Assembly: GCF_039233145.1 (NCBI RefSeq)
Contig: NZ_CP136419.1
Location: 2,082,001-2,146,000, forward strand
DNA length: 64,000 bases
DNA from: Moorella humiferrea
GTDB taxonomy: Bacteria > Bacillota > DSM-521 > Neomoorellales > Neomoorellaceae
Reading direction: 5' to 3'
Part shown: piece after piece, positions 1 to 64,000 of the stretch
How the letters are laid out: every line of letters begins with the position of its first letter
How positions within the stretch are numbered: the first letter of the stretch is position 1
Program-made: the position numbers and the translations under genes
The notes under the pieces: generated by a model
Seen by the model: only the letters and a program-made list of their open reading frames with translations
Databases searched by the model: none
What the model was told of the DNA's origin: nothing

Positions 1-1268
1 ACGGCAAAGAGCATGGCTCCAGCAAATTCCGGGTAAAAGGGGCTTAAATCGAATCCGGCGGCAAAACCCTTTGCCATAAGTTTCTTCGCCACTTCTTGGG
101 GACTTTGCTTCGTCTTTATGGCAAATTCACAGAAGAAAGGCCCGTTGAAGATAGGCGTCACCCCGGGGAGGGAAGTCAGTTTAGCAAAGGCATAGTGGGC
201 CTTGAGAAGGCATTGGCGCGCTACTTCTTTAAGACCTTCCCTGCCTAAGGAGGCGAGATACACGGTTGCCGCCAGGGCGCACAGGGCTTCATTGGAGCAA
301 ATATTGGAGGTGGCCTTTTCCCTCCGGATATGCTGCTCCCGGGCCTGGAGGGTCAGGACAAAGGCCCGCCTGCCTTCCACATCGGTGGTCTGGCCGACGA
401 TGCGGCCCGGCAGGCGCCGTACCAGTTTCTCCCGGGCGGCGATAAAGCCGAGGTACGGGCCACCGAAGTTCAGGGGGTTACCCAGACCCTGGCCTTCGCC
501 CACGGCCAGGTCGGCACCGTATTCCCCCGGTGCCGCCAGCAACCCCAGGGAAATGGGCTCGACGACGGCGATGCTTAAAGCTCCGCCTTTGTGGGCCAGT
601 TCCGTAGCCGCGGCCATGGGCTCAATCTGGCCGAAGAAATTGGGGTTCTGGAGAATGACCCCGGCCACTTCTTTCCCGGCCATCCTTTCCAGAGCGGCCA
701 AATCAGTACAGCCTTCGGCCAGGGGAATCTCCAAAAGCTCTACTCCCTGGCCCCGAGTGTAGGTGGCCAGGACGTCCCGGTACTGGGGATTGACGGCCCG
801 GGAAACCAAAATCTTCCCGCGCCGGGTGGCGTTGCAGGCCACCAGAGCCGCTTCGGCCGTGGCCGTAGCACCGTCATAATGGGAAGCCGTAGCCACTTCC
901 ATTCCCGTCAGAAGGCAGATTAAAGATTGAAATTCAAAAATGGCCTGTAAAGTCCCCTGGCTGATTTCGGGTTGGTAAGGCGTATAGGCGGTATAAAACT
1001 CTGGGCGGCTTATAAGATGTTTGACAACGCTGGGAATAAAATGCTCATAGGCCCCGGCTCCCAGGAAAGAAACCAGCCTTTTATTCTTTCCAGCCAGTTC
1101 TTCCATGTGGCGCAGGACCTCGCCTTCCGCCATGGGCCGGGGGAGGTTGAGTTCCCGGCCCAGACGGACGGCTGATGGTATGTCGTTAAAAAGCTCTTCC
1201 ATCCGGTCGGCGCCGCAGGCCGCCAGCATTTGCCGGCGTTCCGCTGCCGTGGTGGGAATGTATGTCAT
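1..1268 (-). CDS. gcvPA: Glycine dehydrogenase (decarboxylating) subunit 1, 3' end cut by the window
   Basis: This is the N-terminal half of the two-subunit P-protein of the glycine cleavage system, which decarboxylates glycine with PLP and passes the aminomethyl group to lipoyl-GcvH. I translated it by hand from the ATG at 1266-1268; the protein begins MTYIPTTAAERRQ and contains family blocks such as YTPYQPEISQGTLQ and NPNFFGQIEPM. About 422 codons are present against a usual length near 445, so only the C-terminus is missing. The start lies 3 bases after the gcvH stop, so translation is probably coupled. PLP is normally bound by the partner GcvPB, expected just outside the window. The operon sits behind a glycine riboswitch. 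Confidence 0.93.
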   Translation of the reverse strand, partial: MTYIPTTAAERRQMLAACGADRMEELFNDIPSAVRLGRELNLPRPMAEGEVLRHMEELAGKNKRLVSFLGAGAYEHFIPSVVKHLISRPEFYTAYTPYQPEISQGTLQAIFEFQSLICLLTGMEVATASHYDGATATAEAALVACNATRRGKILVSRAVNPQYRDVLATYTRGQGVELLEIPLAEGCTDLAALERMAGKEVAGVILQNPNFFGQIEPMAAATELAHKGGALSIAVVEPISLGLLAAPGEYGADLAVGEGQGLGNPLNFGGPYLGFIAAREKLVRRLPGRIVGQTTDVEGRRAFVLTLQAREQHIRREKATSNICSNEALCALAATVYLASLGREGLKEVARQCLLKAHYAFAKLTSLPGVTPIFNGPFFCEFAIKTKQSPQEVAKKLMAKGFAAGFDLSPFYPEFAGAMLFA

Positions 1269-1271
1269 CCC

Positions 1272-1664
1272 CTACTCCCCCTTTTCCTCCTTGACCAACT
1301 GCTGATATGCGCCGGAATCCATCAGGTTTTCTATTTCTGCCGGATCGCTCATTTCCACTTCGATCATCCAGCCCTTGCCGTACGGGTCGGCGTTGATGTC
1401 CTGGGGCGAATCCAGGAGGGCTTCATTGACGGCGACAACCTTGCCGCCCACCGGAGCATAGACGTCGGAAGCCGACTTGACGGACTCGACGACGCCGAAG
1501 CTGTCGCCGGCAGCCAGTTCGTCGCCCACCTGGGGCAGCTCGACAAAGACGATGTCCCCCAGGGATTCCTGGGCATAGTCGGTAATGCCGATGCGGGCGC
1601 GGTTGCCCTCTACTTCTACCCATTCATGATCTTTGCTGTAATACAAATTAGCGGGAAATTCCAT
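1272..1664 (-). CDS. gcvH: Glycine cleavage system H protein
   Basis: This is the lipoyl carrier that shuttles the aminomethyl intermediate between the P, T and L proteins. The lipoyl-lysine motif VESVKSASDVYAP is intact, with the lysine at residue 63 of this 130-residue form. An in-frame ATG two codons upstream (1668-1670) directly abuts the AAGGAGGA ribosome site. The ATG at 1662-1664 has 7 bases of spacing, so I prefer the start giving MEFPANLYYSKDHEW. Length is normal for the family (about 125-130). It lies between gcvT and gcvPA in a tight operon. Confidence 0.96.
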   Translation of the reverse strand: MEFPANLYYSKDHEWVEVEGNRARIGITDYAQESLGDIVFVELPQVGDELAAGDSFGVVESVKSASDVYAPVGGKVVAVNEALLDSPQDINADPYGKGWMIEVEMSDPAEIENLMDSGAYQQLVKEEKGE

Positions 1665-1679
1665 TCCCATTCCTCCTTC

Positions 1680-2780
1680 TTATTTTTTAGACCGGCGGTA
1701 AAAGGGGAGGTTCACCACCACGGCACGATTTAAGCGGCCGCGGATGCTTACCTCTACTTCGGCGCCGGTGCTGATAGTTCCTGCCGCTACCAGGGCCAGG
1801 GCAATGTTTTTTTCTAAACTTGGGGCATAAGAGCCGGAGGTAATGCGCCCGATTTCCCGTCCCCCGGCCGTGATGGGATAACCCTGCCGGGGAACGCCCC
1901 TGTCAACCATAATCAACCCCACCAGGCGGCGTTTGACGCCTTCTTCCTGCTGCGCCGCCAGGGCCGCCCGGCCGTTGAAATCGCCTTTATCCAGGCAGAC
2001 AAAGCGTTCCAGGCCTGCCTCCAGGGGACTGATGTCCGGCCCCAGCTCATGACCATAGAGGGGAAGGGCCGCTTCCAGGCGCAAGGTATCCCTCGCTCCC
2101 AAGCCCGCCGCCGCCAGGCCCTTTTCTTTTCCGGCGGCCAAAAGCCGGCGCCACACATGCGGAGCCGCTTCCGCTGCAAAATATAACTCAAAGCCGTCTT
2201 CCCCGGTATAGCCGGTGCGGGAAATCAGACAGTCGACCCCCAGAACCCGCCCCCTGGTCCAGCGGTAGTACCCCAGGGAAGCAAGTTCTCCTTCCGTCAA
2301 AGGCTGAAGGATTTCTAATGCCTTCGGTCCCTGGATGGCCAGCTGGGCAGTCGCCGCCGACACGTCCTCCACCTCTGCCGCCAGGCCAACGGCGTTTTCC
2401 CGAATCCAGGCCAGGTCTTTATCTTTATTGGCGGCGTTGACCACCAGCAGGTACTCTCCTCCGTCCCGGGGATAGACCAACAGGTCGTCGACGACGCCGC
2501 CGTCCGGGTAACACATGGGGCTGTAAATAACCCGGTCCCCCCGGGCCCGGCCGGCGTCGTTGGTGATTAATTTCTGCACCAGTTTAAAGGCATCATACCC
2601 TTTAACGACGATTTCCCCCATGTGGGAAACGTCGAAGAGCCCGGCTGAGCTGCGTACTCTGCGGTGCTCTTCGATGATGCCCGTATATTGGAGGGGCATC
2701 ATCCAGCCGCCGAATTCCACCATTTTGGCTCCGGCGGCCAGATGTTCTTCATACAGAGGGGGCTTTTTTAAGTCCGCCAT
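1680..2780 (-). CDS. gcvT: Aminomethyltransferase (glycine cleavage T protein)
   Basis: The T protein transfers the methylene group from aminomethyl-GcvH to tetrahydrofolate, releasing ammonia. The 366 residues match the usual length. Family blocks include FDVSHMGEI near residue 50 and RTGYTGEDGFELY near 190, and the C-terminal barrel domain is complete. A GAGGTGG ribosome site precedes the ATG. It is the first gene of gcvT-gcvH-gcvPA, directly downstream of the glycine riboswitch. In an acetogen this route could oxidise glycine made from purines or run in reverse; the sequence does not decide. Confidence 0.96.
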   Translation of the reverse strand: MADLKKPPLYEEHLAAGAKMVEFGGWMMPLQYTGIIEEHRRVRSSAGLFDVSHMGEIVVKGYDAFKLVQKLITNDAGRARGDRVIYSPMCYPDGGVVDDLLVYPRDGGEYLLVVNAANKDKDLAWIRENAVGLAAEVEDVSAATAQLAIQGPKALEILQPLTEGELASLGYYRWTRGRVLGVDCLISRTGYTGEDGFELYFAAEAAPHVWRRLLAAGKEKGLAAAGLGARDTLRLEAALPLYGHELGPDISPLEAGLERFVCLDKGDFNGRAALAAQQEEGVKRRLVGLIMVDRGVPRQGYPITAGGREIGRITSGSYAPSLEKNIALALVAAGTISTGAEVEVSIRGRLNRAVVVNLPFYRRSKK

Positions 2781-2810
2781 TTTTCCACCTCGCCCATGTT
2801 AGTATAACCA

Positions 2811-2847
2811 TAAATAAAAGCCATCGCCGCAACTACGCGGTGATGGC
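2811..2847 (-). terminator. Intrinsic terminator of the glycine riboswitch
   Basis: On the minus strand GCCATC-A-CCGC pairs with GCGG-C-GATGGC around a 6-base loop (arms 2837-2847 and 2820-2830), followed by TTTTATTTAT. The upstream arm overlaps the end of the second glycine aptamer. Glycine binding should therefore disrupt the terminator and allow gcvT transcription. Confidence 0.8.
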
Positions 2848-3055
2848 CTCTGTCCTGGTACCTGAGAGATTAGGCAAAAAAGCCTTCCCCTTTGGTGTCC
2901 CCGCCGCCCGTTTTCCCCTTCCGGCCGCCGGGGATCTCTCCAGAGTCGGGTCCGGGAGCGGTACTTTTGCCTGAGAGTTTCCCTCCCCCGTCACCCCGAC
3001 CGGGAAAGCTTGCTCCTTCGGCGCCCTGGTAAAAGGGTCTCTTCCACTCCCTTCA
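2838..3055 (-). promoter_or_regulatory. Tandem glycine riboswitch
   Basis: Reading the minus strand, two glycine aptamers follow each other. The first contains GAAGAGACCC, CGCCGAAGGAGCAA, AACTCTCAGGCA and GACTCTGGAGAGA. The second ends with AATCTCTCAGGTACCAGGACAG. These are the conserved gcvT-leader elements. The RNA lies immediately upstream of gcvT and ends in a terminator, the usual glycine-ON arrangement. Confidence 0.94.
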
Positions 3056-3087
3056 TCCACCCGCTATGCAGTTTTAATTTTATAATA

Positions 3088-3117
3088 ATTATATTCGCTT
3101 AATCCTCTTAAAATCCT
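3088..3117 (-). promoter_or_regulatory. Promoter of the gcv riboswitch transcript
   Basis: The minus strand reads AGGATTT, 14 bases, then GAATATAAT. TATAAT lies 17 bases after AGGATTT and would place the start near 3080, just before the riboswitch. The same AGGATTT-N14-GAA layout recurs in front of other transcripts here. No TTGACA-like -35 is present. Confidence 0.6.
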
Positions 3118-3121
3118 TCTT

Positions 3122-4033
3122 TTAGTCTTTTATCCGCTGTCTGTCCTTTTCACCACTGAAGAGGTGAGCCACCAGCCTTCGGGCGGTAGGACAGGCGGCT
3201 ATCCCTCCCGTCCCGGTTTCCCGCAGGGAAGCCGGCAGGGAACTGCCCACCTCAACCATGGCGGCGATGACTTCGTCAAAGGGGAGGTAGTACGGTACGC
3301 CGGCCAGAATGATGTCGGCGGCCGCCAGGGCATGGGCCGCCCCCGTAGCGTTGCGCAGCACGCAGGGCAGCTCCACCAGGCCTCCCACCGGATCGCAGAC
3401 CAGCCCCATCAATCCCTGCAGGGCCACTCCGGCAGCGCCGGCGGCCTGTTCCGGACTTCCACCGGCCATCTCCACGGCCGCAGCCGCCGCCATGGCCGCA
3501 GCTACGCCACACTCCGCCTGACATCCTAAAGCCGCCCCGGAAAGGGAAGCCTGTTTGGCCGCCACCATGCCCACGGCGGCGGCGGTAAATAAACCGTCTA
3601 TCAACTGCTCTTCCATGAAACCCTTTTCCGCTTCCAAAGAAAGGAGTACCCCCGGTATAATACCGCAGGAGCCGGCCGTGGGAGCCGCTACAATCCGGCC
3701 CATGGCGGCGTTAACTTCGGCCACGGCGGTAGCTATGGCAATGGCACGTCCCGTAACGGTGCCGGAAAGCCCCCTCCCCGACCGCCGCCACTCTTCCAAG
3801 AGTTTACCGCCGCCGCCCACAAGACCGCTTTGAGAACGAACATCCTCAGTTAAACCCTTTTGGGCGGCGGACCGCATTATCTTTAGCCTGCCAGCCATCT
3901 TTGCGCGGACCTCATCCCGGGTTTTCCCTTCGGCTTCCATCTGGTAACGGATGACCGTCTCCGCCAGGGAAAGCCCTTCATTCCCCGCCAGCGCCAGGAG
4001 TTCGGCCATGTTCCTAAAACTATACCGGGTCAA
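3122..4033 (-). CDS. sdaAA: L-serine dehydratase, iron-sulfur-dependent, alpha subunit
   Basis: This is the catalytic subunit of the oxygen-sensitive [4Fe-4S] serine dehydratase that converts L-serine to pyruvate and ammonia. The 303-residue protein carries the family blocks TAGSCGIIPG (about 120-129), LGCQAECGVAAA and VCDPVGGLVELPC, which hold the cluster cysteines. It overlaps the end of sdaAB by 14 bases, so the pair is translationally coupled. Next to glycine cleavage genes it suggests glycine to serine to pyruvate conversion. That link needs serine hydroxymethyltransferase, which is not in the window. Confidence 0.95.
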   Translation of the reverse strand: MTRYSFRNMAELLALAGNEGLSLAETVIRYQMEAEGKTRDEVRAKMAGRLKIMRSAAQKGLTEDVRSQSGLVGGGGKLLEEWRRSGRGLSGTVTGRAIAIATAVAEVNAAMGRIVAAPTAGSCGIIPGVLLSLEAEKGFMEEQLIDGLFTAAAVGMVAAKQASLSGAALGCQAECGVAAAMAAAAAVEMAGGSPEQAAGAAGVALQGLMGLVCDPVGGLVELPCVLRNATGAAHALAAADIILAGVPYYLPFDEVIAAMVEVGSSLPASLRETGTGGIAACPTARRLVAHLFSGEKDRQRIKD

Positions 4034-4685
4034 TGGCTATCACCCGCTCCATCATTGGTAAAGAACGCATGGCCGTCAGCAAACCCGGCGGCACCGGTTG
4101 ATCCGTTTCCATAACCATTAAGGCCTGGCGGCCGGCGGCTTCCCGGGAAACCCGCATACTGGCGATGTTTATTCCACCCCCGGCCAGGAGGGCGGCGACC
4201 GCAGCGATGACCCCCGGCCTGTCGGGATAGGTAGCCACCAGAGTCGGCAACTCGCAGCCCATGTCTACACTAAAAGCGTCGATCTTTTTAATCACCACCT
4301 GACCTCCTCCCAGGGAGGAAGCCACCACGCTGACGGTCTGCGACCGACCCTCTAAATTCAACTGCACCGAATTGGGATGGACGTCGCCGAGATCCTTTTC
4401 GCCGAAAGATACTTCAAGGCCCTCTGCCGGCGCCAGGTCCAGGGCTTCCCGCACCCGCTCGTCATCGACATCAAAACCAAGGAGGCCGGCTACCAAAGCA
4501 CGGTCGGTACCATGCCCCCAGTAGGTCCGGGCAAAGGAGCCGTGGAGGAAAATTTCCGCCCGTACGGGAGGTTCGCCAAGGATGGCCCGGCCTAGGCGAC
4601 CTATGCGCACGGCTCCGGCCGTATGGGAACTGGAAGGCCCGATCATCACCGGGCCGATAACGTCGAAGGCATCCACCGCCGCCAC
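4020..4685 (-). CDS. sdaAB: L-serine dehydratase beta subunit with ACT domain
   Basis: This small subunit partners SdaAA. The N-terminal half has the serine-dehydratase block IGPSSSHTAGAVRIGR, and the C-terminal ~75 residues form an ACT domain (PTLVATYPDRPGVIAAVA) typical of amino-acid sensing. The annotated start is GTG. A second in-frame GTG three codons later (4674-4676) is better spaced from AAGGGG and would give MDAFDVIGP. It lies 95 bases downstream of the ygfK stop, with a possible TATAAT at about 4693-4698 on the minus strand but no convincing -35. Confidence 0.94.
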   Translation of the reverse strand: MAAVDAFDVIGPVMIGPSSSHTAGAVRIGRLGRAILGEPPVRAEIFLHGSFARTYWGHGTDRALVAGLLGFDVDDERVREALDLAPAEGLEVSFGEKDLGDVHPNSVQLNLEGRSQTVSVVASSLGGGQVVIKKIDAFSVDMGCELPTLVATYPDRPGVIAAVAALLAGGGINIASMRVSREAAGRQALMVMETDQPVPPGLLTAMRSLPMMERVIAIDPV

Positions 4686-4780
4686 CCCTTAAGTATTATA
4701 CCGCCGCCGGTTCCACCTTACCCGGCAACAATCCTGGTACCGAAGGTGCCGGCTACCGCTGCGGCTGCCATAAATTTATC

Positions 4781-7700
4781 TTAAAAAATATAGTTATACT
4801 TCTCGTAAACGGTCCTAATGATGGGTAATATTTCTTCGTAATCTTTATCACCTGAAGAAGAGGAATCATCAAGGGCAACTTCAAATACCCTGCCCTCCAA
4901 CCTTACTTTGAATATGGGACGCTCTCCTCCGGACACCAGCAGGAAGCCGCTGTTGTCGCTGGCGTTAAAGTCGTCTTCCCTCCAGAATAGGGTCAGCTTA
5001 TCCTTGTAGGGAGCGCCGTCGTAAGGACAAAAGGTCGCACAGTTGCCGCATTCGTTGCACATGCCGTCCACGTGGACTATCTGCTCGCCATGCTTAAAGC
5101 CGCCGTCTACTTTAACGGCAATGTTGGCGCGGTTGGGGCAAACCTCCGTACAAATGTTACAGATGGTACCGCATTCCAGGCACCTTTCGTGTTCCTTTGC
5201 CGCATCACTTGCGGCGTTCTGCAGCACGCCTTTCTTTAACGTAATCCGGCCCCACGCCTTATCCGGCGCCTCGGGATATTCAGGGCGTTCCGGCAAACTC
5301 AGGCCTTCCCTCGTCAGGATGGCCCGAGCCGCCTTGACGGCGTCGGCTATGGCTTCCACAATCGTCGCCGGGCCCCTCAGGGCGTCGCCGCCGATAAATA
5401 CATTTTCTACATTAGTTTCGTTGGTGGCGGGATCCACCACTACTCTACCGCGGTTGTCAACCCTTATGCCGTTTCTCTGGAGGATGTCGTAATCAACCGC
5501 CTGGCCGACGGCCGCAATGACGATATCGGCTTCGATTTCCTCAAATTCTCCTTCCCGAGGAACCACGCTCCTCCTGCCGGAGGGTTCGGGTGCACTTAGT
5601 TCCATCTTCTGACAACGCAGCACGCCCCCGGTCCAGGAAACGGGTACAAGAAGCTCCTTTAAAAGCGCGCCCTCAGCCAGGGCAGCCTGCAGTTCTTCTT
5701 TATTTGCCGGCATATATTCTTTAGTCCGCCGGTAAACGATAGATACCTGTTCCACCCCATCTACCCTTATGGCCGCCCGGGCGGCATCCATGGCCACATC
5801 CCCGCCGCCGATTACGACCACTTTGCGGCCGAGGTTCATCTTATTTCCGCCTGCTTTAAACCTGGTGAGAAAATCAACGGCGCTAATAACCCTTTCCCCG
5901 CCGGTACTGAGCTTAAGGGGTTGACTGCTGCCCGCACCAATTGCCAGGAAGATGTATTTATAGCCTTCCTTTTTAAGGGCCTCAACGGAAAATTCCGGGT
6001 CTATTCCTAAGCGCAACTCGACGCCCGTTCCTCTGACCAGCTCCACGTCCCTGGCGATTGCTTCGCCGTCAATGCGAAAGGGCGGAATTACGTATTGGAC
6101 GGTGCCGCCGGGTTTTTCCATCCTGTCAAAAATGGTAACCTTCATTCCGACCCTTGCCAGGAAGTACCCTGCAGCCAGGCCGGCGGGACCCGCTCCGATG
6201 ACGGCCACCCTGGCGGAGGTAGCTCCAGAGCTTTGCCCCTGCCTTTGCCGATACTTAAGATAGCCGCCTTCGGCCGCCGCCTTCTTTACGGCGCGGATGC
6301 ATACGGGTTCATCATAATCCAGGCGGGTACATTTGGCGGCGCAGAACTGAGGGCAAATGGAACCGGTGATAAAGGGTAGGGGGTTTTTGGCCGTTATAAG
6401 TTCATAGGCTTCGCAGTATCTCCCCTCCCCCACCAGCCTGATATATTCCGGTACATCCTGGCCGATGGGACAGCCCACTGTACACGGGGCGATAAAGCAA
6501 TCGGTCAAAGGCAGTTTTTTGTTCAGCTTCCGCCTGTTGACACCGCGTTTTTCCTTGAGATAGTCGCTCTTTTTCGCGGCACCCGCGGCAAGAGCGTCCA
6601 GGAAATCCACGTCTATTTTTTCGTCCATGGCCCCCGTAAGCCTGGGCTCCAGTTCCCTGGCCAGTTGCAGCAGCCGGGTGTAGCCACCGGGTTTTAAGAG
6701 GGTTGTGGCCACGGTGATGGGCCATATCCCTGCGGCAAAGATATCCGGGACGTTAAAGGCGTCGCCGCCGCCGGCAAAGGAGATTTTCAGCTCACCGGCA
6801 AATGCGGCAGCCAGCCTGGCGGCCAGGTTTATCGTCAGGGGATATAACGCCCTTCCTGAGAGATACATTTCTTCTCCCGGCAGTTGCCCCCTGGTGTTCT
6901 TTACCGGCAGGGTATTGGAGAGCTTGACGCCGAAGCTCCTTCCCTGTTCCCGGGCGAATTCTTTTAATCCCTTTAATAAGGCCAGGCCATCTTCATACTG
7001 CAGGTCGTGGCTAAAAGATTCCTCCTTCAGGCTAATGTAATTGTACCCCATGGCGGCCAGGGTTTCTTTGACAAAGTCGTAGCCTAGGAGGGTGGGATTG
7101 AGCTTGACAAAGGTATTTAGCTTCTTCTCCGCCACGAGATAACGGCAGATCGTTTCTATCTCGGCCGGAGGACAGCCGTGAAGGGTGGAAAGGGTTACCG
7201 AACGGCAAATATGGGGTGAGATGCCGTCGATAAAATCTTCGTCAACCCTGGTAAACTTTCGGCATTCTTCTTTTAAAACCTGCCTACATTCCTGGAATAC
7301 GGCCGTTGAGGCAGCATCCTTGAGACCCTCGATGAATTGATCGACCTTGGGGGATTTTATACCCTGCAGGTCATAACCTACGCTCATGTTGAAGATAAAA
7401 CCGCGCCGGTCCTCATTCCAGAGCTCTTTCTGCAGGACATGCAGCAAAAACCACGCCTTTACATACTCGGCAAAGGCCTCTTCTACGGTGAGCTCCGTGG
7501 ACCATTCTACGTTGTAGCACTCGTCTTCGGCATCGATGCACGGTTTGGCAATGTCCAGTTGATCCAGTACCTGGACGGTCTTTAGTTCGAAAAACCGGCC
7601 GCCGCAAAGATAAGCGGCCACAATATTCTGGGCCAGTTGCGTGTGGGGACCGGCTGCCGGCCCGATGGGCGTTTCTAAGTCCTCGCCGAAGAGCTGCAGG

Positions 7701-7828
7701 CGAGGACCGTTCTCTTTCTTAAAGAACTTTTCCTGGGGAATACCGAAAATGGTGCCGTATTTTTCTTTCTCCTCAAGGACCCAGGTTAAAAGTTTTCTAA
7801 ACGGCAGCGGTCGCATTACATCGCCCAT
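4781..7828 (-). CDS. ygfK: YgfK-type multidomain iron-sulfur flavoprotein (putative selenate reductase subunit)
   Basis: A 1015-residue cytosolic redox protein. Residues 1 to about 420 resemble a dihydroorotate/dihydropyrimidine dehydrogenase-like barrel. From about 443, CTVGCPIG and SICPQFCAAKC form the iron-sulfur domain found before GltD-type reductases. VAVIGAGPAG near 543 binds FAD and VVIGGGDVAMD near 671 binds NAD(P)H. Two cysteine groups, CLECGTICNICTEVCP and CNECGNCATFCP (about 883-935), make a C-terminal ferredoxin module. The start MGDVMRPLPF follows GGGAGGG and resembles the E. coli YgfK start. The family belongs to purine/urate degradation clusters and may feed electrons to a Mo hydroxylase. 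The selenate reductase name is historical. Confidence 0.9.
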   Translation of the reverse strand: MGDVMRPLPFRKLLTWVLEEKEKYGTIFGIPQEKFFKKENGPRLQLFGEDLETPIGPAAGPHTQLAQNIVAAYLCGGRFFELKTVQVLDQLDIAKPCIDAEDECYNVEWSTELTVEEAFAEYVKAWFLLHVLQKELWNEDRRGFIFNMSVGYDLQGIKSPKVDQFIEGLKDAASTAVFQECRQVLKEECRKFTRVDEDFIDGISPHICRSVTLSTLHGCPPAEIETICRYLVAEKKLNTFVKLNPTLLGYDFVKETLAAMGYNYISLKEESFSHDLQYEDGLALLKGLKEFAREQGRSFGVKLSNTLPVKNTRGQLPGEEMYLSGRALYPLTINLAARLAAAFAGELKISFAGGGDAFNVPDIFAAGIWPITVATTLLKPGGYTRLLQLARELEPRLTGAMDEKIDVDFLDALAAGAAKKSDYLKEKRGVNRRKLNKKLPLTDCFIAPCTVGCPIGQDVPEYIRLVGEGRYCEAYELITAKNPLPFITGSICPQFCAAKCTRLDYDEPVCIRAVKKAAAEGGYLKYRQRQGQSSGATSARVAVIGAGPAGLAAGYFLARVGMKVTIFDRMEKPGGTVQYVIPPFRIDGEAIARDVELVRGTGVELRLGIDPEFSVEALKKEGYKYIFLAIGAGSSQPLKLSTGGERVISAVDFLTRFKAGGNKMNLGRKVVVIGGGDVAMDAARAAIRVDGVEQVSIVYRRTKEYMPANKEELQAALAEGALLKELLVPVSWTGGVLRCQKMELSAPEPSGRRSVVPREGEFEEIEADIVIAAVGQAVDYDILQRNGIRVDNRGRVVVDPATNETNVENVFIGGDALRGPATIVEAIADAVKAARAILTREGLSLPERPEYPEAPDKAWGRITLKKGVLQNAASDAAKEHERCLECGTICNICTEVCPNRANIAVKVDGGFKHGEQIVHVDGMCNECGNCATFCPYDGAPYKDKLTLFWREDDFNASDNSGFLLVSGGERPIFKVRLEGRVFEVALDDSSSSGDKDYEEILPIIRTVYEKYNYIF

Positions 7829-7886
7829 GTTATCCCTCCCTGCAAATTACCATAATGATGCCGACGAAACCGCGTCTCCCACCTCC

Positions 7887-8822
7887 TTACCTTTCTTCCC
7901 GATCATAGGGTACGGACAGGGCTCCAGGGGCCCCAATATGCTTGACCACCGTCTGACGGGTGGCGACAATCAAGACCACCAGGGTCAATATATAGGGCAA
8001 CATCTTTAAGAAAAAGGAAGGTATGGCGATTTTAGTAGCCGCCTGCAGTGTATAGGAAAGGGCATCCACGCCGCCGAAAAGGTACGAGCCGAGAAGGGCT
8101 TTAACCGGATCCCAAACGGCAAAGATCACCAGGGCCACGGCTATCCACCCCCGTCCGGCCGTCATGTTTTCCAGCCAGCTGGGAGCATAGGCCAGGGAAA
8201 GGAAGGCTCCCCCGGCACCGGCCAGCATGCCGCCGATAATGACATAAAGGTAGCGCAGGGCAAAAACGTTGACTCCCAGGGCATCGGCGGCCGCCGGATT
8301 CTCTCCCGTGGCCCGTAAATTAAGGCCCGGCCGGGTGTGATATAGAAAGTACCAGAGCAGGGGAACCAGGAAATAAGTGAGGTAGACAAGGGGATCATGG
8401 TTAAAAAGCACCGGACCGATCACGGGAATACCGGATAGGACGGGTACGGCCACCGGCTTAAAGCTCAAAGGCAGAGGGATACCGATGTAAGGTTTGCCCA
8501 AAAAACCGCTCAAACCAGTGCCGAATATGGTCAGAGCCAGACCCGTGACCACCTGGTTGGCCCGTAAGGTGATGGTCAAAAAGGCGAAAAGGGCCGCCAT
8601 AACACCTGCCGCTAGCAAGGCCGTCAAAAAGCCCAGCCATGGACTGCCCGTGCGGGCCGCAACCATGAAGCCGGTCACGGCCCCGACCAGCATCATGCCT
8701 TCCACTCCCAGGTTTAAAACTCCGGCCCGTTCGGCCAGAATTTCTCCCAGGGCCGCATAAAGGATGGGTGTTCCGGCGGTAATGGCCGCCGCCAGGGTAG
8801 CTATCCAAATGGAGTTTTCCAT
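7887..8822 (-). CDS. nupQ: Nucleoside ABC transporter permease, NupQ/YufQ type
   Basis: A 311-residue inner-membrane permease of the BMP-type (Med/Bmp) nucleoside importer. It has about eight to nine hydrophobic segments and the family signature ERAGVLNLGVEGMMLVGA near residues 30-50. It starts 3 bases after the end of nupP and is the last transporter gene before ygfK. In B. subtilis the equivalent nupNOPQ system imports guanosine and other nucleosides. The substrate is inferred here from family and neighbours. Confidence 0.9.
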   Translation of the reverse strand: MENSIWIATLAAAITAGTPILYAALGEILAERAGVLNLGVEGMMLVGAVTGFMVAARTGSPWLGFLTALLAAGVMAALFAFLTITLRANQVVTGLALTIFGTGLSGFLGKPYIGIPLPLSFKPVAVPVLSGIPVIGPVLFNHDPLVYLTYFLVPLLWYFLYHTRPGLNLRATGENPAAADALGVNVFALRYLYVIIGGMLAGAGGAFLSLAYAPSWLENMTAGRGWIAVALVIFAVWDPVKALLGSYLFGGVDALSYTLQAATKIAIPSFFLKMLPYILTLVVLIVATRQTVVKHIGAPGALSVPYDREER

Positions 8823-8825
8823 AAA

Positions 8826-9902
8826 TCATCTTACCTCCTTGCTTCTCAAGCGCAGGCGGTAGCGGGTGAAAATTTCTCCTCCAAGGACAAAGAAAAGGAT
8901 GGCCCCCTGGAGCATGGACACCGTCGCCGCCGGCACGCCGGCAGTTTGAACGCTATAGCCGCCGACAATGAGGGCGCTGAAAAGGAAGGACACTAAAACT
9001 ATGGCCGCCGGATGGAGTTTGGCCAACCAGGCGATTATGATGGCCGTATAGCCGTATCCCGGGGAAATGCCGTGCTGCAGGCGATGGGTGATGCCGGCCA
9101 CTTCGCTCATGCCGGCTAATCCGGCCAGGGCTCCGCTCAACAACATCACCAGGATGATGTTTTTTTCTATTTTAATACCGGCATAGCGGGCCGCCCGAGG
9201 GCTTTCACCTATAACCCGGATTTCATAACCCCAGCGCGTCCGCCAGAGAACGACGGCCAAAAGAACGGCGGCCACCAGGGCGAAAATCAGGCCCAGATGA
9301 ATGCGGGTACCGCCTATTGTCGGTAGGGTGGCGGCTTCGCTGAAAGGTGCTGTCAAGGGAAAATTGAAACCTTTAGGATCCTTCCACGGACCGTAAACCA
9401 AATAATCTACCCACAGGATGGCCACATAATTTAACATTAATGTGGTAATGACTTCGTTCACGCCCCATTTGGCCCTAGGCAAAGCCGGAAGCACGGCCCA
9501 CAGGCCGCCCATGGCCACCCCCGCCAAAAACATAGCGGGAAGCATTATATAGGCCGGCAGGTGGGGAAAGGTCAGGGCCACCCAGCTCGCCCCAAAGGCC
9601 CCCATGTAAAACTGCCCCTCCGCCCCAATGTTCCAGAGGAGCATCCTAAAGGCAACGGAAACGCCCAACCCGGCCAGCATTAGTGGTATTGCCTTGACAA
9701 CCGTTTCCGAGAGGCCGTATTTGGAGCCGACGACCCCTGCCAGCATATCCTGATAAACCTGTAAAGGTCTATATCCGGTAGCCGCCAGGAAAACGGCGGC
9801 GACACCCAGAGCCATGATGACGGCAGCCACAGGCACGACTACGGCCAATGCCCGGGAAGGTTCGAGACGTTTTTCCCAAGTGATAAAAGAGGTTTTAGCC
9901 AT
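8826..9902 (-). CDS. nupP: Nucleoside ABC transporter permease, NupP/YufP type
   Basis: This 358-residue partner permease has multiple membrane segments. The conserved LWNIGAEGQFYMGAFGA (near residue 90) is diagnostic of the family that also includes ribose-type permeases. Its ATG overlaps the nupO stop codon as ATGA, a standard translational coupling. It should form the membrane channel with NupQ, be energised by NupO and be fed by the BMP lipoprotein at 11.6 kb. Confidence 0.92.
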   Translation of the reverse strand: MAKTSFITWEKRLEPSRALAVVVPVAAVIMALGVAAVFLAATGYRPLQVYQDMLAGVVGSKYGLSETVVKAIPLMLAGLGVSVAFRMLLWNIGAEGQFYMGAFGASWVALTFPHLPAYIMLPAMFLAGVAMGGLWAVLPALPRAKWGVNEVITTLMLNYVAILWVDYLVYGPWKDPKGFNFPLTAPFSEAATLPTIGGTRIHLGLIFALVAAVLLAVVLWRTRWGYEIRVIGESPRAARYAGIKIEKNIILVMLLSGALAGLAGMSEVAGITHRLQHGISPGYGYTAIIIAWLAKLHPAAIVLVSFLFSALIVGGYSVQTAGVPAATVSMLQGAILFFVLGGEIFTRYRLRLRSKEVR

Positions 9903-11419
9903 CAGGCGCCGACCTCCATTCTTTTCGCTCCGGCCATCATCAGGCCTATTTCTTCAACATCAGCTTCCTCCACCGCCATCAGGCCCATAATTTCGCCTTC
10001 GTAGATAACGGCGATGCGGTCGGCAAGGCGAAAAAGCTCTTCCAGGTCCTCGGAGATTAATAATACGGCCGTCCCTGCCGCCCGTTGTTCCAAAAGCAGG
10101 CGATGGATTGTTTCCGTCGCCCCTATGTCTAGTCCTCGGGCCGGATAAACGGCCACCAGGAGGCGCGGCCTGGACGATATTTCCCGGGCCAGCAGCAACC
10201 TCTGCAGGTTGCCGCCGGACATTAGCTTTACCGGCGCATCCAGGCCCGCCGTCTTAACCTGGAAACGCTCCACCAGCTCCTTGGCCCAACGGCGCGCCGC
10301 ACGCCGGTCAAGAAGGGTGCGGCCCCAGCGGGGGTGGCGGTACTCTTTAAGGAGCAGGTTATCAACGGCCCCCATATTGGGCACCAACCCCATTCCCAGG
10401 CGGTCTTCCGGAATGTAACTGACACCCACGTTGATGGCCCGGCAAGGATCGCACCGGTCTAATTCTTCCCCGGCGATAATAACGGTCCCTTCATGAAAGG
10501 GTCTTAAACCGGCAATAACCTCTGCCAGTTCCCGCTGGCCGTTGCCGGCCACCCCTGCAATTCCCAGAATCTCGCCGGCATGAACCGTCAGGTTGACGCC
10601 CTTTAAGGCAGGCAAACCTTTATCGTTAAAAGCCTTTAAATTCTTTATTTCCAGGATTTTATCGCCTTTTCTGGCTGCCAGTTTATCTATCTGCCAAAGT
10701 ATTTCTCGACCCACCATCATTCGCGCCAGTTCTTTCTCGTTCGTTTCACTTTTTTTAACGGTGGCAATGGTTTTACCGCCCCTTAAAATGGTAATGGTGT
10801 CGGCGGCATCCATTACCTCCTGCAGTTTATGGGTAATAAAGATTACGGCACATCCCCGGGCCGCCATCTTTTTCAACGTACGGTATAAATCCCGGGCTTC
10901 CTGGGGGGTTAAAACCGCCGTCGGCTCATCGAGGATCAGCACCCGGGCATGGCGGTACAACAATTTGATGATTTCCACCCGCTGCTGCTCGCCTACCGAA
11001 AGCTGCCAGATGCGCGCCTGGGGGTCAACCTGGAGGCCGTATTCTTTAGAAAGGGCGGCAATTTCTTCGGCCAGCCTGTTGAGGTTGAGGCGAAAGCCGC
11101 CTTTAAGGCCTAAAGCTACGTTTTCCGTTACGGTAAAAGGCGCCACCAGGCGAAAGTGCTGGTGAACCATACCGATACCCGCCGCAATGGCGTCCCGTGG
11201 TGAACGGAAATTCACCCTTTGCCCGTCGATATAGATTTCGCCGCCGTCAGGGCGGTAAAGCCCCGTAAGAATGCTCATCAAGGTGCTCTTACCGGCACCG
11301 TTTTCGCCCAAAAGGGCATGAATTTCCCCCGCCCGTACGGTTAAATTGACGCCGTCGTTAGCCACCACACCGGGAAAAACCTTAGTTATGCCCCGCATCT
11401 CTATCAGGGGTGCTGTCAT
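9902..11419 (-). CDS. nupO: Nucleoside ABC transporter ATP-binding protein, double ABC, NupO/YufO type
   Basis: A 505-residue ATPase with two fused ABC modules. The first has Walker A GENGAGKST near residue 40, signature LSVGEQQR near 143 and Walker B LILDEPTA. The second has a degenerate Walker A (VAGNGQRE, about 290) and signature MSGGNLQR near 400. This asymmetric pair is typical of sugar and nucleoside importers. The ATG follows GGGGAGGA. A secondary promoter-like site lies in the gap after bmpA, so nupOPQ may be transcribed both with and without bmpA. Confidence 0.94.
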   Translation of the reverse strand: MTAPLIEMRGITKVFPGVVANDGVNLTVRAGEIHALLGENGAGKSTLMSILTGLYRPDGGEIYIDGQRVNFRSPRDAIAAGIGMVHQHFRLVAPFTVTENVALGLKGGFRLNLNRLAEEIAALSKEYGLQVDPQARIWQLSVGEQQRVEIIKLLYRHARVLILDEPTAVLTPQEARDLYRTLKKMAARGCAVIFITHKLQEVMDAADTITILRGGKTIATVKKSETNEKELARMMVGREILWQIDKLAARKGDKILEIKNLKAFNDKGLPALKGVNLTVHAGEILGIAGVAGNGQRELAEVIAGLRPFHEGTVIIAGEELDRCDPCRAINVGVSYIPEDRLGMGLVPNMGAVDNLLLKEYRHPRWGRTLLDRRAARRWAKELVERFQVKTAGLDAPVKLMSGGNLQRLLLAREISSRPRLLVAVYPARGLDIGATETIHRLLLEQRAAGTAVLLISEDLEELFRLADRIAVIYEGEIMGLMAVEEADVEEIGLMMAGAKRMEVGA

Positions 11420-11456
11420 GAATAAATGCTCTCCTCCCCATCGGCCTGAACTATTT

Positions 11457-11487
11457 ATTTGATTCGCCGCTCTTTGACAAAATTCCT
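11457..11487 (-). promoter_or_regulatory. Candidate promoter of nupOPQ
   Basis: The minus strand reads AGGAATTT (11480-11487), 14 bases, then GAATCAAAT. The layout matches the element in front of gcvT and the purine riboswitches. The -10 (TCAAAT) is poor, so activity is uncertain. Confidence 0.4.
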
Positions 11488-11559
11488 TCTCCCTTATATA
11501 ATTTTATTAAATTTTCTTCCCAAAAATATCATGTTATTTAACTACCGGTTTACAATTGA

Positions 11560-11584
11560 GGCCGTGGAAGCAAATCCCACGGCC
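11560..11584 (-). terminator. Hairpin downstream of bmpA
   Basis: GGCCGTGG (11560-11567) pairs with CCACGGCC (11577-11584) around a 9-base loop, 25 bases after the bmpA stop. There is no clear T tract. It may be a partial terminator or an mRNA-stabilising hairpin that keeps the binding-protein message abundant relative to nupOPQ. Confidence 0.45.
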
Positions 11585-11608
11585 CCCCTATCAAAATGTT
11601 ACCCGCTT

Positions 11609-12748
11609 TTATTTGGGAATATCGCCTTCAACGCCCTCAACAAACCAGTCAAAACCGAGTACATCTTGGTGACTCATCTTCTGTCCTTCAGGCACTCGTA
11701 CTTTCCCGCTCTGGTCCTTGATGGGGCCCTGGAAGACATAGAACTTGCCGTCGATAATTTCCTGTTTCTTGGCGTTCACCAGGTCACGCACTTCCTGGGG
11801 CACCTTGTCGCTGAAGGGCCCGAGGTCAACCACACCGTCTTTCATAGTTCCGTAGTAGTCCTCAGATTTCCACGTCCCATTTTTGACGGCTTCAACCGTC
11901 TTTACATAATACGGACCCCAGTTCCAGATCGGCGAGGTCAAATTGGCATTGGGAGCGAACTGGCGCATGTCACTGTTATAACCGATGCCGTATTTACCCC
12001 GCTCCTGGGCTGCCTGCTGCGGTCCCGGGGTGTCTTGGTGCTGGGCGATAACGTCGGCGCCGGCATCTAGAAGGCTTAAAGCCGCCTGTTTTTCGGCCGC
12101 CGGGTCATACCAGGTATTGGTCCAGACTACCTTAACCTTAACGTTGGGGTTAACTGAACGCGCCCCCAGGGTAAAGGCGTTGATGCCGCGGATTACTTCC
12201 GGAATGGGGTGGGCTGCTACATACCCCAGAACGTTGGTCTTGGTCATTTTGCCGGCCACCATGCCGGAAAGATAACGGGGTTCTTCCATAGCGCCAAAGT
12301 AAGTACCGACATTGGCAGCCGTCTTATAGCCGGAGCAGTGCATAAAGACGACGTTGGGGTATTTCTGGGCCACCTTGATTACGTAATCCATGTAGCCGAA
12401 GCTGGTAGCAAAAATGACCTTATTACCCTTTTCCGCCAGTTCCGTTAAAACCCTTTCTACGTCGGCCCCCTCGGGGACGTTTTCTACATAAGAGGCTTCC
12501 ACCCAGGGTAATTTATCCACCAGGTACTTGCGTCCCTGCTCATGGGCCCAGGTCCATCCGGCATCACCAATCGGTCCCACATAAATAAAGGCGACCTTCA
12601 TTTTCTGGTCTGCAGCCTGCCCTGCGGCCGGCTTTTCCCCGCTCTGGCTGTTCCCGGCCGGTTTCTGGCCGCCGCAGCCGGCGGCAAATACAGCTACCAC
12701 CAAGGCCAGGAGCAGCACTGGTATGAAACGCCATCCTTTACGCATCAT
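11609..12748 (-). CDS. bmpA: BMP family nucleoside-binding lipoprotein
   Basis: This is the extracytoplasmic substrate-binding protein of the importer. The N-terminus from 12748 (MMRKGWRF, hydrophobic stretch, then lipobox FAAGC) is a lipoprotein signal; the cysteine would be lipidated. The body has BMP-family features such as KVAFIYVGPIGDAGWTWAH. A longer reading from a GTG at 12784 is possible, but that codon lies inside the AAGGAGG sequence, so I chose the Met pair at the signal peptide. The IS end lies only about 60 bases upstream of this start. A purine riboswitch that probably once headed the operon lies beyond the IS. Confidence 0.88.
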   Translation of the reverse strand: MMRKGWRFIPVLLLALVVAVFAAGCGGQKPAGNSQSGEKPAAGQAADQKMKVAFIYVGPIGDAGWTWAHEQGRKYLVDKLPWVEASYVENVPEGADVERVLTELAEKGNKVIFATSFGYMDYVIKVAQKYPNVVFMHCSGYKTAANVGTYFGAMEEPRYLSGMVAGKMTKTNVLGYVAAHPIPEVIRGINAFTLGARSVNPNVKVKVVWTNTWYDPAAEKQAALSLLDAGADVIAQHQDTPGPQQAAQERGKYGIGYNSDMRQFAPNANLTSPIWNWGPYYVKTVEAVKNGTWKSEDYYGTMKDGVVDLGPFSDKVPQEVRDLVNAKKQEIIDGKFYVFQGPIKDQSGKVRVPEGQKMSHQDVLGFDWFVEGVEGDIPK

Positions 12749-12750
12749 GT

Positions 12751-12779
12751 GTCCATAGCTTGTCCTGCAAACTATGGAC
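12751..12779. repeat. Perfect 8-bp inverted repeat in the bmpA ribosome-binding region
   Basis: GTCCATAG (12751-12758) and CTATGGAC (12772-12779) are perfect complements with a 13-base spacer. They fall between the AAGGAGG at 12784-12790 and the likely ATG at 12748. A hairpin here would bring the ribosome site close to the start codon or hide it. Confidence 0.5.
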
Positions 12780-12809
12780 TCCACCTCCTTTTTGATGTTT
12801 TTTTAGCCT

Positions 12810-12853
12810 CCTGCAAAACCCCAGAGGTCTTGAGAGACAAGGGATTTTGCAGG
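12810..12853 (+). terminator. Hairpin at the left end of the IS
   Basis: CCTGCAAAA-C-CCC pairs with GGG-A-TTTTGCAGG (arms 12810-12822 and 12841-12853), followed by CTTTTTAA on the plus strand. This could stop outside transcription from entering the transposase gene, a known way for IS elements to limit impinging transcription. It could also be part of the transposon end. Confidence 0.5.
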
Positions 12854-12924
12854 CTTTTTAAGCAGGGTTTCCTCCAGTTTTCATCGAAATACTTAGGAGA
12901 AATTACTCTGGAGGTGAGCCCCTG

Positions 12925-14265
12925 TTGCCCAAACATAAGCAAATTTCCTTGTGTGATCTCTACGAAGAATTTGAACAGGCTTCAAGCAAAGACAAACTGA
13001 AAATGCTCACCGATTACGTAGACATCGAAGAGATTATCCCCTTAGAGGTTAAACTGGCTTACTACAAATCCACTGGTCGCCCCCCTTATTCTTTAGCGTC
13101 CATGTTGTCTGCCTTAATCCTCCAGAAGATCTTATCCATTCCCACAGTTGAACTTTTGGTTACCTTCCTTGAATTGTCAGAGCCCCTGAGAGACTTTTGC
13201 GGCTTTACTCAAAGCGTTCCTGACCCCGCTACTTTCTCGAGGTTTAAAGATAAAATCGGGCCAAAGGAGCTTAAAAAAATCTTAGACCGTTTGGTGGAAC
13301 TAACCGAGCCCTACTTAAAAAAGCTCGACCCTTTTGCGGCCTCCCTTCTCGTCCTGGATACAACCGGCTTAGAAGTGCCGGTAAGAGAAAATAACCCGAA
13401 GTTCTTTTATTCCTTGAAAAACCAGGTCGAGAAGGGAGCCCCTGAAAAACCTGAAAACGAGATTTATGCCATGACTATTGCCAAAATGCCCAAATGTGCC
13501 AGGGCCGCCCCAAAGGCCAAACTCATGTATACCAACGGTCACTTTGCTTATGCCTACACCGCTGCTATCCTGACTAACGGTTTCGGCCTCGTCCGGAATG
13601 TGATGCTTTTTGAAGGACAGAAAGATTCGCTTCTCGTAAAACCGGTCCTGGAGGATTTCCGGCAGCACCATGACCTTTCCCGTTACGAGTTTTTTGCCGG
13701 TGACGCCGGGTTCGACAGCACGGAAAACTTCCGTTACCTGGTGCAAGATTGCAACCTTAAGCCGGTTATTAACCTCAATCCCCGGAATACTAAAGAGCTG
13801 CCTGAGCCCCGGCTCGCTCCCGAGGGAGTACCAGTGTGCCCCAAAAATCCATCCTTAAAGTTTAAATACGCCGGCTTCTGTAAATCCAGAAACCGTATTA
13901 AATGGCTCTGCCCCTTAAGTAAGCCGGGGAAAAAGGGTTATACTTGCACCTGTCAAGACCCGTGTACCCCCTCTAAAAGCGGCCGGATGGTTTACACTTA
14001 TCCCCAGGACAACTACCGAAAAAATACTCCCGTCCCAAGGAACTCTGAGCTATGGAAGAAAATCTACCTTTTGCGCATTGCCGTGGAGCAAGCCATCTCC
14101 CGGCTAAAGCTTCCCCTCATGCTTGGCCGATTAACGGTGACGGACTTTGCTAGTGCTTCTTGCGATCTTGTCCTGGCAGCGATTGCTCAAAATCTTGTCG
14201 CTTTAATCGCTTTGAGAGCCAAGCTCAATGATAAAGTAAGGTCTATACGCTGGCTTGTTGCTTAG
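12925..14265 (+). CDS. DDE transposase, IS1182/IS4-like
   Basis: A 446-residue transposase. The N-terminal third, with PYSLASMLSALILQK and DPATFSRFKDKIG, resembles the DUF772-type domain of IS1182/IS5-like enzymes. Candidate catalytic residues are the Asp in VLDTTGLE (about 144), the Asp in AGDAGFDS (about 259) and the Glu in AVEQAISRLK (about 386). A cysteine-rich insert (CKSRNRIKWLCPLS, CTCQDPC) precedes the last one. The start is a TTG 8 bases after GGAGGTGA. The reading frame is intact, so the element may be active. Family assignment is by motif only. Confidence 0.88.
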   Translation: MPKHKQISLCDLYEEFEQASSKDKLKMLTDYVDIEEIIPLEVKLAYYKSTGRPPYSLASMLSALILQKILSIPTVELLVTFLELSEPLRDFCGFTQSVPDPATFSRFKDKIGPKELKKILDRLVELTEPYLKKLDPFAASLLVLDTTGLEVPVRENNPKFFYSLKNQVEKGAPEKPENEIYAMTIAKMPKCARAAPKAKLMYTNGHFAYAYTAAILTNGFGLVRNVMLFEGQKDSLLVKPVLEDFRQHHDLSRYEFFAGDAGFDSTENFRYLVQDCNLKPVINLNPRNTKELPEPRLAPEGVPVCPKNPSLKFKYAGFCKSRNRIKWLCPLSKPGKKGYTCTCQDPCTPSKSGRMVYTYPQDNYRKNTPVPRNSELWKKIYLLRIAVEQAISRLKLPLMLGRLTVTDFASASCDLVLAAIAQNLVALIALRAKLNDKVRSIRWLVA

Positions 14266-14541
14266 GGCAGAACTTGCTTCCCTATCTTGTCCATATAGCC
14301 GCGCCTCTTGGTTATCTTTTTCTTTGAAACTCGGTACAACAGGTACCTTAAATCCATTATTTGTAAGTAGAAGAACCTGACTTTGCATAAGGGCTCTTTT
14401 TGATTTTTAAAGAACGTTAGTTTTGCAAGCGCCTAGATGTTTTTTCAATCGAGGCCGTCGCTGCTTTTCTCTTTCCCGCTATAACTCCCCCCTTGTTAAT
14501 GTAACTCCCGGCATGACAAATCACCGGGGAACTCTCCCGGA

Positions 14542-14561
14542 CCTGGCTCCTGCCAGGTTTT
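14542..14561 (+). terminator. Plus-strand terminator downstream of the IS
   Basis: CCTGGC, a TCCT loop and GCCAGG are followed by TTTT (14558-14561). It would end readthrough from the transposase before it runs antisense into the purine riboswitch. Confidence 0.5.
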
Positions 14562-14570
14562 GGAGCAAAT

Positions 14571-14640
14571 TAAAAACCAGGCTCCCGCAGCGTGACAATT
14601 GCTAATCACCTTCGTAGTCAAGGAATTCCGGTCACCTGGT
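14571..14640 (-). terminator. Terminator overlapping purine riboswitch 2
   Basis: On the minus strand ACCAGGT (part of aptamer helix P3) pairs with GCCTGGT, then a tandem G-A/A-G mismatch, then CCG with CGG (arms 14628-14640 and 14576-14587), followed by TTTTT. Using the aptamer's own P3 strand makes the terminator and the ligand-bound fold mutually exclusive, so the ligand should switch transcription on. Confidence 0.6.
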
Positions 14641-14677
14641 ATATACTCCCGGTTCCACTACCGGAAACTATGCAAAG
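14610..14677 (-). promoter_or_regulatory. Purine riboswitch 2, separated from bmpA by the IS
   Basis: The minus strand folds as a purine aptamer: P1 CTTTGCA with TACGAAG (one mismatch), P2 ending in CCGGT/ACCGG, a joining segment GTATATACC, P3 with loop CCGGAA, and GACTA containing the guanine-type cytosine (C74 equivalent at 14617). The joining segment has A at 14642 where guanine riboswitches carry C50, and P3 contains a mismatch. It is a close relative of the aptamer at 21.4 kb. The next minus-strand gene is bmpA, beyond the IS. Confidence 0.75.
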
Positions 14678-14702
14678 ACTATAGGAAAAGGCTCCAGCTT
14701 GT

Positions 14703-14734
14703 ATAATAAGTTCGCCGCTATTTTTTAAAATCCT
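14703..14734 (-). promoter_or_regulatory. Promoter of purine riboswitch 2
   Basis: CAGCAGGATTT (AGGATTT at 14728-14734), 14 bases, then GAA and TTATTATAC. CAGCAGGATTT is identical to the sequence at the same place upstream of riboswitch 1. The -10 (TATTAT) is shifted two bases relative to the other members. Confidence 0.5.
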
Positions 14735-14745
14735 GCTGGAACTAA

Positions 14746-14847
14746 ATGACCGGATTAAACAAGGTGGAGAACATCGAAAAGGCCCTGGATAAATTGCCGC
14801 GGTTGTCAAAGAGCTATAGAGAAAGGCCATGGTTTTTGGGGCTTTAA
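14746..14847 (+). CDS. Possible 33-residue small protein
   Basis: An ATG-initiated frame encodes MTGLNKVENIEKALDKLP and ends RERPWFLGL, a charged, helix-like peptide. It stops directly before a strong hairpin that could terminate in both directions. The ribosome site is weak (GGA, 7 bases away) and I see no good plus-strand promoter. It could be a real small gene or the tail of a decayed one. I do not recognise it. Confidence 0.25.
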   Translation: MTGLNKVENIEKALDKLPRLSKSYRERPWFLGL

Positions 14848-14889
14848 AAAAACGTCTACCTGAGGGTTTGTTAACCCCCCTGTAGACGT
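14846..14889 (-). terminator. Terminator of the ssnA/Mo hydroxylase operon
   Basis: ACGTCTAC (14852-14859) pairs with GTAGACGT (14882-14889), with an inner GGGTT/AACCC helix. On the minus strand this is followed by TTTTTTT. It begins 18 bases after the last gene of the operon. Confidence 0.9.
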
Positions 14890-14906
14890 CTTTGCCTCTG
14901 GGAGTC

Positions 14907-15797
14907 TTATTCTTCGACATCAATCTCTATTTTCCTGCCGGTGGCCCGAAAAAAAGCTGCGGTCAAAGCCCGGCTAACCAGGACGGCCGTTATATCTTTG
15001 CGATAGGCGCCGGAGCCACGGAGGAGGCTGTCCCGAGGCCGGGCAGCTTCTTTAGCCGCCGCTGCGGCCCGGGCAATCACCTCCGGGCACGGCTCCACAC
15101 CGACAAGGATCGCAGCCGCTTCCTCACATAGGAAAGGCCGCGGGGCCACCGGGGCGATGCAGATGCGCGCCCGAGTGCATCTGCCCCCCCTTACTTGGAC
15201 CCGCACGGCAGTATTGAGCATCGGCAGGGACAGGGCCCGCCGGGGCGAAAGGCGCTTGAAGTCCGAACCCTCTCCCTCACCCCATATGGGAATACTAAAA
15301 TGGGTTAATATCTCCCTACCGGCATCTACCTTGGAACGACCGACGCCTTCATATAGGTTTTCGACCGGCATCCGACGCTCGCCTGCCGGCCCTAGGATGG
15401 TGGCCACTGCCCCCAGGGCCACCAGGGCTACCGCCGTATCGGCCGCCGGTTGGGCGTTTACTACATTGCCCCCCAGGGTGCCGACGTTGCGGATCTGGGG
15501 CGAGCCGACGGCCGCCGCAGCGGCCGCCAGGGCCGGGAGTTTTTCCCGGATAAGCTTTGCGGCGGCAGCCTCGGCGTGGGTGACCGCCCCGCCGAGGATT
15601 ATCTCCCCGTCTTTTTCCTCAATGACCTTTAACTCCGGGATGCGGGAAACGTCCACCAGGGTATTAACCTGCCGCTTTTCTTCTTTAAGATCGATTACCA
15701 AGTCGGTGCCCCCGGCGATAATCCGCGCCCCCGGGCGGGCGGCCAGCATGGCCAGGGCTTCCTCCGTCGAGTTGGCAATAAGGTACTCCTGCGGCAT
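14907..15797 (-). CDS. ygfM: FAD-binding subunit of a molybdenum hydroxylase (YgfM-like)
   Basis: A CoxM/XdhB-type subunit that carries electrons between the iron-sulfur subunit and an external acceptor. The FAD motif ARIIAGGTDL lies near residues 24-33, and the second motif GTLGGNVVNAQPAADTA near 102-118. The start at 15797 follows AAGGAGCG, giving a 296-residue protein of normal length. A longer frame to 15941 only reads back into ssnA. It is the second FAD subunit of this operon, placed after ssnA, the order seen for ssnA-ygfM in E. coli. Confidence 0.9.
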   Translation of the reverse strand: MPQEYLIANSTEEALAMLAARPGARIIAGGTDLVIDLKEEKRQVNTLVDVSRIPELKVIEEKDGEIILGGAVTHAEAAAAKLIREKLPALAAAAAAVGSPQIRNVGTLGGNVVNAQPAADTAVALVALGAVATILGPAGERRMPVENLYEGVGRSKVDAGREILTHFSIPIWGEGEGSDFKRLSPRRALSLPMLNTAVRVQVRGGRCTRARICIAPVAPRPFLCEEAAAILVGVEPCPEVIARAAAAAKEAARPRDSLLRGSGAYRKDITAVLVSRALTAAFFRATGRKIEIDVEE

Positions 15798-15816
15798 GGT
15801 ATCGCTCCTTAAAAAA

Positions 15817-17142
15817 TTAGAACCTTTCCCAAACCTTGACCGCCAGCTCCCTGGCCCTGGCGGCAATGGCCGCCTCATCCAGGTGCAGGAGCCTTCGAGC
15901 GCGCATGAGGATTTTGCCGCCGATGATGGTCGTGTCCACAAGGCCGCCGTTGAAGCCGAAAAGGAGGTGGCCGAACCAGTTATCGGCCGTTATCGGGGTA
16001 GGTGCATGATAATTCACCAGTATTATGTCGGCATAGGCCCCTTCCTGGAGACGCCCCACGGGGTGGGCGAAGAACCGCTCCGCTATGCGGGAGTTGTTGC
16101 TGAAGACCATGGCCGGGACTTCCGACCAGCCGGCATTGGGATCGCCGGAAACGAGGCGGCGCAGAACATTGGCCGTCTTCAGGGATTCAAACATATCGCT
16201 GGTATAGCCGTCCGTCCCCAGGCCGACGACCACCCCCGCCGCAAGCATTTCTCCCACCGGAGCGCAGCCGACGGCGTTACCCATGTTGGATTCCGGATTG
16301 TGGACCACCAGGGTACCCGTTTCCTTGAGGATGGCTATTTCCCTTTCCGTCACATGGACGCAGTGGGCGGCGACGGTATCGGGGCCCAGAATGCCGTGGT
16401 CAGCCAGGCGCTCCACCACCCGCTTACCCTCGCGCTCTAAGGCGTCTTCTACGTCCTGGATGCCTTCCGCCACGTGGATGTGAAAACCGCTGCCCACCTC
16501 CTCCGCAGCCTCCCGGCAGGCGTCCAGGGTGGCGTCGGAGAGGGTAAAGGAGGCGTGGAGGCCGAAGGTGGCGCTGAGCAAACCTTCCCCGCCGCGGTAT
16601 TTTTTAATGGCCTCTACATTTTCCGCAATACCCTGCCGCATAATTTCCTCGCCGTCGCGGTCGGAAACCTCATAGGCCAGGCAGGTGCGCACACCCGCTT
16701 CACCAGCCGCCTGGGCGATCATCTCCAGGCTGCCGCGAACGGCGCAAGGGCTGGCGTGATGGTCCAGGATGGTGGTGGTGCCGTTCTTAATGCAGTCAAT
16801 GAGGGGAATCAGGGCGCTGTAATAAACGTCCTCCAGGGTAAGGGCCTTATCCAGGCGCCACCAGAGGCGCTGTAAAATCTCCAGGAAATTGGTGGGCGGC
16901 GCTTCCTTCAGGGCCATGCCCCGGGCGAAGGTGCTGTAAAGGTGCATGTGGTTGTTTATCAAGCCCGGCATGATTACCATGCCCCGGGCGTCGAGCCATT
17001 CGGCTTCAGGATAACGCCGCCTAAGCTCGGCCGTCGCTCCCACGGCGACGATGCGGTCGCCCTCAACGGCCACGGCTCCGTCTGCCAGGTAGGGCCGCTC
17101 CGGTACTAAGGACAGCAGATGGCCATTGCCAACAAGGAGCAT
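15817..17142 (-). CDS. ssnA: SsnA-type amidohydrolase/aminohydrolase
   Basis: A 441-residue metal-dependent hydrolase of the amidohydrolase superfamily (guanine deaminase/SsnA branch). Metal ligands appear in order: NNHMHLY (near 65), HIHVAEG (about 220), AHCVH (about 260) and GTDGYTSD (about 312). The protein is full length. SsnA accompanies XdhD and YgfK in purine degradation clusters, where it deaminates or opens a purine-derived ring. The exact substrate cannot be read from the sequence. It lies 20 bases upstream of the ygfM-like gene. Confidence 0.92.
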   Translation of the reverse strand: MLLVGNGHLLSLVPERPYLADGAVAVEGDRIVAVGATAELRRRYPEAEWLDARGMVIMPGLINNHMHLYSTFARGMALKEAPPTNFLEILQRLWWRLDKALTLEDVYYSALIPLIDCIKNGTTTILDHHASPCAVRGSLEMIAQAAGEAGVRTCLAYEVSDRDGEEIMRQGIAENVEAIKKYRGGEGLLSATFGLHASFTLSDATLDACREAAEEVGSGFHIHVAEGIQDVEDALEREGKRVVERLADHGILGPDTVAAHCVHVTEREIAILKETGTLVVHNPESNMGNAVGCAPVGEMLAAGVVVGLGTDGYTSDMFESLKTANVLRRLVSGDPNAGWSEVPAMVFSNNSRIAERFFAHPVGRLQEGAYADIILVNYHAPTPITADNWFGHLLFGFNGGLVDTTIIGGKILMRARRLLHLDEAAIAARARELAVKVWERF

Positions 17143-17177
17143 ATATTTATACCTCCATACTCTGTTTTTTACGCGGC

Positions 17178-17648
17178 CTAATCCGCCAGGGCCTTCTCCA
17201 CCGCTTTGATGATGTTCTGATAACCGGTACAGCGACAGAGGTGGCCGGACAACTCCCTTTTTATTTCCTCTCGCGTATACTTTTTACCCTTCGCCGCCAT
17301 GGCCGTTGCCGTGAGGACATAACCCGGCGTACAAAAACCGCACTGGATGGCCCCTTCTTCGATGAAGGCCTTCTGCACCTTGGAAAGCTCCCCGTTTTTG
17401 GCGATACCTTCTATGGTAACTATATCTTTACCGTCGGCCCAAACGGCCAAATAAATGCAGGAGTCCACAGGCGTGCCGTCGATGAGGACGGTACAGGCAC
17501 CGCACTCTCCGACTTCACATCCTTTTTTAACTCCGGTGTACCCCAGGCGTTCCCGCAAAACCTCCAGGAGGGACTCGCGTACGTCTACTTCCAGGGCGAC
17601 CTGAAGGCCGTTTACGGTAAAGGATATTTTTTTAAGCAATGGCTTCAC
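17178..17648 (-). CDS. [2Fe-2S] subunit of a molybdenum hydroxylase
   Basis: A 156-residue iron-sulfur subunit with all eight cluster cysteines: CEVGECGACTVLIDG for the plant-type cluster, then QCGFCTPG and HLCRCTGYQ for the second. It relays electrons from the Mo site to FAD. It overlaps the end of the preceding FAD subunit gene by 17 bases. A second, separate 2Fe-2S gene starts this same operon, which is unusual. Confidence 0.95.
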   Translation of the reverse strand: MKPLLKKISFTVNGLQVALEVDVRESLLEVLRERLGYTGVKKGCEVGECGACTVLIDGTPVDSCIYLAVWADGKDIVTIEGIAKNGELSKVQKAFIEEGAIQCGFCTPGYVLTATAMAAKGKKYTREEIKRELSGHLCRCTGYQNIIKAVEKALAD

Positions 17649-18516
17649 CCCCCGCCTTGACTATCGCTTCCCGCAGGGCCCTCTGGGTGAGTTCCTCCAC
17701 CAAATGCTCCCGGTATTCCCTGGAAGCGCGCCAGGAGGTTCGCGCCTGGGCAGCTTTAACCGCCAGTTTGCCGATTGTCGCTATTGTTTCACTTGTTATG
17801 GCTTTGCCTTTGGCAAAGGCCTCCGCTTCCGGACAACGTCGCGGCGTCGGGCCCGCCACTCCCAGACCGATGCGCACGTCCTCCAGGATCCTGCCTTCCT
17901 TTACTTTACAAACAACGGCCACGCCCAGGGTGGCAATATCCATGGCCCTGCGTTGGGAGAATTTAATGTAATGCCCGCCGTAGCCCCGGTAATCCTCGGG
18001 GGAAATGAGAATCTGGGTGAGGAGTTCGCCGGGTTTTAAAGCGACTTTTCCGGGGCCCAGGTAAAAATCCTGGATGGGTGTTACCCGTTCACCTGTATTA
18101 TTTTTTAGTTTCAACCTGGCGCCCAGGGCAAAAAGGGTGGGGGCGCTGTCGGCCGAAGTGGCTCCGTTGCACAGGTTGCCGCCGATGGTGGCAACGTTGC
18201 GTATCTGGGGGCCGCCTATGGTGAGAGCCGCCTCGGCAAGGACGGGGATATGGTCTTTAATTACCGGGTCTTCGGCCACCCGGCTGAAGGTCGTCAAGGG
18301 GCCGATGGCGATAGTACCGTCCTCTAATTTCTGCACGCCCTCAAGGGATTTTATGTGACGAATGCTTAAAAGCTCCGCACCCTCAATAACACCGTGCCGC
18401 AGCTTTATCAAAACATCGGTGCCGCCGGCGATTACCGTCAGGCGGGGGTTGGCTGCCAAGAGCGCCAGGGCTTCGGCGAGGGTTGTCGCCTCATGATATC
18501 CTTGAAAATTGTACAT
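17632..18516 (-). CDS. FAD-binding subunit of a molybdenum hydroxylase
   Basis: A 294-residue XdhB/CoxM-type subunit. FAD contacts are visible as TVIAGGTDVLIKL (about 28-40) and ATIGGNLCNGATSADSA (about 108-124). It lies 18 bases after the Mo subunit gene and overlaps the following 2Fe-2S gene, so Mo, FAD and 2Fe-2S subunits form a conventional three-gene hydroxylase with an extra 2Fe-2S gene upstream. Confidence 0.95.
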   Translation of the reverse strand: MYNFQGYHEATTLAEALALLAANPRLTVIAGGTDVLIKLRHGVIEGAELLSIRHIKSLEGVQKLEDGTIAIGPLTTFSRVAEDPVIKDHIPVLAEAALTIGGPQIRNVATIGGNLCNGATSADSAPTLFALGARLKLKNNTGERVTPIQDFYLGPGKVALKPGELLTQILISPEDYRGYGGHYIKFSQRRAMDIATLGVAVVCKVKEGRILEDVRIGLGVAGPTPRRCPEAEAFAKGKAITSETIATIGKLAVKAAQARTSWRASREYREHLVEELTQRALREAIVKAGGEAIA

Positions 18517-18534
18517 AAATTCCTCACCGCCTTC

Positions 18535-20826
18535 CTATATGAGCCCGGCTTCTTTGCATTTCTCGAAGACCTTCTGGGGAGTCATGGGCAACCTGTTAAA
18601 GGCCACGCCGGTAGCGTCGAACACGGCGTTGCGGACGGCCGGGGCCACCGGAATTACCGGCGGCTCGCCCAGGGCCTTGCAGCCGTAAGGGCTTGTCGGC
18701 TCGTGGGTTTCCACGAAGGCCACGCCGATTTCCGGCACGTCCATGATGGTCGGTATTTTATAATCCAGCAGGTTGTTATTCAAAGGTCTTCCCGTCTTTT
18801 CATCAAAGAGTAGTTGTTCCGCCAGGGCATAACCGATGCCCATGCTTACGCCGCCGTGGACCTGGCCTTCCGCCAGCTGCGGGTTGATGATTTTTCCCGA
18901 ATCGTGGACGTTGTATATTTCTAGGATCTCTATTTTCCCGGTTTTCAGGTCCACCTCCACTTCGGCAAAGGTGGCGCCGAAGACAAAGGCGTTAATCCGG
19001 GCGTTGTTGGACGTATCGCTCGTTATGGGGCTGGCGAAAACGGTATCGTAATAGGTGTGCAGGGCTACTTCCTCCAGGGGCATGACGACTTCCCCGGAGT
19101 GCTTATAGACAATATTCCGGTCTTTAATATCTAGGGCGTGGGCGGGGATGTCGGTCATACCCCAGACGAAATCCAAAATTTTGGCCTTCACCTCGGCGGC
19201 CGCTTTGGCCACGGCCATGCCGGTGATATAAGTTTGTCTGGAGGCGTAGGCGCCGGTATCGAAGGGGGTGATATCGGTGTCCTGGGTGGAAACGACGTGC
19301 ACCATATCGACGGGGATACCCAGGACTTCCGCCACCATCTGGGCAAAAACCGTATCGCTCCCCTGCCCTATTTCGGTGGCTCCGACCTGCAGCTGGACGG
19401 AGCCGTCCTGGTTCAATACGATTCTTGCTCCGGCCATTTCCAGCCCTACCGGATGGGTCCCGGAAGCGTAGCTGAAACAGGCCATTCCCAGGCCGCGCCG
19501 TTTGCTGCCGGTTTGATTTTTATAGCGCTCCTTTTTCTCGTCCCATTTGATTAACTCTTTCCCCTTCATTATGCATTCGCGAATGCCGCAGCTCCTGACC
19601 CTGTTGCCGTTTAAGGGGTCGACATAACCCTCCGTTACCAGATTCTTCAGCCGTAGTTCAATGGGATCCATATTGAGCCTCCGGGCAATGGCGTCCAGGT
19701 GGCTTTCCACGGCGAAGGTTATCTGGGGCGAGCCGTAACCCCGCATGGCGCCGGCGACGGGCAGGTTGGTGTAAACGGTATAAGGTTCGTATTTCAAAGC
19801 TTCCATGGGGTAAAGGATCCTGAACTTCGTGCCGCCGGCCATGGCGATGGAATGGCCATGGGAGGCATAGGCACCGGTATTGGCGACGGCCTTGATATGC
19901 ATGCCGATGAGCTTCCCGTCTTTGCTGACCCCTGTCTTAATCTTATATTTAATGGCATGACGGGTCCGGGTGTCGATCATACACTCTTCCCGGGACAGTT
20001 CCAGCTTCACCGGCCGCCCGCCGACGGCCAAAGTCATGGCCGCAACTATTGGCTCCAGGCACGCGTCCTGCTTGCTGCCGAAGCCGCCGCCCACGTAAGG
20101 CTTTATTACCCGCACCCTGCCCCAGGGTATCCCCAAGGCCTGACCGACGATTCTCCTGATTATATGCGGTATCTGGGTGGAGGTGACAATGACAATACGG
20201 CCGTCGCTATCGACATAGGCGTAGGAAGTGTGGTTTTCCAGCTGGCAGTGCTGGACGATACTAGTTTCCAGCTCGTCTTCAAAGATATAGTCGGCCTTTT
20301 GCCAGGCTTCTTCAATATTGCCGATTTCATAACCAAAAGAGCTTAAGATGTTGCCCTCACAGTCTTCGTGGATCCGGGGCGCCCCTTCCCGCATGGCCGC
20401 TTCAGGGGTGAGGAGGGGTTCCAGCACTTCGTATTCTACATCTATTAATTTCAGAGCTTCCAATGCGGTCAGTTCGTCCCTGGCCACAACGGCGGCAACG
20501 GCGTCCCCCACAAAGCGGGCTTTGTCCGTTAAAATAGTGCGGTCGGCCTTGTCCCTGTGTTTGGGATCAAGGGCATAAGGGTGCCCGGCGGTGGCAAATT
20601 TTATTTGCGGGACGTCTTTATACGTCAAAACCGCTTCCACTCCGGGCAGCGCCCTTGCCCTATCGGCATCGATATTTTTAATGCGGGCATGGGCATAGGG
20701 ACTGCGCAGAATTTTCCCCACCAGCATGTCCCTGGTAAAAAAGTCGGCAGTATACTTGGCTTTCCCGGTAACTTTGGCCACGGCGTCTACCCGGCTTATG
20801 CTCCTACCCACTACCGCAGAAGCCAT
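18535..20826 (-). CDS. Molybdopterin-binding catalytic subunit of a xanthine dehydrogenase family enzyme
   Basis: A 763-residue large subunit that binds the Mo-pterin cofactor and hydroxylates an N-heterocycle. VGGGFGSKQD lies near 247, the RGYG cofactor loop (AMRGYGSPQI) near 360, and the catalytic glutamate in KALGEPPV near 719. The start at 20826 follows GGGAGGAATAAA; the frame further upstream is spurious. The purine riboswitch in front and SsnA behind point to a purine substrate. Whether it carries the labile selenium ligand cannot be seen in the protein sequence. Confidence 0.93.
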   Translation of the reverse strand: MASAVVGRSISRVDAVAKVTGKAKYTADFFTRDMLVGKILRSPYAHARIKNIDADRARALPGVEAVLTYKDVPQIKFATAGHPYALDPKHRDKADRTILTDKARFVGDAVAAVVARDELTALEALKLIDVEYEVLEPLLTPEAAMREGAPRIHEDCEGNILSSFGYEIGNIEEAWQKADYIFEDELETSIVQHCQLENHTSYAYVDSDGRIVIVTSTQIPHIIRRIVGQALGIPWGRVRVIKPYVGGGFGSKQDACLEPIVAAMTLAVGGRPVKLELSREECMIDTRTRHAIKYKIKTGVSKDGKLIGMHIKAVANTGAYASHGHSIAMAGGTKFRILYPMEALKYEPYTVYTNLPVAGAMRGYGSPQITFAVESHLDAIARRLNMDPIELRLKNLVTEGYVDPLNGNRVRSCGIRECIMKGKELIKWDEKKERYKNQTGSKRRGLGMACFSYASGTHPVGLEMAGARIVLNQDGSVQLQVGATEIGQGSDTVFAQMVAEVLGIPVDMVHVVSTQDTDITPFDTGAYASRQTYITGMAVAKAAAEVKAKILDFVWGMTDIPAHALDIKDRNIVYKHSGEVVMPLEEVALHTYYDTVFASPITSDTSNNARINAFVFGATFAEVEVDLKTGKIEILEIYNVHDSGKIINPQLAEGQVHGGVSMGIGYALAEQLLFDEKTGRPLNNNLLDYKIPTIMDVPEIGVAFVETHEPTSPYGCKALGEPPVIPVAPAVRNAVFDATGVAFNRLPMTPQKVFEKCKEAGLI

Positions 20827-20827
20827 T

Positions 20828-21376
20828 TTATTCCTCCCTTTCCTGCGAAGACAATAACGCCGCCCCTCGCCCGGAACGCGACCCTTCAATCCGGCCGCCC
20901 CCGGCCGGGGTTCCCATAACGGCGGCCGCCTTTTCTACCGCAGCTATAATTTTAGCATAACCGGTGCAGCGGCACAGGTTGCCCGCCAGGGCGTCTTTTA
21001 TTTCCTCCCGGGAAGGATTGGGGTTCCGGTCCAGGAGGGCCTTGGCGCTCATGATCATGCCCGGGGTGCAGAAACCGCACTGGACGGCCCCTTCGCCGAT
21101 GAAGGCTTCCTGCAGGGGATGGAGCCGACCGTCAGGGGAAGCCAGACCTTCGACAGTCTGAATTTCGGCACCGTCGGCCTTGGCCGCCGGTATCAAGCAG
21201 GAATCCACGGCCAGGCCGTCCATGATCACCGTGCAGGCGCCGCATTCCCCCTTGCCGCACCCTTCCTTGGTACCGGTAAGTCCCAAATAATCCCGCAAAA
21301 GTTCCAGCAGAGTCGTATCAGCCGGCACATCCACCTGGTAAAGACGGCCGTTGACGGTAAGTTTGATCCCCGGCAC
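20828..21376 (-). CDS. [2Fe-2S] subunit of a molybdenum hydroxylase, first gene of the riboswitch operon
   Basis: A 182-residue subunit with CGKGECGACTVIMDG, QCGFCTPGM and NLCRCTGYA. It is longer than usual because of a ~25-residue Gly/Arg/Ser-rich tail after the conserved domain. The start is GTG, 7 bases after AGGGGGT and about 20 bases downstream of the riboswitch terminator. One base separates its stop from the large-subunit start, so the two are probably co-translated. It is one of two 2Fe-2S subunits in this operon. Confidence 0.93.
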   Translation of the reverse strand: MPGIKLTVNGRLYQVDVPADTTLLELLRDYLGLTGTKEGCGKGECGACTVIMDGLAVDSCLIPAAKADGAEIQTVEGLASPDGRLHPLQEAFIGEGAVQCGFCTPGMIMSAKALLDRNPNPSREEIKDALAGNLCRCTGYAKIIAAVEKAAAVMGTPAGGGRIEGSRSGRGAALLSSQEREE

Positions 21377-21398
21377 GGCACATACCCCCTGACAACAT

Positions 21399-21452
21399 AA
21401 AAAACCAGCTGCCGGACCCGACTCGTAGTCAGGCGATTTCCGGTCACCTGGT
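21399..21452 (-). terminator. Terminator overlapping purine riboswitch 1
   Basis: On the minus strand ACCAGGTGACCGG (21440-21452, inside aptamer J2/3-P3-L3) pairs with CCGGCAGCTGGT (21404-21415) with one mismatch and one bulge, 11 pairs in all, followed by TTTTTT. Because the 5' arm is part of the aptamer, ligand binding should prevent terminator formation. Confidence 0.7.
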
Positions 21453-21487
21453 AGATACCCCCGGCCCCATCGCCGGGGTTATACGAG
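21422..21487 (-). promoter_or_regulatory. Purine riboswitch 1, guanine-type core
   Basis: The minus strand gives P1 CTCGTA/TACGAG, P2 CCCCGGC/GCCGGGG, joining segment GTATCTACC, P3 CAGGTGA/TCGCCTG with loop CCGGAAA, and GACTA with the specificity base C (C74 equivalent at 21428). Core positions match guanine riboswitches (U22, U47, C50, U51, C74). The L2 loop is GATGGG, one base shorter than usual. It heads the Mo hydroxylase/ssnA operon. Confidence 0.9.
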
Positions 21488-21497
21488 TTTATTGAGA

Positions 21498-21527
21498 ATT
21501 ATATTCGGCAAATATATCTTAAATCCT
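21498..21527 (-). promoter_or_regulatory. Promoter of purine riboswitch 1
   Basis: AGGATTT (21521-21527), 14 bases, GAATATAAT on the minus strand. TATAAT at 21498-21503 puts the transcription start at about 21491, immediately before P1 of the aptamer, which supports the assignment. Confidence 0.65.
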
Positions 21528-21556
21528 GCTGAAAATTTAATTTTCTTCCTGATATT

Positions 21557-21585
21557 TTTATGGCAGCCACGTGGGCTGCCATAAA
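21557..21585 (-). terminator. Perfect 12-bp hairpin after the double-cubane reductase gene
   Basis: TTTATGGCAGCC (21557-21568) and GGCTGCCATAAA (21574-21585) pair perfectly around a 5-base loop, directly after the stop at 21587. No T tract follows on the minus strand, so it may be a boundary hairpin rather than a classical terminator. Confidence 0.45.
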
Positions 21586-21586
21586 T

Positions 21587-22864
21587 TTAAGAGGTTATCA
21601 TTTCCAAAAAGGCTTCTATCCTGGTCTGGAGCTGGGCCGCGTCTTTTTCGCTGAAATCACTTTCCAGGCATAAAACCGGTAGCCCCGCTTCCCGCAGGGC
21701 TTTTTCCACCTGCCGGGCTTCAAGGGCATAAGTCTGACAGAACTGGAGGGAATAATAAATCACCCCGTCGGCCTTTCCTTCCCTGGCCAGGCGCAGGATG
21801 TCTTCCATCCGGGACGTATTGGGAGTAAAGCAGGCACAGTTGATGTCCAGCAATCGCCGGGCCAAATTTTTTACCTGCTGGGATAAGGTTTCGCCGTCTT
21901 CAGGCACCATCCCGGCGAAATAACGGCTGCCGGTACATGTTTCTTCACCGATAATCACCGCCCCTGACTTCTCCACCAGGTGGTGTAGCTTCCAGTAAGG
22001 TAAAGGCATGGGTGTCCCCGTTACCAGGAGACGCGGTGCTCCTTTACTGGTAACACCTTCACCCCGGGCAATCCTATCCTCAAGTTCTTCGCAAAGGGCA
22101 TTAACTTGAGCCGTGAAACGATCCGGGTCATCAAAGAAAGCCAGTTGCGAAATTAGCAGGGCGTCTTTTCCGCTAATAGGAACCGGGTCGGCCCGGCGGG
22201 CTTGATACAGGCGCTGCAGGGCCGCACGGCGGGCATTGGCCTTCTTGATAGCGGCATTTAATTTCTCACTATCGATTTTTTGTCCCGACCGTCGTTCAAT
22301 TTCTTCTTTAAATCGGTAAATTTCCCCTTCCCAGAGGGCCAGGTCGGCCGCTTCCTTACGCTGGGGCAATTCCATTACGTAAGTAGGAACATAATCATTG
22401 AGGATTTCCCAGGTCTTCTTTTTCCCATCACAGGTAGTTTCGCCAACAAGAAAATCGACGACCTGAAAGTAAGGGCAAATCCGCTCCAGTTTAAAGCCAA
22501 CCAGAGACTTAATCAGGGGGCACAGGTTACGCGGTAAAATTTGTTCCCCGGCAGGAACGGTAAACTGGGTTCCTGCACAGAGCCCGACACTAACCCCATC
22601 GACGGCAAGGATAAGTTCTTCCGGCACAAAAACACAAAAGGTACCGGCCACCAGCCGCCCGGCTCTTTTATGGGCCAAAATTTCTTCGACCCTCCTGCCA
22701 TGGGCCTCACCTAAAAGGTTATCAAAATATGCCATACCCGCCGGCCGGTTATCTTGTTGTAAAAAAACCTCGCTAAAGGCCCCGGGCAACGCCGCCAAAA
22801 AGGCATCGTGCCTTTCCAGGTCCAGCCCTAAATCCCGCCACATCTCCCGGTAAGCATTGCTCAA
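21587..22864 (-). CDS. Double-cubane-cluster-type anaerobic reductase (HgdB/FldB family)
   Basis: A 425-residue protein of the 2-hydroxyacyl-CoA dehydratase subunit family, most like stand-alone double-cubane [8Fe-9S] proteins. Cysteines occur in ICPYFQVVDF, VGETTCDGKKK, GEETCTGSRYF and YYSLQFCQTY, the pattern expected for the cluster ligands. A frame opens earlier, but its first codons overlap the GAAGGAG ribosome site. The TTG at 22862-22864 is 9 bases downstream and is the better start. Such proteins use an ATP-driven [4Fe-4S] activator, and no activator gene is present here. The physiological substrate is unknown. Confidence 0.8.
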   Translation of the reverse strand: MSNAYREMWRDLGLDLERHDAFLAALPGAFSEVFLQQDNRPAGMAYFDNLLGEAHGRRVEEILAHKRAGRLVAGTFCVFVPEELILAVDGVSVGLCAGTQFTVPAGEQILPRNLCPLIKSLVGFKLERICPYFQVVDFLVGETTCDGKKKTWEILNDYVPTYVMELPQRKEAADLALWEGEIYRFKEEIERRSGQKIDSEKLNAAIKKANARRAALQRLYQARRADPVPISGKDALLISQLAFFDDPDRFTAQVNALCEELEDRIARGEGVTSKGAPRLLVTGTPMPLPYWKLHHLVEKSGAVIIGEETCTGSRYFAGMVPEDGETLSQQVKNLARRLLDINCACFTPNTSRMEDILRLAREGKADGVIYYSLQFCQTYALEARQVEKALREAGLPVLCLESDFSEKDAAQLQTRIEAFLEMITS

Positions 22865-22897
22865 AGGGATCAACTCCTTCAAGTAATTTTATCTTGG

Positions 22898-22927
22898 TAT
22901 ATTTTCGCTTTTTATCATCATTATCCT
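22898..22927 (-). promoter_or_regulatory. Candidate promoter of the double-cubane reductase gene
   Basis: AGGATAA (22921-22927), 14 bases, then GAAAATATACC on the minus strand. It keeps the AGGAT and GAA elements at the same spacing as the riboswitch promoters. Confidence 0.45.
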
Positions 22928-23021
22928 TTATAACATATATTCCATTTTGTTATTTTTGTCGTCGGCTGTGAAGACATTATGAAGAAAATATGAAGAAAGT
23001 CTGAAAGATCGCATATTCTTC

Positions 23022-23048
23022 TTGACATATACCCATATAGGGTAATAT
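23022..23048 (+). promoter_or_regulatory. Promoter with CsoR-like operator upstream of the DUF2933 gene
   Basis: TTGACA at 23022-23027 and a TAATAT -10 at 23043-23048 (15-base spacing) bracket TACCC-ATATA-GGGTA (23030-23044). The TACCC/GGGTA arms resemble copper-sensing CsoR operators. Repressor binding would cover the promoter. Confidence 0.6.
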
Positions 23049-23090
23049 GCTGGGACTAGACTTAAATCTTATTCACTTCCAAGGAGAGAG

Positions 23091-23336
23091 ATGCGCATGA
23101 ATCACAGAAAGCATGGCTTGCTAATGCTCCTGGGTTGTGGCCTGATGATAGTGGCCGTATTTTTCTTACTGACCCGCGGTGCAGCTGCAAGCGACGGCAC
23201 CGCCGGTGGTAGTTGGGCCTGGCTGTTATTCTTGCTTTGTCCCCTGATGCACCTTTTCATGATGGGCGGGCACAATCACGGTGAATGTCAGCATGGGGAG
23301 CAAAAGGATCCCGGTAAAAGTGAAGACGCAGGATGA
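23091..23336 (+). CDS. DUF2933-like small membrane protein
   Basis: An 81-residue protein with an N-terminal membrane segment (residues 9-29), a Ser/Gly linker, and a second hydrophobic stretch ending in CPLMHLFMMGGHNHG. That Cys-Pro-Leu-Met-His plus Met/His-rich motif typifies DUF2933 proteins, which sit near copper resistance genes. The tail is His/Cys/Glu rich (CQHGEQK). A CsoR-like operator in the promoter and a Cu ATPase 3 kb away support a copper-related role. The exact function is unknown. Confidence 0.75.
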   Translation: MRMNHRKHGLLMLLGCGLMIVAVFFLLTRGAAASDGTAGGSWAWLLFLLCPLMHLFMMGGHNHGECQHGEQKDPGKSEDAG

Positions 23337-23338
23337 AC

Positions 23339-23380
23339 AAAAAGCGCAACAACCGCATCACGAGGTTGCTGCGCTTTTTG
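23339..23380. terminator. Bidirectional terminator between convergent genes
   Basis: AAAAAGCGCA-A-CAACC pairs with GGTTG-C-TGCGCTTTTT (15 pairs, one mismatch, 9-base loop). It has A runs on one side and T runs on the other, so it serves both the plus-strand DUF2933 gene and the minus-strand M20 gene. Confidence 0.9.
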
Positions 23381-23409
23381 TACACGGTGTCCGCGGCCGA
23401 TGTAAGCTG

Positions 23410-24600
23410 TTAGAAATCGGCCAGGGCTTTGAAGGCCAGCCAGGAAAGCAGGGCACTGCCAATGGGCAGGCAATCTTCGTTGATATTAAACCGGGGATGG
23501 TGCCAGGGATAGGGAGGCTCTCCCGGGATGGCTGCCCCGAGGTTAAAATATACTGCCGGGACCTTTTCGGCATAGCGGGCAAAATCCTCGGCACCCATAG
23601 AAGGGGCTGCCAGTTCGAATACCTTTCCCGGTCCCAGGAGTTCTCCGGCTACCCGGCGAAACAGTTCGGTAAGCCTGGCATCGTTTATTAGGGGCGGGTA
23701 GCCCAGCAGGTAATCAAGTTCAATCTCCGTCCCGCTGGCGGCGGCCACCCCGGCCAAAATCTCCCGCATATCTTTTTCCAGCTGCTGCCTGGTAACCTGG
23801 TTTAAGGCCCTGGTAGTGCCCGTCATAGTTACCTCACCAGCAACAATATTTTCTTTCTCACCACCATTAATAGTGCCGATGGTCAGAACGGCCGGCTGCA
23901 CCGGATCAATGCGGCGGGCGACAATAGACTGTAAAGCCAGAATCGCCTGGGCGGCAGCGACGATGGCATCCGCGCCCAGGTGGGGTGCAGCACCGTGGCT
24001 GGTACGCCCCTTGATCCTAATGGTAAAGTTATCGGCCGAGGCCATAGCAGCTCCCGATCTGACGCCCACCGTACCTGCTGGCAGGGCAGAAGTTACATGG
24101 AGGCCAAAGACGGCCTTGACCGGTGGATCGGCCAGGGCTCCGGCTTCAATCAGCAGACGAGCCCCGCCAGGGGGTAATTCCTCCCCGGGTTGAAAAAGGA
24201 AAACCACCGGGCCAGGGAGTTCCCGGCGGTGGGTTGCTAGCAGCGTCGCCGCCCCTAAAACGATGGCCATATGGGCATCATGGCCGCAGGCATGCATCCG
24301 GCCCGGGCAGCGGGAAGCATATTCCGCCCCCGTAGCCTCCTGGAGGGGCAAGGCATCCATATCCGCCCTTAAGGCCACGGCGGGGCCTTCTTTCGCCCCG
24401 TGCAGGATTCCGATAATCCCGGTACCACCGATACCTGTCCTGACCTTCAAACCCAGTTGCTCTAACACCCCGGCCACCAGGGCGGCTGTTTCTTTTTCCT
24501 CAAAACTCAGTTCCGGGTACTGGTGCAGCTGCCGCCGCCAGGCGACCAGCTGCGGTTTGAGGTTTTCAGCTTCTGCCAGGTAGTAATCTCTTTCTACCAA
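23410..24600 (-). CDS. M20-family amidohydrolase/peptidase (HipO-like)
   Basis: A 396-residue metal-dependent hydrolase of the M20D branch (N-acyl amino acid or N-carbamoyl-type amide hydrolases). Motifs include ALRADMDALP (about 76), CGHDAHMA (about 108), FQPGEE (about 142) and SMGAEDFARY (about 356). The start is a TTG 7 bases after AAGGTGA. Purine degradation clusters elsewhere contain the M20 protein YgeY, but this protein looks closer to HipO/amidohydrolases, so I do not call it YgeY. It follows the moeB-like and small-protein genes on the same strand. Confidence 0.88.
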   Translation of the reverse strand: MVERDYYLAEAENLKPQLVAWRRQLHQYPELSFEEKETAALVAGVLEQLGLKVRTGIGGTGIIGILHGAKEGPAVALRADMDALPLQEATGAEYASRCPGRMHACGHDAHMAIVLGAATLLATHRRELPGPVVFLFQPGEELPPGGARLLIEAGALADPPVKAVFGLHVTSALPAGTVGVRSGAAMASADNFTIRIKGRTSHGAAPHLGADAIVAAAQAILALQSIVARRIDPVQPAVLTIGTINGGEKENIVAGEVTMTGTTRALNQVTRQQLEKDMREILAGVAAASGTEIELDYLLGYPPLINDARLTELFRRVAGELLGPGKVFELAAPSMGAEDFARYAEKVPAVYFNLGAAIPGEPPYPWHHPRFNINEDCLPIGSALLSWLAFKALADF

Positions 24601-24681
24601 CAGGGGGTCACCTTGATTCCGCGATTGATTTGCGCATTTACATTTTTCATTATACTCCCCCGCCCATATTTAAGACAAGTT

Positions 24682-24846
24682 CTACTGGACCTCCCCCCGG
24701 CCATATTTAGCCGCAATCCTGGCGATATTCTCCAGATCCCTTGAGGTTAAATACCCGCCAATGGTCCGCAGGCGCATCAGGAAAAGATCGCGGCCTTGCT
24801 GCTTGATAAAGCCGCCCTTTTTGAGTTCATGAAAATCCAGGTTCAT
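24682..24846 (-). CDS. 54-residue nitrite/sulfite reductase half-domain protein
   Basis: The sequence begins MNLDFHELKKGGFIKQQ and continues RLRTIGGYLTSRDLENIA to KYGRGEVQ. It resembles the ferredoxin-like half domain at the N-terminus of sulfite/nitrite reductases, where the chain normally runs on into the siroheme and cluster domains. Here a TAG ends it, and a TAA follows in the same frame three codons later. The ribosome site AAAGGTGA, 6 bases from the ATG, is intact and overlaps the stop of the moeB-like gene. It may be a real stand-alone small protein or a truncated remnant. Confidence 0.6.
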   Translation of the reverse strand: MNLDFHELKKGGFIKQQGRDLFLMRLRTIGGYLTSRDLENIARIAAKYGRGEVQ

Positions 24847-24852
24847 GGTGTT

Positions 24853-25662
24853 TCACCTTTCGCATTTTGTGGCACAGACAAAGGTATACTCTTCCAGTTC
24901 ACGAATGCGCGGGCTGTCGCCGCAGACAGGGCAATTACTATTGCGTTCGGCCTTAACTTCCCGGAAGCGCATCTCCAGGGCATTGTAAATCAGGAGCCGG
25001 CCGGTCAGGGTATCCCCAACCCCAAGTAAAATCTTGATTACCTCCGTGGCCTGGATTGCCCCGATAAGTCCCGGTACTGTACCTATAACCCCTGCTTCCT
25101 GGCAACTAGGTACGGCTCCCGGCGGGGGCGGGTCGGGAAAAATACAGCGGTAACATGGCCCCTGTCCGGGTTTGATGGTCATGACTAGCCCGTCCCATTG
25201 CAGCACCCCGCCCTCGACCATGGTCTTGCCGGTCATGACACAGGCATCGTTTAGTAAATAGCGGGTGGGAAAGTTGTCGACGCCGTCAACAATCACGTCA
25301 TAGTCACGGATGATGTCTAGAATATTATCTTTACCCAAACGTAAATGGTAAGTATTAATTGTCAGGTTAGGATTTAAGGCCAGCAATGTCTCACGGGCCG
25401 ATTCTACTTTAGGCCGCCCCAGGCGTTCAGTACTGTGAAGGATCTGGCGCTGTAAATTCGATATGTCTACTACGTCACTGTCTACTATACCGATTTTACC
25501 TACACCGGCAGCCGCCAGGTAGTAAGCTGCCGGGGAACCCAACCCGCCGGCTCCAACGATCAATACTTTGCCTCTTTTAAGCCTTTCCTGCCCCCGGCCG
25601 CCAATGTTTTTTATAATAATCTGCCTACTGTAGCGTTCGATTTCCTGGTTGGTTAGAGTCAT
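24853..25662 (-). CDS. MoeB/ThiF/HesA family adenylyltransferase
   Basis: A 269-residue E1-like enzyme that adenylates the C-terminus of ubiquitin-like sulfur carriers such as MoaD or ThiS. The nucleotide motif VLIVGAGGLGSPAAYYLAAAG lies near residues 32-52, RQ and SNLQRQILH near 75, and the Zn pairs are CYRC (about 177) and CPVCGD plus CATKC at the C-terminus. The ATG at 25660-25662 is 5 bases after GGAGGGTGG and is preferred over an ATG five codons earlier. With many Mo hydroxylases nearby, MoaD activation is a reasonable but unproven role. Confidence 0.88.
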   Translation of the reverse strand: MTLTNQEIERYSRQIIIKNIGGRGQERLKRGKVLIVGAGGLGSPAAYYLAAAGVGKIGIVDSDVVDISNLQRQILHSTERLGRPKVESARETLLALNPNLTINTYHLRLGKDNILDIIRDYDVIVDGVDNFPTRYLLNDACVMTGKTMVEGGVLQWDGLVMTIKPGQGPCYRCIFPDPPPPGAVPSCQEAGVIGTVPGLIGAIQATEVIKILLGVGDTLTGRLLIYNALEMRFREVKAERNSNCPVCGDSPRIRELEEYTFVCATKCER

Positions 25663-25705
25663 TATCCCACCCTCCATTCTTTACTATCCATATCGGTTTT
25701 CTATG

Positions 25706-25734
25706 ATTATAGCAGCGTTTAAATAAGCGGTCAA
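25706..25734 (-). promoter_or_regulatory. Sigma-A promoter of the moeB-like gene
   Basis: TTGACC (25729-25734), 17 bases, TATAAT (25706-25711) on the minus strand. It is the cleanest housekeeping promoter on this strand. Confidence 0.85.
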
Positions 25735-25761
25735 GGATGTATCGATAACGGCCATAGCCTA

Positions 25762-25789
25762 TCGACATGAGAAAAGTTTTTAGTATACT
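25762..25789 (+). promoter_or_regulatory. Plus-strand promoter of the structured RNA
   Basis: TCGACA (25762-25767), 16 bases, TATACT (25784-25789), predicting a start near 25796. The -10 lies inside a perfect 14-base palindrome TTTAGTATACTAAA (25779-25792), which could be an operator. Confidence 0.6.
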
Positions 25790-25822
25790 AAATATTAAAC
25801 CGACCAGAGGGGAGGGTGTAAA

Positions 25823-25879
25823 TTGATTCGTAAGCGCTGGATGCTGAGGGCAGTTGCCCATTGCAAAGAGGGTTGCTGA
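25823..25879 (+). CDS. Possible 18-residue Cys-containing peptide
   Basis: A TTG-initiated frame, 6-7 bases after GGAGGG, encodes a basic start (IRKRWMLRAVAH) and ends CKEGC before TGA. Its 3' half overlaps the predicted RNA helices, so translation would compete with folding, as in a leader peptide. It is very short and could be chance. Confidence 0.3.
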   Translation: MIRKRWMLRAVAHCKEGC

Positions 25880-25933
25880 ATTTAGTCCTGGGCATGACGT
25901 TAAACTGCCCGTTAGTTGCAACCCAATTAGCCG

Positions 25934-25967
25934 GCCTTCCCCTTCTCTACGGAAGGGGAAGGCTTTT
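25934..25967 (+). terminator. Terminator of the structured RNA
   Basis: GCCTTCCCCTTC (25934-25945) pairs perfectly with GAAGGGGAAGGC (25952-25963) around TCTACG, followed by TTTT. Confidence 0.85.
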
Positions 25968-26035
25968 ATAATGCACCAAATAGCCGGTTAATCCCCCAAA
26001 AACGCAGGTGTCATTTGTAGTTTTTGTGAATTTCA

Positions 26036-26064
26036 TTGACAGCATGTGACCAGCAAAATATAAT
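26036..26064 (+). promoter_or_regulatory. Consensus promoter of the copper ATPase gene
   Basis: TTGACA (26036-26041), 17 bases, TATAAT (26059-26064), a perfect sigma-A promoter. A G-rich element TAC-GGGTGGGGG-GTA (26078-26092) lies at the expected transcription start and could bind a CsoR-type regulator, but it is not a clean palindrome. Confidence 0.8.
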
Positions 26065-26160
26065 CGAGGTAAAGATATACGGGTGGGGGGTAGTTTTACA
26101 TATTACACCCGGTTATAAGATTGACAGGGGAAGGGTAAGGTAGAATAAAAGGGGTGAAAG

Positions 26161-28737
26161 ATGGTGCCTGCCAGCGAAAAGAGCGGCGTAGTCCAGGTAA
26201 ATTTACCCATTATGGGTATGAGCTGTGCTGCCTGCGTGGCCAAAGTGGAAAAGGCTCTGAAAAATATGGCGGGTGTAGTGGACGCCCGTGTCAACCTGGT
26301 TGCCGGGAAGGCTACCGTGGAATATTTCCCGGACCAGGTCGGCGTGCCCCAGATGGCCAGAACTATCCAGGAGATCGGCTATGAGGTACCGGAAGAGGAA
26401 GTTCTCCTGACGGTAAGGGGGATGAGTTGCGCCGCCTGTGTGGCCAGGGTGGAAAAAGCCGTTAAAGCCCTGCCCGGCGTAACTTCGGTAGTAGTGAACC
26501 TGCCGGCAGAATCGGCCCGGGTCCGGTTCTACCCCGGGGCCGTGGACAAGGGTCGCATTAAAAAGGAAATCAACGCCCTGGGGTATGAAGCTACAGAGAA
26601 ACTCTCCGGCCAGGCCGCCCTGGACCAGGAGAAAGAGGCCCGGGAGAGGGAGATCCGGTTCCAGCGCCGCAATATGTGGATTGCCTGGCCCCTGGCAACC
26701 CTGGTGATGCTCGGTATGTTCCGCGATGTGTGGATTTTCCCCTACTTTGTACCAGAATGGCTGGGGAACGTGTATGTGCTGTGGGCTTTAACTACACCTG
26801 TCACCTTTATCCCCGGCTGGCAGTTTTTCGTCCACAGTTGGAACGGCCTTAAACGCGGAACTACGGATATGAACCTCCTCTATGCGACGGGTATTGGTGC
26901 AGCCTATATCATCGCCACCATCAATACCCTCTGGCCTGAGGCCGGTTTCGGGGGGCGCGGGGCCACTTTCTTCGAGTCGGCCGCCATGTTAACCGCCTTC
27001 ATCGTCCTGGGCCGTTACCTGGAAGCTATTACCCGCGGTCGTACTTCCGAAGCCATCCGCAAGCTCATAAGCCTGCAGGCCAAAACCGCCCGGGTTATCC
27101 GGGACGGCCGGGAAATGGAGATTGCTGCCGATGAAGTTGAGGTAGGGGATATTGTCGTGGTCCGTCCCGGCGAAAGCATCCCGGTGGACGGAGAAGTCAT
27201 CGAAGGTTATTCGGCCGTGGACGAATCTATGATTACCGGCGAAAGTATTCCGGTAGAAAAACGTCCGGGTTCCCAGGTCGTGGGGGCGACCATCAACAAG
27301 ACCGGTTCCTTCAAGTTCCGGGCTACCCGGGTCGGGAGCGAAACGGCCCTGGCCCAGATTATCAAGATGGTGGAGGAGGCCCAGGCTTCCAAAGCTCCCA
27401 TTCAAAAACTTGCCGACTTTGTGGCCGGCCACTTCATCGCCGGCGTCCACGTCCTGGCCCTGGTCGTCTTCCTCTTCTGGTTCTTTATTGGCTACGATGC
27501 CTTTTTCCGGCCTGGCAGCCACTTTATCCTTTCACCCTACAGCCTGGCCGGAGTGGGTGTCTTTGGCTTCGCCCTCCTGTTGTCGGTAACCACCCTGGTC
27601 ATATCCTGCCCCTGTGCCTTAGGTCTCGCCACTCCCAGTGCGATTATGGCCGGTACGGGTAAAGGGGCCGAAAACGGCATCCTCTTTAAGGGAGCCGATG
27701 CGGTGGAGGCGTGCAGCAAGCTGAATGCCATCGTCTTTGATAAAACGGGAACCTTGACGAAAGGCGAGCCTTCGGTCACCGATGTGATCGCCGCCCCCGG
27801 TTTTGATGAACGCGAGGTCCTGCGGCTGGCCGCCATGGCCGAAAAACCCTCCGAGCATCCCCTGGGCGAGGCCATTGTCCGCAGCGCCAGGGAGGAAGGC
27901 TTAGGATTGGAGGAAGTACAGGACTTTGAAGCCATTCCAGGCCATGGTGTCAAAGCCACTTACCAGGGTCAGGAAATCCTTTTAGGCAACCGCCGTTTGA
28001 TGCAGCAACATAACATCTATGTGGGCGACCTGACTGCGCAGATGGAAAAACTCGAAGAACAGGGCAAAACAGCTATGCTGATGGCCGTAAATGGTAAAGC
28101 CGCCGGGATTATTGCCGTGGCCGATACCCTGAAGGAAAACGCGAAAGTCGCTATTGAACGGTTACATAGGATGGGCATTAAGGTGGCCATGATTACCGGC
28201 GATAACCGGCGTACGGCCGCGGCCATCGCCCGGGAGCTCGGTATCGAAACCGTCATGGCCGAGGTGCTGCCTAGGGATAAAGCAGAAGAAGTGAAGAAAC
28301 TCCAGGCCCAGGGTCTTAAAGTGGCTATGGTGGGTGACGGCATTAACGACGCCCCGGCCCTGGCCCAGGCCGACGTCGGGATTGCCATCGGCTCCGGGAC
28401 CGACGTGGCCAAGGAAACGGGTGACATCATCCTCATCAAAGACGATATTCGCGATGTGGTAGGAGCCCTCGAAATCGGCCGTGCCACCATGGGCAAGATC
28501 AAACAGAACCTGGTATGGGCTTTTATCTATAACATTTCGGGTATTCCCATTGCGGCCGGCCTGCTGTACCCCTTTACCGGGCTGATTGTCAGCCCCGAGC
28601 TGGCGTCTTTCTTCATGGCCATGAGTTCCGTGTCGGTTACCCTCAATACCCTCCTCTTAAAGCGTTTCCAGCCGTCCTTGCGGAAAGATGGCGGCAAAGT
28701 TAAGCATCACGGGCAGCCGGCCCACCAAATGGGTTGA
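26161..28737 (+). CDS. copA: Copper(I)-exporting P1B-type ATPase
   Basis: An 858-residue membrane ATPase. Two N-terminal heavy-metal domains each carry GMSCAAC (about 19-25 and 87-93). The membrane metal site CPC lies in [13 protein letters not shown] near 482, the phosphorylated aspartate in [10 protein letters not shown] near 526, SEHPLGEA in the nucleotide domain, and GDGINDAP near 724. The later helices contain YN (FIYNISG, about 790) and MxxSS (MAMSSVS, about 820), the Cu(I) signature. The start follows AAGGGGTGA. It is probably induced by copper; the neighbouring small membrane genes may assist. Confidence 0.95.
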
Positions 28738-28754
28738 TGGGGAGGTAATACAGG

Positions 28755-28973
28755 TTGCAAGATCTGGAAGCGAAAACCGCAAAACAAGCAGCTATAATTT
28801 ACACCGGGATCTCGCTGGCGCTGGCCCTGATTTTCCTGCTTATAACTTTCTTTAACGGCAAATCCTATACCGCCGTAGCGCGGATAGGCGGAACGATATG
28901 GGTTTTCATCTTATCTATGATTATTACCATGCCCATAGTTATACCTTACGTAAAGAAAAGGGTAATGGGCTAA
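28755..28973 (+). CDS. Small two-helix membrane protein of unknown function
   Basis: A 72-residue protein: a short polar N-terminus, a membrane segment at about residues 12-33, a loop, a second segment at about 43-65, and a basic tail (KKRVMG). The start is a TTG 9 bases after GGAGG, 17 bases beyond the copA stop, so it is co-transcribed with copA. I do not recognise a family. The context suggests an accessory role in copper handling or membrane stress. Confidence 0.7.
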   Translation: MQDLEAKTAKQAAIIYTGISLALALIFLLITFFNGKSYTAVARIGGTIWVFILSMIITMPIVIPYVKKRVMG

Positions 28974-28985
28974 AAAGAACGTATA

Positions 28986-29008
28986 ACGGGCGTCGCCCGT
29001 CTTTTTTT
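28986..29008 (+). terminator. Terminator of the copA operon
   Basis: ACGGGC, GTC loop, GCCCGT, then CTTTTTTT. It lies 12 bases after the last gene. Confidence 0.92.
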
Positions 29009-29086
29009 ATGCAAAAGTTGTTTCGACCATGGAAAATAGGATAAAATAGGTAGGGACAAAGCACCAAGGTGGAGGTCGAAAAATCG

Positions 29087-29989
29087 ATGGGCCTACTGGA
29101 AACCTCCGGCGGAGCGCAGGCTATAATGAGCCGCTACTTCTGGCGCTATCTTTTTTTGAGTCTGCGTCCCAAACAGTGGACGAAAAACGCCTTTGTCTTT
29201 GCCGCCATCCTTTTTTCCCGTCACCTGCTGGACATCCCCCTCCTGGTACGCACCATCCAGGTGTTTGTTATTTTTTGCCTCCTGTCCGGAGGCACCTACA
29301 TAATTAATGACCTGGTCGATCGGGAAAGGGACCGCTACCATCCCCGCAAGAAGCACCGTCCCATTGCCGCCGGCCTGCTGGCTCCCCTGCCGGCCGCCGC
29401 GGCGGCCGCCATCACCCTGGCCGGCAGCCTCGCCTGGGCCTTCGCTTTGAGCTGGCAAGTGGGCCTGGTAAGCCTCGCCTATGCCCTGCAGACGGTGGCC
29501 TATTCCTTTTATTTTAAAAATATGGTCCTCGTCGACGTTTTTGTAGTCGCCCTAGGCTTTGTTTTACGGGTAGCGGCCGGGGCGGCGGCCGTTATGGTCC
29601 CCGTCTCGGCCTGGTTGTTCATTACCGTTATCCTTCTGGCCCTCTTTCTGGCTTTATGTAAACGCCGCCATGAACTGCTCCTCCTGGACAACGCGACCGA
29701 CCACCGGGGCATTTTGGCCGAATATTCCATGGGACTCCTGGACCAGCTCATCGCCACCGTCACCTCGGCTACCGTTGTCGTCTATGCCATCTATACCTTT
29801 ATCGGCGCCGCCCGGCCCCAGCTGATGTATACCGTACCCTTGGTCCTCTTCGGCATCTGCCGGTACCTGTACCTGACCTACCACCGCCAGGACGGCGGCG
29901 AACCGGAAAGCCTGGTCCTCAAAGATAAACCCCTGGCAGCCACCGTCCTCCTGTGGGTGGCTGGCTGTTTCGCCATCCTCTACTTGTAG
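29087..29989 (+). CDS. UbiA-family prenyltransferase, decaprenyl-phosphate phosphoribosyltransferase-like
   Basis: A roughly 300-residue membrane protein of the UbiA superfamily. LRPKQWTKNAFVFA near the N-terminus and the metal-binding NDLVDRERDRYHPRKKHRP (first Asp-rich motif) match the branch that moves phosphoribosyl onto polyprenyl phosphate, the first step of decaprenyl-phospho-arabinose synthesis. I chose the ATG at 29087, 10 bases after GGAGGT, over an upstream GTG. It is followed 48 bases later by a GT-C-like protein, consistent with lipid-linked sugar donor synthesis and transfer. Specificity is inferred from motifs. Confidence 0.82.
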   Translation: MGLLETSGGAQAIMSRYFWRYLFLSLRPKQWTKNAFVFAAILFSRHLLDIPLLVRTIQVFVIFCLLSGGTYIINDLVDRERDRYHPRKKHRPIAAGLLAPLPAAAAAAITLAGSLAWAFALSWQVGLVSLAYALQTVAYSFYFKNMVLVDVFVVALGFVLRVAAGAAAVMVPVSAWLFITVILLALFLALCKRRHELLLLDNATDHRGILAEYSMGLLDQLIATVTSATVVVYAIYTFIGAARPQLMYTVPLVLFGICRYLYLTYHRQDGGEPESLVLKDKPLAATVLLWVAGCFAILYL

Positions 29990-30037
29990 GCGCATTTATA
30001 CGGCACCCATACCCTGCAGCGACCGGAGGTTTTGATT

Positions 30038-31867
30038 TTGAACTGGCCGGCTTTCATCTGCGGCAATTTAATCGTCCTGCTCACGGCTATTATTTTGGTT
30101 CACCGCCGCGGTCTTTCCCCTGTGGAAACCGTCCTTGCCGTTTTTACCCTGGCTGCGGGGCAGATCGTTTTTACCATGCTCTTGAGCGGCACCCTATTGC
30201 ACCTGACAACCGTCACCCTACTCGTGGTCAATTTAATCCTCCTTGGTGCCGCCGTCCCGTTGAGGCGCCTTTTTCCCGCTTCCGACCGCCTCCGGCGACC
30301 GCGTCTGGAACCCGATTGGGGAAGTAACTTCTGGTCCAGACTTTTGCTTTTTTTGGTATTCCTGGAAATCATCTGGCTCATCTTCCTGGGATACCTGTTT
30401 CCTCCCTATGCTTGGGATAGCCTTTATTATCACCTGACGGCAGCGGCCACCTGGCTCCAGGCCGGCAGGATTGTATTAAGCCCCTATACCCTCTGGGCCA
30501 ACGTGTACCCCATGAACACCGAACTTGTCTTTGCCTGGAACATGCTCCTGGCCGGCAGCGACCTCCTCGTCGACCTCACCCAGCTCCCCTTTGCCCTGGC
30601 CGGAGGAATGGCCGTTTATGCCCTGGGGCGCGCAACCGGTCTGCGACAGACCAACAGCGCGGTAGCCGCCTGCCTTTTTTTGCTGACACCCATTGTCCTG
30701 GTGCAAAGCAAAACCTGCTATGTGGATGTCGCCTTTGCGGGTATGTTTCTAGTTGCTTTTTTCTTTGCTTACCGCTATTACCATGAGCCGCGGCGCATCT
30801 ATTTACTCCTGGCCGCCCTGGCCAGCGGGCTGACCTTCGGAATAAAGGCATCCGCCGCTCCCTATGTAGCGGTGATTTTTCTCTTCATCATCGCGGGCAA
30901 CCTGGCTGTAAGGAAGGCAGATAACCGTCATTGCAGGCAGGGCGTCCTCCTTTCGACGGTCGTTTTTGCCGGAGCCCTTCTCATCTGGGGCAGTTTCTGG
31001 TATCTGCGCAACTGGCTGGCCTACGGCAACCCCCTTTTCCCCTTTACTTTTAAAATACTGGGGTATACCCTCTGGCCGGGCCAGGGCAGCATAACTGACA
31101 TGATTATGGTAAAAAACACCCCACCGGAACTGGTCGGTCTGCCCGCCTGGCGGCAGTTATTGGTTTCCTGGCGGGAAACCGTCGGGCCGTACACCTTCGA
31201 CCAGCGCCTGGGAGGCTTCGGCCCCCAGTGGCTTTACCTGGAAGGGCCGGCCGTCCTCGTAACCGCTGTCCTGGCAGCTATACGGCGGCAACGCCCCCTC
31301 CTTCTCCTTCTGGTGCCCCTTATTCTCCTATTCTGGCTCCAGCCTTCCCGCTGGTGGACGCGCTATACCATTTTTATTGTCGCCGCCGGTGCTATAAGCC
31401 TGGCTTATCTGGAGGAAAGGCTGCCCCGCTTCTGGGCAAAACCTTTACGGACCGCCACTTTATGCCTGGTACTCATCTCCATGGCCGGTAGTTTAACCCA
31501 CGGTTACTTCAACCCCCAGGTTATAGCGCGCTTTCTAGCCCTGCCGCCGGAAGGGCGCACCTTTTTCCAGCTCACCCCCTGGGGTGACGAGCTGGCCTGG
31601 GTCGAGAAAGTGCCTGCCGGTTCGCGCATCGCTTTTACGGAGACGGCCTTCCCCTACCTGCTCTTCGGTCCCCGTCTGGAAAACCGGATAAAACTTATTA
31701 TCGCCGCCTCGGAAGGGGACATGCTGGCCCAGCTTAAGGCCTGGAACGCGGAGTATTTCTTTACCACCACCACTTCCCTTTATTACCGCTGGGCGCAGAA
31801 CAACCCCCAGTTTCTCCGTCCCTTCTTTGCCTACGGCGACTATATTGCCTACGAGGTGATAAAATAA
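30038..31867 (+). CDS. Polytopic membrane glycosyltransferase (GT-C/PMT-like)
   Basis: About 609 residues with an estimated ten or more membrane segments. A luminal loop after the first segments contains YAWDSLYYHL, with the Asp expected of lipid-linked-sugar-dependent GT-C enzymes, and a soluble C-terminal part of about 150 residues follows. The start is TTG at 30038, 7 bases after GGAGGT; an upstream TTG is too close. Pairing with the prenyltransferase suggests it uses a polyprenyl-phosphate sugar to decorate cell envelope material. Acceptor unknown. Confidence 0.7.
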   Translation: MNWPAFICGNLIVLLTAIILVHRRGLSPVETVLAVFTLAAGQIVFTMLLSGTLLHLTTVTLLVVNLILLGAAVPLRRLFPASDRLRRPRLEPDWGSNFWSRLLLFLVFLEIIWLIFLGYLFPPYAWDSLYYHLTAAATWLQAGRIVLSPYTLWANVYPMNTELVFAWNMLLAGSDLLVDLTQLPFALAGGMAVYALGRATGLRQTNSAVAACLFLLTPIVLVQSKTCYVDVAFAGMFLVAFFFAYRYYHEPRRIYLLLAALASGLTFGIKASAAPYVAVIFLFIIAGNLAVRKADNRHCRQGVLLSTVVFAGALLIWGSFWYLRNWLAYGNPLFPFTFKILGYTLWPGQGSITDMIMVKNTPPELVGLPAWRQLLVSWRETVGPYTFDQRLGGFGPQWLYLEGPAVLVTAVLAAIRRQRPLLLLLVPLILLFWLQPSRWWTRYTIFIVAAGAISLAYLEERLPRFWAKPLRTATLCLVLISMAGSLTHGYFNPQVIARFLALPPEGRTFFQLTPWGDELAWVEKVPAGSRIAFTETAFPYLLFGPRLENRIKLIIAASEGDMLAQLKAWNAEYFFTTTTSLYYRWAQNNPQFLRPFFAYGDYIAYEVIK

Positions 31868-31897
31868 CCGCCCCGCCTCAACTTCGAGGCAGGGCGG
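31861..31897. terminator. Bidirectional terminator between the glycosyltransferase and ygeW
   Basis: CCGCCC-C-GCCTC pairs with GAGGC-A-GGGCGG around AACTTC. On the minus strand it is followed by TTATTTT, and it lies downstream of both convergent genes. Confidence 0.8.
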
Positions 31898-31932
31898 CCT
31901 CCTTCCCTCGCATAAAGGCCGAGATTTAACCT

Positions 31933-32913
31933 TTACCCCATAGTGGCCGCCAGCAGGGCCTTAATGGTGTGCAGGCGGTTTTCGGCTTCGTCGTAGATTA
32001 CCGACTGCGGGCCGTCCATAACTTCTTCCGTCACTTCAACACCCCGGTCGGCCGGCATGCAGTGCATGTAGATGGCATCCTTCTGGCCCAACTTCATGCG
32101 GCGGCCGTCCATGACCCAGGTATTGTATTTTTCAATGAGGTCTAGGCCTTCTTCCCTGCTGCCGGTATAGGCGATGGGACCCCAGCTCTTGGCATAAATA
32201 ACGTGGGCGCCTTTACAGGCTTCGTCCATGTCGTGGACGATGCGAAACTCTACGCCGTTCTCTTCCGCATTTTTCTTCGCCTGTTCCACGATCTCCGGGA
32301 GCAGGTGGAACTCGGGCGGATGGGCCAGGGTGACGTTCATGCCGAACCTGGGCATCAACAGGATCAGGGACTGGGGCATGGACAGGGGACGGATGTAATT
32401 GGGGGCGTAGGTCCAGCTGATGGTGAAATTGAGGCCCCTGGTGTTTTTGCCGAACTTCTCCTGTATGGTCATGATGTCGGCCAGAGCCTGGGTGGGATGG
32501 TACATATCGCACTGCATGTTGAGGACGGGGATGCGGGAATGTTTGGCCAGCTCCCGGATATAGGCGTTACCTTTTTTATAAGTGCAGTAGCGCACACCCA
32601 GACCGTCGCCAAAGCGGCTTAAAACCTCCACCGTGTCCTTGGCCGTCTCGCCGTGGCCAATCTGGGTTTCCGAAGGAGTCAGGAATATGGCGTGCCCGCC
32701 CAGCTGGGTCATGCCGGTTTCGAAGGCGTTGCGGGTGCGGGTGGAGTTTTCAAAGAAAAGCATGTAGAAGGTTTTGTCTTCGAGGAGGCGGTGTTTTTCT
32801 CCCAGGGCTTTGCGCCTTTTTAAATCATAGGCGATATCCAGCACCGTATCGATTTCTTCTTTGGTCCATTCCTGCAGGGTAATGAGGTGCTTACCCCGTA
32901 AATCGGTTTTCAT
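31933..32913 (-). CDS. ygeW: YgeW-type carbamoyltransferase
   Basis: A 326-residue member of the aspartate/ornithine carbamoyltransferase superfamily. The carbamoyl-phosphate motif FFENSTRTR occurs at residues 53-61, HPTQALAD near 139, and HCMPADRG near 288 where ornithine enzymes have HCLP. YgeW proteins are found in purine/urate catabolic clusters and have an unsettled substrate, probably a ureido compound cleaved by phosphate to carbamoyl phosphate. A carbamate kinase at 49.4 kb could then make ATP. It has its own promoter and a GGGGGG ribosome site, separate from hyuA. Confidence 0.88.
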   Translation of the reverse strand: MKTDLRGKHLITLQEWTKEEIDTVLDIAYDLKRRKALGEKHRLLEDKTFYMLFFENSTRTRNAFETGMTQLGGHAIFLTPSETQIGHGETAKDTVEVLSRFGDGLGVRYCTYKKGNAYIRELAKHSRIPVLNMQCDMYHPTQALADIMTIQEKFGKNTRGLNFTISWTYAPNYIRPLSMPQSLILLMPRFGMNVTLAHPPEFHLLPEIVEQAKKNAEENGVEFRIVHDMDEACKGAHVIYAKSWGPIAYTGSREEGLDLIEKYNTWVMDGRRMKLGQKDAIYMHCMPADRGVEVTEEVMDGPQSVIYDEAENRLHTIKALLAATMG

Positions 32914-32954
32914 ATGGTACCCCCCGTAAAATTTTGTTGGTTAAATCTCGTTTA

Positions 32955-32984
32955 ATTTAATTCAACTTTTTTTAATAAAATCCT
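32955..32984 (-). promoter_or_regulatory. Candidate promoter of ygeW
   Basis: AGGATTT (32978-32984), 14 bases, GAATTAAAT on the minus strand. The elements and spacing match the promoters of both purine riboswitches. Confidence 0.55.
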
Positions 32985-33004
32985 TCAAGACCTCGATAAA
33001 AATT

Positions 33005-34360
33005 TCAGCGCCTCCCGGGGATAAAGCAGCCGTCCCCGGCCCGGCCCAGGAACCGTCCTCCTTCGTAAATAAGCCGGCCGCGCAGGTAGGTCGCCTCCGG
33101 GTAGCCCTGCAGGGGGAAACCTTCAAAGATAGTATAACCGGCCGCCGAATGCAGATGCGCCGCCGTAAGAACGACTTCTTTGCGGGGGTTGAAAACGACG
33201 ATGTCGGCGTCGCTGCCGGGGGCAAGGTCCCCTTTCCGGGGGTAGAGGCCGAAAAGGCGGGCCGGGTTGGTGGCCAGCACCTTTACCATCTGGGGCAGGG
33301 TCAGGCGGCCACTGCGGACGCCAAAGGAATAAAGGAGGGGTAACAGGGTTTCCGTTCCGGGTACTCCGGAGGGGGTATTATAAAAGGCCGTACCGGCATT
33401 TTTCTGCCTCGGGGTATAACTGCAGTGATCGGTGGCCACCACCTGCAGGGAACCGGCGGCCAAGTGCCGCCACAGCTCCTCGTTGTCGCCTGCCGTCCTC
33501 AAAGGCGGGCACATGAGGTACAGGCGGCCTTCCGGCCCGGCATACTTCTCCGCGGTCAGGAGCAGGTAATGGGGGCAGGTCTCGCCGTAGACCGGCCGTC
33601 CTTCCCCGCGGGCGGCGGCAATGGCCGCCGCGCCGCCGCCGGTGGAGACGTGGACGATATATACGGAAGCCCCCGCTTTTCCGGCCAGGGCGATGACGTC
33701 CCGGATGGCCTTGACCTCCGCCGTTTCCGGGCGGCTTAACGCATGGTAGGCCGGATCTGTCTTGCCGGCAGCGATCAGCTCTTCTTTCCTGGCGGTAATG
33801 ATCCCGTGATCTTCGCAGTGAACCGTTACCAGGGCTCCGAGGCGGCGCGCTTTTTCAAGGAGGCGGCCGATGGCGTCGAGGCTCAAGCGCTGGTTGTAGG
33901 TGGTAAAGACCTTGAAGCTGGGAACACCCCTGGCGACGACGGCCGCCAGCTCCCTTTCATCATCTTCATGGCCGGGCAGGACCACCTGATGCAGGCCGTA
34001 ATCGACGCAGGCCTGCTCCCCGGCTTCCTTCAGGCGCCTCTCCAGGGAGGCGGTAAGGGGTTCCGCCGGGCTTGCCGGCTCGGCATAGTCGATAACGGTA
34101 GTCACACCGCCGCAGGCGGCCAGCCGCGTGCCGGTGAACCAGTCGTCGGCCGTCACGAGGTCGCCGATGGCCATCCAATAGTGAACATGGGCATCTATAA
34201 CTCCGGGAAAAAGATATCTACCGGTCACATCCCGAACTTCCGCGCCTTCTGGCGGCAGATCCGGACCCACGGCGGCAATTTTTCCGTCTTTAACGGCCAC
34301 GTCGGCCTCCTCGACCCGCTCGGCGGTGACCACCAACCCGCCCTTTAGCACGAGGTCCAC
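33005..34360 (-). CDS. hyuA: Dihydropyrimidinase/hydantoinase
   Basis: A 451-residue cyclic-amide hydrolase. Binuclear metal ligands appear as DAHVHYW (59-61), the carboxylated lysine in SFKVFTTYN (about 150), VHCEDH (about 184), IVHVSTGG (about 240) and ATDHCSY (about 315). The start is a GTG after GGGGAGGGG. Members in purine clusters open a five- or six-membered ring of a purine breakdown product. It is the last gene of a block with the threonine-synthase-like enzyme and XdhD. Confidence 0.92.
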   Translation of the reverse strand: MDLVLKGGLVVTAERVEEADVAVKDGKIAAVGPDLPPEGAEVRDVTGRYLFPGVIDAHVHYWMAIGDLVTADDWFTGTRLAACGGVTTVIDYAEPASPAEPLTASLERRLKEAGEQACVDYGLHQVVLPGHEDDERELAAVVARGVPSFKVFTTYNQRLSLDAIGRLLEKARRLGALVTVHCEDHGIITARKEELIAAGKTDPAYHALSRPETAEVKAIRDVIALAGKAGASVYIVHVSTGGGAAAIAAARGEGRPVYGETCPHYLLLTAEKYAGPEGRLYLMCPPLRTAGDNEELWRHLAAGSLQVVATDHCSYTPRQKNAGTAFYNTPSGVPGTETLLPLLYSFGVRSGRLTLPQMVKVLATNPARLFGLYPRKGDLAPGSDADIVVFNPRKEVVLTAAHLHSAAGYTIFEGFPLQGYPEATYLRGRLIYEGGRFLGRAGDGCFIPGRR

Positions 34361-34385
34361 TTTAACCCCTCCCCCAAAAGCAGAG

Positions 34386-35636
34386 TTAATTGGGCAATTT
34401 TAGATCCTTTAGTGCTTTATGCAGGGCTTCCAGGGAGGGCTCCACCCGGATGGGTTCACCGGCGGCCTTGATGGCGTTGGCCACATCCTTGAGGCCGTTG
34501 CCGGTCACCAGAACGACGACCCTTTCATCCGGTTTAATGATGCCTTCCCGAACGGCCTTGATGAGGCCGGCCGTGCCGGCCACCCCGGCAGGTTCGCCGA
34601 AAACGCCGCAGGTGCGGCCCAGAACCCCCATGGCCGCCAGAATCTCGTCGTCGCTGACGTTGATCATGGTTCCGCCGGAGTCCCGCACCGCCCGCAGGGC
34701 CTTTTCCGGATTACGGGGTACGCCGACGGCAATGCTGTCGGCCAGGGTGTTTTCTTCCATGGGACGCACCCTGGTGCCCTCCCGGAAGGCGCGGGTGATG
34801 GGGCAGCAGCCTTCGGCCTGGACACCAAGCATCCGCGGCAGCCTGTCAATCCATCCGGCCTTTTTCAGGTCTACCCAGGCCTTCCAGGCCCCGGCCATGG
34901 TGCAGCCGTCGCCCACCGCCAGGACCACCCAGTCGGGCACCTCCCACTGCAGCTGTTCAGCCACCTCGAGGCAGACGGTTTTCTTCCCCTCCACCAGATA
35001 GGGATTGATGGCGGCATTGCGGTTATACCAGCCGTGTTCGGCAATGGCCGCCGCTGACAGGCGGAAGGCGTCCTCATAGGTGCCCTGGACGCTGATGACC
35101 GTAGCCCCGAAAATCAAGAGCTGGGCCACCTTGCCCTGGGGCGCCCGCCCGGGGACGAAGATCATAGCCTTAAGACCCACGGAAGCCGCCGCCCCCGCCA
35201 GGGAGGACGCGGCGTTGCCGGTGGAAGAACAGGCAACAACCTTCGCTCCTTCGGCCAGGGCCCGGGCCACGGCCACCGCCGAGGGACGATCCTTTAAAGA
35301 AGCGGTAGGGTTGATACCGTCGTCTTTAATGTATAGCTCCTTTAAGCCCAGCTCCGACGCCAGGCGCCCGGCACGGTAGAGGGGGCTCCACCCCACACGC
35401 AGGGGCGGCAGGGTTCCTTCCTGGGCCACCGGCAGAAAGGGACGGTAGCGCCACATGGAAGGCTCCCTGTCGGCCGCCAGGTTCTTTTTAGATATGGCTT
35501 TATTGATATAATCATAATCATATTCCACATCGAGAATGCCGTCGACCGGCCCGCAGGCGGGACAGGTATACAGGCCGGGACGGGGCTGATAAGTCCGGCC
35601 GCAGTTGATACAGCGTAACTGGCTAACGTTGCTCAC
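34386..35636 (-). CDS. Threonine-synthase-like PLP enzyme
   Basis: A 416-residue fold-type II PLP enzyme. The N-terminus has a zinc-ribbon (CINCG and CPACG, residues 9-28), as in archaeal-type threonine synthases. The PLP lysine lies in NPTASLKDRPS (about residue 110), the phosphate loop in SSTGNAASSLAG and a second in VLVTGNGLKD. The GTG at 35636, preceded by AAGGAG, is preferred over an ATG 14 codons upstream. Inside a purine cluster with no thrB or hom nearby, it may be a beta-eliminating ammonia-lyase filling the place of YgeX. That is inference. Confidence 0.82.
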   Translation of the reverse strand: MSNVSQLRCINCGRTYQPRPGLYTCPACGPVDGILDVEYDYDYINKAISKKNLAADREPSMWRYRPFLPVAQEGTLPPLRVGWSPLYRAGRLASELGLKELYIKDDGINPTASLKDRPSAVAVARALAEGAKVVACSSTGNAASSLAGAAASVGLKAMIFVPGRAPQGKVAQLLIFGATVISVQGTYEDAFRLSAAAIAEHGWYNRNAAINPYLVEGKKTVCLEVAEQLQWEVPDWVVLAVGDGCTMAGAWKAWVDLKKAGWIDRLPRMLGVQAEGCCPITRAFREGTRVRPMEENTLADSIAVGVPRNPEKALRAVRDSGGTMINVSDDEILAAMGVLGRTCGVFGEPAGVAGTAGLIKAVREGIIKPDERVVVLVTGNGLKDVANAIKAAGEPIRVEPSLEALHKALKDLKLPN

Positions 35637-35708
35637 CCTAGTCAGCTCCTTATAGGCTTCTCCTCGCGCCCCGGTCACGGTATGGCCGCGCCCGCACCGG
35701 GGAGCGTC

Positions 35709-38270
35709 TTATTTCCTCGTATACGGCGTATCCTCCAGGGGGAGGGAGAGACGCACTTTGCCGTCACGGCGGTAGTAGGCGCCGGCGACGGCGGCCGCTG
35801 TAGGTATGGTCGCCAGCTCGCCTATACCCTTGGCGCCATAGGCGTAAGGGGTACCACCCTTTTCAATCAGGTGTACCTCCATCCTGGGTATCTGATGACT
35901 GCGCAAGAGTCCCAATCTTCCTAAGGTCTGGCGCAGGGGGATGCCGTCCTTTACCGGGAAGTCTTCCGTCAGGGCATAACCAAGGCCCATGACGATCCCG
36001 CCTTCAATCTGGCCCTCGAGGTTCAAGGGATTGACGGCCCGGCCCACGTCATAGGCGGCCACCACCTTCGCCACCCGTCCCTCCTCATCCAGGATGACCA
36101 CCTGGGTGGCGTAGCTGTAACCGACGTGGGTCACGGGATGCTCCTTGTCGGAGTCAAGGGGATCGGTAACGCCGGAAAATTCCCCGTGGAAAACCTGCCC
36201 CTCCAGTTCGGCCAGGTTACGGCCTTTCAAGGCCGTCGCCAGTTCGGCCGCCGCCCGGCGAGTCGCTTCCCCGGTAAAAAGGCTCTGGCGGGAAGCCGTG
36301 GTGCAGCCGGCGTCGGGGGTAAGGGCCGTATCCGACAGGATGCAATCGATGCTGTCGGCCGACAGGCCGGTGGTTTCGGCGACAATTTGGATAAGCACCG
36401 CCTCCAAACCCTGCCCCATGCAGGCGGCGCCGGAGTAAATTTTTACCCGACCGTCCCTGACTTCCAGGCGGGCCCTGCCCACGTCTTTGGTCCCTACCCC
36501 CAAACCTACGTTTTTAAAGCCACAGGCGATGCCGGCATGGGGGCTGCTCTCAAAGGCTTCCTTGACGGCCAGCAGAGTGTCTTTCAGACCGATATCGGGG
36601 CCGACCACCTGCCTGGTGCCTAAGGTGTCCCCCGGTTCCAGGGCGTTCTGCCAGCGGATTTGCCAGGGGGAAAGGCCGACGGCCTCTGCCAGGATATTCA
36701 GCTGGCTCTCGATGGCAAAGTTGGACTGGGGCACCCCGAAACCGCGAAAGGCGCCGGCAGGGGGGTTGTTGGTATAAACGGCCCGGCCGCGAATGGATAC
36801 ATGGGGTATGCGGTAAGGACCGGTGGCGTGGGTACAGGCCCGCTGTAACACCTGGGCTCCCAGGGAGGCGTAGGCGCCGGTGTCGGCCACCAGATCGGCC
36901 ACCAGGGCCACCAGATTGCCTTTTTCGTCACACCCGGTGGTCATGGTTATGGTCATGGCATGGCGTTTGGGGTGACAGAGGATGCTTTCCCGCCGCGTCC
37001 AGGTCAATTTCACCGGCTGCCGGGTTGCCCAGGCCAGGAGGGCGGCGTGATGCTGCACGCTCAAATCCTCCTTGCCGCCAAAACCGCCGCCGACACATTT
37101 GTTGACCACCCGCACTTTGTCCGGCGGCAGGTTCAGGAGGGAGACCAGCTGGGTATGAATCTCATAAACCCCCTGGGTGCCGGTATAAACAGTAATGCCG
37201 TCTTCTTCCGGCACCGCCAGGGCGCTTTCCGGCTCCAGGAAGGCGTGTTCCGTGAAGGGCGTGGTGTAGGTACGGGTTACCACGTGGGCGCAGGATTTTA
37301 ACGCCGCTTCCGGATCGCCTTTCCTGACCACAGTTTCGCTCAAGATATTACCGCGCGGGTGCAGGGCCGGAGCTCCCGGGGCCATGGCCTCTGCGGGCGT
37401 AGTCAGGGGGGGCAGTTCTTCGTAATCTACTTTGATGTAGTCCAGCGCCGCCCTGGCTTCCTTTAGGGTACGGGCGGCCACCAGGGCCAGGGCGTCGCCC
37501 GCATAACGTGTTTCTTCGCCTACGGCTATCAATGCCGGCCAATCTTTAAAGATGTGTCCCTGGTAGCGTTCTCCCGGTATATCCTCTGCCGTCAGGACGG
37601 CCACCACCCCGGGCTGTTTTTTGGCTGCCGTAACGTCAATGGCTTTCACCTTCGCCCGGGCGCAGGGCAGACGGAAAACGGCGCCGTAAAGCATCCCCGA
37701 AACCTGCATATCGTCAACAAAGATGGCTTCGCCCAAAACCTTGGCCCTGGCGTCCGGCCGGAAAAAGGCTTTGCCCATGCCGGCGGGCTCCCCTGCCCAT
37801 GGCTCGATTTCACCCCTTAAAACACGGCCGGCCAGGCGCACGGCGTCTATTATCTTCTGGTAGCCGGTGCAGCGGCAGAGATGGACCTTGAAGGCCTGGC
37901 GGATTTCATCCTCCGTCGGGTCCGGCTGCCGGTCGAGGAGGGCTTTGGCTTCCATGACCATCCCCGGCGTGCAGAAGCCGCACTGTACCGCCCCGGCCGC
38001 CGTGAAGGCAAAGGCGTAAACTTCCTTCTCCCGGGGGCTCAGGCCCTCGACGGTAATGATCTCCTGATCGGCCGCCTTGACGACGGGTGTGCGGCAGGCC
38101 CGGACCGCTTTGCCGCCCATGATTACGGTACAGGCGCCGCAGGTACCTTCGCCGCAGCCGTTTTTAGCCCCCGTCAGTCGCAGATCTTCCCGCAAGACTT
38201 CCAGCAAGGTGGCATCGGGGCGAACCTCGACCGCCCGTCGCTGGCCGTTAACCTGTAATTCTATCCGCAT
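35709..38270 (-). CDS. xdhD: XdhD-like fused [2Fe-2S]/molybdopterin hydroxylase
   Basis: An 853-residue fusion. Residues 1 to about 150 are the 2Fe-2S domain (CGEGTCGACTVIMGG, QCGFCTPGM, HLCRCTGYQ). The rest is the Mo catalytic subunit with VGGGFGGKEDLS (about 397), GAFRGFGVPQ (about 510) and the catalytic Glu in YGAKGIGELAT (about 815). The start at 38270 follows GGGGGGAA. The fusion is the XdhD architecture of E. coli and urate-degrading anaerobes, thought to depend on labile selenium from YqeB/YqeC. No FAD subunit is adjacent, so electrons may pass to or from YgfK or a distant FAD subunit. Confidence 0.92.
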   Translation of the reverse strand: MRIELQVNGQRRAVEVRPDATLLEVLREDLRLTGAKNGCGEGTCGACTVIMGGKAVRACRTPVVKAADQEIITVEGLSPREKEVYAFAFTAAGAVQCGFCTPGMVMEAKALLDRQPDPTEDEIRQAFKVHLCRCTGYQKIIDAVRLAGRVLRGEIEPWAGEPAGMGKAFFRPDARAKVLGEAIFVDDMQVSGMLYGAVFRLPCARAKVKAIDVTAAKKQPGVVAVLTAEDIPGERYQGHIFKDWPALIAVGEETRYAGDALALVAARTLKEARAALDYIKVDYEELPPLTTPAEAMAPGAPALHPRGNILSETVVRKGDPEAALKSCAHVVTRTYTTPFTEHAFLEPESALAVPEEDGITVYTGTQGVYEIHTQLVSLLNLPPDKVRVVNKCVGGGFGGKEDLSVQHHAALLAWATRQPVKLTWTRRESILCHPKRHAMTITMTTGCDEKGNLVALVADLVADTGAYASLGAQVLQRACTHATGPYRIPHVSIRGRAVYTNNPPAGAFRGFGVPQSNFAIESQLNILAEAVGLSPWQIRWQNALEPGDTLGTRQVVGPDIGLKDTLLAVKEAFESSPHAGIACGFKNVGLGVGTKDVGRARLEVRDGRVKIYSGAACMGQGLEAVLIQIVAETTGLSADSIDCILSDTALTPDAGCTTASRQSLFTGEATRRAAAELATALKGRNLAELEGQVFHGEFSGVTDPLDSDKEHPVTHVGYSYATQVVILDEEGRVAKVVAAYDVGRAVNPLNLEGQIEGGIVMGLGYALTEDFPVKDGIPLRQTLGRLGLLRSHQIPRMEVHLIEKGGTPYAYGAKGIGELATIPTAAAVAGAYYRRDGKVRLSLPLEDTPYTRK

Positions 38271-38353
38271 GCCGTTCCCCCCGTTCGGCTTGGTGTCCCG
38301 GTGCCGTTCCCTCGGCACCCCCAGGTGCAGCTCCCATTACAGGTACAAGGGTT

Positions 38354-39709
38354 TTAGCGCAGCTCCTTTATTTTAGCGTCATAATATTCTACTTTAGCGT
38401 ACTCGTCCTCCCAGAAGGAAGGGCTCTTCATCGCATCCAGGTATTCCTTGGTATAGCCAAAGGGCAACCAATCCTTTTCTTTCTGCTGGAAGAGGCGTTC
38501 CTTGGCTTCCGGCCGGCGGGTGTCCATAATATGATGGGTATGGGCCTTGAGGAAAATGTCTTTGAACCAGCGCTCTAAGACGAAGTCTTCGATTTCCAGA
38601 GTCCGCTGGGCCAGGTTTTCCAGCACGGAATGATACCGGTCGAAACCGTCGGTGGCTATGGTCACCACGTTGTCTCCGGGGCCCAAACGCAGGTATTTGG
38701 CCATCTTGATGGCGCCGATAATATTGCAAATGCCGGAAGGTCCGAAGTTGTCGCGTAAAGCCAGGGCGTCGGCTTCTTTAACACCGTTCTTGATCAGCAC
38801 TTCGGTACCGTCCTGGAAGACCTTCAAGCCGCGAACGGTGTCTTCGTCGTGGATGAGGACGATAAAGTCAGTATTGAGGACGTTATGGATGAGGGTGCAC
38901 ATCTTGTCGCCGATGCCCTCAATGCGGTGCTGACCGCGGCCGCCGTTAAAAAGGGTGGAACATTCATAGGGCTCGAGGGCCGCCACTTTGCATTCCGGGA
39001 AGGCCTTCTTGATCTGATCGCCAGCAGCCAGGGTCCCCGCCGAACCGGGAGCCGAAGCAAAACAGGCGATGCGGCCGTTGCCGATCCCCCGAACGGCCTC
39101 GATGGCGGCATTGCCGGTAACGTGGCGGTGGAAACGGTAATTGGGCAGCAGCTCAAATTGGGCCAGGGCGTAATTCCTGGGATCCTTTTTCAGTTCATGG
39201 GTGCGCTGCAGGGTCAAAATGACGTCGGATTCCGTGCCGGGGGTAAGGTCCAGCTCGCCGCCGTACTTGCGGATGCGCTCATACCTTTCTTTACTCATGT
39301 TGTCGGGCATGATAACCACCGCCCGGAAGCCGAGGAGCCTACAGATATAGGCCACGCCGATGCCGAAATTGCCCGTAGAGGGTCCCAGGATGGTATGTTC
39401 CCCGGGTTTAATGACGCCGTCCACACAACCTTCGATCAGGGTGGCGTAGGCCGGACCGACCTTGTGGGAACCGGATGGAAAATACCGGCCCAACAGGACG
39501 ACGATATTGGCATCCACGCCCGTCACTTCCGGGGGTAATACCATTTTCCGCACCTGGTTGTTTTCATCTTTCCAGGTAATGTTGAAGAGGTTGATGGGAT
39601 CCAGCTCGTCTTCCTTAAGGGCTTTGAGGGCCCGCTGCCTGATTGCCGGATCCATCTGCGACGGATCGCACATTTCCGTAAATGTCGGGCCAAAGGGGAT
39701 CTTTCCCAC
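38354..39709 (-). CDS. PLP-dependent lyase, cysteine-synthase-like
   Basis: A 451-residue fold-type II PLP enzyme. PSGSHKVGPAYA (lysine near residue 82) is the probable Schiff-base site, GPSTGNFGIGVAY binds the cofactor phosphate, and a long C-terminal extension (about 90 residues) is unlike CysK. The start is GTG 8 bases after GGGAGGG. Its position upstream of xdhD in a purine cluster suggests an amino-acid ammonia-lyase or beta-replacement enzyme, possibly the functional counterpart of diaminopropionate ammonia-lyase YgeX. Substrate unknown. Confidence 0.78.
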   Translation of the reverse strand: MGKIPFGPTFTEMCDPSQMDPAIRQRALKALKEDELDPINLFNITWKDENNQVRKMVLPPEVTGVDANIVVLLGRYFPSGSHKVGPAYATLIEGCVDGVIKPGEHTILGPSTGNFGIGVAYICRLLGFRAVVIMPDNMSKERYERIRKYGGELDLTPGTESDVILTLQRTHELKKDPRNYALAQFELLPNYRFHRHVTGNAAIEAVRGIGNGRIACFASAPGSAGTLAAGDQIKKAFPECKVAALEPYECSTLFNGGRGQHRIEGIGDKMCTLIHNVLNTDFIVLIHDEDTVRGLKVFQDGTEVLIKNGVKEADALALRDNFGPSGICNIIGAIKMAKYLRLGPGDNVVTIATDGFDRYHSVLENLAQRTLEIEDFVLERWFKDIFLKAHTHHIMDTRRPEAKERLFQQKEKDWLPFGYTKEYLDAMKSPSFWEDEYAKVEYYDAKIKELR

Positions 39710-39743
39710 CGTAGTAACCCTCCCGAATTAAATATAATGTTAT

Positions 39744-39765
39744 TGAGTGATAAAAAGTTCACTCA
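39744..39765. promoter_or_regulatory. Inverted repeat, candidate operator upstream of the PLP lyase
   Basis: TGAGTGA (39744-39750) and TCACTCA (39759-39765), perfect arms with an 8-base spacer, immediately upstream of a -10-like ATTATAT on the minus strand. It is a plausible regulator binding site for the PLP-lyase/xdhD/hyuA transcript. Confidence 0.45.
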
Positions 39766-39787
39766 CACTTATTGTATAGTTCGACGC

Positions 39788-39837
39788 AAAAAAAATAAAC
39801 CCTCCTTTTGTAGCTAAAATATTGCTAAAAAGGAGGG
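39788..39837 (-). terminator. Terminator after pgpA
   Basis: On the minus strand CCCTCCTTTTTAGC pairs with GCTACAAAAGGAGGG (one bulge), followed by TTTATTTTTTTT. Confidence 0.88.
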
Positions 39838-39848
39838 GATTATTTTAC

Positions 39849-40373
39849 CTACAGTAAACCGTCGCGGTCGCGGTGGGCCAGGCGGGAGGAGGCGGCGGCG
39901 GCTACGGCGGCCACCAGGTCGTCGAGGAAGGTATTGACTTTCTCATTCTTTTGGCCGTTGACCACGCCGATGATGCCCGGCTTGACCTTGTCCAGATAAC
40001 CGAAATTGGTAAAACCGATGGAACCGTAGATATTAACGATGCTCAAGGCCAGTATCTCATCGATGCCGTAAAGGCCGTCGTCGTTTTTCAGCATGGTGTA
40101 AAGAGGTTCGTCCAAAAGCCCCTTTTCCGCCAGCTCGTCAATGGCTATGCCGGTAAAGATGGCATTCTGGACCTCCCGCTTTTCCAGCACTCGCTCAACG
40201 CTTTCGCGGCAGGCGGCCATGGTAAGGTGCGGGATGTATTTGCGCTGGACTTCATATACCAGGGAAGCAATGTCATCCAGGGTTACCCCCCGCCGTTCCA
40301 ACCAGGTTATGGCCAGACGCTTGAGGAGGGGAGAACCGGTATACTGATTTTCCTTAGGCTGGGCCACACTCAC
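39849..40373 (-). CDS. pgpA: Phosphatidylglycerophosphatase A family protein (YutG-like)
   Basis: A 174-residue protein. The C-terminal half carries TNFGYLDKVKPGIIG and NTFLDDLVAAV, the latter being the acidic family motif. The family dephosphorylates phosphatidylglycerophosphate in membrane lipid synthesis, although Bacillus-type YutG members are poorly tested. The start is GTG with GGAG 4 bases away. It is the last gene of the pucR/yqeB transcript, and the link to Mo hydroxylases is not obvious. Confidence 0.82.
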   Translation of the reverse strand: MSVAQPKENQYTGSPLLKRLAITWLERRGVTLDDIASLVYEVQRKYIPHLTMAACRESVERVLEKREVQNAIFTGIAIDELAEKGLLDEPLYTMLKNDDGLYGIDEILALSIVNIYGSIGFTNFGYLDKVKPGIIGVVNGQKNEKVNTFLDDLVAAVAAAASSRLAHRDRDGLL

Positions 40374-40413
40374 TTCTCTCCAACCCCCTTTTACTAAAAG
40401 TACTTAAATTATA

Positions 40414-41205
40414 TCATAAATTTAATAAGTGTAAGATGGCCTCCAGTACGCCGCCGGCAATGGCCCGGGCTTTATCGGAAATGGTAAAGCAGTAATCCCG
40501 TTCGCCGCGGGGATCGATGTCGCCGACCTTCATTCCCTTATGCACTTCCAGCCCGTCGTGGAGGATGCCGCGCAGCACACCGTCGATCCGGGCGTATAAC
40601 GGCACTTTACCCACCACGGCCACCGTCTCGCCCGCAGTTACGGCAACACCTATTGTCTTCAATCCCTTAAACACTCCATCCGCCGGGGCCCTTAAAACCC
40701 TCTCTTCAGAAAAACCTGCGACCTCGCCCGGGATGCCGGTATTGGGCAGGGCTTCGCCTTCCCAGATGACCCGACCGAGATAATGGCCGCGCTTGGTCTC
40801 CACAACCGCATGGGCATCCCGACCGGCGATAAAACCCGGCCCCAGGGCGATGACTATTGGAGCCTGATCCATCCTCGTCCCCAAGTTGGTTTTAGCCATT
40901 ATGGCATCAACGACAATCTCCGGCCGTAATGCTTTGATTACCTTTGCCTCGGGATCAACCAGGATGGCAATTTCTCCCTTTCGGGTTTTGTCCAGAGCCT
41001 CTTCCGGTCCGGCCGCCAGGCCGGCCGTAACCCCTTCCACGGTAACCCTGCCGGCGTAAACCGCCTCGGCAAAGGCTACGGTCCGGCGGATTGCCGTGGG
41101 CCGCGGGACTTCCGTCATGATTACGGCAAAACCTGCCTTATAAAGGCGGTGGGCCACACCGCTGGCCAGATCTCCGGCTCCTTTGATAACTACCAGTTGC
41201 CTCAT
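40414..41205 (-). CDS. yqeB: YqeB family selenium-dependent hydroxylase accessory protein
   Basis: A 263-residue protein starting with VVIKGAGDLASGVAHRL, a Rossmann-like loop characteristic of the EF2563/YqeB family. A second block, ALGPGFIAGRDAHAVVETKRGH, is also conserved in the family. YqeB and YqeC proteins mark bacteria that use labile selenium in Mo hydroxylases and are thought to be needed to insert it. It sits with the YqeC-MocA fusion, fitting a cofactor-maturation operon. A minus-strand TATAAT inside its 3' end may drive pgpA. Confidence 0.9.
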   Translation of the reverse strand: MRQLVVIKGAGDLASGVAHRLYKAGFAVIMTEVPRPTAIRRTVAFAEAVYAGRVTVEGVTAGLAAGPEEALDKTRKGEIAILVDPEAKVIKALRPEIVVDAIMAKTNLGTRMDQAPIVIALGPGFIAGRDAHAVVETKRGHYLGRVIWEGEALPNTGIPGEVAGFSEERVLRAPADGVFKGLKTIGVAVTAGETVAVVGKVPLYARIDGVLRGILHDGLEVHKGMKVGDIDPRGERDYCFTISDKARAIAGGVLEAILHLLNL

Positions 41206-41284
41206 TTACCTTTTCCTCCCTGCACCGCCCGGGACCGTCCCCGGATTTAAATAATGTTTAATTATATTGTACATAAGACCACTA

Positions 41285-42664
41285 CTAAAACAAAGGATTT
41301 TTATCCTCTTCTTTCAGCCAGGCACGGTAGTCGGCGGGGGTGTCGATATCGCGTAAAATCCCCGGGCAGTCGACCACCACTTCCTGTACCTCAAAGGGAC
41401 AGGCCCGGATGATTTCCCGGCCGCCGACATCCCCCTGAAGAGCCATAACCTGTGGCCACAAGGCGCGGTCGAGGAGGACCGGGTTGCCCCGCCTTCCCCG
41501 GTAAACGGGAACTATAATCTTTTTATCCCCCTGCCGGTAAGCCCCAATCAACTTATTTATCACTGCTGGGGTAATCCCCGGCTGGTCGGCCAAAACAAAA
41601 AGGGCGGCCCGGCATTCCGGTCCCAGGGCGGTCAACCCGGCCTGCAATGAGGTGCTGAGGCCAAGGCGGTAGTTGGGGTTATAAACGAGATTCACAGGGA
41701 GACCTGCCAGGGCCGCCGCCACCTTTCCGGCTTCGTGGCCCAATACCACGACCACTTCCCCTTCTGCGGCCGCCAAAGTTATATCCACCACCCGGCGCAC
41801 CATGGGCCGGCCGGCGAGGAGGAGTAGCTGCTTACCGCCGCCGAAACGCTCGCCGGCGCCGGCGGCCAGGACGACTATCCCTACCGTTCCCCCTTCCCTT
41901 ACAATAACCTGGCGCACCGGCGCCGGGGTGACCACAGCACCTACAATAACCCTCGCCCCGCCTCCTTCAATTATCCTGGCGGCTATGTCCCTGGCCTGAT
42001 GTAACAATTCATAATCTTCCGCTCCATTCAATAATACCGTCCACCTTGCCGCCTCCGGCACTCCCTTGCGCCCTCCCCGGGGATGAAGCAGGAGGACGGC
42101 CATATCTTCCGCCGTAACCGTTGACCCCACCATCCGGTCGAGGAGGGCGGCCGCCTGCTGGAAACGGTGGACAAAGGGCGGGGCCAGGGGACGGCCTAAT
42201 GCCCGCAGTCCGGCCACCGTCACCACTAACGTCGTTTCCGGCGGGACAACCGGCTCGTGCTCGGCCGGGACTTTGAGCAGAGCCCCCGCCGCGCCGTCAC
42301 CTTCAAGTAGGATATAGTCTGCATCAAGAGCTGCCAGGGCCCTTACGTCCGCCGCATTGAGGCCCATTACCTTACCTTCACCATTAACGGCCCGCCCGCA
42401 GGTAACTATATTTTCCTTTTCCAGGCGGGCACCTACCGCCTGCGTGAGGTCATCAGTCGCCGCCGCGATGACCGGCTCGTTCAACTGCCGGAGCTGGCTT
42501 AAGAGCATTTTGGTCGTGGGAGCCACGATCGCCCGCTTCCCCGCATCCATCAGCTCCCGAGCCAGACAAATAAGGGCCGAGGTTTTGCCTCCCGCCCCTA
42601 CAAAGGTCACTATTTCCCGTTCTCTAAGTTCTAAAGCCTGGCACAGGCCAAAATTGCCCGCCAT
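41285..42664 (-). CDS. Fusion of YqeC (selenium cofactor protein) and MocA-like cytidylyltransferase
   Basis: A 459-residue two-domain protein. Residues 1 to about 230 match YqeC, with a P-loop FVGAGGKTSALICLA near 18-32. From about 265, VVLAAGAGERFGGGKQ and GRPMVRRVVD form an NTP-transferase domain of the MocA/YgfJ type, which would convert Mo-molybdopterin to its cytosine dinucleotide form. E. coli encodes these as separate yqeC and ygfJ genes. The ATG at 42664 follows GAGGGTGA; the longer frame overlaps the previous gene and lacks a ribosome site. Confidence 0.88.
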   Translation of the reverse strand: MAGNFGLCQALELREREIVTFVGAGGKTSALICLARELMDAGKRAIVAPTTKMLLSQLRQLNEPVIAAATDDLTQAVGARLEKENIVTCGRAVNGEGKVMGLNAADVRALAALDADYILLEGDGAAGALLKVPAEHEPVVPPETTLVVTVAGLRALGRPLAPPFVHRFQQAAALLDRMVGSTVTAEDMAVLLLHPRGGRKGVPEAARWTVLLNGAEDYELLHQARDIAARIIEGGGARVIVGAVVTPAPVRQVIVREGGTVGIVVLAAGAGERFGGGKQLLLLAGRPMVRRVVDITLAAAEGEVVVVLGHEAGKVAAALAGLPVNLVYNPNYRLGLSTSLQAGLTALGPECRAALFVLADQPGITPAVINKLIGAYRQGDKKIIVPVYRGRRGNPVLLDRALWPQVMALQGDVGGREIIRACPFEVQEVVVDCPGILRDIDTPADYRAWLKEEDKNPLF

Positions 42665-42749
42665 GTTTTCACCCTCTAAGGAATTGAACCTATCTTTCTT
42701 CTCTACCAAGAGAATCAACCATTTTACCGTGGGGGTCCAGATTATGACT

Positions 42750-43784
42750 TTACCCTTTTCCGAAGGCACAGGCGGGATAGCGGCACTGGGTGCAGCCCTG
42801 ACAGAGGCCCCCGGCCGCCAGCCCGGCTATATCTTTGCGCGTAAGCCTTTCTCCCGCACAAATCCGTGGCAACACTAGATCAAATATCGTCGCCCGATAA
42901 TACATGACGCAACCCGGCAGACCCATTACCGGTACCTCTCCAAGGTAGGCCAGCATAAACATGGCCCCCGGCAGCACCGGAGCGCCGTAGGTGACGACCT
43001 CCGCCCCGCTGCGACGTATACCTTCCGGCGTCACGTCGTCGGGATCTACAGACATGCCCCCAGTCAACACTACCATTTCCATCCCCGCGTCAATCATGGC
43101 GGTGATGGCCTGCCGTATTGCTTCGGCATCGTCAGGTACGATCTCTTCCCCCTCGACTTTAGAACCGTAATCGGCAATCTTAGCCCGAACAACCGGACCG
43201 AAGGCGTCCTTTATCCGCCCTTTGTAAACCTCGTTACCGGTGGTGATTAGACCCACCCGCAGCCGGCGGTAAGGTGCCACCCGGATAATCCCTCCGGCCA
43301 GGCGACAGATTTCCTCTATCCTTTCAATCTCCGCCCGCGGTCCCACCAGGGGTATGAGGCGCGTTCCGGCCACCACCTGGCCCGCCCTCACCGGATAGTT
43401 GTTGTGCAGGGTGGCCAGGATTACCTCCGGTCTGCTGTTCACATCCTCCAGAATAGCCATGTTTATTTTTAACAGGCCGTCCCTGGCGGCGATTATATTT
43501 ACTTTTCCCTCCTGGGGTTCGCTAAACTCCAAACCGTGGTCGCCATCGCCCGCCGCCGCCCTTGCCAGACGAATGGCAACCTCATCTTCATGAATCTCGT
43601 CCGGTCCCAGGGCCATTACATAAAGGTGTTCCTTGCCCATGGTTAGCAGCTCGGGTATGTCTTCCGCCTGAATAATATGCCCCTTCTTGAAACGCCGTCC
43701 TTTAAATTCTCCAGGGACGATTTTGGTGAGGTCGTGGGCCAGCACCGTGCCTACGCTGTCTTCAACGCGGACTCTTTGTAGCAT
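42750..43784 (-). CDS. Molybdopterin-binding protein of the Mo hydroxylase system
   Basis: A 344-residue protein with a MoeA/MogA-like domain: RVGLITTGNEVYKGRIKD near residue 195 and VLTGGMSVDPDDVTPEG near 260 are the molybdopterin-binding blocks. It is shorter than MoeA and ends in an unusual cysteine group CQGCTQCRYPAC. The ATG at 43784 lies 8 bases after GGAGG and is preferred to an upstream Met without a ribosome site. It probably handles the Mo cofactor or selenium during hydroxylase maturation. Confidence 0.82.
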   Translation of the reverse strand: MLQRVRVEDSVGTVLAHDLTKIVPGEFKGRRFKKGHIIQAEDIPELLTMGKEHLYVMALGPDEIHEDEVAIRLARAAAGDGDHGLEFSEPQEGKVNIIAARDGLLKINMAILEDVNSRPEVILATLHNNYPVRAGQVVAGTRLIPLVGPRAEIERIEEICRLAGGIIRVAPYRRLRVGLITTGNEVYKGRIKDAFGPVVRAKIADYGSKVEGEEIVPDDAEAIRQAITAMIDAGMEMVVLTGGMSVDPDDVTPEGIRRSGAEVVTYGAPVLPGAMFMLAYLGEVPVMGLPGCVMYYRATIFDLVLPRICAGERLTRKDIAGLAAGGLCQGCTQCRYPACAFGKG

Positions 43785-43821
43785 CCAGTTTGCCTCCATA
43801 TTGATTTTGTCTATGTTGTTT

Positions 43822-45441
43822 TCAGGTGGTTTTATTAAATCGTTCAAGTACTTCTAATAAACGCATGGCTACCTGTAAGTTGAGCACCTGATCTGGATTA
43901 TTAAAATCAACACCAATCAATTCTTTAATTTTATTAACACGATATAGGACAGTATTATAATGCATATAAAGTTTTTCTGCCGTTTCTTTAACATTACAAT
44001 TGGTCTCTAAAAATGTTTTCAGTGTTTTTAGCAATTCTCCTTTTTTGTTAAGGTCGTATATTTCAAGGGGGCCTAACATTTCCTGGACAAAATCTTTTAG
44101 CTCAGCTATATCCGTGTTCTTTAGTAGTAAACTGTATACGCCTAAATCACGATAATAAATAACTTGTCCGCTGCCAAAAAGATATTTGCCAACTTCTAAT
44201 GCCAATTTGGCTTCCCGAAAACTTTTTTTAATACCTTTTATGCCGCTATATCCATTTCCGATTCCTATAGTTACATGCCAATAATTAAGGAGCGCTTTTA
44301 ATTGGTGGATAATGTTGTTATTTGCAAAGACCAAATCCGATTCGAGAAAAAGAATTATGCCTTCATCATTGTTGACCAAGAAATATCTTAACTTATTTCT
44401 GTCACAATAGTTTTTTAGTAAAATAGCTGCTTGACTTTTAATATCCTGTTGTTTTATTTTTAGTTTTTTCTCATGGCCAGGTAAAACTTCAAATATCAAG
44501 GTTGCATTGTTTTTACTAATGTCCCAACCGAAAGTTTTACTTCTTTCTATAAAAACCTTTTCATTATGTTCTGGAGAGCTCAATAGTTGGTTTAAAAACT
44601 CACCCTTATATCTATTCTCAACTTGGGTTACATTTTGCTGCCTTAAAATGTCAAGGGCCACTATTGAGCATACGCGTTCTAAAGTAGTTAACTCAAATAA
44701 AGAAAAATCTCTATCAATTGCTATTGCCTGTACCCACCCATATTGTTGGCCTTCTACAATTATTGGTAAAATAACACTTTCTAGTTTTGTTCCCTCAATA
44801 TTTATTTCTTGGCGATAGAAATCTTGTATATCAGTGTAATTTTTTTCAAACAAACTCATTATATGCCCAGGAAGTTCTGGAGGATAAATAACTCGACGGA
44901 AATTTATAAGATCCTCTAAACAAACATAAGCATCAATAAGCTCTGTTAATGCCTCAGCGATTTGATCAAGTTGACCGCCGTTTAATATGAGGTCAGTAAA
45001 TTGTTGGTGAACTTTTACACTGTGTTCTAAAAAGGAAGCTTGACGATTAACTATCTGGGTTAAAATACTTGAAATTAATTCCGAAAAATTTACTTCAACA
45101 GGTAATTCAATTAAAGGAAAGGAAAGGTTATTGGCTGCTTCAATCATATATCTAGGAATTGTTTCAATATATCGTTGCGATTTAATAGCCAGCCCGGAAG
45201 CTCCCCGCTTAGCTAACTGGGGGATAAGGATTTTCTGAGCTTCAACGTCATCTTTAATTGCATAAGCTGTTGTAAAAATAAAATCACCGGGCCTTATCCA
45301 GGGCAAAATATCAGGCACTTCCATTACATTAACGTTAGTAATGATTCTATTTAAACCATCGACCCCGCCTACTACTCGACACTTTTTAAATATAGGAATT
45401 TTTAATATATCTTCTACTCTAATCCCAAAATGCTCATTCAT
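43822..45441 (-). CDS. PucR-family transcriptional regulator
   Basis: A 539-residue regulator. Residues 1 to about 125 form the PucR N-terminal ligand domain (GVDGLNRIITNVNVMEVPD), a GGDEF-like central domain follows, and the C-terminus has the PucR-type helix-turn-helix (KETAEKLYMHYNTVLYRVNKIK, about 483-505). In B. subtilis PucR activates purine catabolism in response to allantoin-type intermediates. The gene is noticeably AT-rich compared with the genes that follow. A 21-codon frame overlaps its start. Confidence 0.9.
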   Translation of the reverse strand: MNEHFGIRVEDILKIPIFKKCRVVGGVDGLNRIITNVNVMEVPDILPWIRPGDFIFTTAYAIKDDVEAQKILIPQLAKRGASGLAIKSQRYIETIPRYMIEAANNLSFPLIELPVEVNFSELISSILTQIVNRQASFLEHSVKVHQQFTDLILNGGQLDQIAEALTELIDAYVCLEDLINFRRVIYPPELPGHIMSLFEKNYTDIQDFYRQEINIEGTKLESVILPIIVEGQQYGWVQAIAIDRDFSLFELTTLERVCSIVALDILRQQNVTQVENRYKGEFLNQLLSSPEHNEKVFIERSKTFGWDISKNNATLIFEVLPGHEKKLKIKQQDIKSQAAILLKNYCDRNKLRYFLVNNDEGIILFLESDLVFANNNIIHQLKALLNYWHVTIGIGNGYSGIKGIKKSFREAKLALEVGKYLFGSGQVIYYRDLGVYSLLLKNTDIAELKDFVQEMLGPLEIYDLNKKGELLKTLKTFLETNCNVKETAEKLYMHYNTVLYRVNKIKELIGVDFNNPDQVLNLQVAMRLLEVLERFNKTT

Positions 45442-45499
45442 TGCATCCCCTCTCCCCTATTATCCCCTCCTTCTTTATTACTTCGTCATTTTTATTCAT
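45434..45499 (-). CDS. Possible 21-residue upstream ORF overlapping pucR
   Basis: ATG at 45497-45499, two bases after GGGGAGGA, encodes a polar peptide starting MNKNDEVIKKEG. Its stop TGA overlaps the pucR ATG (overlap 45434-45441). Such an arrangement can couple pucR translation to the small frame. There is no independent evidence of expression. Confidence 0.35.
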   Translation of the reverse strand: MNKNDEVIKKEGIIGERGCNE

Positions 45500-45536
45500 G
45501 TTCCTCCCCAATAGGAGTAATTGTGTTGTAATTTGC

Positions 45537-45548
45537 ATTATGTATACA
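45537..45548 (-). promoter_or_regulatory. Candidate pucR promoter with TGTATACA operator
   Basis: A -10-like CATAAT (minus strand, 45537-45542) overlaps the perfect palindrome TGTATACA (45541-45548). The same palindrome occurs near the pyrC transcription start at 52713-52720. GntR-type regulators often bind such sequences. Confidence 0.4.
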
Positions 45549-45568
45549 ATATACTTAAGTATTTATTT

Positions 45569-45600
45569 AAATGGCAGAGGAAAATTTCCTCTGCCATTTT
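45569..45600 (-). terminator. Terminator of the Mo hydroxylase operon at 45.6-49.3 kb
   Basis: AAATGGCAGAGGAA pairs with TTCCTCTGCCATTT around a very short loop, with A/T-rich flanks on both sides. It lies directly after the 2Fe-2S subunit gene. Confidence 0.85.
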
Positions 45601-45607
45601 AAATTTT

Positions 45608-46081
45608 CTAGCCCTGCATCACTTTAGCGGCCTCTTGAACAGCCTTAACTATGGCTGTGTAACCGGTACAACGACAGAGATTACCGCGAAGATACTGCCG
45701 AATATCTTCTTCGGTAGGGCACGGGTTTTCATCTAATAATGCCTTCGCCGTCAGCAACATTCCCGAAGTGCAGAAACCGCACTGAACGGCACCCTCATCA
45801 AGAAAGGAGCGCTGCAGCGGGTGCAACCGGTCATAATCTCCCAGCCCTTCAACTGTAGTAATCTCCTGTCCCTCCATAGTAACCGCCAAAATCATGCACG
45901 ATAACATTGCTCGACCGTTGACCAGGACGGTACACGCTCCACATTCGCCAATCCCACAGCCATACTTTGTACCCATGAGGCCAAGCTCATTTCTTAATAC
46001 ATTGAGCAGTAATTCATTGGGCCTTACATAGACCTGTCTTTCCTTACCGTTAACCTTAAGCTTAACCCACCTTCTATCCAT
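45608..46081 (-). CDS. [2Fe-2S] subunit of a molybdenum hydroxylase
   Basis: A 157-residue subunit with CGIGECGACTVLVNG, QCGFCTSGM and NLCRCTGYT; all eight cluster cysteines are present. CTSG replaces the usual CTPG in the second cluster loop. It is the last gene of a large-medium-small operon, two bases after the FAD subunit. Confidence 0.95.
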   Translation of the reverse strand: MDRRWVKLKVNGKERQVYVRPNELLLNVLRNELGLMGTKYGCGIGECGACTVLVNGRAMLSCMILAVTMEGQEITTVEGLGDYDRLHPLQRSFLDEGAVQCGFCTSGMLLTAKALLDENPCPTEEDIRQYLRGNLCRCTGYTAIVKAVQEAAKVMQG

Positions 46082-46083
46082 TT

Positions 46084-46974
46084 TTATAACTCACCTCCTG
46101 CCCGCTGCCAGGCTGCCCGCAGGGCTTCTTCAAGTATAACCCTGCTAACCTTTAAACGATATTCCCTGGTAGAACGATTATCAGTGATGGGTCTAATCTC
46201 CGCTGAGGCAGCTTTTGCAGCTTGAACTATTAACTCATCATTTATTTCCTTGCCTTCCAAAATTCTTTCTGCTTCCCATGCCCTTATAGGCGTAGGCGCT
46301 ACAGAGCCAAAAGCAATACGACAGGTAGTACACCTTTGTCCTTCTCTTTTTAAACATACGGCAACGTTAATTTTGGCAATATCAGCTGCTACCCGCCCAA
46401 GCTTTAAAAAACTACTACCTGTGCTTGCGTCCGTTTTTGGTATATTTATTTCTGTTATTATTTCGCTTGATGCCAGGGCAGATTTTCCCGGTCCAACAAA
46501 GTATTCTGTTATAGGTATTTCTCTAATGCCTTCTTTACTGGCAGCTTTAATAACTGCATCATAGACAAGAAGCGGTGGGGCGGTGTCGGCCGCCGGCGAG
46601 GCGTTACCTAAATTACCACCTATAGTGCCCATATTTTTTACCGCCACGGCGGCCATAGAACGTACAGCTTCGTACAGGGCACTGTAGCTGCGCTTAATTT
46701 CTTCATTCCGCTCAACCTGACTCAATGTGGTAGCAGCACCTATCTTTAAACTGCAGTCGTCAAAATTAATATAATTTAACGCAGCAATCTTTTTGACATA
46801 GATAATATATTCCGGATGGACACTCCCCAGTTTCATTTTTACCACCAGGTCGGTGCCACCGGCTAAGATCTTGGCTTTATCCCCGTATTCTGCTAACCAG
46901 TTTAAGACTTGATCAAGGTTTTCGCTCTCTAAATATTGAAATTCGGCAGCCAGTATCTTAGTATTAGTTTCCAT
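46084..46974 (-). CDS. FAD-binding subunit of a molybdenum hydroxylase
   Basis: A 296-residue subunit. AKILAGGTDLVVKMKLG near residue 35 and GTIGGNLGNASPAADTAPPLL near 115 are the FAD contacts. A GTG three codons upstream abuts the GAGGGGGG ribosome site, so the ATG at 46974, with 8 bases of spacing, is the likelier start. It overlaps the large-subunit gene by 11 bases. Confidence 0.94.
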   Translation of the reverse strand: METNTKILAAEFQYLESENLDQVLNWLAEYGDKAKILAGGTDLVVKMKLGSVHPEYIIYVKKIAALNYINFDDCSLKIGAATTLSQVERNEEIKRSYSALYEAVRSMAAVAVKNMGTIGGNLGNASPAADTAPPLLVYDAVIKAASKEGIREIPITEYFVGPGKSALASSEIITEINIPKTDASTGSSFLKLGRVAADIAKINVAVCLKREGQRCTTCRIAFGSVAPTPIRAWEAERILEGKEINDELIVQAAKAASAEIRPITDNRSTREYRLKVSRVILEEALRAAWQRAGGEL

Positions 46975-49309
46975 TTTTTTCACCCCCCTCTAAAGCTTCA
47001 AGTATTCTCTCCGGTGTTATTGGTGTTTTGTAAAATCTTATCCCAATCGCGTTATAGATCGCATTGGCTATCGCCGAAGCCACAGAATTAAGCGCTGCTT
47101 CCCCAATGCCCTTAGCGCCAAACGGTCCCGTAGGTTCATAAGTGTGAGCAAAATAGACCTGAATATCGTCAATATAGGGCATTTCGCAGGTCGTAGGGAT
47201 CTTGTTGTCTGTTATAAATCCGTTGCATTTTAATTTTCCAGTTTGCAGGTCGTATTCTGTTTCCTCATAAAGGGCATATCCCATACCTCTTGACAGGGAG
47301 CCGATGAGCTGCCCCTTAACCATATCGGGATTAATCGGTGTGCCCGTGTCTGAAAGCAGAATAGCCCGTGGTATTCTTACTATACCTGTCAATGTGTCAA
47401 CCTCTACTTCAATGAAATGAGCGACAAAACAGGGCGGGCAGTTTTTCTGGCGCAGGCTGTCTGTAGCCGCAATCGTACCCCAACTATAAATCTGTGCCAG
47501 CTTGGCTACCTCGCCTATTGTTATATGTTTCTGAGGAAATCCTTTAACATGAATAATTGTGGCATCCTTTGCTTCGTCGTAGGCCAGATCCAGATTGCCG
47601 GGATTTTCTTCTAAAATCCTACCGGCATATTCCAAAAGTTTCTCTTTTACCTGCAGGGCTACGTGATAAACTGCTCCGCAACCACAGTAGACGCCACGAG
47701 TGGCGTGGGTACAGACGTCATATCCCGTCGTCTTTGTATCTACTGGAGACAATTCTACCCTTTCATAAGGAACTTTAAGAACTTCCGCTGTTATTTTAAC
47801 TGCCGCCTCGCCCGTGCCGCCGCCGAGATCCATGACCGGTGTCATTACATCGACAGTGCCGTCTTCATTAATTTTAATTGTTGCGCTAGAATAATCAATT
47901 ACTTCACCCGGCTTTGGCCCCCCGGTACCTGAAGTGTGGAAGCCGCGGGCCATACCTATACCCCTTCTATACCGGCCAGTTTTTTCCTGGGGAGGACGGC
48001 GATTAGACCAGCCGATCATTTCTGAGCCTACACGCAGCATCTCCTCCACGCCGCAGCTTTTAATAATCGATCTAACCGTCGGGCCCTGCCCCCAGAACTC
48101 ATCGCCTATTCCGATATAATTTTTAAGCCGGAACTCTACAGGGTCAAAACCGCATTCCTCCGCGATGATATCCATGTGAGATTCAACGGCAAAATTAACC
48201 TGGGGATTACCGTAACCCTGCATAGCACAAGCAGGAACTTTATTGGTATATATTGCCTTGCCTTCATAGCGGAAATCGCGCCATTTATAAAGCGACGCGT
48301 ACCACCCAGCCATACAACCGAGTAGAGGATAGGCATTAATCTGGTGGGCACCGATATCTACAAGGACACGCATATCGGCAGCAACAATGGTTCCGTCTTT
48401 TTTCACTCCGACTTTTAGTTTGATTCTAGCCGGAAATTTAGTATGGTCGTAAATATCATCCTCACGACTACTGACCATCTTTACCGGTCTTTTAGCTTTC
48501 AAAGCCAGTGCTACACAAATAGGGATTATTGAATTCATCTGGATGCTTGAGCCGAACGAACCGCCAATAGCTAATTTTTTCACGTTTACTTTGCTTAGAG
48601 GAATGTTGAAAATGTGTCCTAAAAGCTGACGAACATTATGGATCGTTTGGGTAGTAGCCCAAACGGTAATTCCACCATTTGGTTCAGGACGGCATACAGC
48701 CGTCTTGGTTTCCATTTGGTTATGATATACGCGTGGTAACTCGTATTCTCGTTCTACTATATGGTCCGCTTTTGCAAACCCCGCTTCCGGGTCGCCGACA
48801 ACAATAACGCGATCACAGGCTACATTATTCTTAACTTCAATTTTATTGTCACCGAGATAAATTTCTTCATATAAAGCCGGCGCGTCAGGTTCAACTGCTT
48901 TATCCATATCTAATACGGGCGGAAGGACCTTGTATTCAACCTTTATAGCCCGCATAGCGCGAAAAGCCAGTTCTTCTGACTCTGCAGCAACGGCCACAAT
49001 GGCCTCACCCACATGACGGGCCTTGCGAGGCAGCACCCGTCGATCACGGTAAGTTTTTTCTGGTATACTAACGGTGCGCTCATTATAAATTACATCGGGA
49101 ACATCATCTGGCGTAACGACAATAGCCCCCATAGCCTCAGCTTCAGATGTGTCTATGCTTAAAATCTCAGCATGAGGGTACGGACTGCGCAAAGTTACGC
49201 CATAAAGCATATTGGGTATCACAACATCACTTGGATATACTTCCTGTCCACATACTTTGGCAATGCCATCTTTACGTGGAAAGACCTTACCAATAACCTG
49301 AAAATCCAT
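46964..49309 (-). CDS. Molybdopterin-binding catalytic subunit with divergent cofactor loop
   Basis: A 781-residue xanthine dehydrogenase family large subunit. The loop that usually reads GGGFGGK is GGSFGSSIQMN here (about 253), and the second loop reads AMQGYGNPQ instead of RGFG. The catalytic glutamate is kept in FGAKGIGEAAL (about 735). These changes suggest a different substrate from the other three large subunits. The start follows AAGGAGGG. The gene is AT-richer than the xdhD block. Confidence 0.88.
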   Translation of the reverse strand: MDFQVIGKVFPRKDGIAKVCGQEVYPSDVVIPNMLYGVTLRSPYPHAEILSIDTSEAEAMGAIVVTPDDVPDVIYNERTVSIPEKTYRDRRVLPRKARHVGEAIVAVAAESEELAFRAMRAIKVEYKVLPPVLDMDKAVEPDAPALYEEIYLGDNKIEVKNNVACDRVIVVGDPEAGFAKADHIVEREYELPRVYHNQMETKTAVCRPEPNGGITVWATTQTIHNVRQLLGHIFNIPLSKVNVKKLAIGGSFGSSIQMNSIIPICVALALKAKRPVKMVSSREDDIYDHTKFPARIKLKVGVKKDGTIVAADMRVLVDIGAHQINAYPLLGCMAGWYASLYKWRDFRYEGKAIYTNKVPACAMQGYGNPQVNFAVESHMDIIAEECGFDPVEFRLKNYIGIGDEFWGQGPTVRSIIKSCGVEEMLRVGSEMIGWSNRRPPQEKTGRYRRGIGMARGFHTSGTGGPKPGEVIDYSSATIKINEDGTVDVMTPVMDLGGGTGEAAVKITAEVLKVPYERVELSPVDTKTTGYDVCTHATRGVYCGCGAVYHVALQVKEKLLEYAGRILEENPGNLDLAYDEAKDATIIHVKGFPQKHITIGEVAKLAQIYSWGTIAATDSLRQKNCPPCFVAHFIEVEVDTLTGIVRIPRAILLSDTGTPINPDMVKGQLIGSLSRGMGYALYEETEYDLQTGKLKCNGFITDNKIPTTCEMPYIDDIQVYFAHTYEPTGPFGAKGIGEAALNSVASAIANAIYNAIGIRFYKTPITPERILEALEGGEKNGN

Positions 49310-49361
49310 GCTGGCTACCCTCCTTTACCTGCACTTATCCCACTGTTTCATATTGCTTTTC

Positions 49362-50300
49362 TCAGGGTACTATCCACGTACCGGACCGTCCTTCCATGGC
49401 AGCTACAATTTCATTAGGCGAAGTTATCAGCCCTTCACCGCCATTATTTTTTAGATAGCGCAATATGGCTGTAATTTTAGGACCCATATTTCCCGGCGGG
49501 AAATGCCCTTCTTTCAGGTATGATTCTGCTTCAGCCGCTGTCATACGGTCTATCTCTTTTTGATCAGGTTTGCCAAAATTAATAGCGACTTTATTAACAC
49601 CTGTTGAAATAACTAATCTATCGGCACCAATTTCCGTTGCGAGCAGCGAAGAAGCATAATCTTTATCGATCACAGCAGCTATTCCCTCCAGATTGCCGTC
49701 CTTTTCGATTACTGGAATGCCGCCGCCGCCGACACAGATAACGATATATCCCTTCGCTATTAAATCTTTGATCGCTTCGCTTTCGACTATCCTCTGGGGC
49801 TCCGGTGAAGGTACGACCCGCCGCCAGCCGCGGCCGGCGTCCTCCACCACCGTCCACCCGTCTTCTTTGACGTGCCGCTCCGCTTCTTCTTTGGTCATAA
49901 AGCTGCCGATGGGCTTGGTGGGGTTTTGGAAGGCCGGGTCGTTTTTATCTACTACTACCTGGGTTACCACCGTTACGGCCTGCCTCTTGATACCCCGCCT
50001 TTGGAATTCATTCATCAGGGACTGCTGGATCATGTAGCCTATGGCGCCCTGGGTGTCGGCGACGGCAAATTCCAGGGGGATCGGCGGCAGTTCCCCTGCC
50101 GCCAGTTCCGCCCGCCGGATTAAAAATCCTACCTGAGGCCCGTTGCCGTGGGTGATGGCTACGTTCCATCCTTTTTCTACCAGTTCGGCTATATTGGCAC
50201 AGGTTTCTTTTACCGTGGCGAGTTGGTCCATTAGCCCTATCCGGTTTTTTTCTTTGATCAGGGAATTGCCCCCTATGGCTATTACTGCCAGCCTACCCAA
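49362..50300 (-). CDS. arcC: Carbamate kinase (YqeA/ArcC type)
   Basis: A 312-residue amino acid kinase family enzyme that makes ATP from carbamoyl phosphate and ADP. AIGGNSL and THGNGPQVG at the N-terminus bind phosphate, CVGGGGIPV near 195 and ISTGVNKVAI near 240 are standard, and the C-terminus is complete. The start is TTG with a weak ribosome site. In fermentative pathways it captures the energy of carbamoyl groups released by YgeW or PyrB-like enzymes. Base composition changes inside the gene near 49.79 kb, with the 3' part AT-richer. Confidence 0.93.
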   Translation of the reverse strand: MGRLAVIAIGGNSLIKEKNRIGLMDQLATVKETCANIAELVEKGWNVAITHGNGPQVGFLIRRAELAAGELPPIPLEFAVADTQGAIGYMIQQSLMNEFQRRGIKRQAVTVVTQVVVDKNDPAFQNPTKPIGSFMTKEEAERHVKEDGWTVVEDAGRGWRRVVPSPEPQRIVESEAIKDLIAKGYIVICVGGGGIPVIEKDGNLEGIAAVIDKDYASSLLATEIGADRLVISTGVNKVAINFGKPDQKEIDRMTAAEAESYLKEGHFPPGNMGPKITAILRYLKNNGGEGLITSPNEIVAAMEGRSGTWIVP

Positions 50301-50351
50301 TGCTCTCTCACTCTCCCGTATTTATGGTTATCTCTGTTAATTTGTTCCTCC

Positions 50352-51320
50352 TTAGCGTACGTTCCCCGTGGTCAGGGCTAGTAATGCCATCCTGATGGGT
50401 ACGCCGTTGTGGGCCTGGCGGAAGTAGGCCGCACCAGCATAGGTGTCGACTGATACGGCAATCTCGTTTACCCGCGGCAGGGGGTGTAAGATGCTCATGC
50501 CTTTTTTGGCGGCGGCTACTATTTCGTCGTTGACGATGTAGGAGTCTTTCACGCTTTCGTATTCTTCCTGGCTAGGGAAGCGTTCCCGCTGGATGCGTGT
50601 TACATAGAGGATGTCGGCTTCGGCTACCGCTGCTTTTAAGTCTGCTGTTTCTTCTACTTTAATGCCTTCTTGCTTTAGTTCGTTAGTTATTTCTTCCGGC
50701 ATCTTTAGCTGCGGGGGTGAGACAAAGATCATGTCGCAGCCGTAGTGTTTTAGTAGATAGACCAGGGAGTGCACGGTGCGGCCGTACTTTAAGTCTCCCA
50801 GCAGGGCTACCTTCATTCCTTCTACATGTCCGTGCTCTTTGATAATGGTGTAAATGTCTAAGAGGGCCTGGGTGGGGTGCTGCCCGGTGCCGTCCCCGGC
50901 GTTGATTACCGGGTGTTCGGCGGCTTCCGCCGCTTCCTGGGCTGCTCCTTTTATGGGACTGCGGACGACGATTACGTCTACATATCCGTCGACTACTTTG
51001 ATGGCGTCGTGCAGGGTTTCTCCTTTGGCCGTGGACGAGGTCTGCATCTGCGGCGTTTCGGATACTGTGATAACATTTCCTCCCAGCCGCTGCATGGCTG
51101 CTTCGAAGGACAGGCGCGTGCGCGTGCTGGGTTCGAAAAACAGGGAGGCCATGATTTTACCGTCCATATCATACAACCGCCGCTTGTTGACCAGGGCGTC
51201 TTCATAGTAGGCTGCCGTCTTCATGATCAGTTGCAGTTGGGCAAAGCTTAGGTCCCTGGCAGATAATACATCTTGGCCTTTTAATAGTTCCATTTCTTCC
51301 GGGGTGGGTTTTTGCAGCAT
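50352..51320 (-). CDS. pyrB: Aspartate carbamoyltransferase catalytic chain
   Basis: A 322-residue enzyme that joins carbamoyl phosphate and aspartate. FFEPSTRTRLSFEAAM (about 64-79), the GTGQHPTQALLD block and HPLPRVNE are intact. The start at 51320 (MLQKPTPEEM) lies 12 bases after AGGAGG; a longer frame reads into the pyrC end. Only pyrC and carbamate kinase accompany it; no carA, carB, pyrD or pyrI is present. It may therefore be a duplicate used catabolically, releasing carbamoyl phosphate from carbamoyl aspartate for the kinase. Confidence 0.9.
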   Translation of the reverse strand: MLQKPTPEEMELLKGQDVLSARDLSFAQLQLIMKTAAYYEDALVNKRRLYDMDGKIMASLFFEPSTRTRLSFEAAMQRLGGNVITVSETPQMQTSSTAKGETLHDAIKVVDGYVDVIVVRSPIKGAAQEAAEAAEHPVINAGDGTGQHPTQALLDIYTIIKEHGHVEGMKVALLGDLKYGRTVHSLVYLLKHYGCDMIFVSPPQLKMPEEITNELKQEGIKVEETADLKAAVAEADILYVTRIQRERFPSQEEYESVKDSYIVNDEIVAAAKKGMSILHPLPRVNEIAVSVDTYAGAAYFRQAHNGVPIRMALLALTTGNVR

Positions 51321-51382
51321 ATGGGTTGAATTCCTCCTATATTTAGAATGAAATATAAGCGATTTTTGTTTTGCCTTTTGGG

Positions 51383-52681
51383 TTAAACCAATAGCCTTCC
51401 GTCTTCCATGACTATCCGGCCTCCGACGATGGTCATTACGGCTTTGCCTTTTAGCCAGCGGCCGTGCTGCGGGCAGTTCCTGCTTTTGGAGGCGCTTTCG
51501 TTGACATCGACCTGCCATTCTAGGTCGGGATCGATTACTACTATATCGGCGTCCCCGCCTATATCCAGGGTGCCTTTATTTAAACCTAAGAGCTTCGCTG
51601 GGTTGCACGTCATCTTGGCCAGGGCTTCCGGTAAACTTAATAATCCGCTGTGGACCATTTCTGTTAGTACTACACCCAGGGCTGTTTCCAGGCCGATTAA
51701 TCCAAAGGGTGCTTCTTTAAAATTACGTTCTTTTTCTGCTCTCGTGTAAGGTGCGTGATCAGTCGCAATAACTTCTATGGTCCCGTCTACCAGGCCCTCT
51801 TTTAATGCTTCCTGATCTCGTTTGCTGCCAAAGGGCGGTTTTATCTTGAAACGTCCTTCCAGGGTCTGGACATCTTCTTCTGTCGTATTTAAATAATGGG
51901 ATATTACTTCGCCTGTGACTTTTATGCCCCGCTTTTTACCTTCGCGGATTAATTCTACCGACCGTGCGCATCCTACATGACAGATGTGTACCCTGCCGCC
52001 GGTTTCTTCGGCCAGCAGTATGTCCCGCGCGACCATTACCGCTTCTGAGGTGTACGGTATCCCTCTTATTCCTAAACGCCGTGCGACTTCGCCGTCGTTT
52101 ATTACCCCTTCGCCTGTGATGGTACGGTCTTCGCAGTGCACTGCTAGTACTTTGTTTAGGGCCCCGGCGATAATTAATGCCTGGCGCATTAATCCGGCAT
52201 TGCTTACCGGCTGCCCGTCGTCGGAAAAGGCTACGCATCCGGCTTCTATTAGTTCGGCAAAGGGTGCCAGCTCCTCGCCCTTTTGCCCCAGGGTTATGGC
52301 CCCGTAAGGTAGCACATTGACTATGCCTTCGCGTCTGCTCTTGGAAAGCACATATTCAACTACAACCGGGTTATCGCATACGGGATTGGTGTTGGGCATG
52401 GCGATTAGTGTCGTAAAACCGCCCCGCGCTGCTGCCCGCGTCCCGCTTTTAAAGTCTTCCCTTTCTGGGTAACCTGGGTCGCGCAGGTGACAGTGGATAT
52501 CTATAAGCCCAGGCGCTACTACTTTGCCTTCGACGTTCTTTACCTGGGCCGTCCCCGCCTCTAGATCTTTATCTATCTTCGCAATCTTGCCGTCTTCTAT
52601 TAGCACATCCGCTATTATGTCTACTTTGTTGCCTGGGTCGATTACTCGGCCGCCTTTGAGGAGAATTTTGCTTCCTAACAA
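51383..52681 (-). CDS. pyrC: Dihydroorotase, class I
   Basis: A 432-residue metal-dependent cyclic amidohydrolase. DIHCHLRDPGYPERED holds the HxH metal site (about 60-75), AVHCEDR and ICHVGCAR add ligands, and ATDHAPYT carries the catalytic aspartate (about 305). The start is TTG after GGAGGT. The reaction is reversible, and with PyrB and carbamate kinase it could degrade dihydroorotate. An allantoinase-like activity is an alternative that motifs alone cannot exclude. Confidence 0.88.
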   Translation of the reverse strand: MLGSKILLKGGRVIDPGNKVDIIADVLIEDGKIAKIDKDLEAGTAQVKNVEGKVVAPGLIDIHCHLRDPGYPEREDFKSGTRAAARGGFTTLIAMPNTNPVCDNPVVVEYVLSKSRREGIVNVLPYGAITLGQKGEELAPFAELIEAGCVAFSDDGQPVSNAGLMRQALIIAGALNKVLAVHCEDRTITGEGVINDGEVARRLGIRGIPYTSEAVMVARDILLAEETGGRVHICHVGCARSVELIREGKKRGIKVTGEVISHYLNTTEEDVQTLEGRFKIKPPFGSKRDQEALKEGLVDGTIEVIATDHAPYTRAEKERNFKEAPFGLIGLETALGVVLTEMVHSGLLSLPEALAKMTCNPAKLLGLNKGTLDIGGDADIVVIDPDLEWQVDVNESASKSRNCPQHGRWLKGKAVMTIVGGRIVMEDGRLLV

Positions 52682-52712
52682 TTCTAATTTAACCTCCTTA
52701 TATTTTGTTGTT

Positions 52713-52735
52713 TGTATACAGTATTCATGATTATA
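52713..52735 (-). promoter_or_regulatory. pyrC promoter region with TGTATACA palindrome
   Basis: A TATAAT at 52730-52735 (minus strand) predicts a start near 52723. The palindrome TGTATACA (52713-52720) lies directly on the initial transcribed bases, a repressor-type position. No clear -35 is visible. Confidence 0.45.
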
Positions 52736-52821
52736 AAAATGATCATTCTCGAAAAAAATGGTGCTTCCCTTTGTATGAAATCAACATTTTTAAAGGAATA
52801 CATTTATAAACCGCTAATAAT

Positions 52822-53532
52822 TTATCCGGCCGAAAGGTACGATTCCTTTACAATGCTATTTTCCTGCAATTCTTCTTTTAAGCCCTCGAGAATTATGCTA
52901 CCTTTTTGCAGTACATAACCACGTTCTGCGACTGAAAGTGCTTTTTGTGCATTTTGTTCAACAAGGAGAATAGCAATCTTTTTTTCTTCCTTTATCCTTT
53001 TAATAACAGAAAAAACTTCGTTCACTGTTGCTGGAGCTAATCCTAGAGAGGGCTCATCCATTAATAAAATCTTTGGATCGGCAAGCAAGGCCCTGGCTAT
53101 ACCCAGCATTTTTCTTTCGCCGCCGCTCAATGTTCCTGCTTTCTGATGAAATCTTTCTTTAAGCCTTGGGAAAATATTTAACACTTCTTCCATCCTTAGA
53201 GCAATTTTCTTTTTATCATTTTCGTAATAGGCTCCCATAAGGAGATTTGTTTCCACAGTTAATTTAGGAAATAAACCTTCTCTTTCCGGAACAATAGCAA
53301 TGCCCAAAGGAATAATTTTATGCGAAGGTAAAGTATCAATCCTTTGTCCATTAAAAACAACTTCGCCCTTTACTGGTTTAACCATACCTATAATAGTTTT
53401 CAGCAGAGTAGTCTTACCAGCACCGTTAGCACCAAGCATACATACAGCCTCTCCGGGGTTTACCTTGATATTTACACCCATTAACATTGGTATCTGGCCA
53501 TATTTAGTATAAACCTGCCGTAATTCCAACAT
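52822..53532 (-). CDS. livF: Branched-chain amino acid type ABC transporter ATPase, LivF
   Basis: A 236-residue ABC ATPase. Walker A GANGAGKTT near 38, LSGGERKMLGIARAL near 136 and LMDEPSLGLAP are intact. The ATG at 53532 follows GGGAGGA; the longer frame overlaps livG. It is the last of five genes of a complete Liv-type importer. The substrate is probably not an amino acid given the flanking Mo hydroxylases, but sequence does not decide. Confidence 0.92.
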   Translation of the reverse strand: MLELRQVYTKYGQIPMLMGVNIKVNPGEAVCMLGANGAGKTTLLKTIIGMVKPVKGEVVFNGQRIDTLPSHKIIPLGIAIVPEREGLFPKLTVETNLLMGAYYENDKKKIALRMEEVLNIFPRLKERFHQKAGTLSGGERKMLGIARALLADPKILLMDEPSLGLAPATVNEVFSVIKRIKEEKKIAILLVEQNAQKALSVAERGYVLQKGSIILEGLKEELQENSIVKESYLSAG

Positions 53533-53536
53533 AATT

Positions 53537-54301
53537 CTATCCTCCCAAATATGCACTACGTACTTGCTCATTTTTACTAACTTCGCTAAAAGTTCCTTCG
53601 GCAATCTTTTTGCCGGCATTGAAAACAACCACGCGCTCAGAAATACTGGAAATAACTTGCATGTCGTGTTCGATAATGATAATACTTATTTTTTTGTTTT
53701 TCTCCCTTATTTTGTTGATATCTTTTATCATTTGCATCGTCTCTTCTGCATTTAGTCCCGCTGTGGGTTCATCTAGAAGCAACAGCCTGGGTTCCCCCAC
53801 TATGGCTCTCGCAACCTCTATACGCCGTCTGTCAATTAGAGGTATAGTTGTTATAGGTTCATAACACTTTTTTACAAGTTCAGGATTAAAGTGTGCCAGT
53901 ATTTCAAAGCATTTCTCAATACTCTCTTTGATCTCGGCGCGGCAGTAATTAGGTTTTAAAATGGCCTGCCACCAGCTTGTTTTTTGTTTACTATAAAGAC
54001 CTAACAACATGTTATCTAAAACACTCAGTTTCAGGCATAATCTATTTGTTTGAAAGGTACGGGAAATACCCTTTTGACGTACGATATCAGGGGAGGCACC
54101 TGTGATATCCTCTTGCTGAAAAATTATCTTACCATTTGTCGGTTTGTATATACCACTTACTAAATTAAGAAAAGTAGTTTTCCCTGAGCCGTTTGGCCCT
54201 ATTAACCCTACAATTTCATCAGCAATGGTAAAATCGACACCATCAACTGCTCTTAAACCACCGAAATTTATAGTCAGGTTCTCCGTCCTTAAAACCTCCA
54301 T
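53537..54301 (-). CDS. livG: Branched-chain amino acid type ABC transporter ATPase, LivG
   Basis: A 254-residue ABC ATPase with GPNGSGKTTFLNLVSG near 35, the LivG-specific extra helical region in the middle (KQKTSWWQAILKPNYCR), Walker B LLLLDEPTAGLN and switch His in IIIEHDM. The usual LSGGQ signature is replaced by TTIPLIDRRRIEVARAI, a strong deviation in the signature motif that is worth noting. It overlaps nothing and lies 3 bases after livM. Confidence 0.88.
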   Translation of the reverse strand: MEVLRTENLTINFGGLRAVDGVDFTIADEIVGLIGPNGSGKTTFLNLVSGIYKPTNGKIIFQQEDITGASPDIVRQKGISRTFQTNRLCLKLSVLDNMLLGLYSKQKTSWWQAILKPNYCRAEIKESIEKCFEILAHFNPELVKKCYEPITTIPLIDRRRIEVARAIVGEPRLLLLDEPTAGLNAEETMQMIKDINKIREKNKKISIIIIEHDMQVISSISERVVVFNAGKKIAEGTFSEVSKNEQVRSAYLGG

Positions 54302-54304
54302 CTA

Positions 54305-55537
54305 CTATTTACCCCCTAAAACTGCCTTAATATTAATCTTTTCATCTAACCCATCTCCTGTTTCATATTTACGGTTCCTTTTAGGAAGCAATCCTTGGGG
54401 GCGTACAAGCAAGATAATGATTAAAATAATGGCATACATTAGCATGCGATAGTCAGCAAAATCGCGTAGTTTTTCATCCATAATAGTCAACATAATAGCC
54501 CCCAGGATTACCCCCAATACATTATCCATACCGCCCAGGATTACCATACATATTAATACCAGGGATTTGCTAAAATCGAAATCTTCGTTTCCTATAAAGC
54601 TTATATAGTGAGCATATAAGGCGCCAGCAACACCAGCAAAAGCAGCTCCTAGAGAAAAAGCTAAAAGTTTTATTTTAGTTAGATTTATGCCTTGAGTTGA
54701 TGCAACAATCTCATCTTGCTCTATTGCATTCCAGGCAAGACCAATACGGGAATTATATAAACGTGAAGCCACGATAGCAGCCAAACCTACTAATAAAAAT
54801 ACAAGGTAAAAATAATTTGTCTGGTACGATAGTTTTACTGTAAATATTTCTAAGGGTTTACGAAAGGAATAACCAAAGATCTGATAACCGGGAATACCCG
54901 GAATACCATTTGGTCCACCTACCCAATCAGTATTTATTATCATTAACGTGAAAATAACTTGAAAAGCTATGGTTACCAACGATAAATAATATCCTCGAGT
55001 TTTTAAAGCAGGATATCCAAAAATAAACCCTAAAAGAGACGCCATAATTATAGCAAATATCATTCCGATCCAAGGTGATACACCATATTTAACCGCTAAA
55101 ATTGCTGAAGTATATGCACCTGCACCATAAAAAGCTGCAGGAGCAAAATTCACCATTCCTGCGCTTCCTAACTGAAAATTTAGGCCCAAAGCTATGATGC
55201 TATAGATACCAGCCATAATCGCAATATGCATAATATAGCTATTACCACTCACAAATAGCGGAAGTATCAAAACAAAAACCATTACAACTATAAAAGCTTT
55301 AGCCTTTTGATTTTCCATTACCTCGTAAACTTTTTCAATGCTTTTGTTACGCTCACCTACAATAATTAAGCATAAACCTAAAGCCAGCATTAAAAGGGTA
55401 ACAGGTAATGTGCTTACTAAGGCAACATAAAGAATTAGACAAATTGCTATGCTTACTGCTACTGCTAATACACCTTCATTAAATGTAGTTCTTTTATTTA
55501 CCATTCCTGCTTTAGCACCTACCTTGTTAATCTTCAA
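54305..55537 (-). CDS. livM: Branched-chain amino acid type ABC permease, LivM
   Basis: A 410-residue permease with about ten membrane segments; SIIALGLNFQLGSAGMVNFAPAAFYGAGAYTSA-type sequence near residue 115 is the family signature. An N-terminal region of about 80 residues adds extra hydrophobic segments. The start is uncertain: TTG at 55537, immediately after the livH stop, or ATG at 55504; neither has a strong ribosome site. Confidence 0.9.
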   Translation of the reverse strand: MKINKVGAKAGMVNKRTTFNEGVLAVAVSIAICLILYVALVSTLPVTLLMLALGLCLIIVGERNKSIEKVYEVMENQKAKAFIVVMVFVLILPLFVSGNSYIMHIAIMAGIYSIIALGLNFQLGSAGMVNFAPAAFYGAGAYTSAILAVKYGVSPWIGMIFAIIMASLLGFIFGYPALKTRGYYLSLVTIAFQVIFTLMIINTDWVGGPNGIPGIPGYQIFGYSFRKPLEIFTVKLSYQTNYFYLVFLLVGLAAIVASRLYNSRIGLAWNAIEQDEIVASTQGINLTKIKLLAFSLGAAFAGVAGALYAHYISFIGNEDFDFSKSLVLICMVILGGMDNVLGVILGAIMLTIMDEKLRDFADYRMLMYAIILIIILLVRPQGLLPKRNRKYETGDGLDEKINIKAVLGGK

Positions 55538-56461
55538 TCAAACTTTTTCTATGGATCTTTCACCAATAACACCTTCAGGTTTGAATAAAATAAAGAAAAC
55601 AACCATCAAAAAAGCCACCACACTTGCATAGGCTGTACCACCGGGCACAAAGGCGCTTACAAACACCTCAATAAAAGCTATTATCATGCCCCCGACTATT
55701 GCACCATATACATTGCCCAATCCACCAACTACAGCAGCACAAAAACCTTTTAACCCATACATCGACCCCATATCAAAACGTATAACATCATAATATGAAG
55801 CAACCAAAACGCCACCGAAACCCAAAATAAGTCCACCGATTAGAAAAGTAATATATACCACTTTCTGCCAATTTATTCCAACCATTATCGCAGCTTCTCT
55901 ATTTTGTGAAACCGCTTGAATAGATATTCCCATTTTAGTTTTGTTAACAAATAAATATAGTAAAGCAACTAATACTACCGTTGCTAAAACAATAATTATA
56001 TTTCTCCAAGAAAGCAAAGCTATGTCTGATAAAAAACCGCTAGGAAGCAGTTGGGGGAAGTTTTGGGGATTACGACCCTGGGGGTAAAATATACCTATTA
56101 ACTCCCTTAAGGCGACACCGGCGGCAATTGTACTTAAAAGAGGCATAAGCGAACTCTTGTTTTCAAAGGGTTTTATAATAAAACGGTAAAGCAATAACAT
56201 TAAAAAACCTGTTGTTATGGCTCCTGTTACTACAATAATTATTGCACTTAAAAATTGAGGTAATAGCTGATTTAAGGCTGCGTAAAGTCCAGCAATCGTC
56301 ACAAGAGCAGTAACGCAAAAGGCGGCAAAAATGGCTACATCACCGGCACAAAACACGACAATGTCCATCACACCAAAAAATAAGGAAAAACCTATTGCTA
56401 CCAGTGAATAAGTACATCCTAACATAATCGCATTTATTATTTGCGACAATAATAGCTCCAT
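55538..56461 (-). CDS. livH: Branched-chain amino acid type ABC permease, LivH
   Basis: A 307-residue permease starting MELLLSQIINAIMLGC after AAGGAGGTC. IGFSLFFGVMDIVVFCAGD is a typical LivH N-terminal block, and a GLGNVYGAIVGG motif lies in the second half. The long frame upstream runs through livK and is not coding. It is separated from livK by a perfect 19-bp hairpin that probably sets the expression ratio. Confidence 0.92.
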   Translation of the reverse strand: MELLLSQIINAIMLGCTYSLVAIGFSLFFGVMDIVVFCAGDVAIFAAFCVTALVTIAGLYAALNQLLPQFLSAIIIVVTGAITTGFLMLLLYRFIIKPFENKSSLMPLLSTIAAGVALRELIGIFYPQGRNPQNFPQLLPSGFLSDIALLSWRNIIIVLATVVLVALLYLFVNKTKMGISIQAVSQNREAAIMVGINWQKVVYITFLIGGLILGFGGVLVASYYDVIRFDMGSMYGLKGFCAAVVGGLGNVYGAIVGGMIIAFIEVFVSAFVPGGTAYASVVAFLMVVFFILFKPEGVIGERSIEKV

Positions 56462-56476
56462 AAAATTGACCTCCTT

Positions 56477-56525
56477 TAATCCTTTACTGGCTGGCAACAT
56501 TTTAGCGCCAGCCAGTAAAGGATTA
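56477..56525 (-). repeat. Perfect 19-bp hairpin between livK and livH
   Basis: Arms 56477-56495 and 56507-56525 are exact complements (core TTTACTGGCTGGC) with an 11-base loop. It lies between the binding-protein stop and the livH ribosome site, without a T tract. It probably protects the livK mRNA or attenuates transcription into livHMGF. Confidence 0.85.
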
Positions 56526-56537
56526 CTACTTAATTTA

Positions 56538-57752
56538 TTATTTTGTACCCGGTAGTTTACGTTGACCGGCTTTATATTTTGAGTCGTCCCAATCAACCCA
56601 TTTGCCATCTTCAACCACATAAATAGTGCTTGCAACGTTTGTTGTCTGGCCAGTTTCGTCAAAGCTTGTTGTGCCCAGCAGGCCGGTATAACTAATTTTA
56701 GCAATGGCATCAACTAATTTAGCGCGATCGGGACCGACCTTTTTCAAAGCTTCAACAATTATATTTGCAGCGTCATATGCATAGGGCCCATATGCACCAT
56801 ACGGCTCCTTAAATCCAGCCTTTTGATAAGCTTCTTCAAAAGCTTTACCACCCTCAAGCTTGTTAATGCTTTTACCAGGTTTAGTTGCAATTACCCCTTC
56901 AGCAGCTTCTTTCCCGGCAGTTTCGATAAATTTATCATCAACTATCCCGGAAATACCCACCATCAATAAATCTTTCATCCCTAATTCAACCATTTGTTTT
57001 CTTACTAAAGCTGCTTCCATTACAACGCCGCCAAAATATAATCCATCAACATTAGCAGCTTTAATTTTACTTAAAATGGGCCGGAAGTCATTTTGTCCAA
57101 CCTGGATCTCATCTATAGAGACAATTTCCGCACCAGGATACTTACTGATTTCACTCTTCCAGGCTTCAGTGTTGCTCTTACCATAGGTTGTTGTGTCAGA
57201 AATAATCGCCCATTTCTTGCGTCCCAGCGTGTTAACTACAAAATTAGCTAAAGGAAGGTTCTCCTGCTTTTGGGTCGGACATACACGAGTAATGTAGGGA
57301 TAATTTTCTTTACTGGTAAGTTTTGGGCCAATCGCCCCCCAAATTACTAGTGGTACACCCGCGGACTTAAAGATGGGTATTGTTGCTTCCGCTACAGGCG
57401 AATTCCAGTGACCGCTGGCAGCAACTACATCAGGATCAGCCACTGCTTTCTGTGCAGCTGAAGCACCTGTACCGGGGTTGGAGGCGTCATCTAGATCGAT
57501 TACCTCCACTTTAAAAGGAAGCTTGCCAGAAGAATTCGCTTGATCAATGGCAAGTTTAAAAGCATTTCTGGCCCCAACTCCCTGCATGGCATTCGGGCCG
57601 GTTAGAGGTCCAAGAAAAGCTACTTTTACAGTTTTTGTCCCCGCTGTTTTGCTTTCTTCCTTAGCCTTACTTCCACCACAACCTGCCATTAAAGTAACAG
57701 CCATACCTAGTACCAATAATACAACTAACCATTTTACCTTGCCTTTTTTCAT
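56538..57752 (-). CDS. livK: Branched-chain amino acid type ABC transporter substrate-binding lipoprotein
   Basis: A 404-residue periplasmic-binding-protein-like lipoprotein. The ATG at 57752 follows AGGAGGGA; a Met seven codons upstream lacks a ribosome site. The signal MKKGKVKWLVVLLVLG is followed by lipobox LMAGC. FLGPLTGPNAMQGVGA starts the mature type I fold. Its ligand is unknown. The position between a Mo hydroxylase operon and pyrimidine-type genes hints at a heterocycle or its breakdown product. Confidence 0.9.
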   Translation of the reverse strand: MKKGKVKWLVVLLVLGMAVTLMAGCGGSKAKEESKTAGTKTVKVAFLGPLTGPNAMQGVGARNAFKLAIDQANSSGKLPFKVEVIDLDDASNPGTGASAAQKAVADPDVVAASGHWNSPVAEATIPIFKSAGVPLVIWGAIGPKLTSKENYPYITRVCPTQKQENLPLANFVVNTLGRKKWAIISDTTTYGKSNTEAWKSEISKYPGAEIVSIDEIQVGQNDFRPILSKIKAANVDGLYFGGVVMEAALVRKQMVELGMKDLLMVGISGIVDDKFIETAGKEAAEGVIATKPGKSINKLEGGKAFEEAYQKAGFKEPYGAYGPYAYDAANIIVEALKKVGPDRAKLVDAIAKISYTGLLGTTSFDETGQTTNVASTIYVVEDGKWVDWDDSKYKAGQRKLPGTK

Positions 57753-57808
57753 GTTTTTCCCTCCTGTTTCCAAAATTTACTATAGTGATATACGTTGTTA
57801 AACTCTTT

Positions 57809-60121
57809 TTAGTTTTTACTCACCTCCTTATTGGTTGGGGTTCTATTTTGCATAGCAAATAATACCTTTTCAGGTGTAGCAGGTAGTGACGTTATCCTTA
57901 CTCCAACAGCATCACGAATGGCATTGAGAATAGCAGGAGCAATAGCATTGCAGGCCGGTTCTCCTATTCCTTTTGCTCCATAAGGTCCAAGCCCGGTCCC
58001 TGATTCTACCAGTATAGGTTGAACATCTGGAACGTCTAAGGCTGTTGGGATAAGGTATTCAGAAAATGACGGTGTTTTTAGGTAACCCTTGTCAACGATA
58101 AGGTCTTCCATTAAAGCATATCCAAGGCAGTATACCGCGCCGCCTTCAATCTGACCTTCTACATTAAGTACATTAAGGGCTTTACCGACGTCGTAACAAC
58201 CCACCACTCTTTGCACTTCTACCATCCCCGTTTCAACATCAACAGCCACTTCTACGGCATAAGCGCCAAAAGTAAAGTCGGGGTGGGTGCGACCTGTTAT
58301 CAATTCTGATGCGGGAACGTCTGTAAATGGAGCGTTAAACTGGGCTTCGCAGAATAGCTCTATACCTTCAGAAGAACACTGGGCAATTACGTCTTTTAAG
58401 GATACAAAATTGTTGGGGTCTATAGTGCTGATAATTTTTTCGTTTTCTATTTTCAAAAATGCTTTTCTTACATTAAGCATAACTGATGCTTTATCAAGGA
58501 GCCTTTCTTTAAGTTCTTTTGCAGCTTTTAAGGTGGCATTACCTGACATATACAGCTGTCTCGTAGCCGTTGTTGTTCCAGCTAAGGGTGTTAAGGCCGT
58601 GTCGGAGATATAAATTTTTATTTTGTTTAGGGGTATACCCAACTCTTCAGCCACTATTTGGCAAAGGGCTTGGGCCTGCCCGCCACCAAGGTCGGGAACA
58701 CCACAACGGATAATGGCACTACCATCAAGTTCAAGCTTTACATAGGAACGAGAAGTATCATGGAGGAAAGTTAGGCGACCATAACTCATCATGCCAATGG
58801 CCAAACCACGGCCGATGCGGATGTGCGGATCCTTGCTCTCATTAATCGGACCCAAGGCCTGCCACGCTTTTTCTGCCACTTCAGGTAAAGCAACATAGCG
58901 ATCGAACGTAAAGCCTGTGGCTAGCGAACCACCCTCGCGCAGGCAGTTTTTCTGCCTGATAGTGAGCGGATCCATTCTTAACACTCTTGCCAATTCATCC
59001 ACTTGAGACTCATAGGCTACATTTGGCTGAATGGCTCCGAAACCGCGGTTGGCACTGGTAAAGGGATTATTGGTTAAAACAGCAACGCTATCCACTTTAA
59101 CGTTTGGTATATCATAAGGGCCTGCAGCATTTACTGTCGCATAAAGTAACACCCAAGGGGTTAGATAGGTATAGGCTCCGGCGTCAGCGATAAGCTCTGC
59201 TTCTAAAGCGATTATGCGACCGTCTTTAGTTGCGCCGGTTTTATATTTCATTATAAACGGATGCCTTTTGCTGTGGGCTAAAAGTGATTCTTCTCGGGTA
59301 TATGTCAATTTAACCGGCCTTCCCGTTTTCCAGACCAATAAGGCGAGAAAACTTTCTACAGTAATATCTTCTTTCCCACCAAAGCCTCCTCCAAGCCATG
59401 TGCCAATAACTCGCACCTTATTTTGCGGCAATCCTAAAACTTCAGCTACAGTGCGGAAATGTTCTATTACCTGGGTTGAAACCCTAATGTTAATTACTCC
59501 ATCTTCATCCATCCAGGCTACGCCTGATTCTGGTTCCAGATAGGCATGATCAACAAAAGGTACACGATAGGTATTTTCAATTATTACATCACACTCTGCA
59601 AAACCCTTTTCTACATCACCCTTGCGGATTTTAAACTGGGATACAATATTGCTTTCATTTTCACCCACTGGATAAGCATCCGGTTTTAATGCCTCCAATG
59701 GATCAAAAACGCCTGGCAAAGGTTCATAAGTAACATCTATTAACTCTAGGGCTTCTTCAGCAATTTTCAAGCTTTCAGCTGCTACTAAAGCTACAGGTTC
59801 ACCTAAAAACCGTACCTTTCCCTCGGCAAGAACTCGATATAACCCCTCAAATTGGGCACCCACATCAGTGCTCTGGCCAAATTTAGCCCGCAGGTTATTA
59901 TTGGGTACATCCTTTGCCGTTAAAACAGCATGTACCCCTGGAAGCTTTTCTGCCTTACTAGTATCAATGGCCAATATTTTAGCTGCAGGATATTTGCTCC
60001 TCAATACTTTGGCATAAAGCATGCCCGGCATGCTAAAATCGTCAGCATATACAGTTTTCCCTTTAACTTTAGCCCAGGCGTCAACCTTCGGTATTGCCTT
60101 GCCAATTACATTCATTTCCAT
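57809..60121 (-). CDS. Molybdopterin-binding catalytic subunit of a xanthine dehydrogenase family enzyme
   Basis: A 770-residue large subunit with LGGGFGGKEDIT near 244, ANRGFGAIQPN near 355 and the catalytic glutamate in YGAKGIGEPAC near 717. The start follows AAGGAGGGG. It is the third gene of a medium-small-large operon that is AT-rich, like the downstream Liv transporter. These genes probably moved together and may take up and oxidise one substrate. Confidence 0.93.
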   Translation of the reverse strand: MEMNVIGKAIPKVDAWAKVKGKTVYADDFSMPGMLYAKVLRSKYPAAKILAIDTSKAEKLPGVHAVLTAKDVPNNNLRAKFGQSTDVGAQFEGLYRVLAEGKVRFLGEPVALVAAESLKIAEEALELIDVTYEPLPGVFDPLEALKPDAYPVGENESNIVSQFKIRKGDVEKGFAECDVIIENTYRVPFVDHAYLEPESGVAWMDEDGVINIRVSTQVIEHFRTVAEVLGLPQNKVRVIGTWLGGGFGGKEDITVESFLALLVWKTGRPVKLTYTREESLLAHSKRHPFIMKYKTGATKDGRIIALEAELIADAGAYTYLTPWVLLYATVNAAGPYDIPNVKVDSVAVLTNNPFTSANRGFGAIQPNVAYESQVDELARVLRMDPLTIRQKNCLREGGSLATGFTFDRYVALPEVAEKAWQALGPINESKDPHIRIGRGLAIGMMSYGRLTFLHDTSRSYVKLELDGSAIIRCGVPDLGGGQAQALCQIVAEELGIPLNKIKIYISDTALTPLAGTTTATRQLYMSGNATLKAAKELKERLLDKASVMLNVRKAFLKIENEKIISTIDPNNFVSLKDVIAQCSSEGIELFCEAQFNAPFTDVPASELITGRTHPDFTFGAYAVEVAVDVETGMVEVQRVVGCYDVGKALNVLNVEGQIEGGAVYCLGYALMEDLIVDKGYLKTPSFSEYLIPTALDVPDVQPILVESGTGLGPYGAKGIGEPACNAIAPAILNAIRDAVGVRITSLPATPEKVLFAMQNRTPTNKEVSKN

Positions 60122-60135
60122 TTCGTCACCCCTCC

Positions 60136-60630
60136 TTAAGCACCTTCGCCCGTTTCGTTATCTACAACTGCAGCAACTGCATCAACGATTTTTTTGTAAC
60201 CTGTACAGCGACACAGGTTACCCGAGATGGCTTCTTTAATCTCGGTCCGTTCGGGTTTAGGATTATGCTCAAGGAAATTCCTTGCTGTTAGAAGCATGCC
60301 CGGGGTACAAAAACCACACTGTACTGCCCCATGCGTAGCAAAACTCTTCTGTAACGCTTGCATTAATGCATCTTCTTCGAAGCCCTGTAAGGTTAAAACA
60401 CGCTTGCCGTCAACCTGGGCGGCCAGAACCAGACAAGATTTTACGGCCTTGTCCTCTAAAATTACCGTACACGTGCCACAGTCGCCTTTATTGCAGCCGC
60501 ACTTTACATCCGTAACCCCTGCCCGGTAGCGCAGGAAATCGAGGAGTGATTCTTCCGGCGATACTGTAGCTTTAATAGGCCTGCCGTTGACGTTGATAGT
60601 GACAGCAACTTCCGACAATATATCCATCAT
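60136..60630 (-). CDS. [2Fe-2S] subunit of a molybdenum hydroxylase
   Basis: A 164-residue subunit with CGCNKGDCGTCTVILED, QCGFCTPGM and NLCRCTGYK. GDCGTC replaces the usual GECGAC in the first cluster loop. The ATG at 60630 (or the adjacent one at 60627) follows GGGAGG; the longer frame runs back into the FAD subunit gene. All cluster cysteines are present. Confidence 0.94.
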   Translation of the reverse strand: MMDILSEVAVTINVNGRPIKATVSPEESLLDFLRYRAGVTDVKCGCNKGDCGTCTVILEDKAVKSCLVLAAQVDGKRVLTLQGFEEDALMQALQKSFATHGAVQCGFCTPGMLLTARNFLEHNPKPERTEIKEAISGNLCRCTGYKKIVDAVAAVVDNETGEGA

Positions 60631-60640
60631 CTTTACCTCC

Positions 60641-61492
60641 CTAAGCAATAGCGGCTTTAATTGCCCGCCTAAGAAGTACACCGGTAAGATGCTGACGGTA
60701 AGCTTGTGAAGCCCGTATGTCACTAATGGGTTTAATTTCTGTTTTAATTATTTGCGAAGCTTCCGCCATAACTTCATCGTTAATCTGTTTTCCCCTCAAA
60801 TAGTTCTCGGTTTCCCTAGCACGTAAAGGAGTGGGTGCTAAAGCGCCAAGGGCTATACGCGCCTCAGTAATTGTATCTTCATTTATTTGCAAAACAACTC
60901 CAATATTAGCCAAGGATATGGCCATGGCTTTTCTTAACCCAAATTTAATAAATGCGCTTTTCATCCCCGATGCTTTAGGAAAGTTCACTGAAGTAACTAA
61001 ATCTCCGGATTGTAAAATAGTCTTGCCCGGGCCTTTAAAAAACTCAGATAAAGGTGCTTCTTTTTTGCCATTTGCAAAACTTTCAATACATACTGTCGCA
61101 TCTAAAGCTAACAATGGAATAACTCCGTCGGCCGCAGGTGAAGCATTTACAATATTTCCACCAATAGTAGCTCTATTGCGGACTAATGGATCGGCGAAAT
61201 TACGGCAAGCCTGCCACAACACTTGTGCTTCTCTAGCAATAATATTTGATTGCAGCAATTGATTTATAGTTGTTAAACTACCAATAGCTATTTTATCTCC
61301 TACTTCATTAACACCTTTAAGTTCACTAAGGTTACTGATATCTACTAAAACACAACTAGATATTTTTTTGGCTTTTATGTCAGGCAAAACATTTGTACTT
61401 CCAGCAACAATTTTGCCTTTTTCTCCTAACTCATCTAAAATTTTTAACGCTTCTTCTTTTGTTTTAGGTGAAATATATTTAAAGCTATTCAC
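60641..61492 (-). CDS. FAD-binding subunit of a molybdenum hydroxylase
   Basis: A 283-residue subunit with GKIVAGSTNVLPDIKAK near 28, where Ser-Thr-Asn replaces the common Gly-Thr-Asp, and ATIGGNIVNASPAADGV near 109. The start is GTG about 10 bases after GGAGG. It opens the operon FAD-2Fe-2S-Mo. The altered first FAD loop may matter for flavin binding. Confidence 0.92.
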   Translation of the reverse strand: MNSFKYISPKTKEEALKILDELGEKGKIVAGSTNVLPDIKAKKISSCVLVDISNLSELKGVNEVGDKIAIGSLTTINQLLQSNIIAREAQVLWQACRNFADPLVRNRATIGGNIVNASPAADGVIPLLALDATVCIESFANGKKEAPLSEFFKGPGKTILQSGDLVTSVNFPKASGMKSAFIKFGLRKAMAISLANIGVVLQINEDTITEARIALGALAPTPLRARETENYLRGKQINDEVMAEASQIIKTEIKPISDIRASQAYRQHLTGVLLRRAIKAAIA

Positions 61493-61534
61493 ACCCAGAC
61501 CCGCCTCCTCTGTTTAATATTTTCGACATACTTT

Positions 61535-61559
61535 TTCTCTTTTCAAAAAGAATTTTCCT
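61535..61559 (-). promoter_or_regulatory. Weak candidate promoter of the FAD-subunit operon
   Basis: AGGAAAAT (61552-61559), 14 bases, then GAAAAAGTA. It keeps the spacing of the AGGATTT-N14-GAA element, but both halves deviate. Confidence 0.25.
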
Positions 61560-61660
61560 TTGTTTTATTTCACAAAAGGCCTGGGTAATAATTATAAAAC
61601 GTTTACCAAAATCAATCTTAGGACAATATTCTTGCGTTAAGTAAACTATATAAAGCCCCA

Positions 61661-61690
61661 CAAATAAGGGACGAGTTTTGCATCTCGCCC
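61661..61690 (-). terminator. Terminator after the cupin regulator gene
   Basis: On the minus strand GGG-CGAG pairs with CTCG-T-CCC (one bulge), followed by TTATTTG. It is a moderate hairpin between the regulator and the hydroxylase operon. Confidence 0.5.
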
Positions 61691-61731
61691 CTATCATAGC
61701 CAGATTTTCGCCTCCCCCATCCCATAAGGAT

Positions 61732-62268
61732 TTAAAACTGGGGCGGCGTTATGGCCGAAATGAACACCAGATCTTTGTCGCCGACGCTCCAAAGTTTATG
61801 GGGAATCGAAGCGTAATAATATATGCTGTCCCCCTCTTCCAGCCGGTAAACTTCCCCGCCGATGTCGATTTCCATAACGCCCTCCAGGACGACGATGCAT
61901 TCTTCCCCAGGATGGGCCAGGGGCTCGTCACAACTTACGGCTCCCGGCTCCAGGCGGGCCATCATGACTTCCATTTTGCGATTTAGGTCCGGCGAGAGGA
62001 GCTCATAGGTCAAATGGGAACGGGGGAAACGCAGGACTTTGCGTTCGTTTTTGCGCACCACCGGGCTGTGGTCTTCGTGATTTAGCAGAAAGTAAAAAAT
62101 GGGAATGTCCAAAGCCTCGGCGATTTTACGTAGAGAGGTGATGGAAGGGTCGGCAAGATCCCTCTCCACCTGGCTCAAAAAACTGGACGTAAGACCGGTC
62201 TTTTCGGCTACATCCTTAAGGCTCATGCCCCGTTCTCGACGTAAATTGCGTATCTTCTCGCCTAACAT
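61732..62268 (-). CDS. XRE-type regulator with C-terminal cupin domain
   Basis: A 178-residue regulator. Residues 1-60 form a helix-turn-helix (MSLKDVAEKTGLTSSFLSQVERD), and the rest is a cupin (HPGEECIVVLEGVMEIDI). Proteins of this layout usually sense a small molecule and repress or activate neighbouring catabolic genes. The start follows GGGAGGG and overlaps the end of the XdhC N-terminal gene by 7 bases. It likely controls the AT-rich hydroxylase/Liv block. Confidence 0.92.
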   Translation of the reverse strand: MLGEKIRNLRRERGMSLKDVAEKTGLTSSFLSQVERDLADPSITSLRKIAEALDIPIFYFLLNHEDHSPVVRKNERKVLRFPRSHLTYELLSPDLNRKMEVMMARLEPGAVSCDEPLAHPGEECIVVLEGVMEIDIGGEVYRLEEGDSIYYYASIPHKLWSVGDKDLVFISAITPPQF

Positions 62269-62588
62269 CTTTGCCCTCCCAGCGACTCGATAAATACATC
62301 CATTACTCCACCGCAGACCATACCTTCATCGGCAGCCGTATCGGCCGTGAGGTCGAGGTGATATACCTCCGCCTCTCCTTTTGCCATAACCAGCAAGGCC
62401 CGTTGGCGAACGGCAGCTTCGGCGCAGCCGCCCCCGATGGTTCCATATATCTGGCCCGTGCCAGTAATCAGCATCTGGGTCCCTGCTTCTCGGGGGGCCG
62501 ACCCCTTGACCCTGATGACGGTGGCCAGGGCGCAGGGTTCTCCCTTGGCCATTAACTCAACGGCCTTATGCAAAACTTCCCGGTCCAA
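62262..62588 (-). CDS. XdhC/CoxI N-terminal-domain protein
   Basis: A 108-residue protein equal to the N-terminal domain of XdhC: ALATVIRVKGSAPREAGTQM and TIGGGCAEA carry the conserved cysteine-bearing loop. XdhC binds the Mo cofactor and helps insert the terminal sulfur, or possibly selenium, ligand. The Rossmann half is a separate gene at 62.7-63.5 kb, so the two probably work as a split XdhC. Confidence 0.9.
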   Translation of the reverse strand: MDREVLHKAVELMAKGEPCALATVIRVKGSAPREAGTQMLITGTGQIYGTIGGGCAEAAVRQRALLVMAKGEAEVYHLDLTADTAADEGMVCGGVMDVFIESLGGQRC

Positions 62589-62724
62589 TTTCCTCGCCCC
62601 CCTGTTTGAACGACAATCGCATCAGGTATTAAGTACAACGTTTTTTACCCTTTTTCCTGCCCCATCGACTATTTTTCTCTTTATTTTTACTGTTGAAATA
62701 TGCCGCTGCTTAAATAAAGGAATT

Positions 62725-63480
62725 TCAACGACCAAGGCGATAAACACGAATAATTTCGGCCATGATGCTGATGGCTATTTCCGCCGGGGTTTCCGCCCCT
62801 ATGGCCAGCCCAATGGGGGCGTGGAGGCGTTCCAGCAAGTCTAAGGCGACACCTTCTTCCCTCAGGCGTTCTTTGACCCCCTGAACCCGCCGCCGGCTGC
62901 CGATCATGCCGATATAGGCCGCCGGGGAAGCGATTACCTCCCGCAGGCATTCATAATCGTAGCGGTGGCCCCTGGTGACGATGACGATATAGGTGGAAGG
63001 CGTTATGGGGATTTCTTGCAGAGCCGCCGTAAAGTTATTGCAGATTATTCTATCGGCAGACGGGAAAAGTTCCCTGCTGGCAAAGTCGGGCCGGTCGTCG
63101 ATGACGCTTACCCTAAAACCTGCGAATTTAGCCAGAAACGCCACCTGCTGGCCCACATGCCCACCACCTAAAACGACCACTTCCGGTTCGGGCAGCACCG
63201 GTTCTAGAAACAGGGTGACCGCCCCTTCCCCTGTCTCTATCCTTTCCAGGCGGGGACGGCGTTCGGCTAAAACTTGAGATGCCACTTCCCCTAGATAGTC
63301 ATCCAACCGGGACGAGGCCGGACTGCCACGATGAGCCGCGGCTGTCCAGAGGTAATGATCCCCTACCGCCACTCCCGTTGGTCTTCCTTCTATTCCGACC
63401 ACCGTTGCGGCTACAGCCTGCCCCCCGGCTTCCAGGGTATCCAGCAGCCGCCGGAAAAAAGCCAATTTATCCTGAGTCAT
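62725..63480 (-). CDS. XdhC family protein (Rossmann domain)
   Basis: A 251-residue protein with the XdhC C-terminal NAD-like Rossmann fold (VVVLGGGHVGQQVAFLAK near residue 102) and the family block AAYIGMIGSRRR near 185. The short N-terminal part lacks the SAPR/GGGC loop that the neighbouring small protein supplies. An 8-bp inverted repeat GTTGAAAT/ATTTCAAC lies in the 136-base gap before the N-terminal-domain gene. Role: maturation of Mo hydroxylases. Confidence 0.92.
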   Translation of the reverse strand: MTQDKLAFFRRLLDTLEAGGQAVAATVVGIEGRPTGVAVGDHYLWTAAAHRGSPASSRLDDYLGEVASQVLAERRPRLERIETGEGAVTLFLEPVLPEPEVVVLGGGHVGQQVAFLAKFAGFRVSVIDDRPDFASRELFPSADRIICNNFTAALQEIPITPSTYIVIVTRGHRYDYECLREVIASPAAYIGMIGSRRRVQGVKERLREEGVALDLLERLHAPIGLAIGAETPAEIAISIMAEIIRVYRLGR

Positions 63481-63534
63481 CAGGCCGTACTACCTCCCGC
63501 CTTTAGGGCATACCTCTGCATGGCGGCCCTTAAA

Positions 63535-64000
63535 CTATTCCACATATTTCTGCCGGCTTCCATCAATACAGAAATCCACAAACTCCGCCATGGTGTCGAC
63601 TACAACATGGGGTCGGGCGGCCAGGAGCAGTTCCCTGGGGATCTTGCTCCAGGTGGCGGCTACACTAGTGACCCCCGCCGCCCGGGCAGCCATTATATCG
63701 TGGGGACTGTCGCCGATCATGGCCACTGCCGCCGGCGAAAGACCTAACAGTTCAACGCCGCGCAGGACGGGCTCCGGATCGGGCTTGTGGCTGCCGACGT
63801 CTTCCATGGTGACCACTACTGGGAAAAAGTCTTTGAGGTTAAAAAGGCGAAGACCGTAAAGGGTGGTATCCCGCACGCGGGAAGTAACTATACCGAGTTT
63901 GATGCCGGCAGCCTTAAGGTACTCTAATCCTTCCCGCACCCCGGGGCAGAGGCGTACCAGGTCGTCGAAGTGTTCTTCGCTGAAGCGGCGATAAACTTCG
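63535..64000 (-). CDS. HAD-superfamily phosphatase, PpaX/Gph-like, 5' end outside the window
   Basis: The frame stays open to the window edge (EVYRRFSEEHFDDLV precedes a GTG that could be mistaken for a start), so the N-terminal catalytic DxDxT motif is missing. Visible motifs are GIVTSR (motif II), GSHKPDPEPVLRG (motif III lysine) and AVAMIGDSPHDIMAAR (motif IV). Similar proteins hydrolyse phosphoglycolate or pyrophosphate. It ends 54 bases before the XdhC gene on the same strand. Confidence 0.85.
   Translation of the reverse strand, partial: EVYRRFSEEHFDDLVRLCPGVREGLEYLKAAGIKLGIVTSRVRDTTLYGLRLFNLKDFFPVVVTMEDVGSHKPDPEPVLRGVELLGLSPAAVAMIGDSPHDIMAARAAGVTSVAATWSKIPRELLLAARPHVVVDTMAEFVDFCIDGSRQKYVE

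Follow-up and report, generated by a model that had tools for sequence, protein, structure and literature searches.

Judged from its leader, the xdh-ssnA operon of Moorella humiferrea is very probably controlled by a transcriptional ON switch, consisting of a guanine-I aptamer under a sigma-H-type promoter. The leader lies in the window, i.e. the whole stretch of 64,000 nucleotides that was analysed, and all features of the leader and its operon given below are on the minus strand.

The aptamer and its terminator

A search with the Rfam Purine model, proposed as a check in the preliminary description, returned a full-length RF00167 match at 21506-21406(-), with a score of 74.9 bits, the cut-off being 37 (E 1.8e-11). 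The alignment spans model positions 1-102 with no insertion and a single deletion, in L2, and the three-way junction fold with its conserved J1/2, J2/3 and J3/1 core is present. The guanine class and the discriminating C predicted earlier are confirmed: C74 is at 21428, and the alignment columns also hold U22, U47 and U51, i.e. the guanine-I core. Only the exact ends of the aptamer, first placed at 21422-21487, needed a small correction, to 21488-21421, based on the RF00167 match and on the pocket columns over 113 aptamers. Within these bounds lie P1 (21488-21483/21426-21421, from the RF00167 alignment), P2 (21478-21472/21465-21459, with GAUGGG as L2), J2/3 (21458-21451), P3 (21450-21444/21436-21430, with CCGGAAA as L3) and J3/1 (21429-21427, including C74). 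L2 is one base short, and the bases available for L2-L3 pairing, by sequence only, are GG of L2 and CC of L3. Three purine aptamers are present in the M. humiferrea genome. At 14695-14595(-) the window contains a BMP-transporter-type purine riboswitch that has decayed, with 28.9 bits (below the cut-off) and with damage in J1/2, P3 and C50; an IS1182-family element (transposase 12925-14265) separates it from the transporter gene (11609-12784).

The intrinsic terminator stem (21404..21452) is recognised by its pairing and by its register in homologues, and ends at a U6 tract (21399..21404), the termination point predicted from the sequence. As proposed in the preliminary description, its 5' arm is the J2/3-P3-L3 strand of the aptamer: ACCAGGUGACCGG (21452-21440) pairs with CCGGCAGCUGGU (21415-21404). 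Inside this stem, the P3 3' and J3/1 strand (21434-21427) pairs with 21423-21416, in a hairpin that takes up the 3' strands of P3 and P1 as well as J3/1. Since the 5' arm extends from J2/3 through further aptamer strands, base pairing makes the bound aptamer and the terminator mutually exclusive at this leader. OFF regulation is usual but not defining for guanine-I aptamers, and here the terminator is embedded in the aptamer. An OFF switch, with the ligand promoting termination like in xpt and pur leaders, would follow the usual guanine-I logic (PMC9295807, PMC11477304), and the pur operon leader of the same genome is of the OFF type, with a downstream terminator that has no overlap with its aptamer. 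However, classification of the window leader found no hairpin before the U-tract that could form without aptamer bases, and we consider an OFF switch highly improbable.

The 63-nt terminator segment folds with -27.4 kcal/mol (z -4.1), and none of 200 dinucleotide shuffles was as good. In a stricter procedure, shuffling was confined to the 16 nt that separate P1 from the U-tract; in 39 of 300 sequences (13%) a hairpin of equal stability adjoining a U-tract then arose at some place in the leader, so that the single-copy hairpin is not beyond chance on its own. A chance hairpin, which the tail shuffles could not exclude, was rejected because orthologues and paralogues keep the same register. Until about 5 nt past P1 the aptamer fold has the lowest energy; by +10 the terminator fold has overtaken it. 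For the final leader the energies are -45.0 kcal/mol with the terminator and -35.0 kcal/mol with the aptamer enforced. Switching must then be kinetic, because equilibrium favours the terminator by 10 kcal/mol. This difference would also fit a vestigial or constitutive leader, in which regulation by the aptamer is lost and the terminator forms regardless, and the decay of the neighbouring copy in the same window points the same way. Such a leader is nevertheless very unlikely, as the window copy and every one of its orthologues retain an intact core, unlike the decayed copy with its 28.9 bits.

Conservation and direction of switching

The leader sample comprised 114 aptamers from 51 of the 101 genomes searched, each leader being classified by whether the hairpin before its U-tract needs aptamer bases. 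In all ten orthologous XDH leaders the terminator 5' arm is inside the aptamer, starting at the ACC of J2/3 in nine and slightly upstream in one. The same register recurs in two more leader families of the Moorellaceae, those of a BMP-type ABC transporter and of a second Mo-hydroxylase/amidohydrolase operon, and in most leaders of this family, whether of XDH, BMP-transporter or second-XDH genes, the arm starts at an offset of 54-55 relative to where the Rfam match begins. In another permease leader the terminator takes P3 3'-J3/1-P1 3' instead, like pbuE. The ON logic predicted in the preliminary description thus holds computationally, with an embedded terminator and an arrangement conserved in homologues. 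Because of a weak U-tract, the script assigned no class, or OFF, to five second-Mo-hydroxylase leaders and some others; judged by sequence, most of these share the aptamer-complementary arm. In the second Mo-hydroxylase operon, GGCAACCG pairs with CGGUUGCC in Moorella leaders, and GGUGACCGG pairs with CCGGUCACC in two other genomes (G014 and G017). As both members of the pair change together, the terminator 3' arm follows aptamer P3. Duplexes of a leader's own arms were on average stronger than those with arms of other groups for BMP, second-XDH and non-Moorella XDH leaders; the window's own leader group is uninformative on co-change, because its 5' arm hardly varies. In the Moorellaceae genomes examined, the large subunit of this second riboswitch-linked Mo-hydroxylase (L085 and orthologues) is split into ORFs of about 427 and 334 aa.

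XDH and BMP-transporter leaders of the sample gave 37 ON to 4 OFF and purine-biosynthesis leaders 4 ON to 24 OFF, counts that are not independent, most ON leaders being from one family; Fisher P values overstate independence, since the orthologues come from few lineages. These tallies still include automatic ON calls for purE/purK (L004, L010, L018) and for some xpt, guaA and guaB leaders that look spurious, apparently caused by an antiterminator or PRPP structure ahead of the U-run. A second sample comprised 45 aptamers drawn from the top-scoring matches in other parts of the phylum. Its BMP leaders were 3 OFF to 1 ON, and its XDH leaders 0 ON to 3 OFF by script, one of which (L256) was reversed by eye to ON for its aptamer-embedded terminator. 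XDH leaders of three other genomes (L089, L259, L247) and BMP leaders outside the Moorellaceae (L239, L246, L269) resemble OFF or guanine-PRPP tandem devices; the three XDH leaders look like the guanine-PRPP tandem type. An invariable ON direction for BMP and XDH leaders was therefore rejected outside the Moorellaceae. Within the Moorellaceae the ON rule for these leaders is firm; it is also present in four or more other families (G024, G062, G095/G130, G099), without being universal. It was also considered that XDH operons might generally carry such a switch; this was discarded, an aptamer being nearby in 1 of the 80 nearest named loci of the first gene, most of them from other phyla and some with incomplete flanks.

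Promoter and operon

Upstream of the aptamer, at 21501..21529, is the sigma-H-type promoter GCAGGATTT-N11-GCCGAATAT, with the -35 element at 21529-21521 and the -10 element at 21509-21501. Sigma-H, a starvation and sporulation sigma factor, recognises promoters with a spacer of N11-12. The elements strictly match the consensus RNAGGAWWW / RNNGAATWW (PMC8510167). An upstream sigma-H-type match, always with a spacer of 11 nt, is present in 10 of 10 orthologous XDH leaders. In the three main families, strict matches precede 26 of the 34 ON leaders, versus 0 of 13 pur leaders (0.01 expected per leader), counts that are only descriptive because the motif was noticed in the leaders before it was counted; TTGACA-type promoters are found in all 13 pur leaders. 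The independent check is genome-wide enrichment: the M. humiferrea genome has 79 sigma-H-type sites versus 10 with the reversed pattern, as well as a SigH gene (378 bits), and the motif is a real promoter class. Its presence on ON leaders suggests that these are under starvation-plus-purine control. Outside the leader groups of the Moorellaceae, sigma-H-like promoters were seen only at L256, L257, L110 and L194, purine aptamers of XDH, BMP or permease genes that are mostly ON-like. In the window, a tandem glycine riboswitch (3056-2846) also has a strict sigma-H-type match ahead of it (3119-3091(-)), a hint that promoters of this class serve further riboswitch operons. A further match, at 32986-32958(-), precedes a carbamoyltransferase gene (31933-32913) in the purine-degradation neighbourhood.

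Downstream of the leader, a Shine-Dalgarno-like AGGGGG (21385..21390) precedes the GTG start at 21376. The first gene (20828..21376) encodes the [2Fe-2S] subunit of an XDH-family Mo hydroxylase (PF01799/PF00111; NF041020 and NF043084 below cut-off). It is followed by XdhA, the molybdenum-binding subunit (18535..20889; NF007426, 1292 bits), XdhB, the FAD subunit (17632..18516; NF007427, 427 bits), XdhC, a second [2Fe-2S] subunit (17178..17648; NF043084, 256 bits), and the SsnA amidohydrolase (15817..17142; TIGR03314, 695 bits), all four above cut-off, and by a second, XdhB-like FAD subunit (14907..15941; PF00941/PF03450). These profile matches bear out the purine-degrading operon of the preliminary description. 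Elsewhere in the window are genes for a selenium-dependent xanthine dehydrogenase, a hydantoinase, a carbamoyltransferase and a threonine-synthase-like protein, and this context is compatible with the anaerobic purine degradation pathway.

Ligand, mechanism and relation to known switches

None of the pocket columns over the 113 aptamers separates ON from OFF, U22, U47, U51 and C74 being constant or nearly so in both sets. As the pocket is identical, ON and OFF aptamers differ in their expression platform only. In the model alignment and pocket columns, the window aptamer lacks the U51G and J2/3 insertion that mark xanthine-II, and in the alignment also the one-nucleotide J2/3 insertion and xanthine-II-like changes that mark guanine-II; U74, the adenine mark of pbuE, is replaced by the C at 21428. 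The 8-oxoguanine class is marked by a variant pocket and an 8-oxoguanine deaminase context; the pocket of the window aptamer is plain guanine-I. Guanine, hypoxanthine or xanthine is the expected inducer, because the guanine-I pocket is kept and the guanine-II and xanthine-II changes are absent. A variant pocket (8-oxoguanine, xanthine-II) was rejected, the columns being the same in ON and OFF aptamers. The ON device could also sense another purine derivative (xanthine, urate, 8-oxoguanine) rather than guanine, through changes of context or loops. The operon degrades xanthine-type purines, the guanine-class switch CD2704 of C. difficile responds to xanthine (PMC11477304), xanthine-II variants predicted to be ON precede xdh genes (PMC9295807), and many ON aptamers have a short L2 and L3. 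Such sensing is still unlikely, if less so than the other alternatives, given the guanine-I bases shared by both sets, the lack of U51G and of the xanthine-II-like J2/3 insertion, and a position 48 (A in the window aptamer) that varies freely in ON and OFF sets alike. L2 is one base short in 26 of 50 ON versus 2 of 36 OFF aptamers, and L3 in 23 of 50 versus 2 of 36, a difference confounded by descent. In xpt/pbuE hybrids, strand exchange is blocked when the L2-L3 contact is stable (PMC7707468), so short loops may weaken this contact and ease terminator formation.

We infer the following mechanism for the guanine-I ON switch, including the ligand, the direction in the cell, the dependence on sigma-H and the kinetic race. 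The sigma-H-type promoter would put the aptamer at the 5' end of the transcript, and RNA polymerase would complete it first. The ligand would have a short time window, as in pbuE, because the aptamer is complete before the terminator arm. Bound guanine (or hypoxanthine or xanthine) would lock the junction and stop strand exchange, and the polymerase would read on into xdh-ssnA. With no ligand bound, P3 and P1 would be displaced by the 3' arm CCGGCAGCUGGU as it emerges, and the resulting rod-shaped terminator would stop transcription at about 21399. The outcome would be purine-induced purine degradation, probably only with sigma-H active.

Guanine-I switches are described as OFF (PMC9295807), and this includes each of the four in C. 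difficile (PMC11477304); a survey of 2007 illustrates ON logic with glycine, adenine and lysine switches (PMC2258182). In the open-access literature searched, we found no guanine-I ON switch described, in line with the little-described use supposed in the preliminary description. Precedents for ON regulation are guanine-II, xanthine-II and the adenine riboswitch pbuE. In pbuE of B. subtilis the terminator captures the P1, J3/1 and P3 strands and the ligand blocks exchange, giving ON regulation (PMC7707468). By base pairing the window leader has such a terminator, but pbuE has U74, senses adenine and controls an exporter, whereas the window leader has C74, precedes degradation genes and has a 5' arm reaching back to J2/3. 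The guanine-I aptamers of xpt, guaA and pur have the same fold and pocket as the window aptamer and are reported OFF, with a separate downstream terminator in place of an embedded one. Guanine-II of Paenibacillus likewise senses guanine and is predicted ON (PMC9295807), but has junction insertions and mostly controls phosphoribosyltransferases, neither of which applies to the window. Xanthine-II, also predicted ON, precedes xanthine dehydrogenase and allantoinase genes (PMC9295807) and differs by U51G and by J2/3 and J3/1 insertions, where the window aptamer has U51 and is insertion-free. Ahead of the pur genes of the same genome lies a guanine aptamer whose leader looks, by sequence, like the tandem guanine-PRPP riboswitch (PMC5912903); guanine means OFF there, and the window leader has no PRPP aptamer.

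What is new here is the sigma-H-type promoters on ON leaders. The extension of the arrangement over several operons of the genus and the unchanged pocket likewise go beyond the preliminary description. On balance we favour the view that the purine uptake and degradation regulon of the Moorellaceae is built of AND gates, each a sigma-H-type promoter plus an ON guanine-I aptamer, with biosynthesis under a sigma-A-type promoter and guanine OFF. Its members would be XDH-SsnA, the second Mo-hydroxylase/amidohydrolase, the BMP-type ABC transporter and, in some species, a purine permease. If this is true, textbook OFF guanine-I aptamers became ON devices with their pocket unchanged, and one aptamer type sets opposite directions for opposite pathways via the expression platform alone. 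Direction would follow pathway in one genome, degradation being ON and synthesis OFF, and the evolution of riboswitch direction would be directly testable on natural paralogues. Purine degradation in these bacteria would then be predicted to be coupled to the starvation sigma factor.
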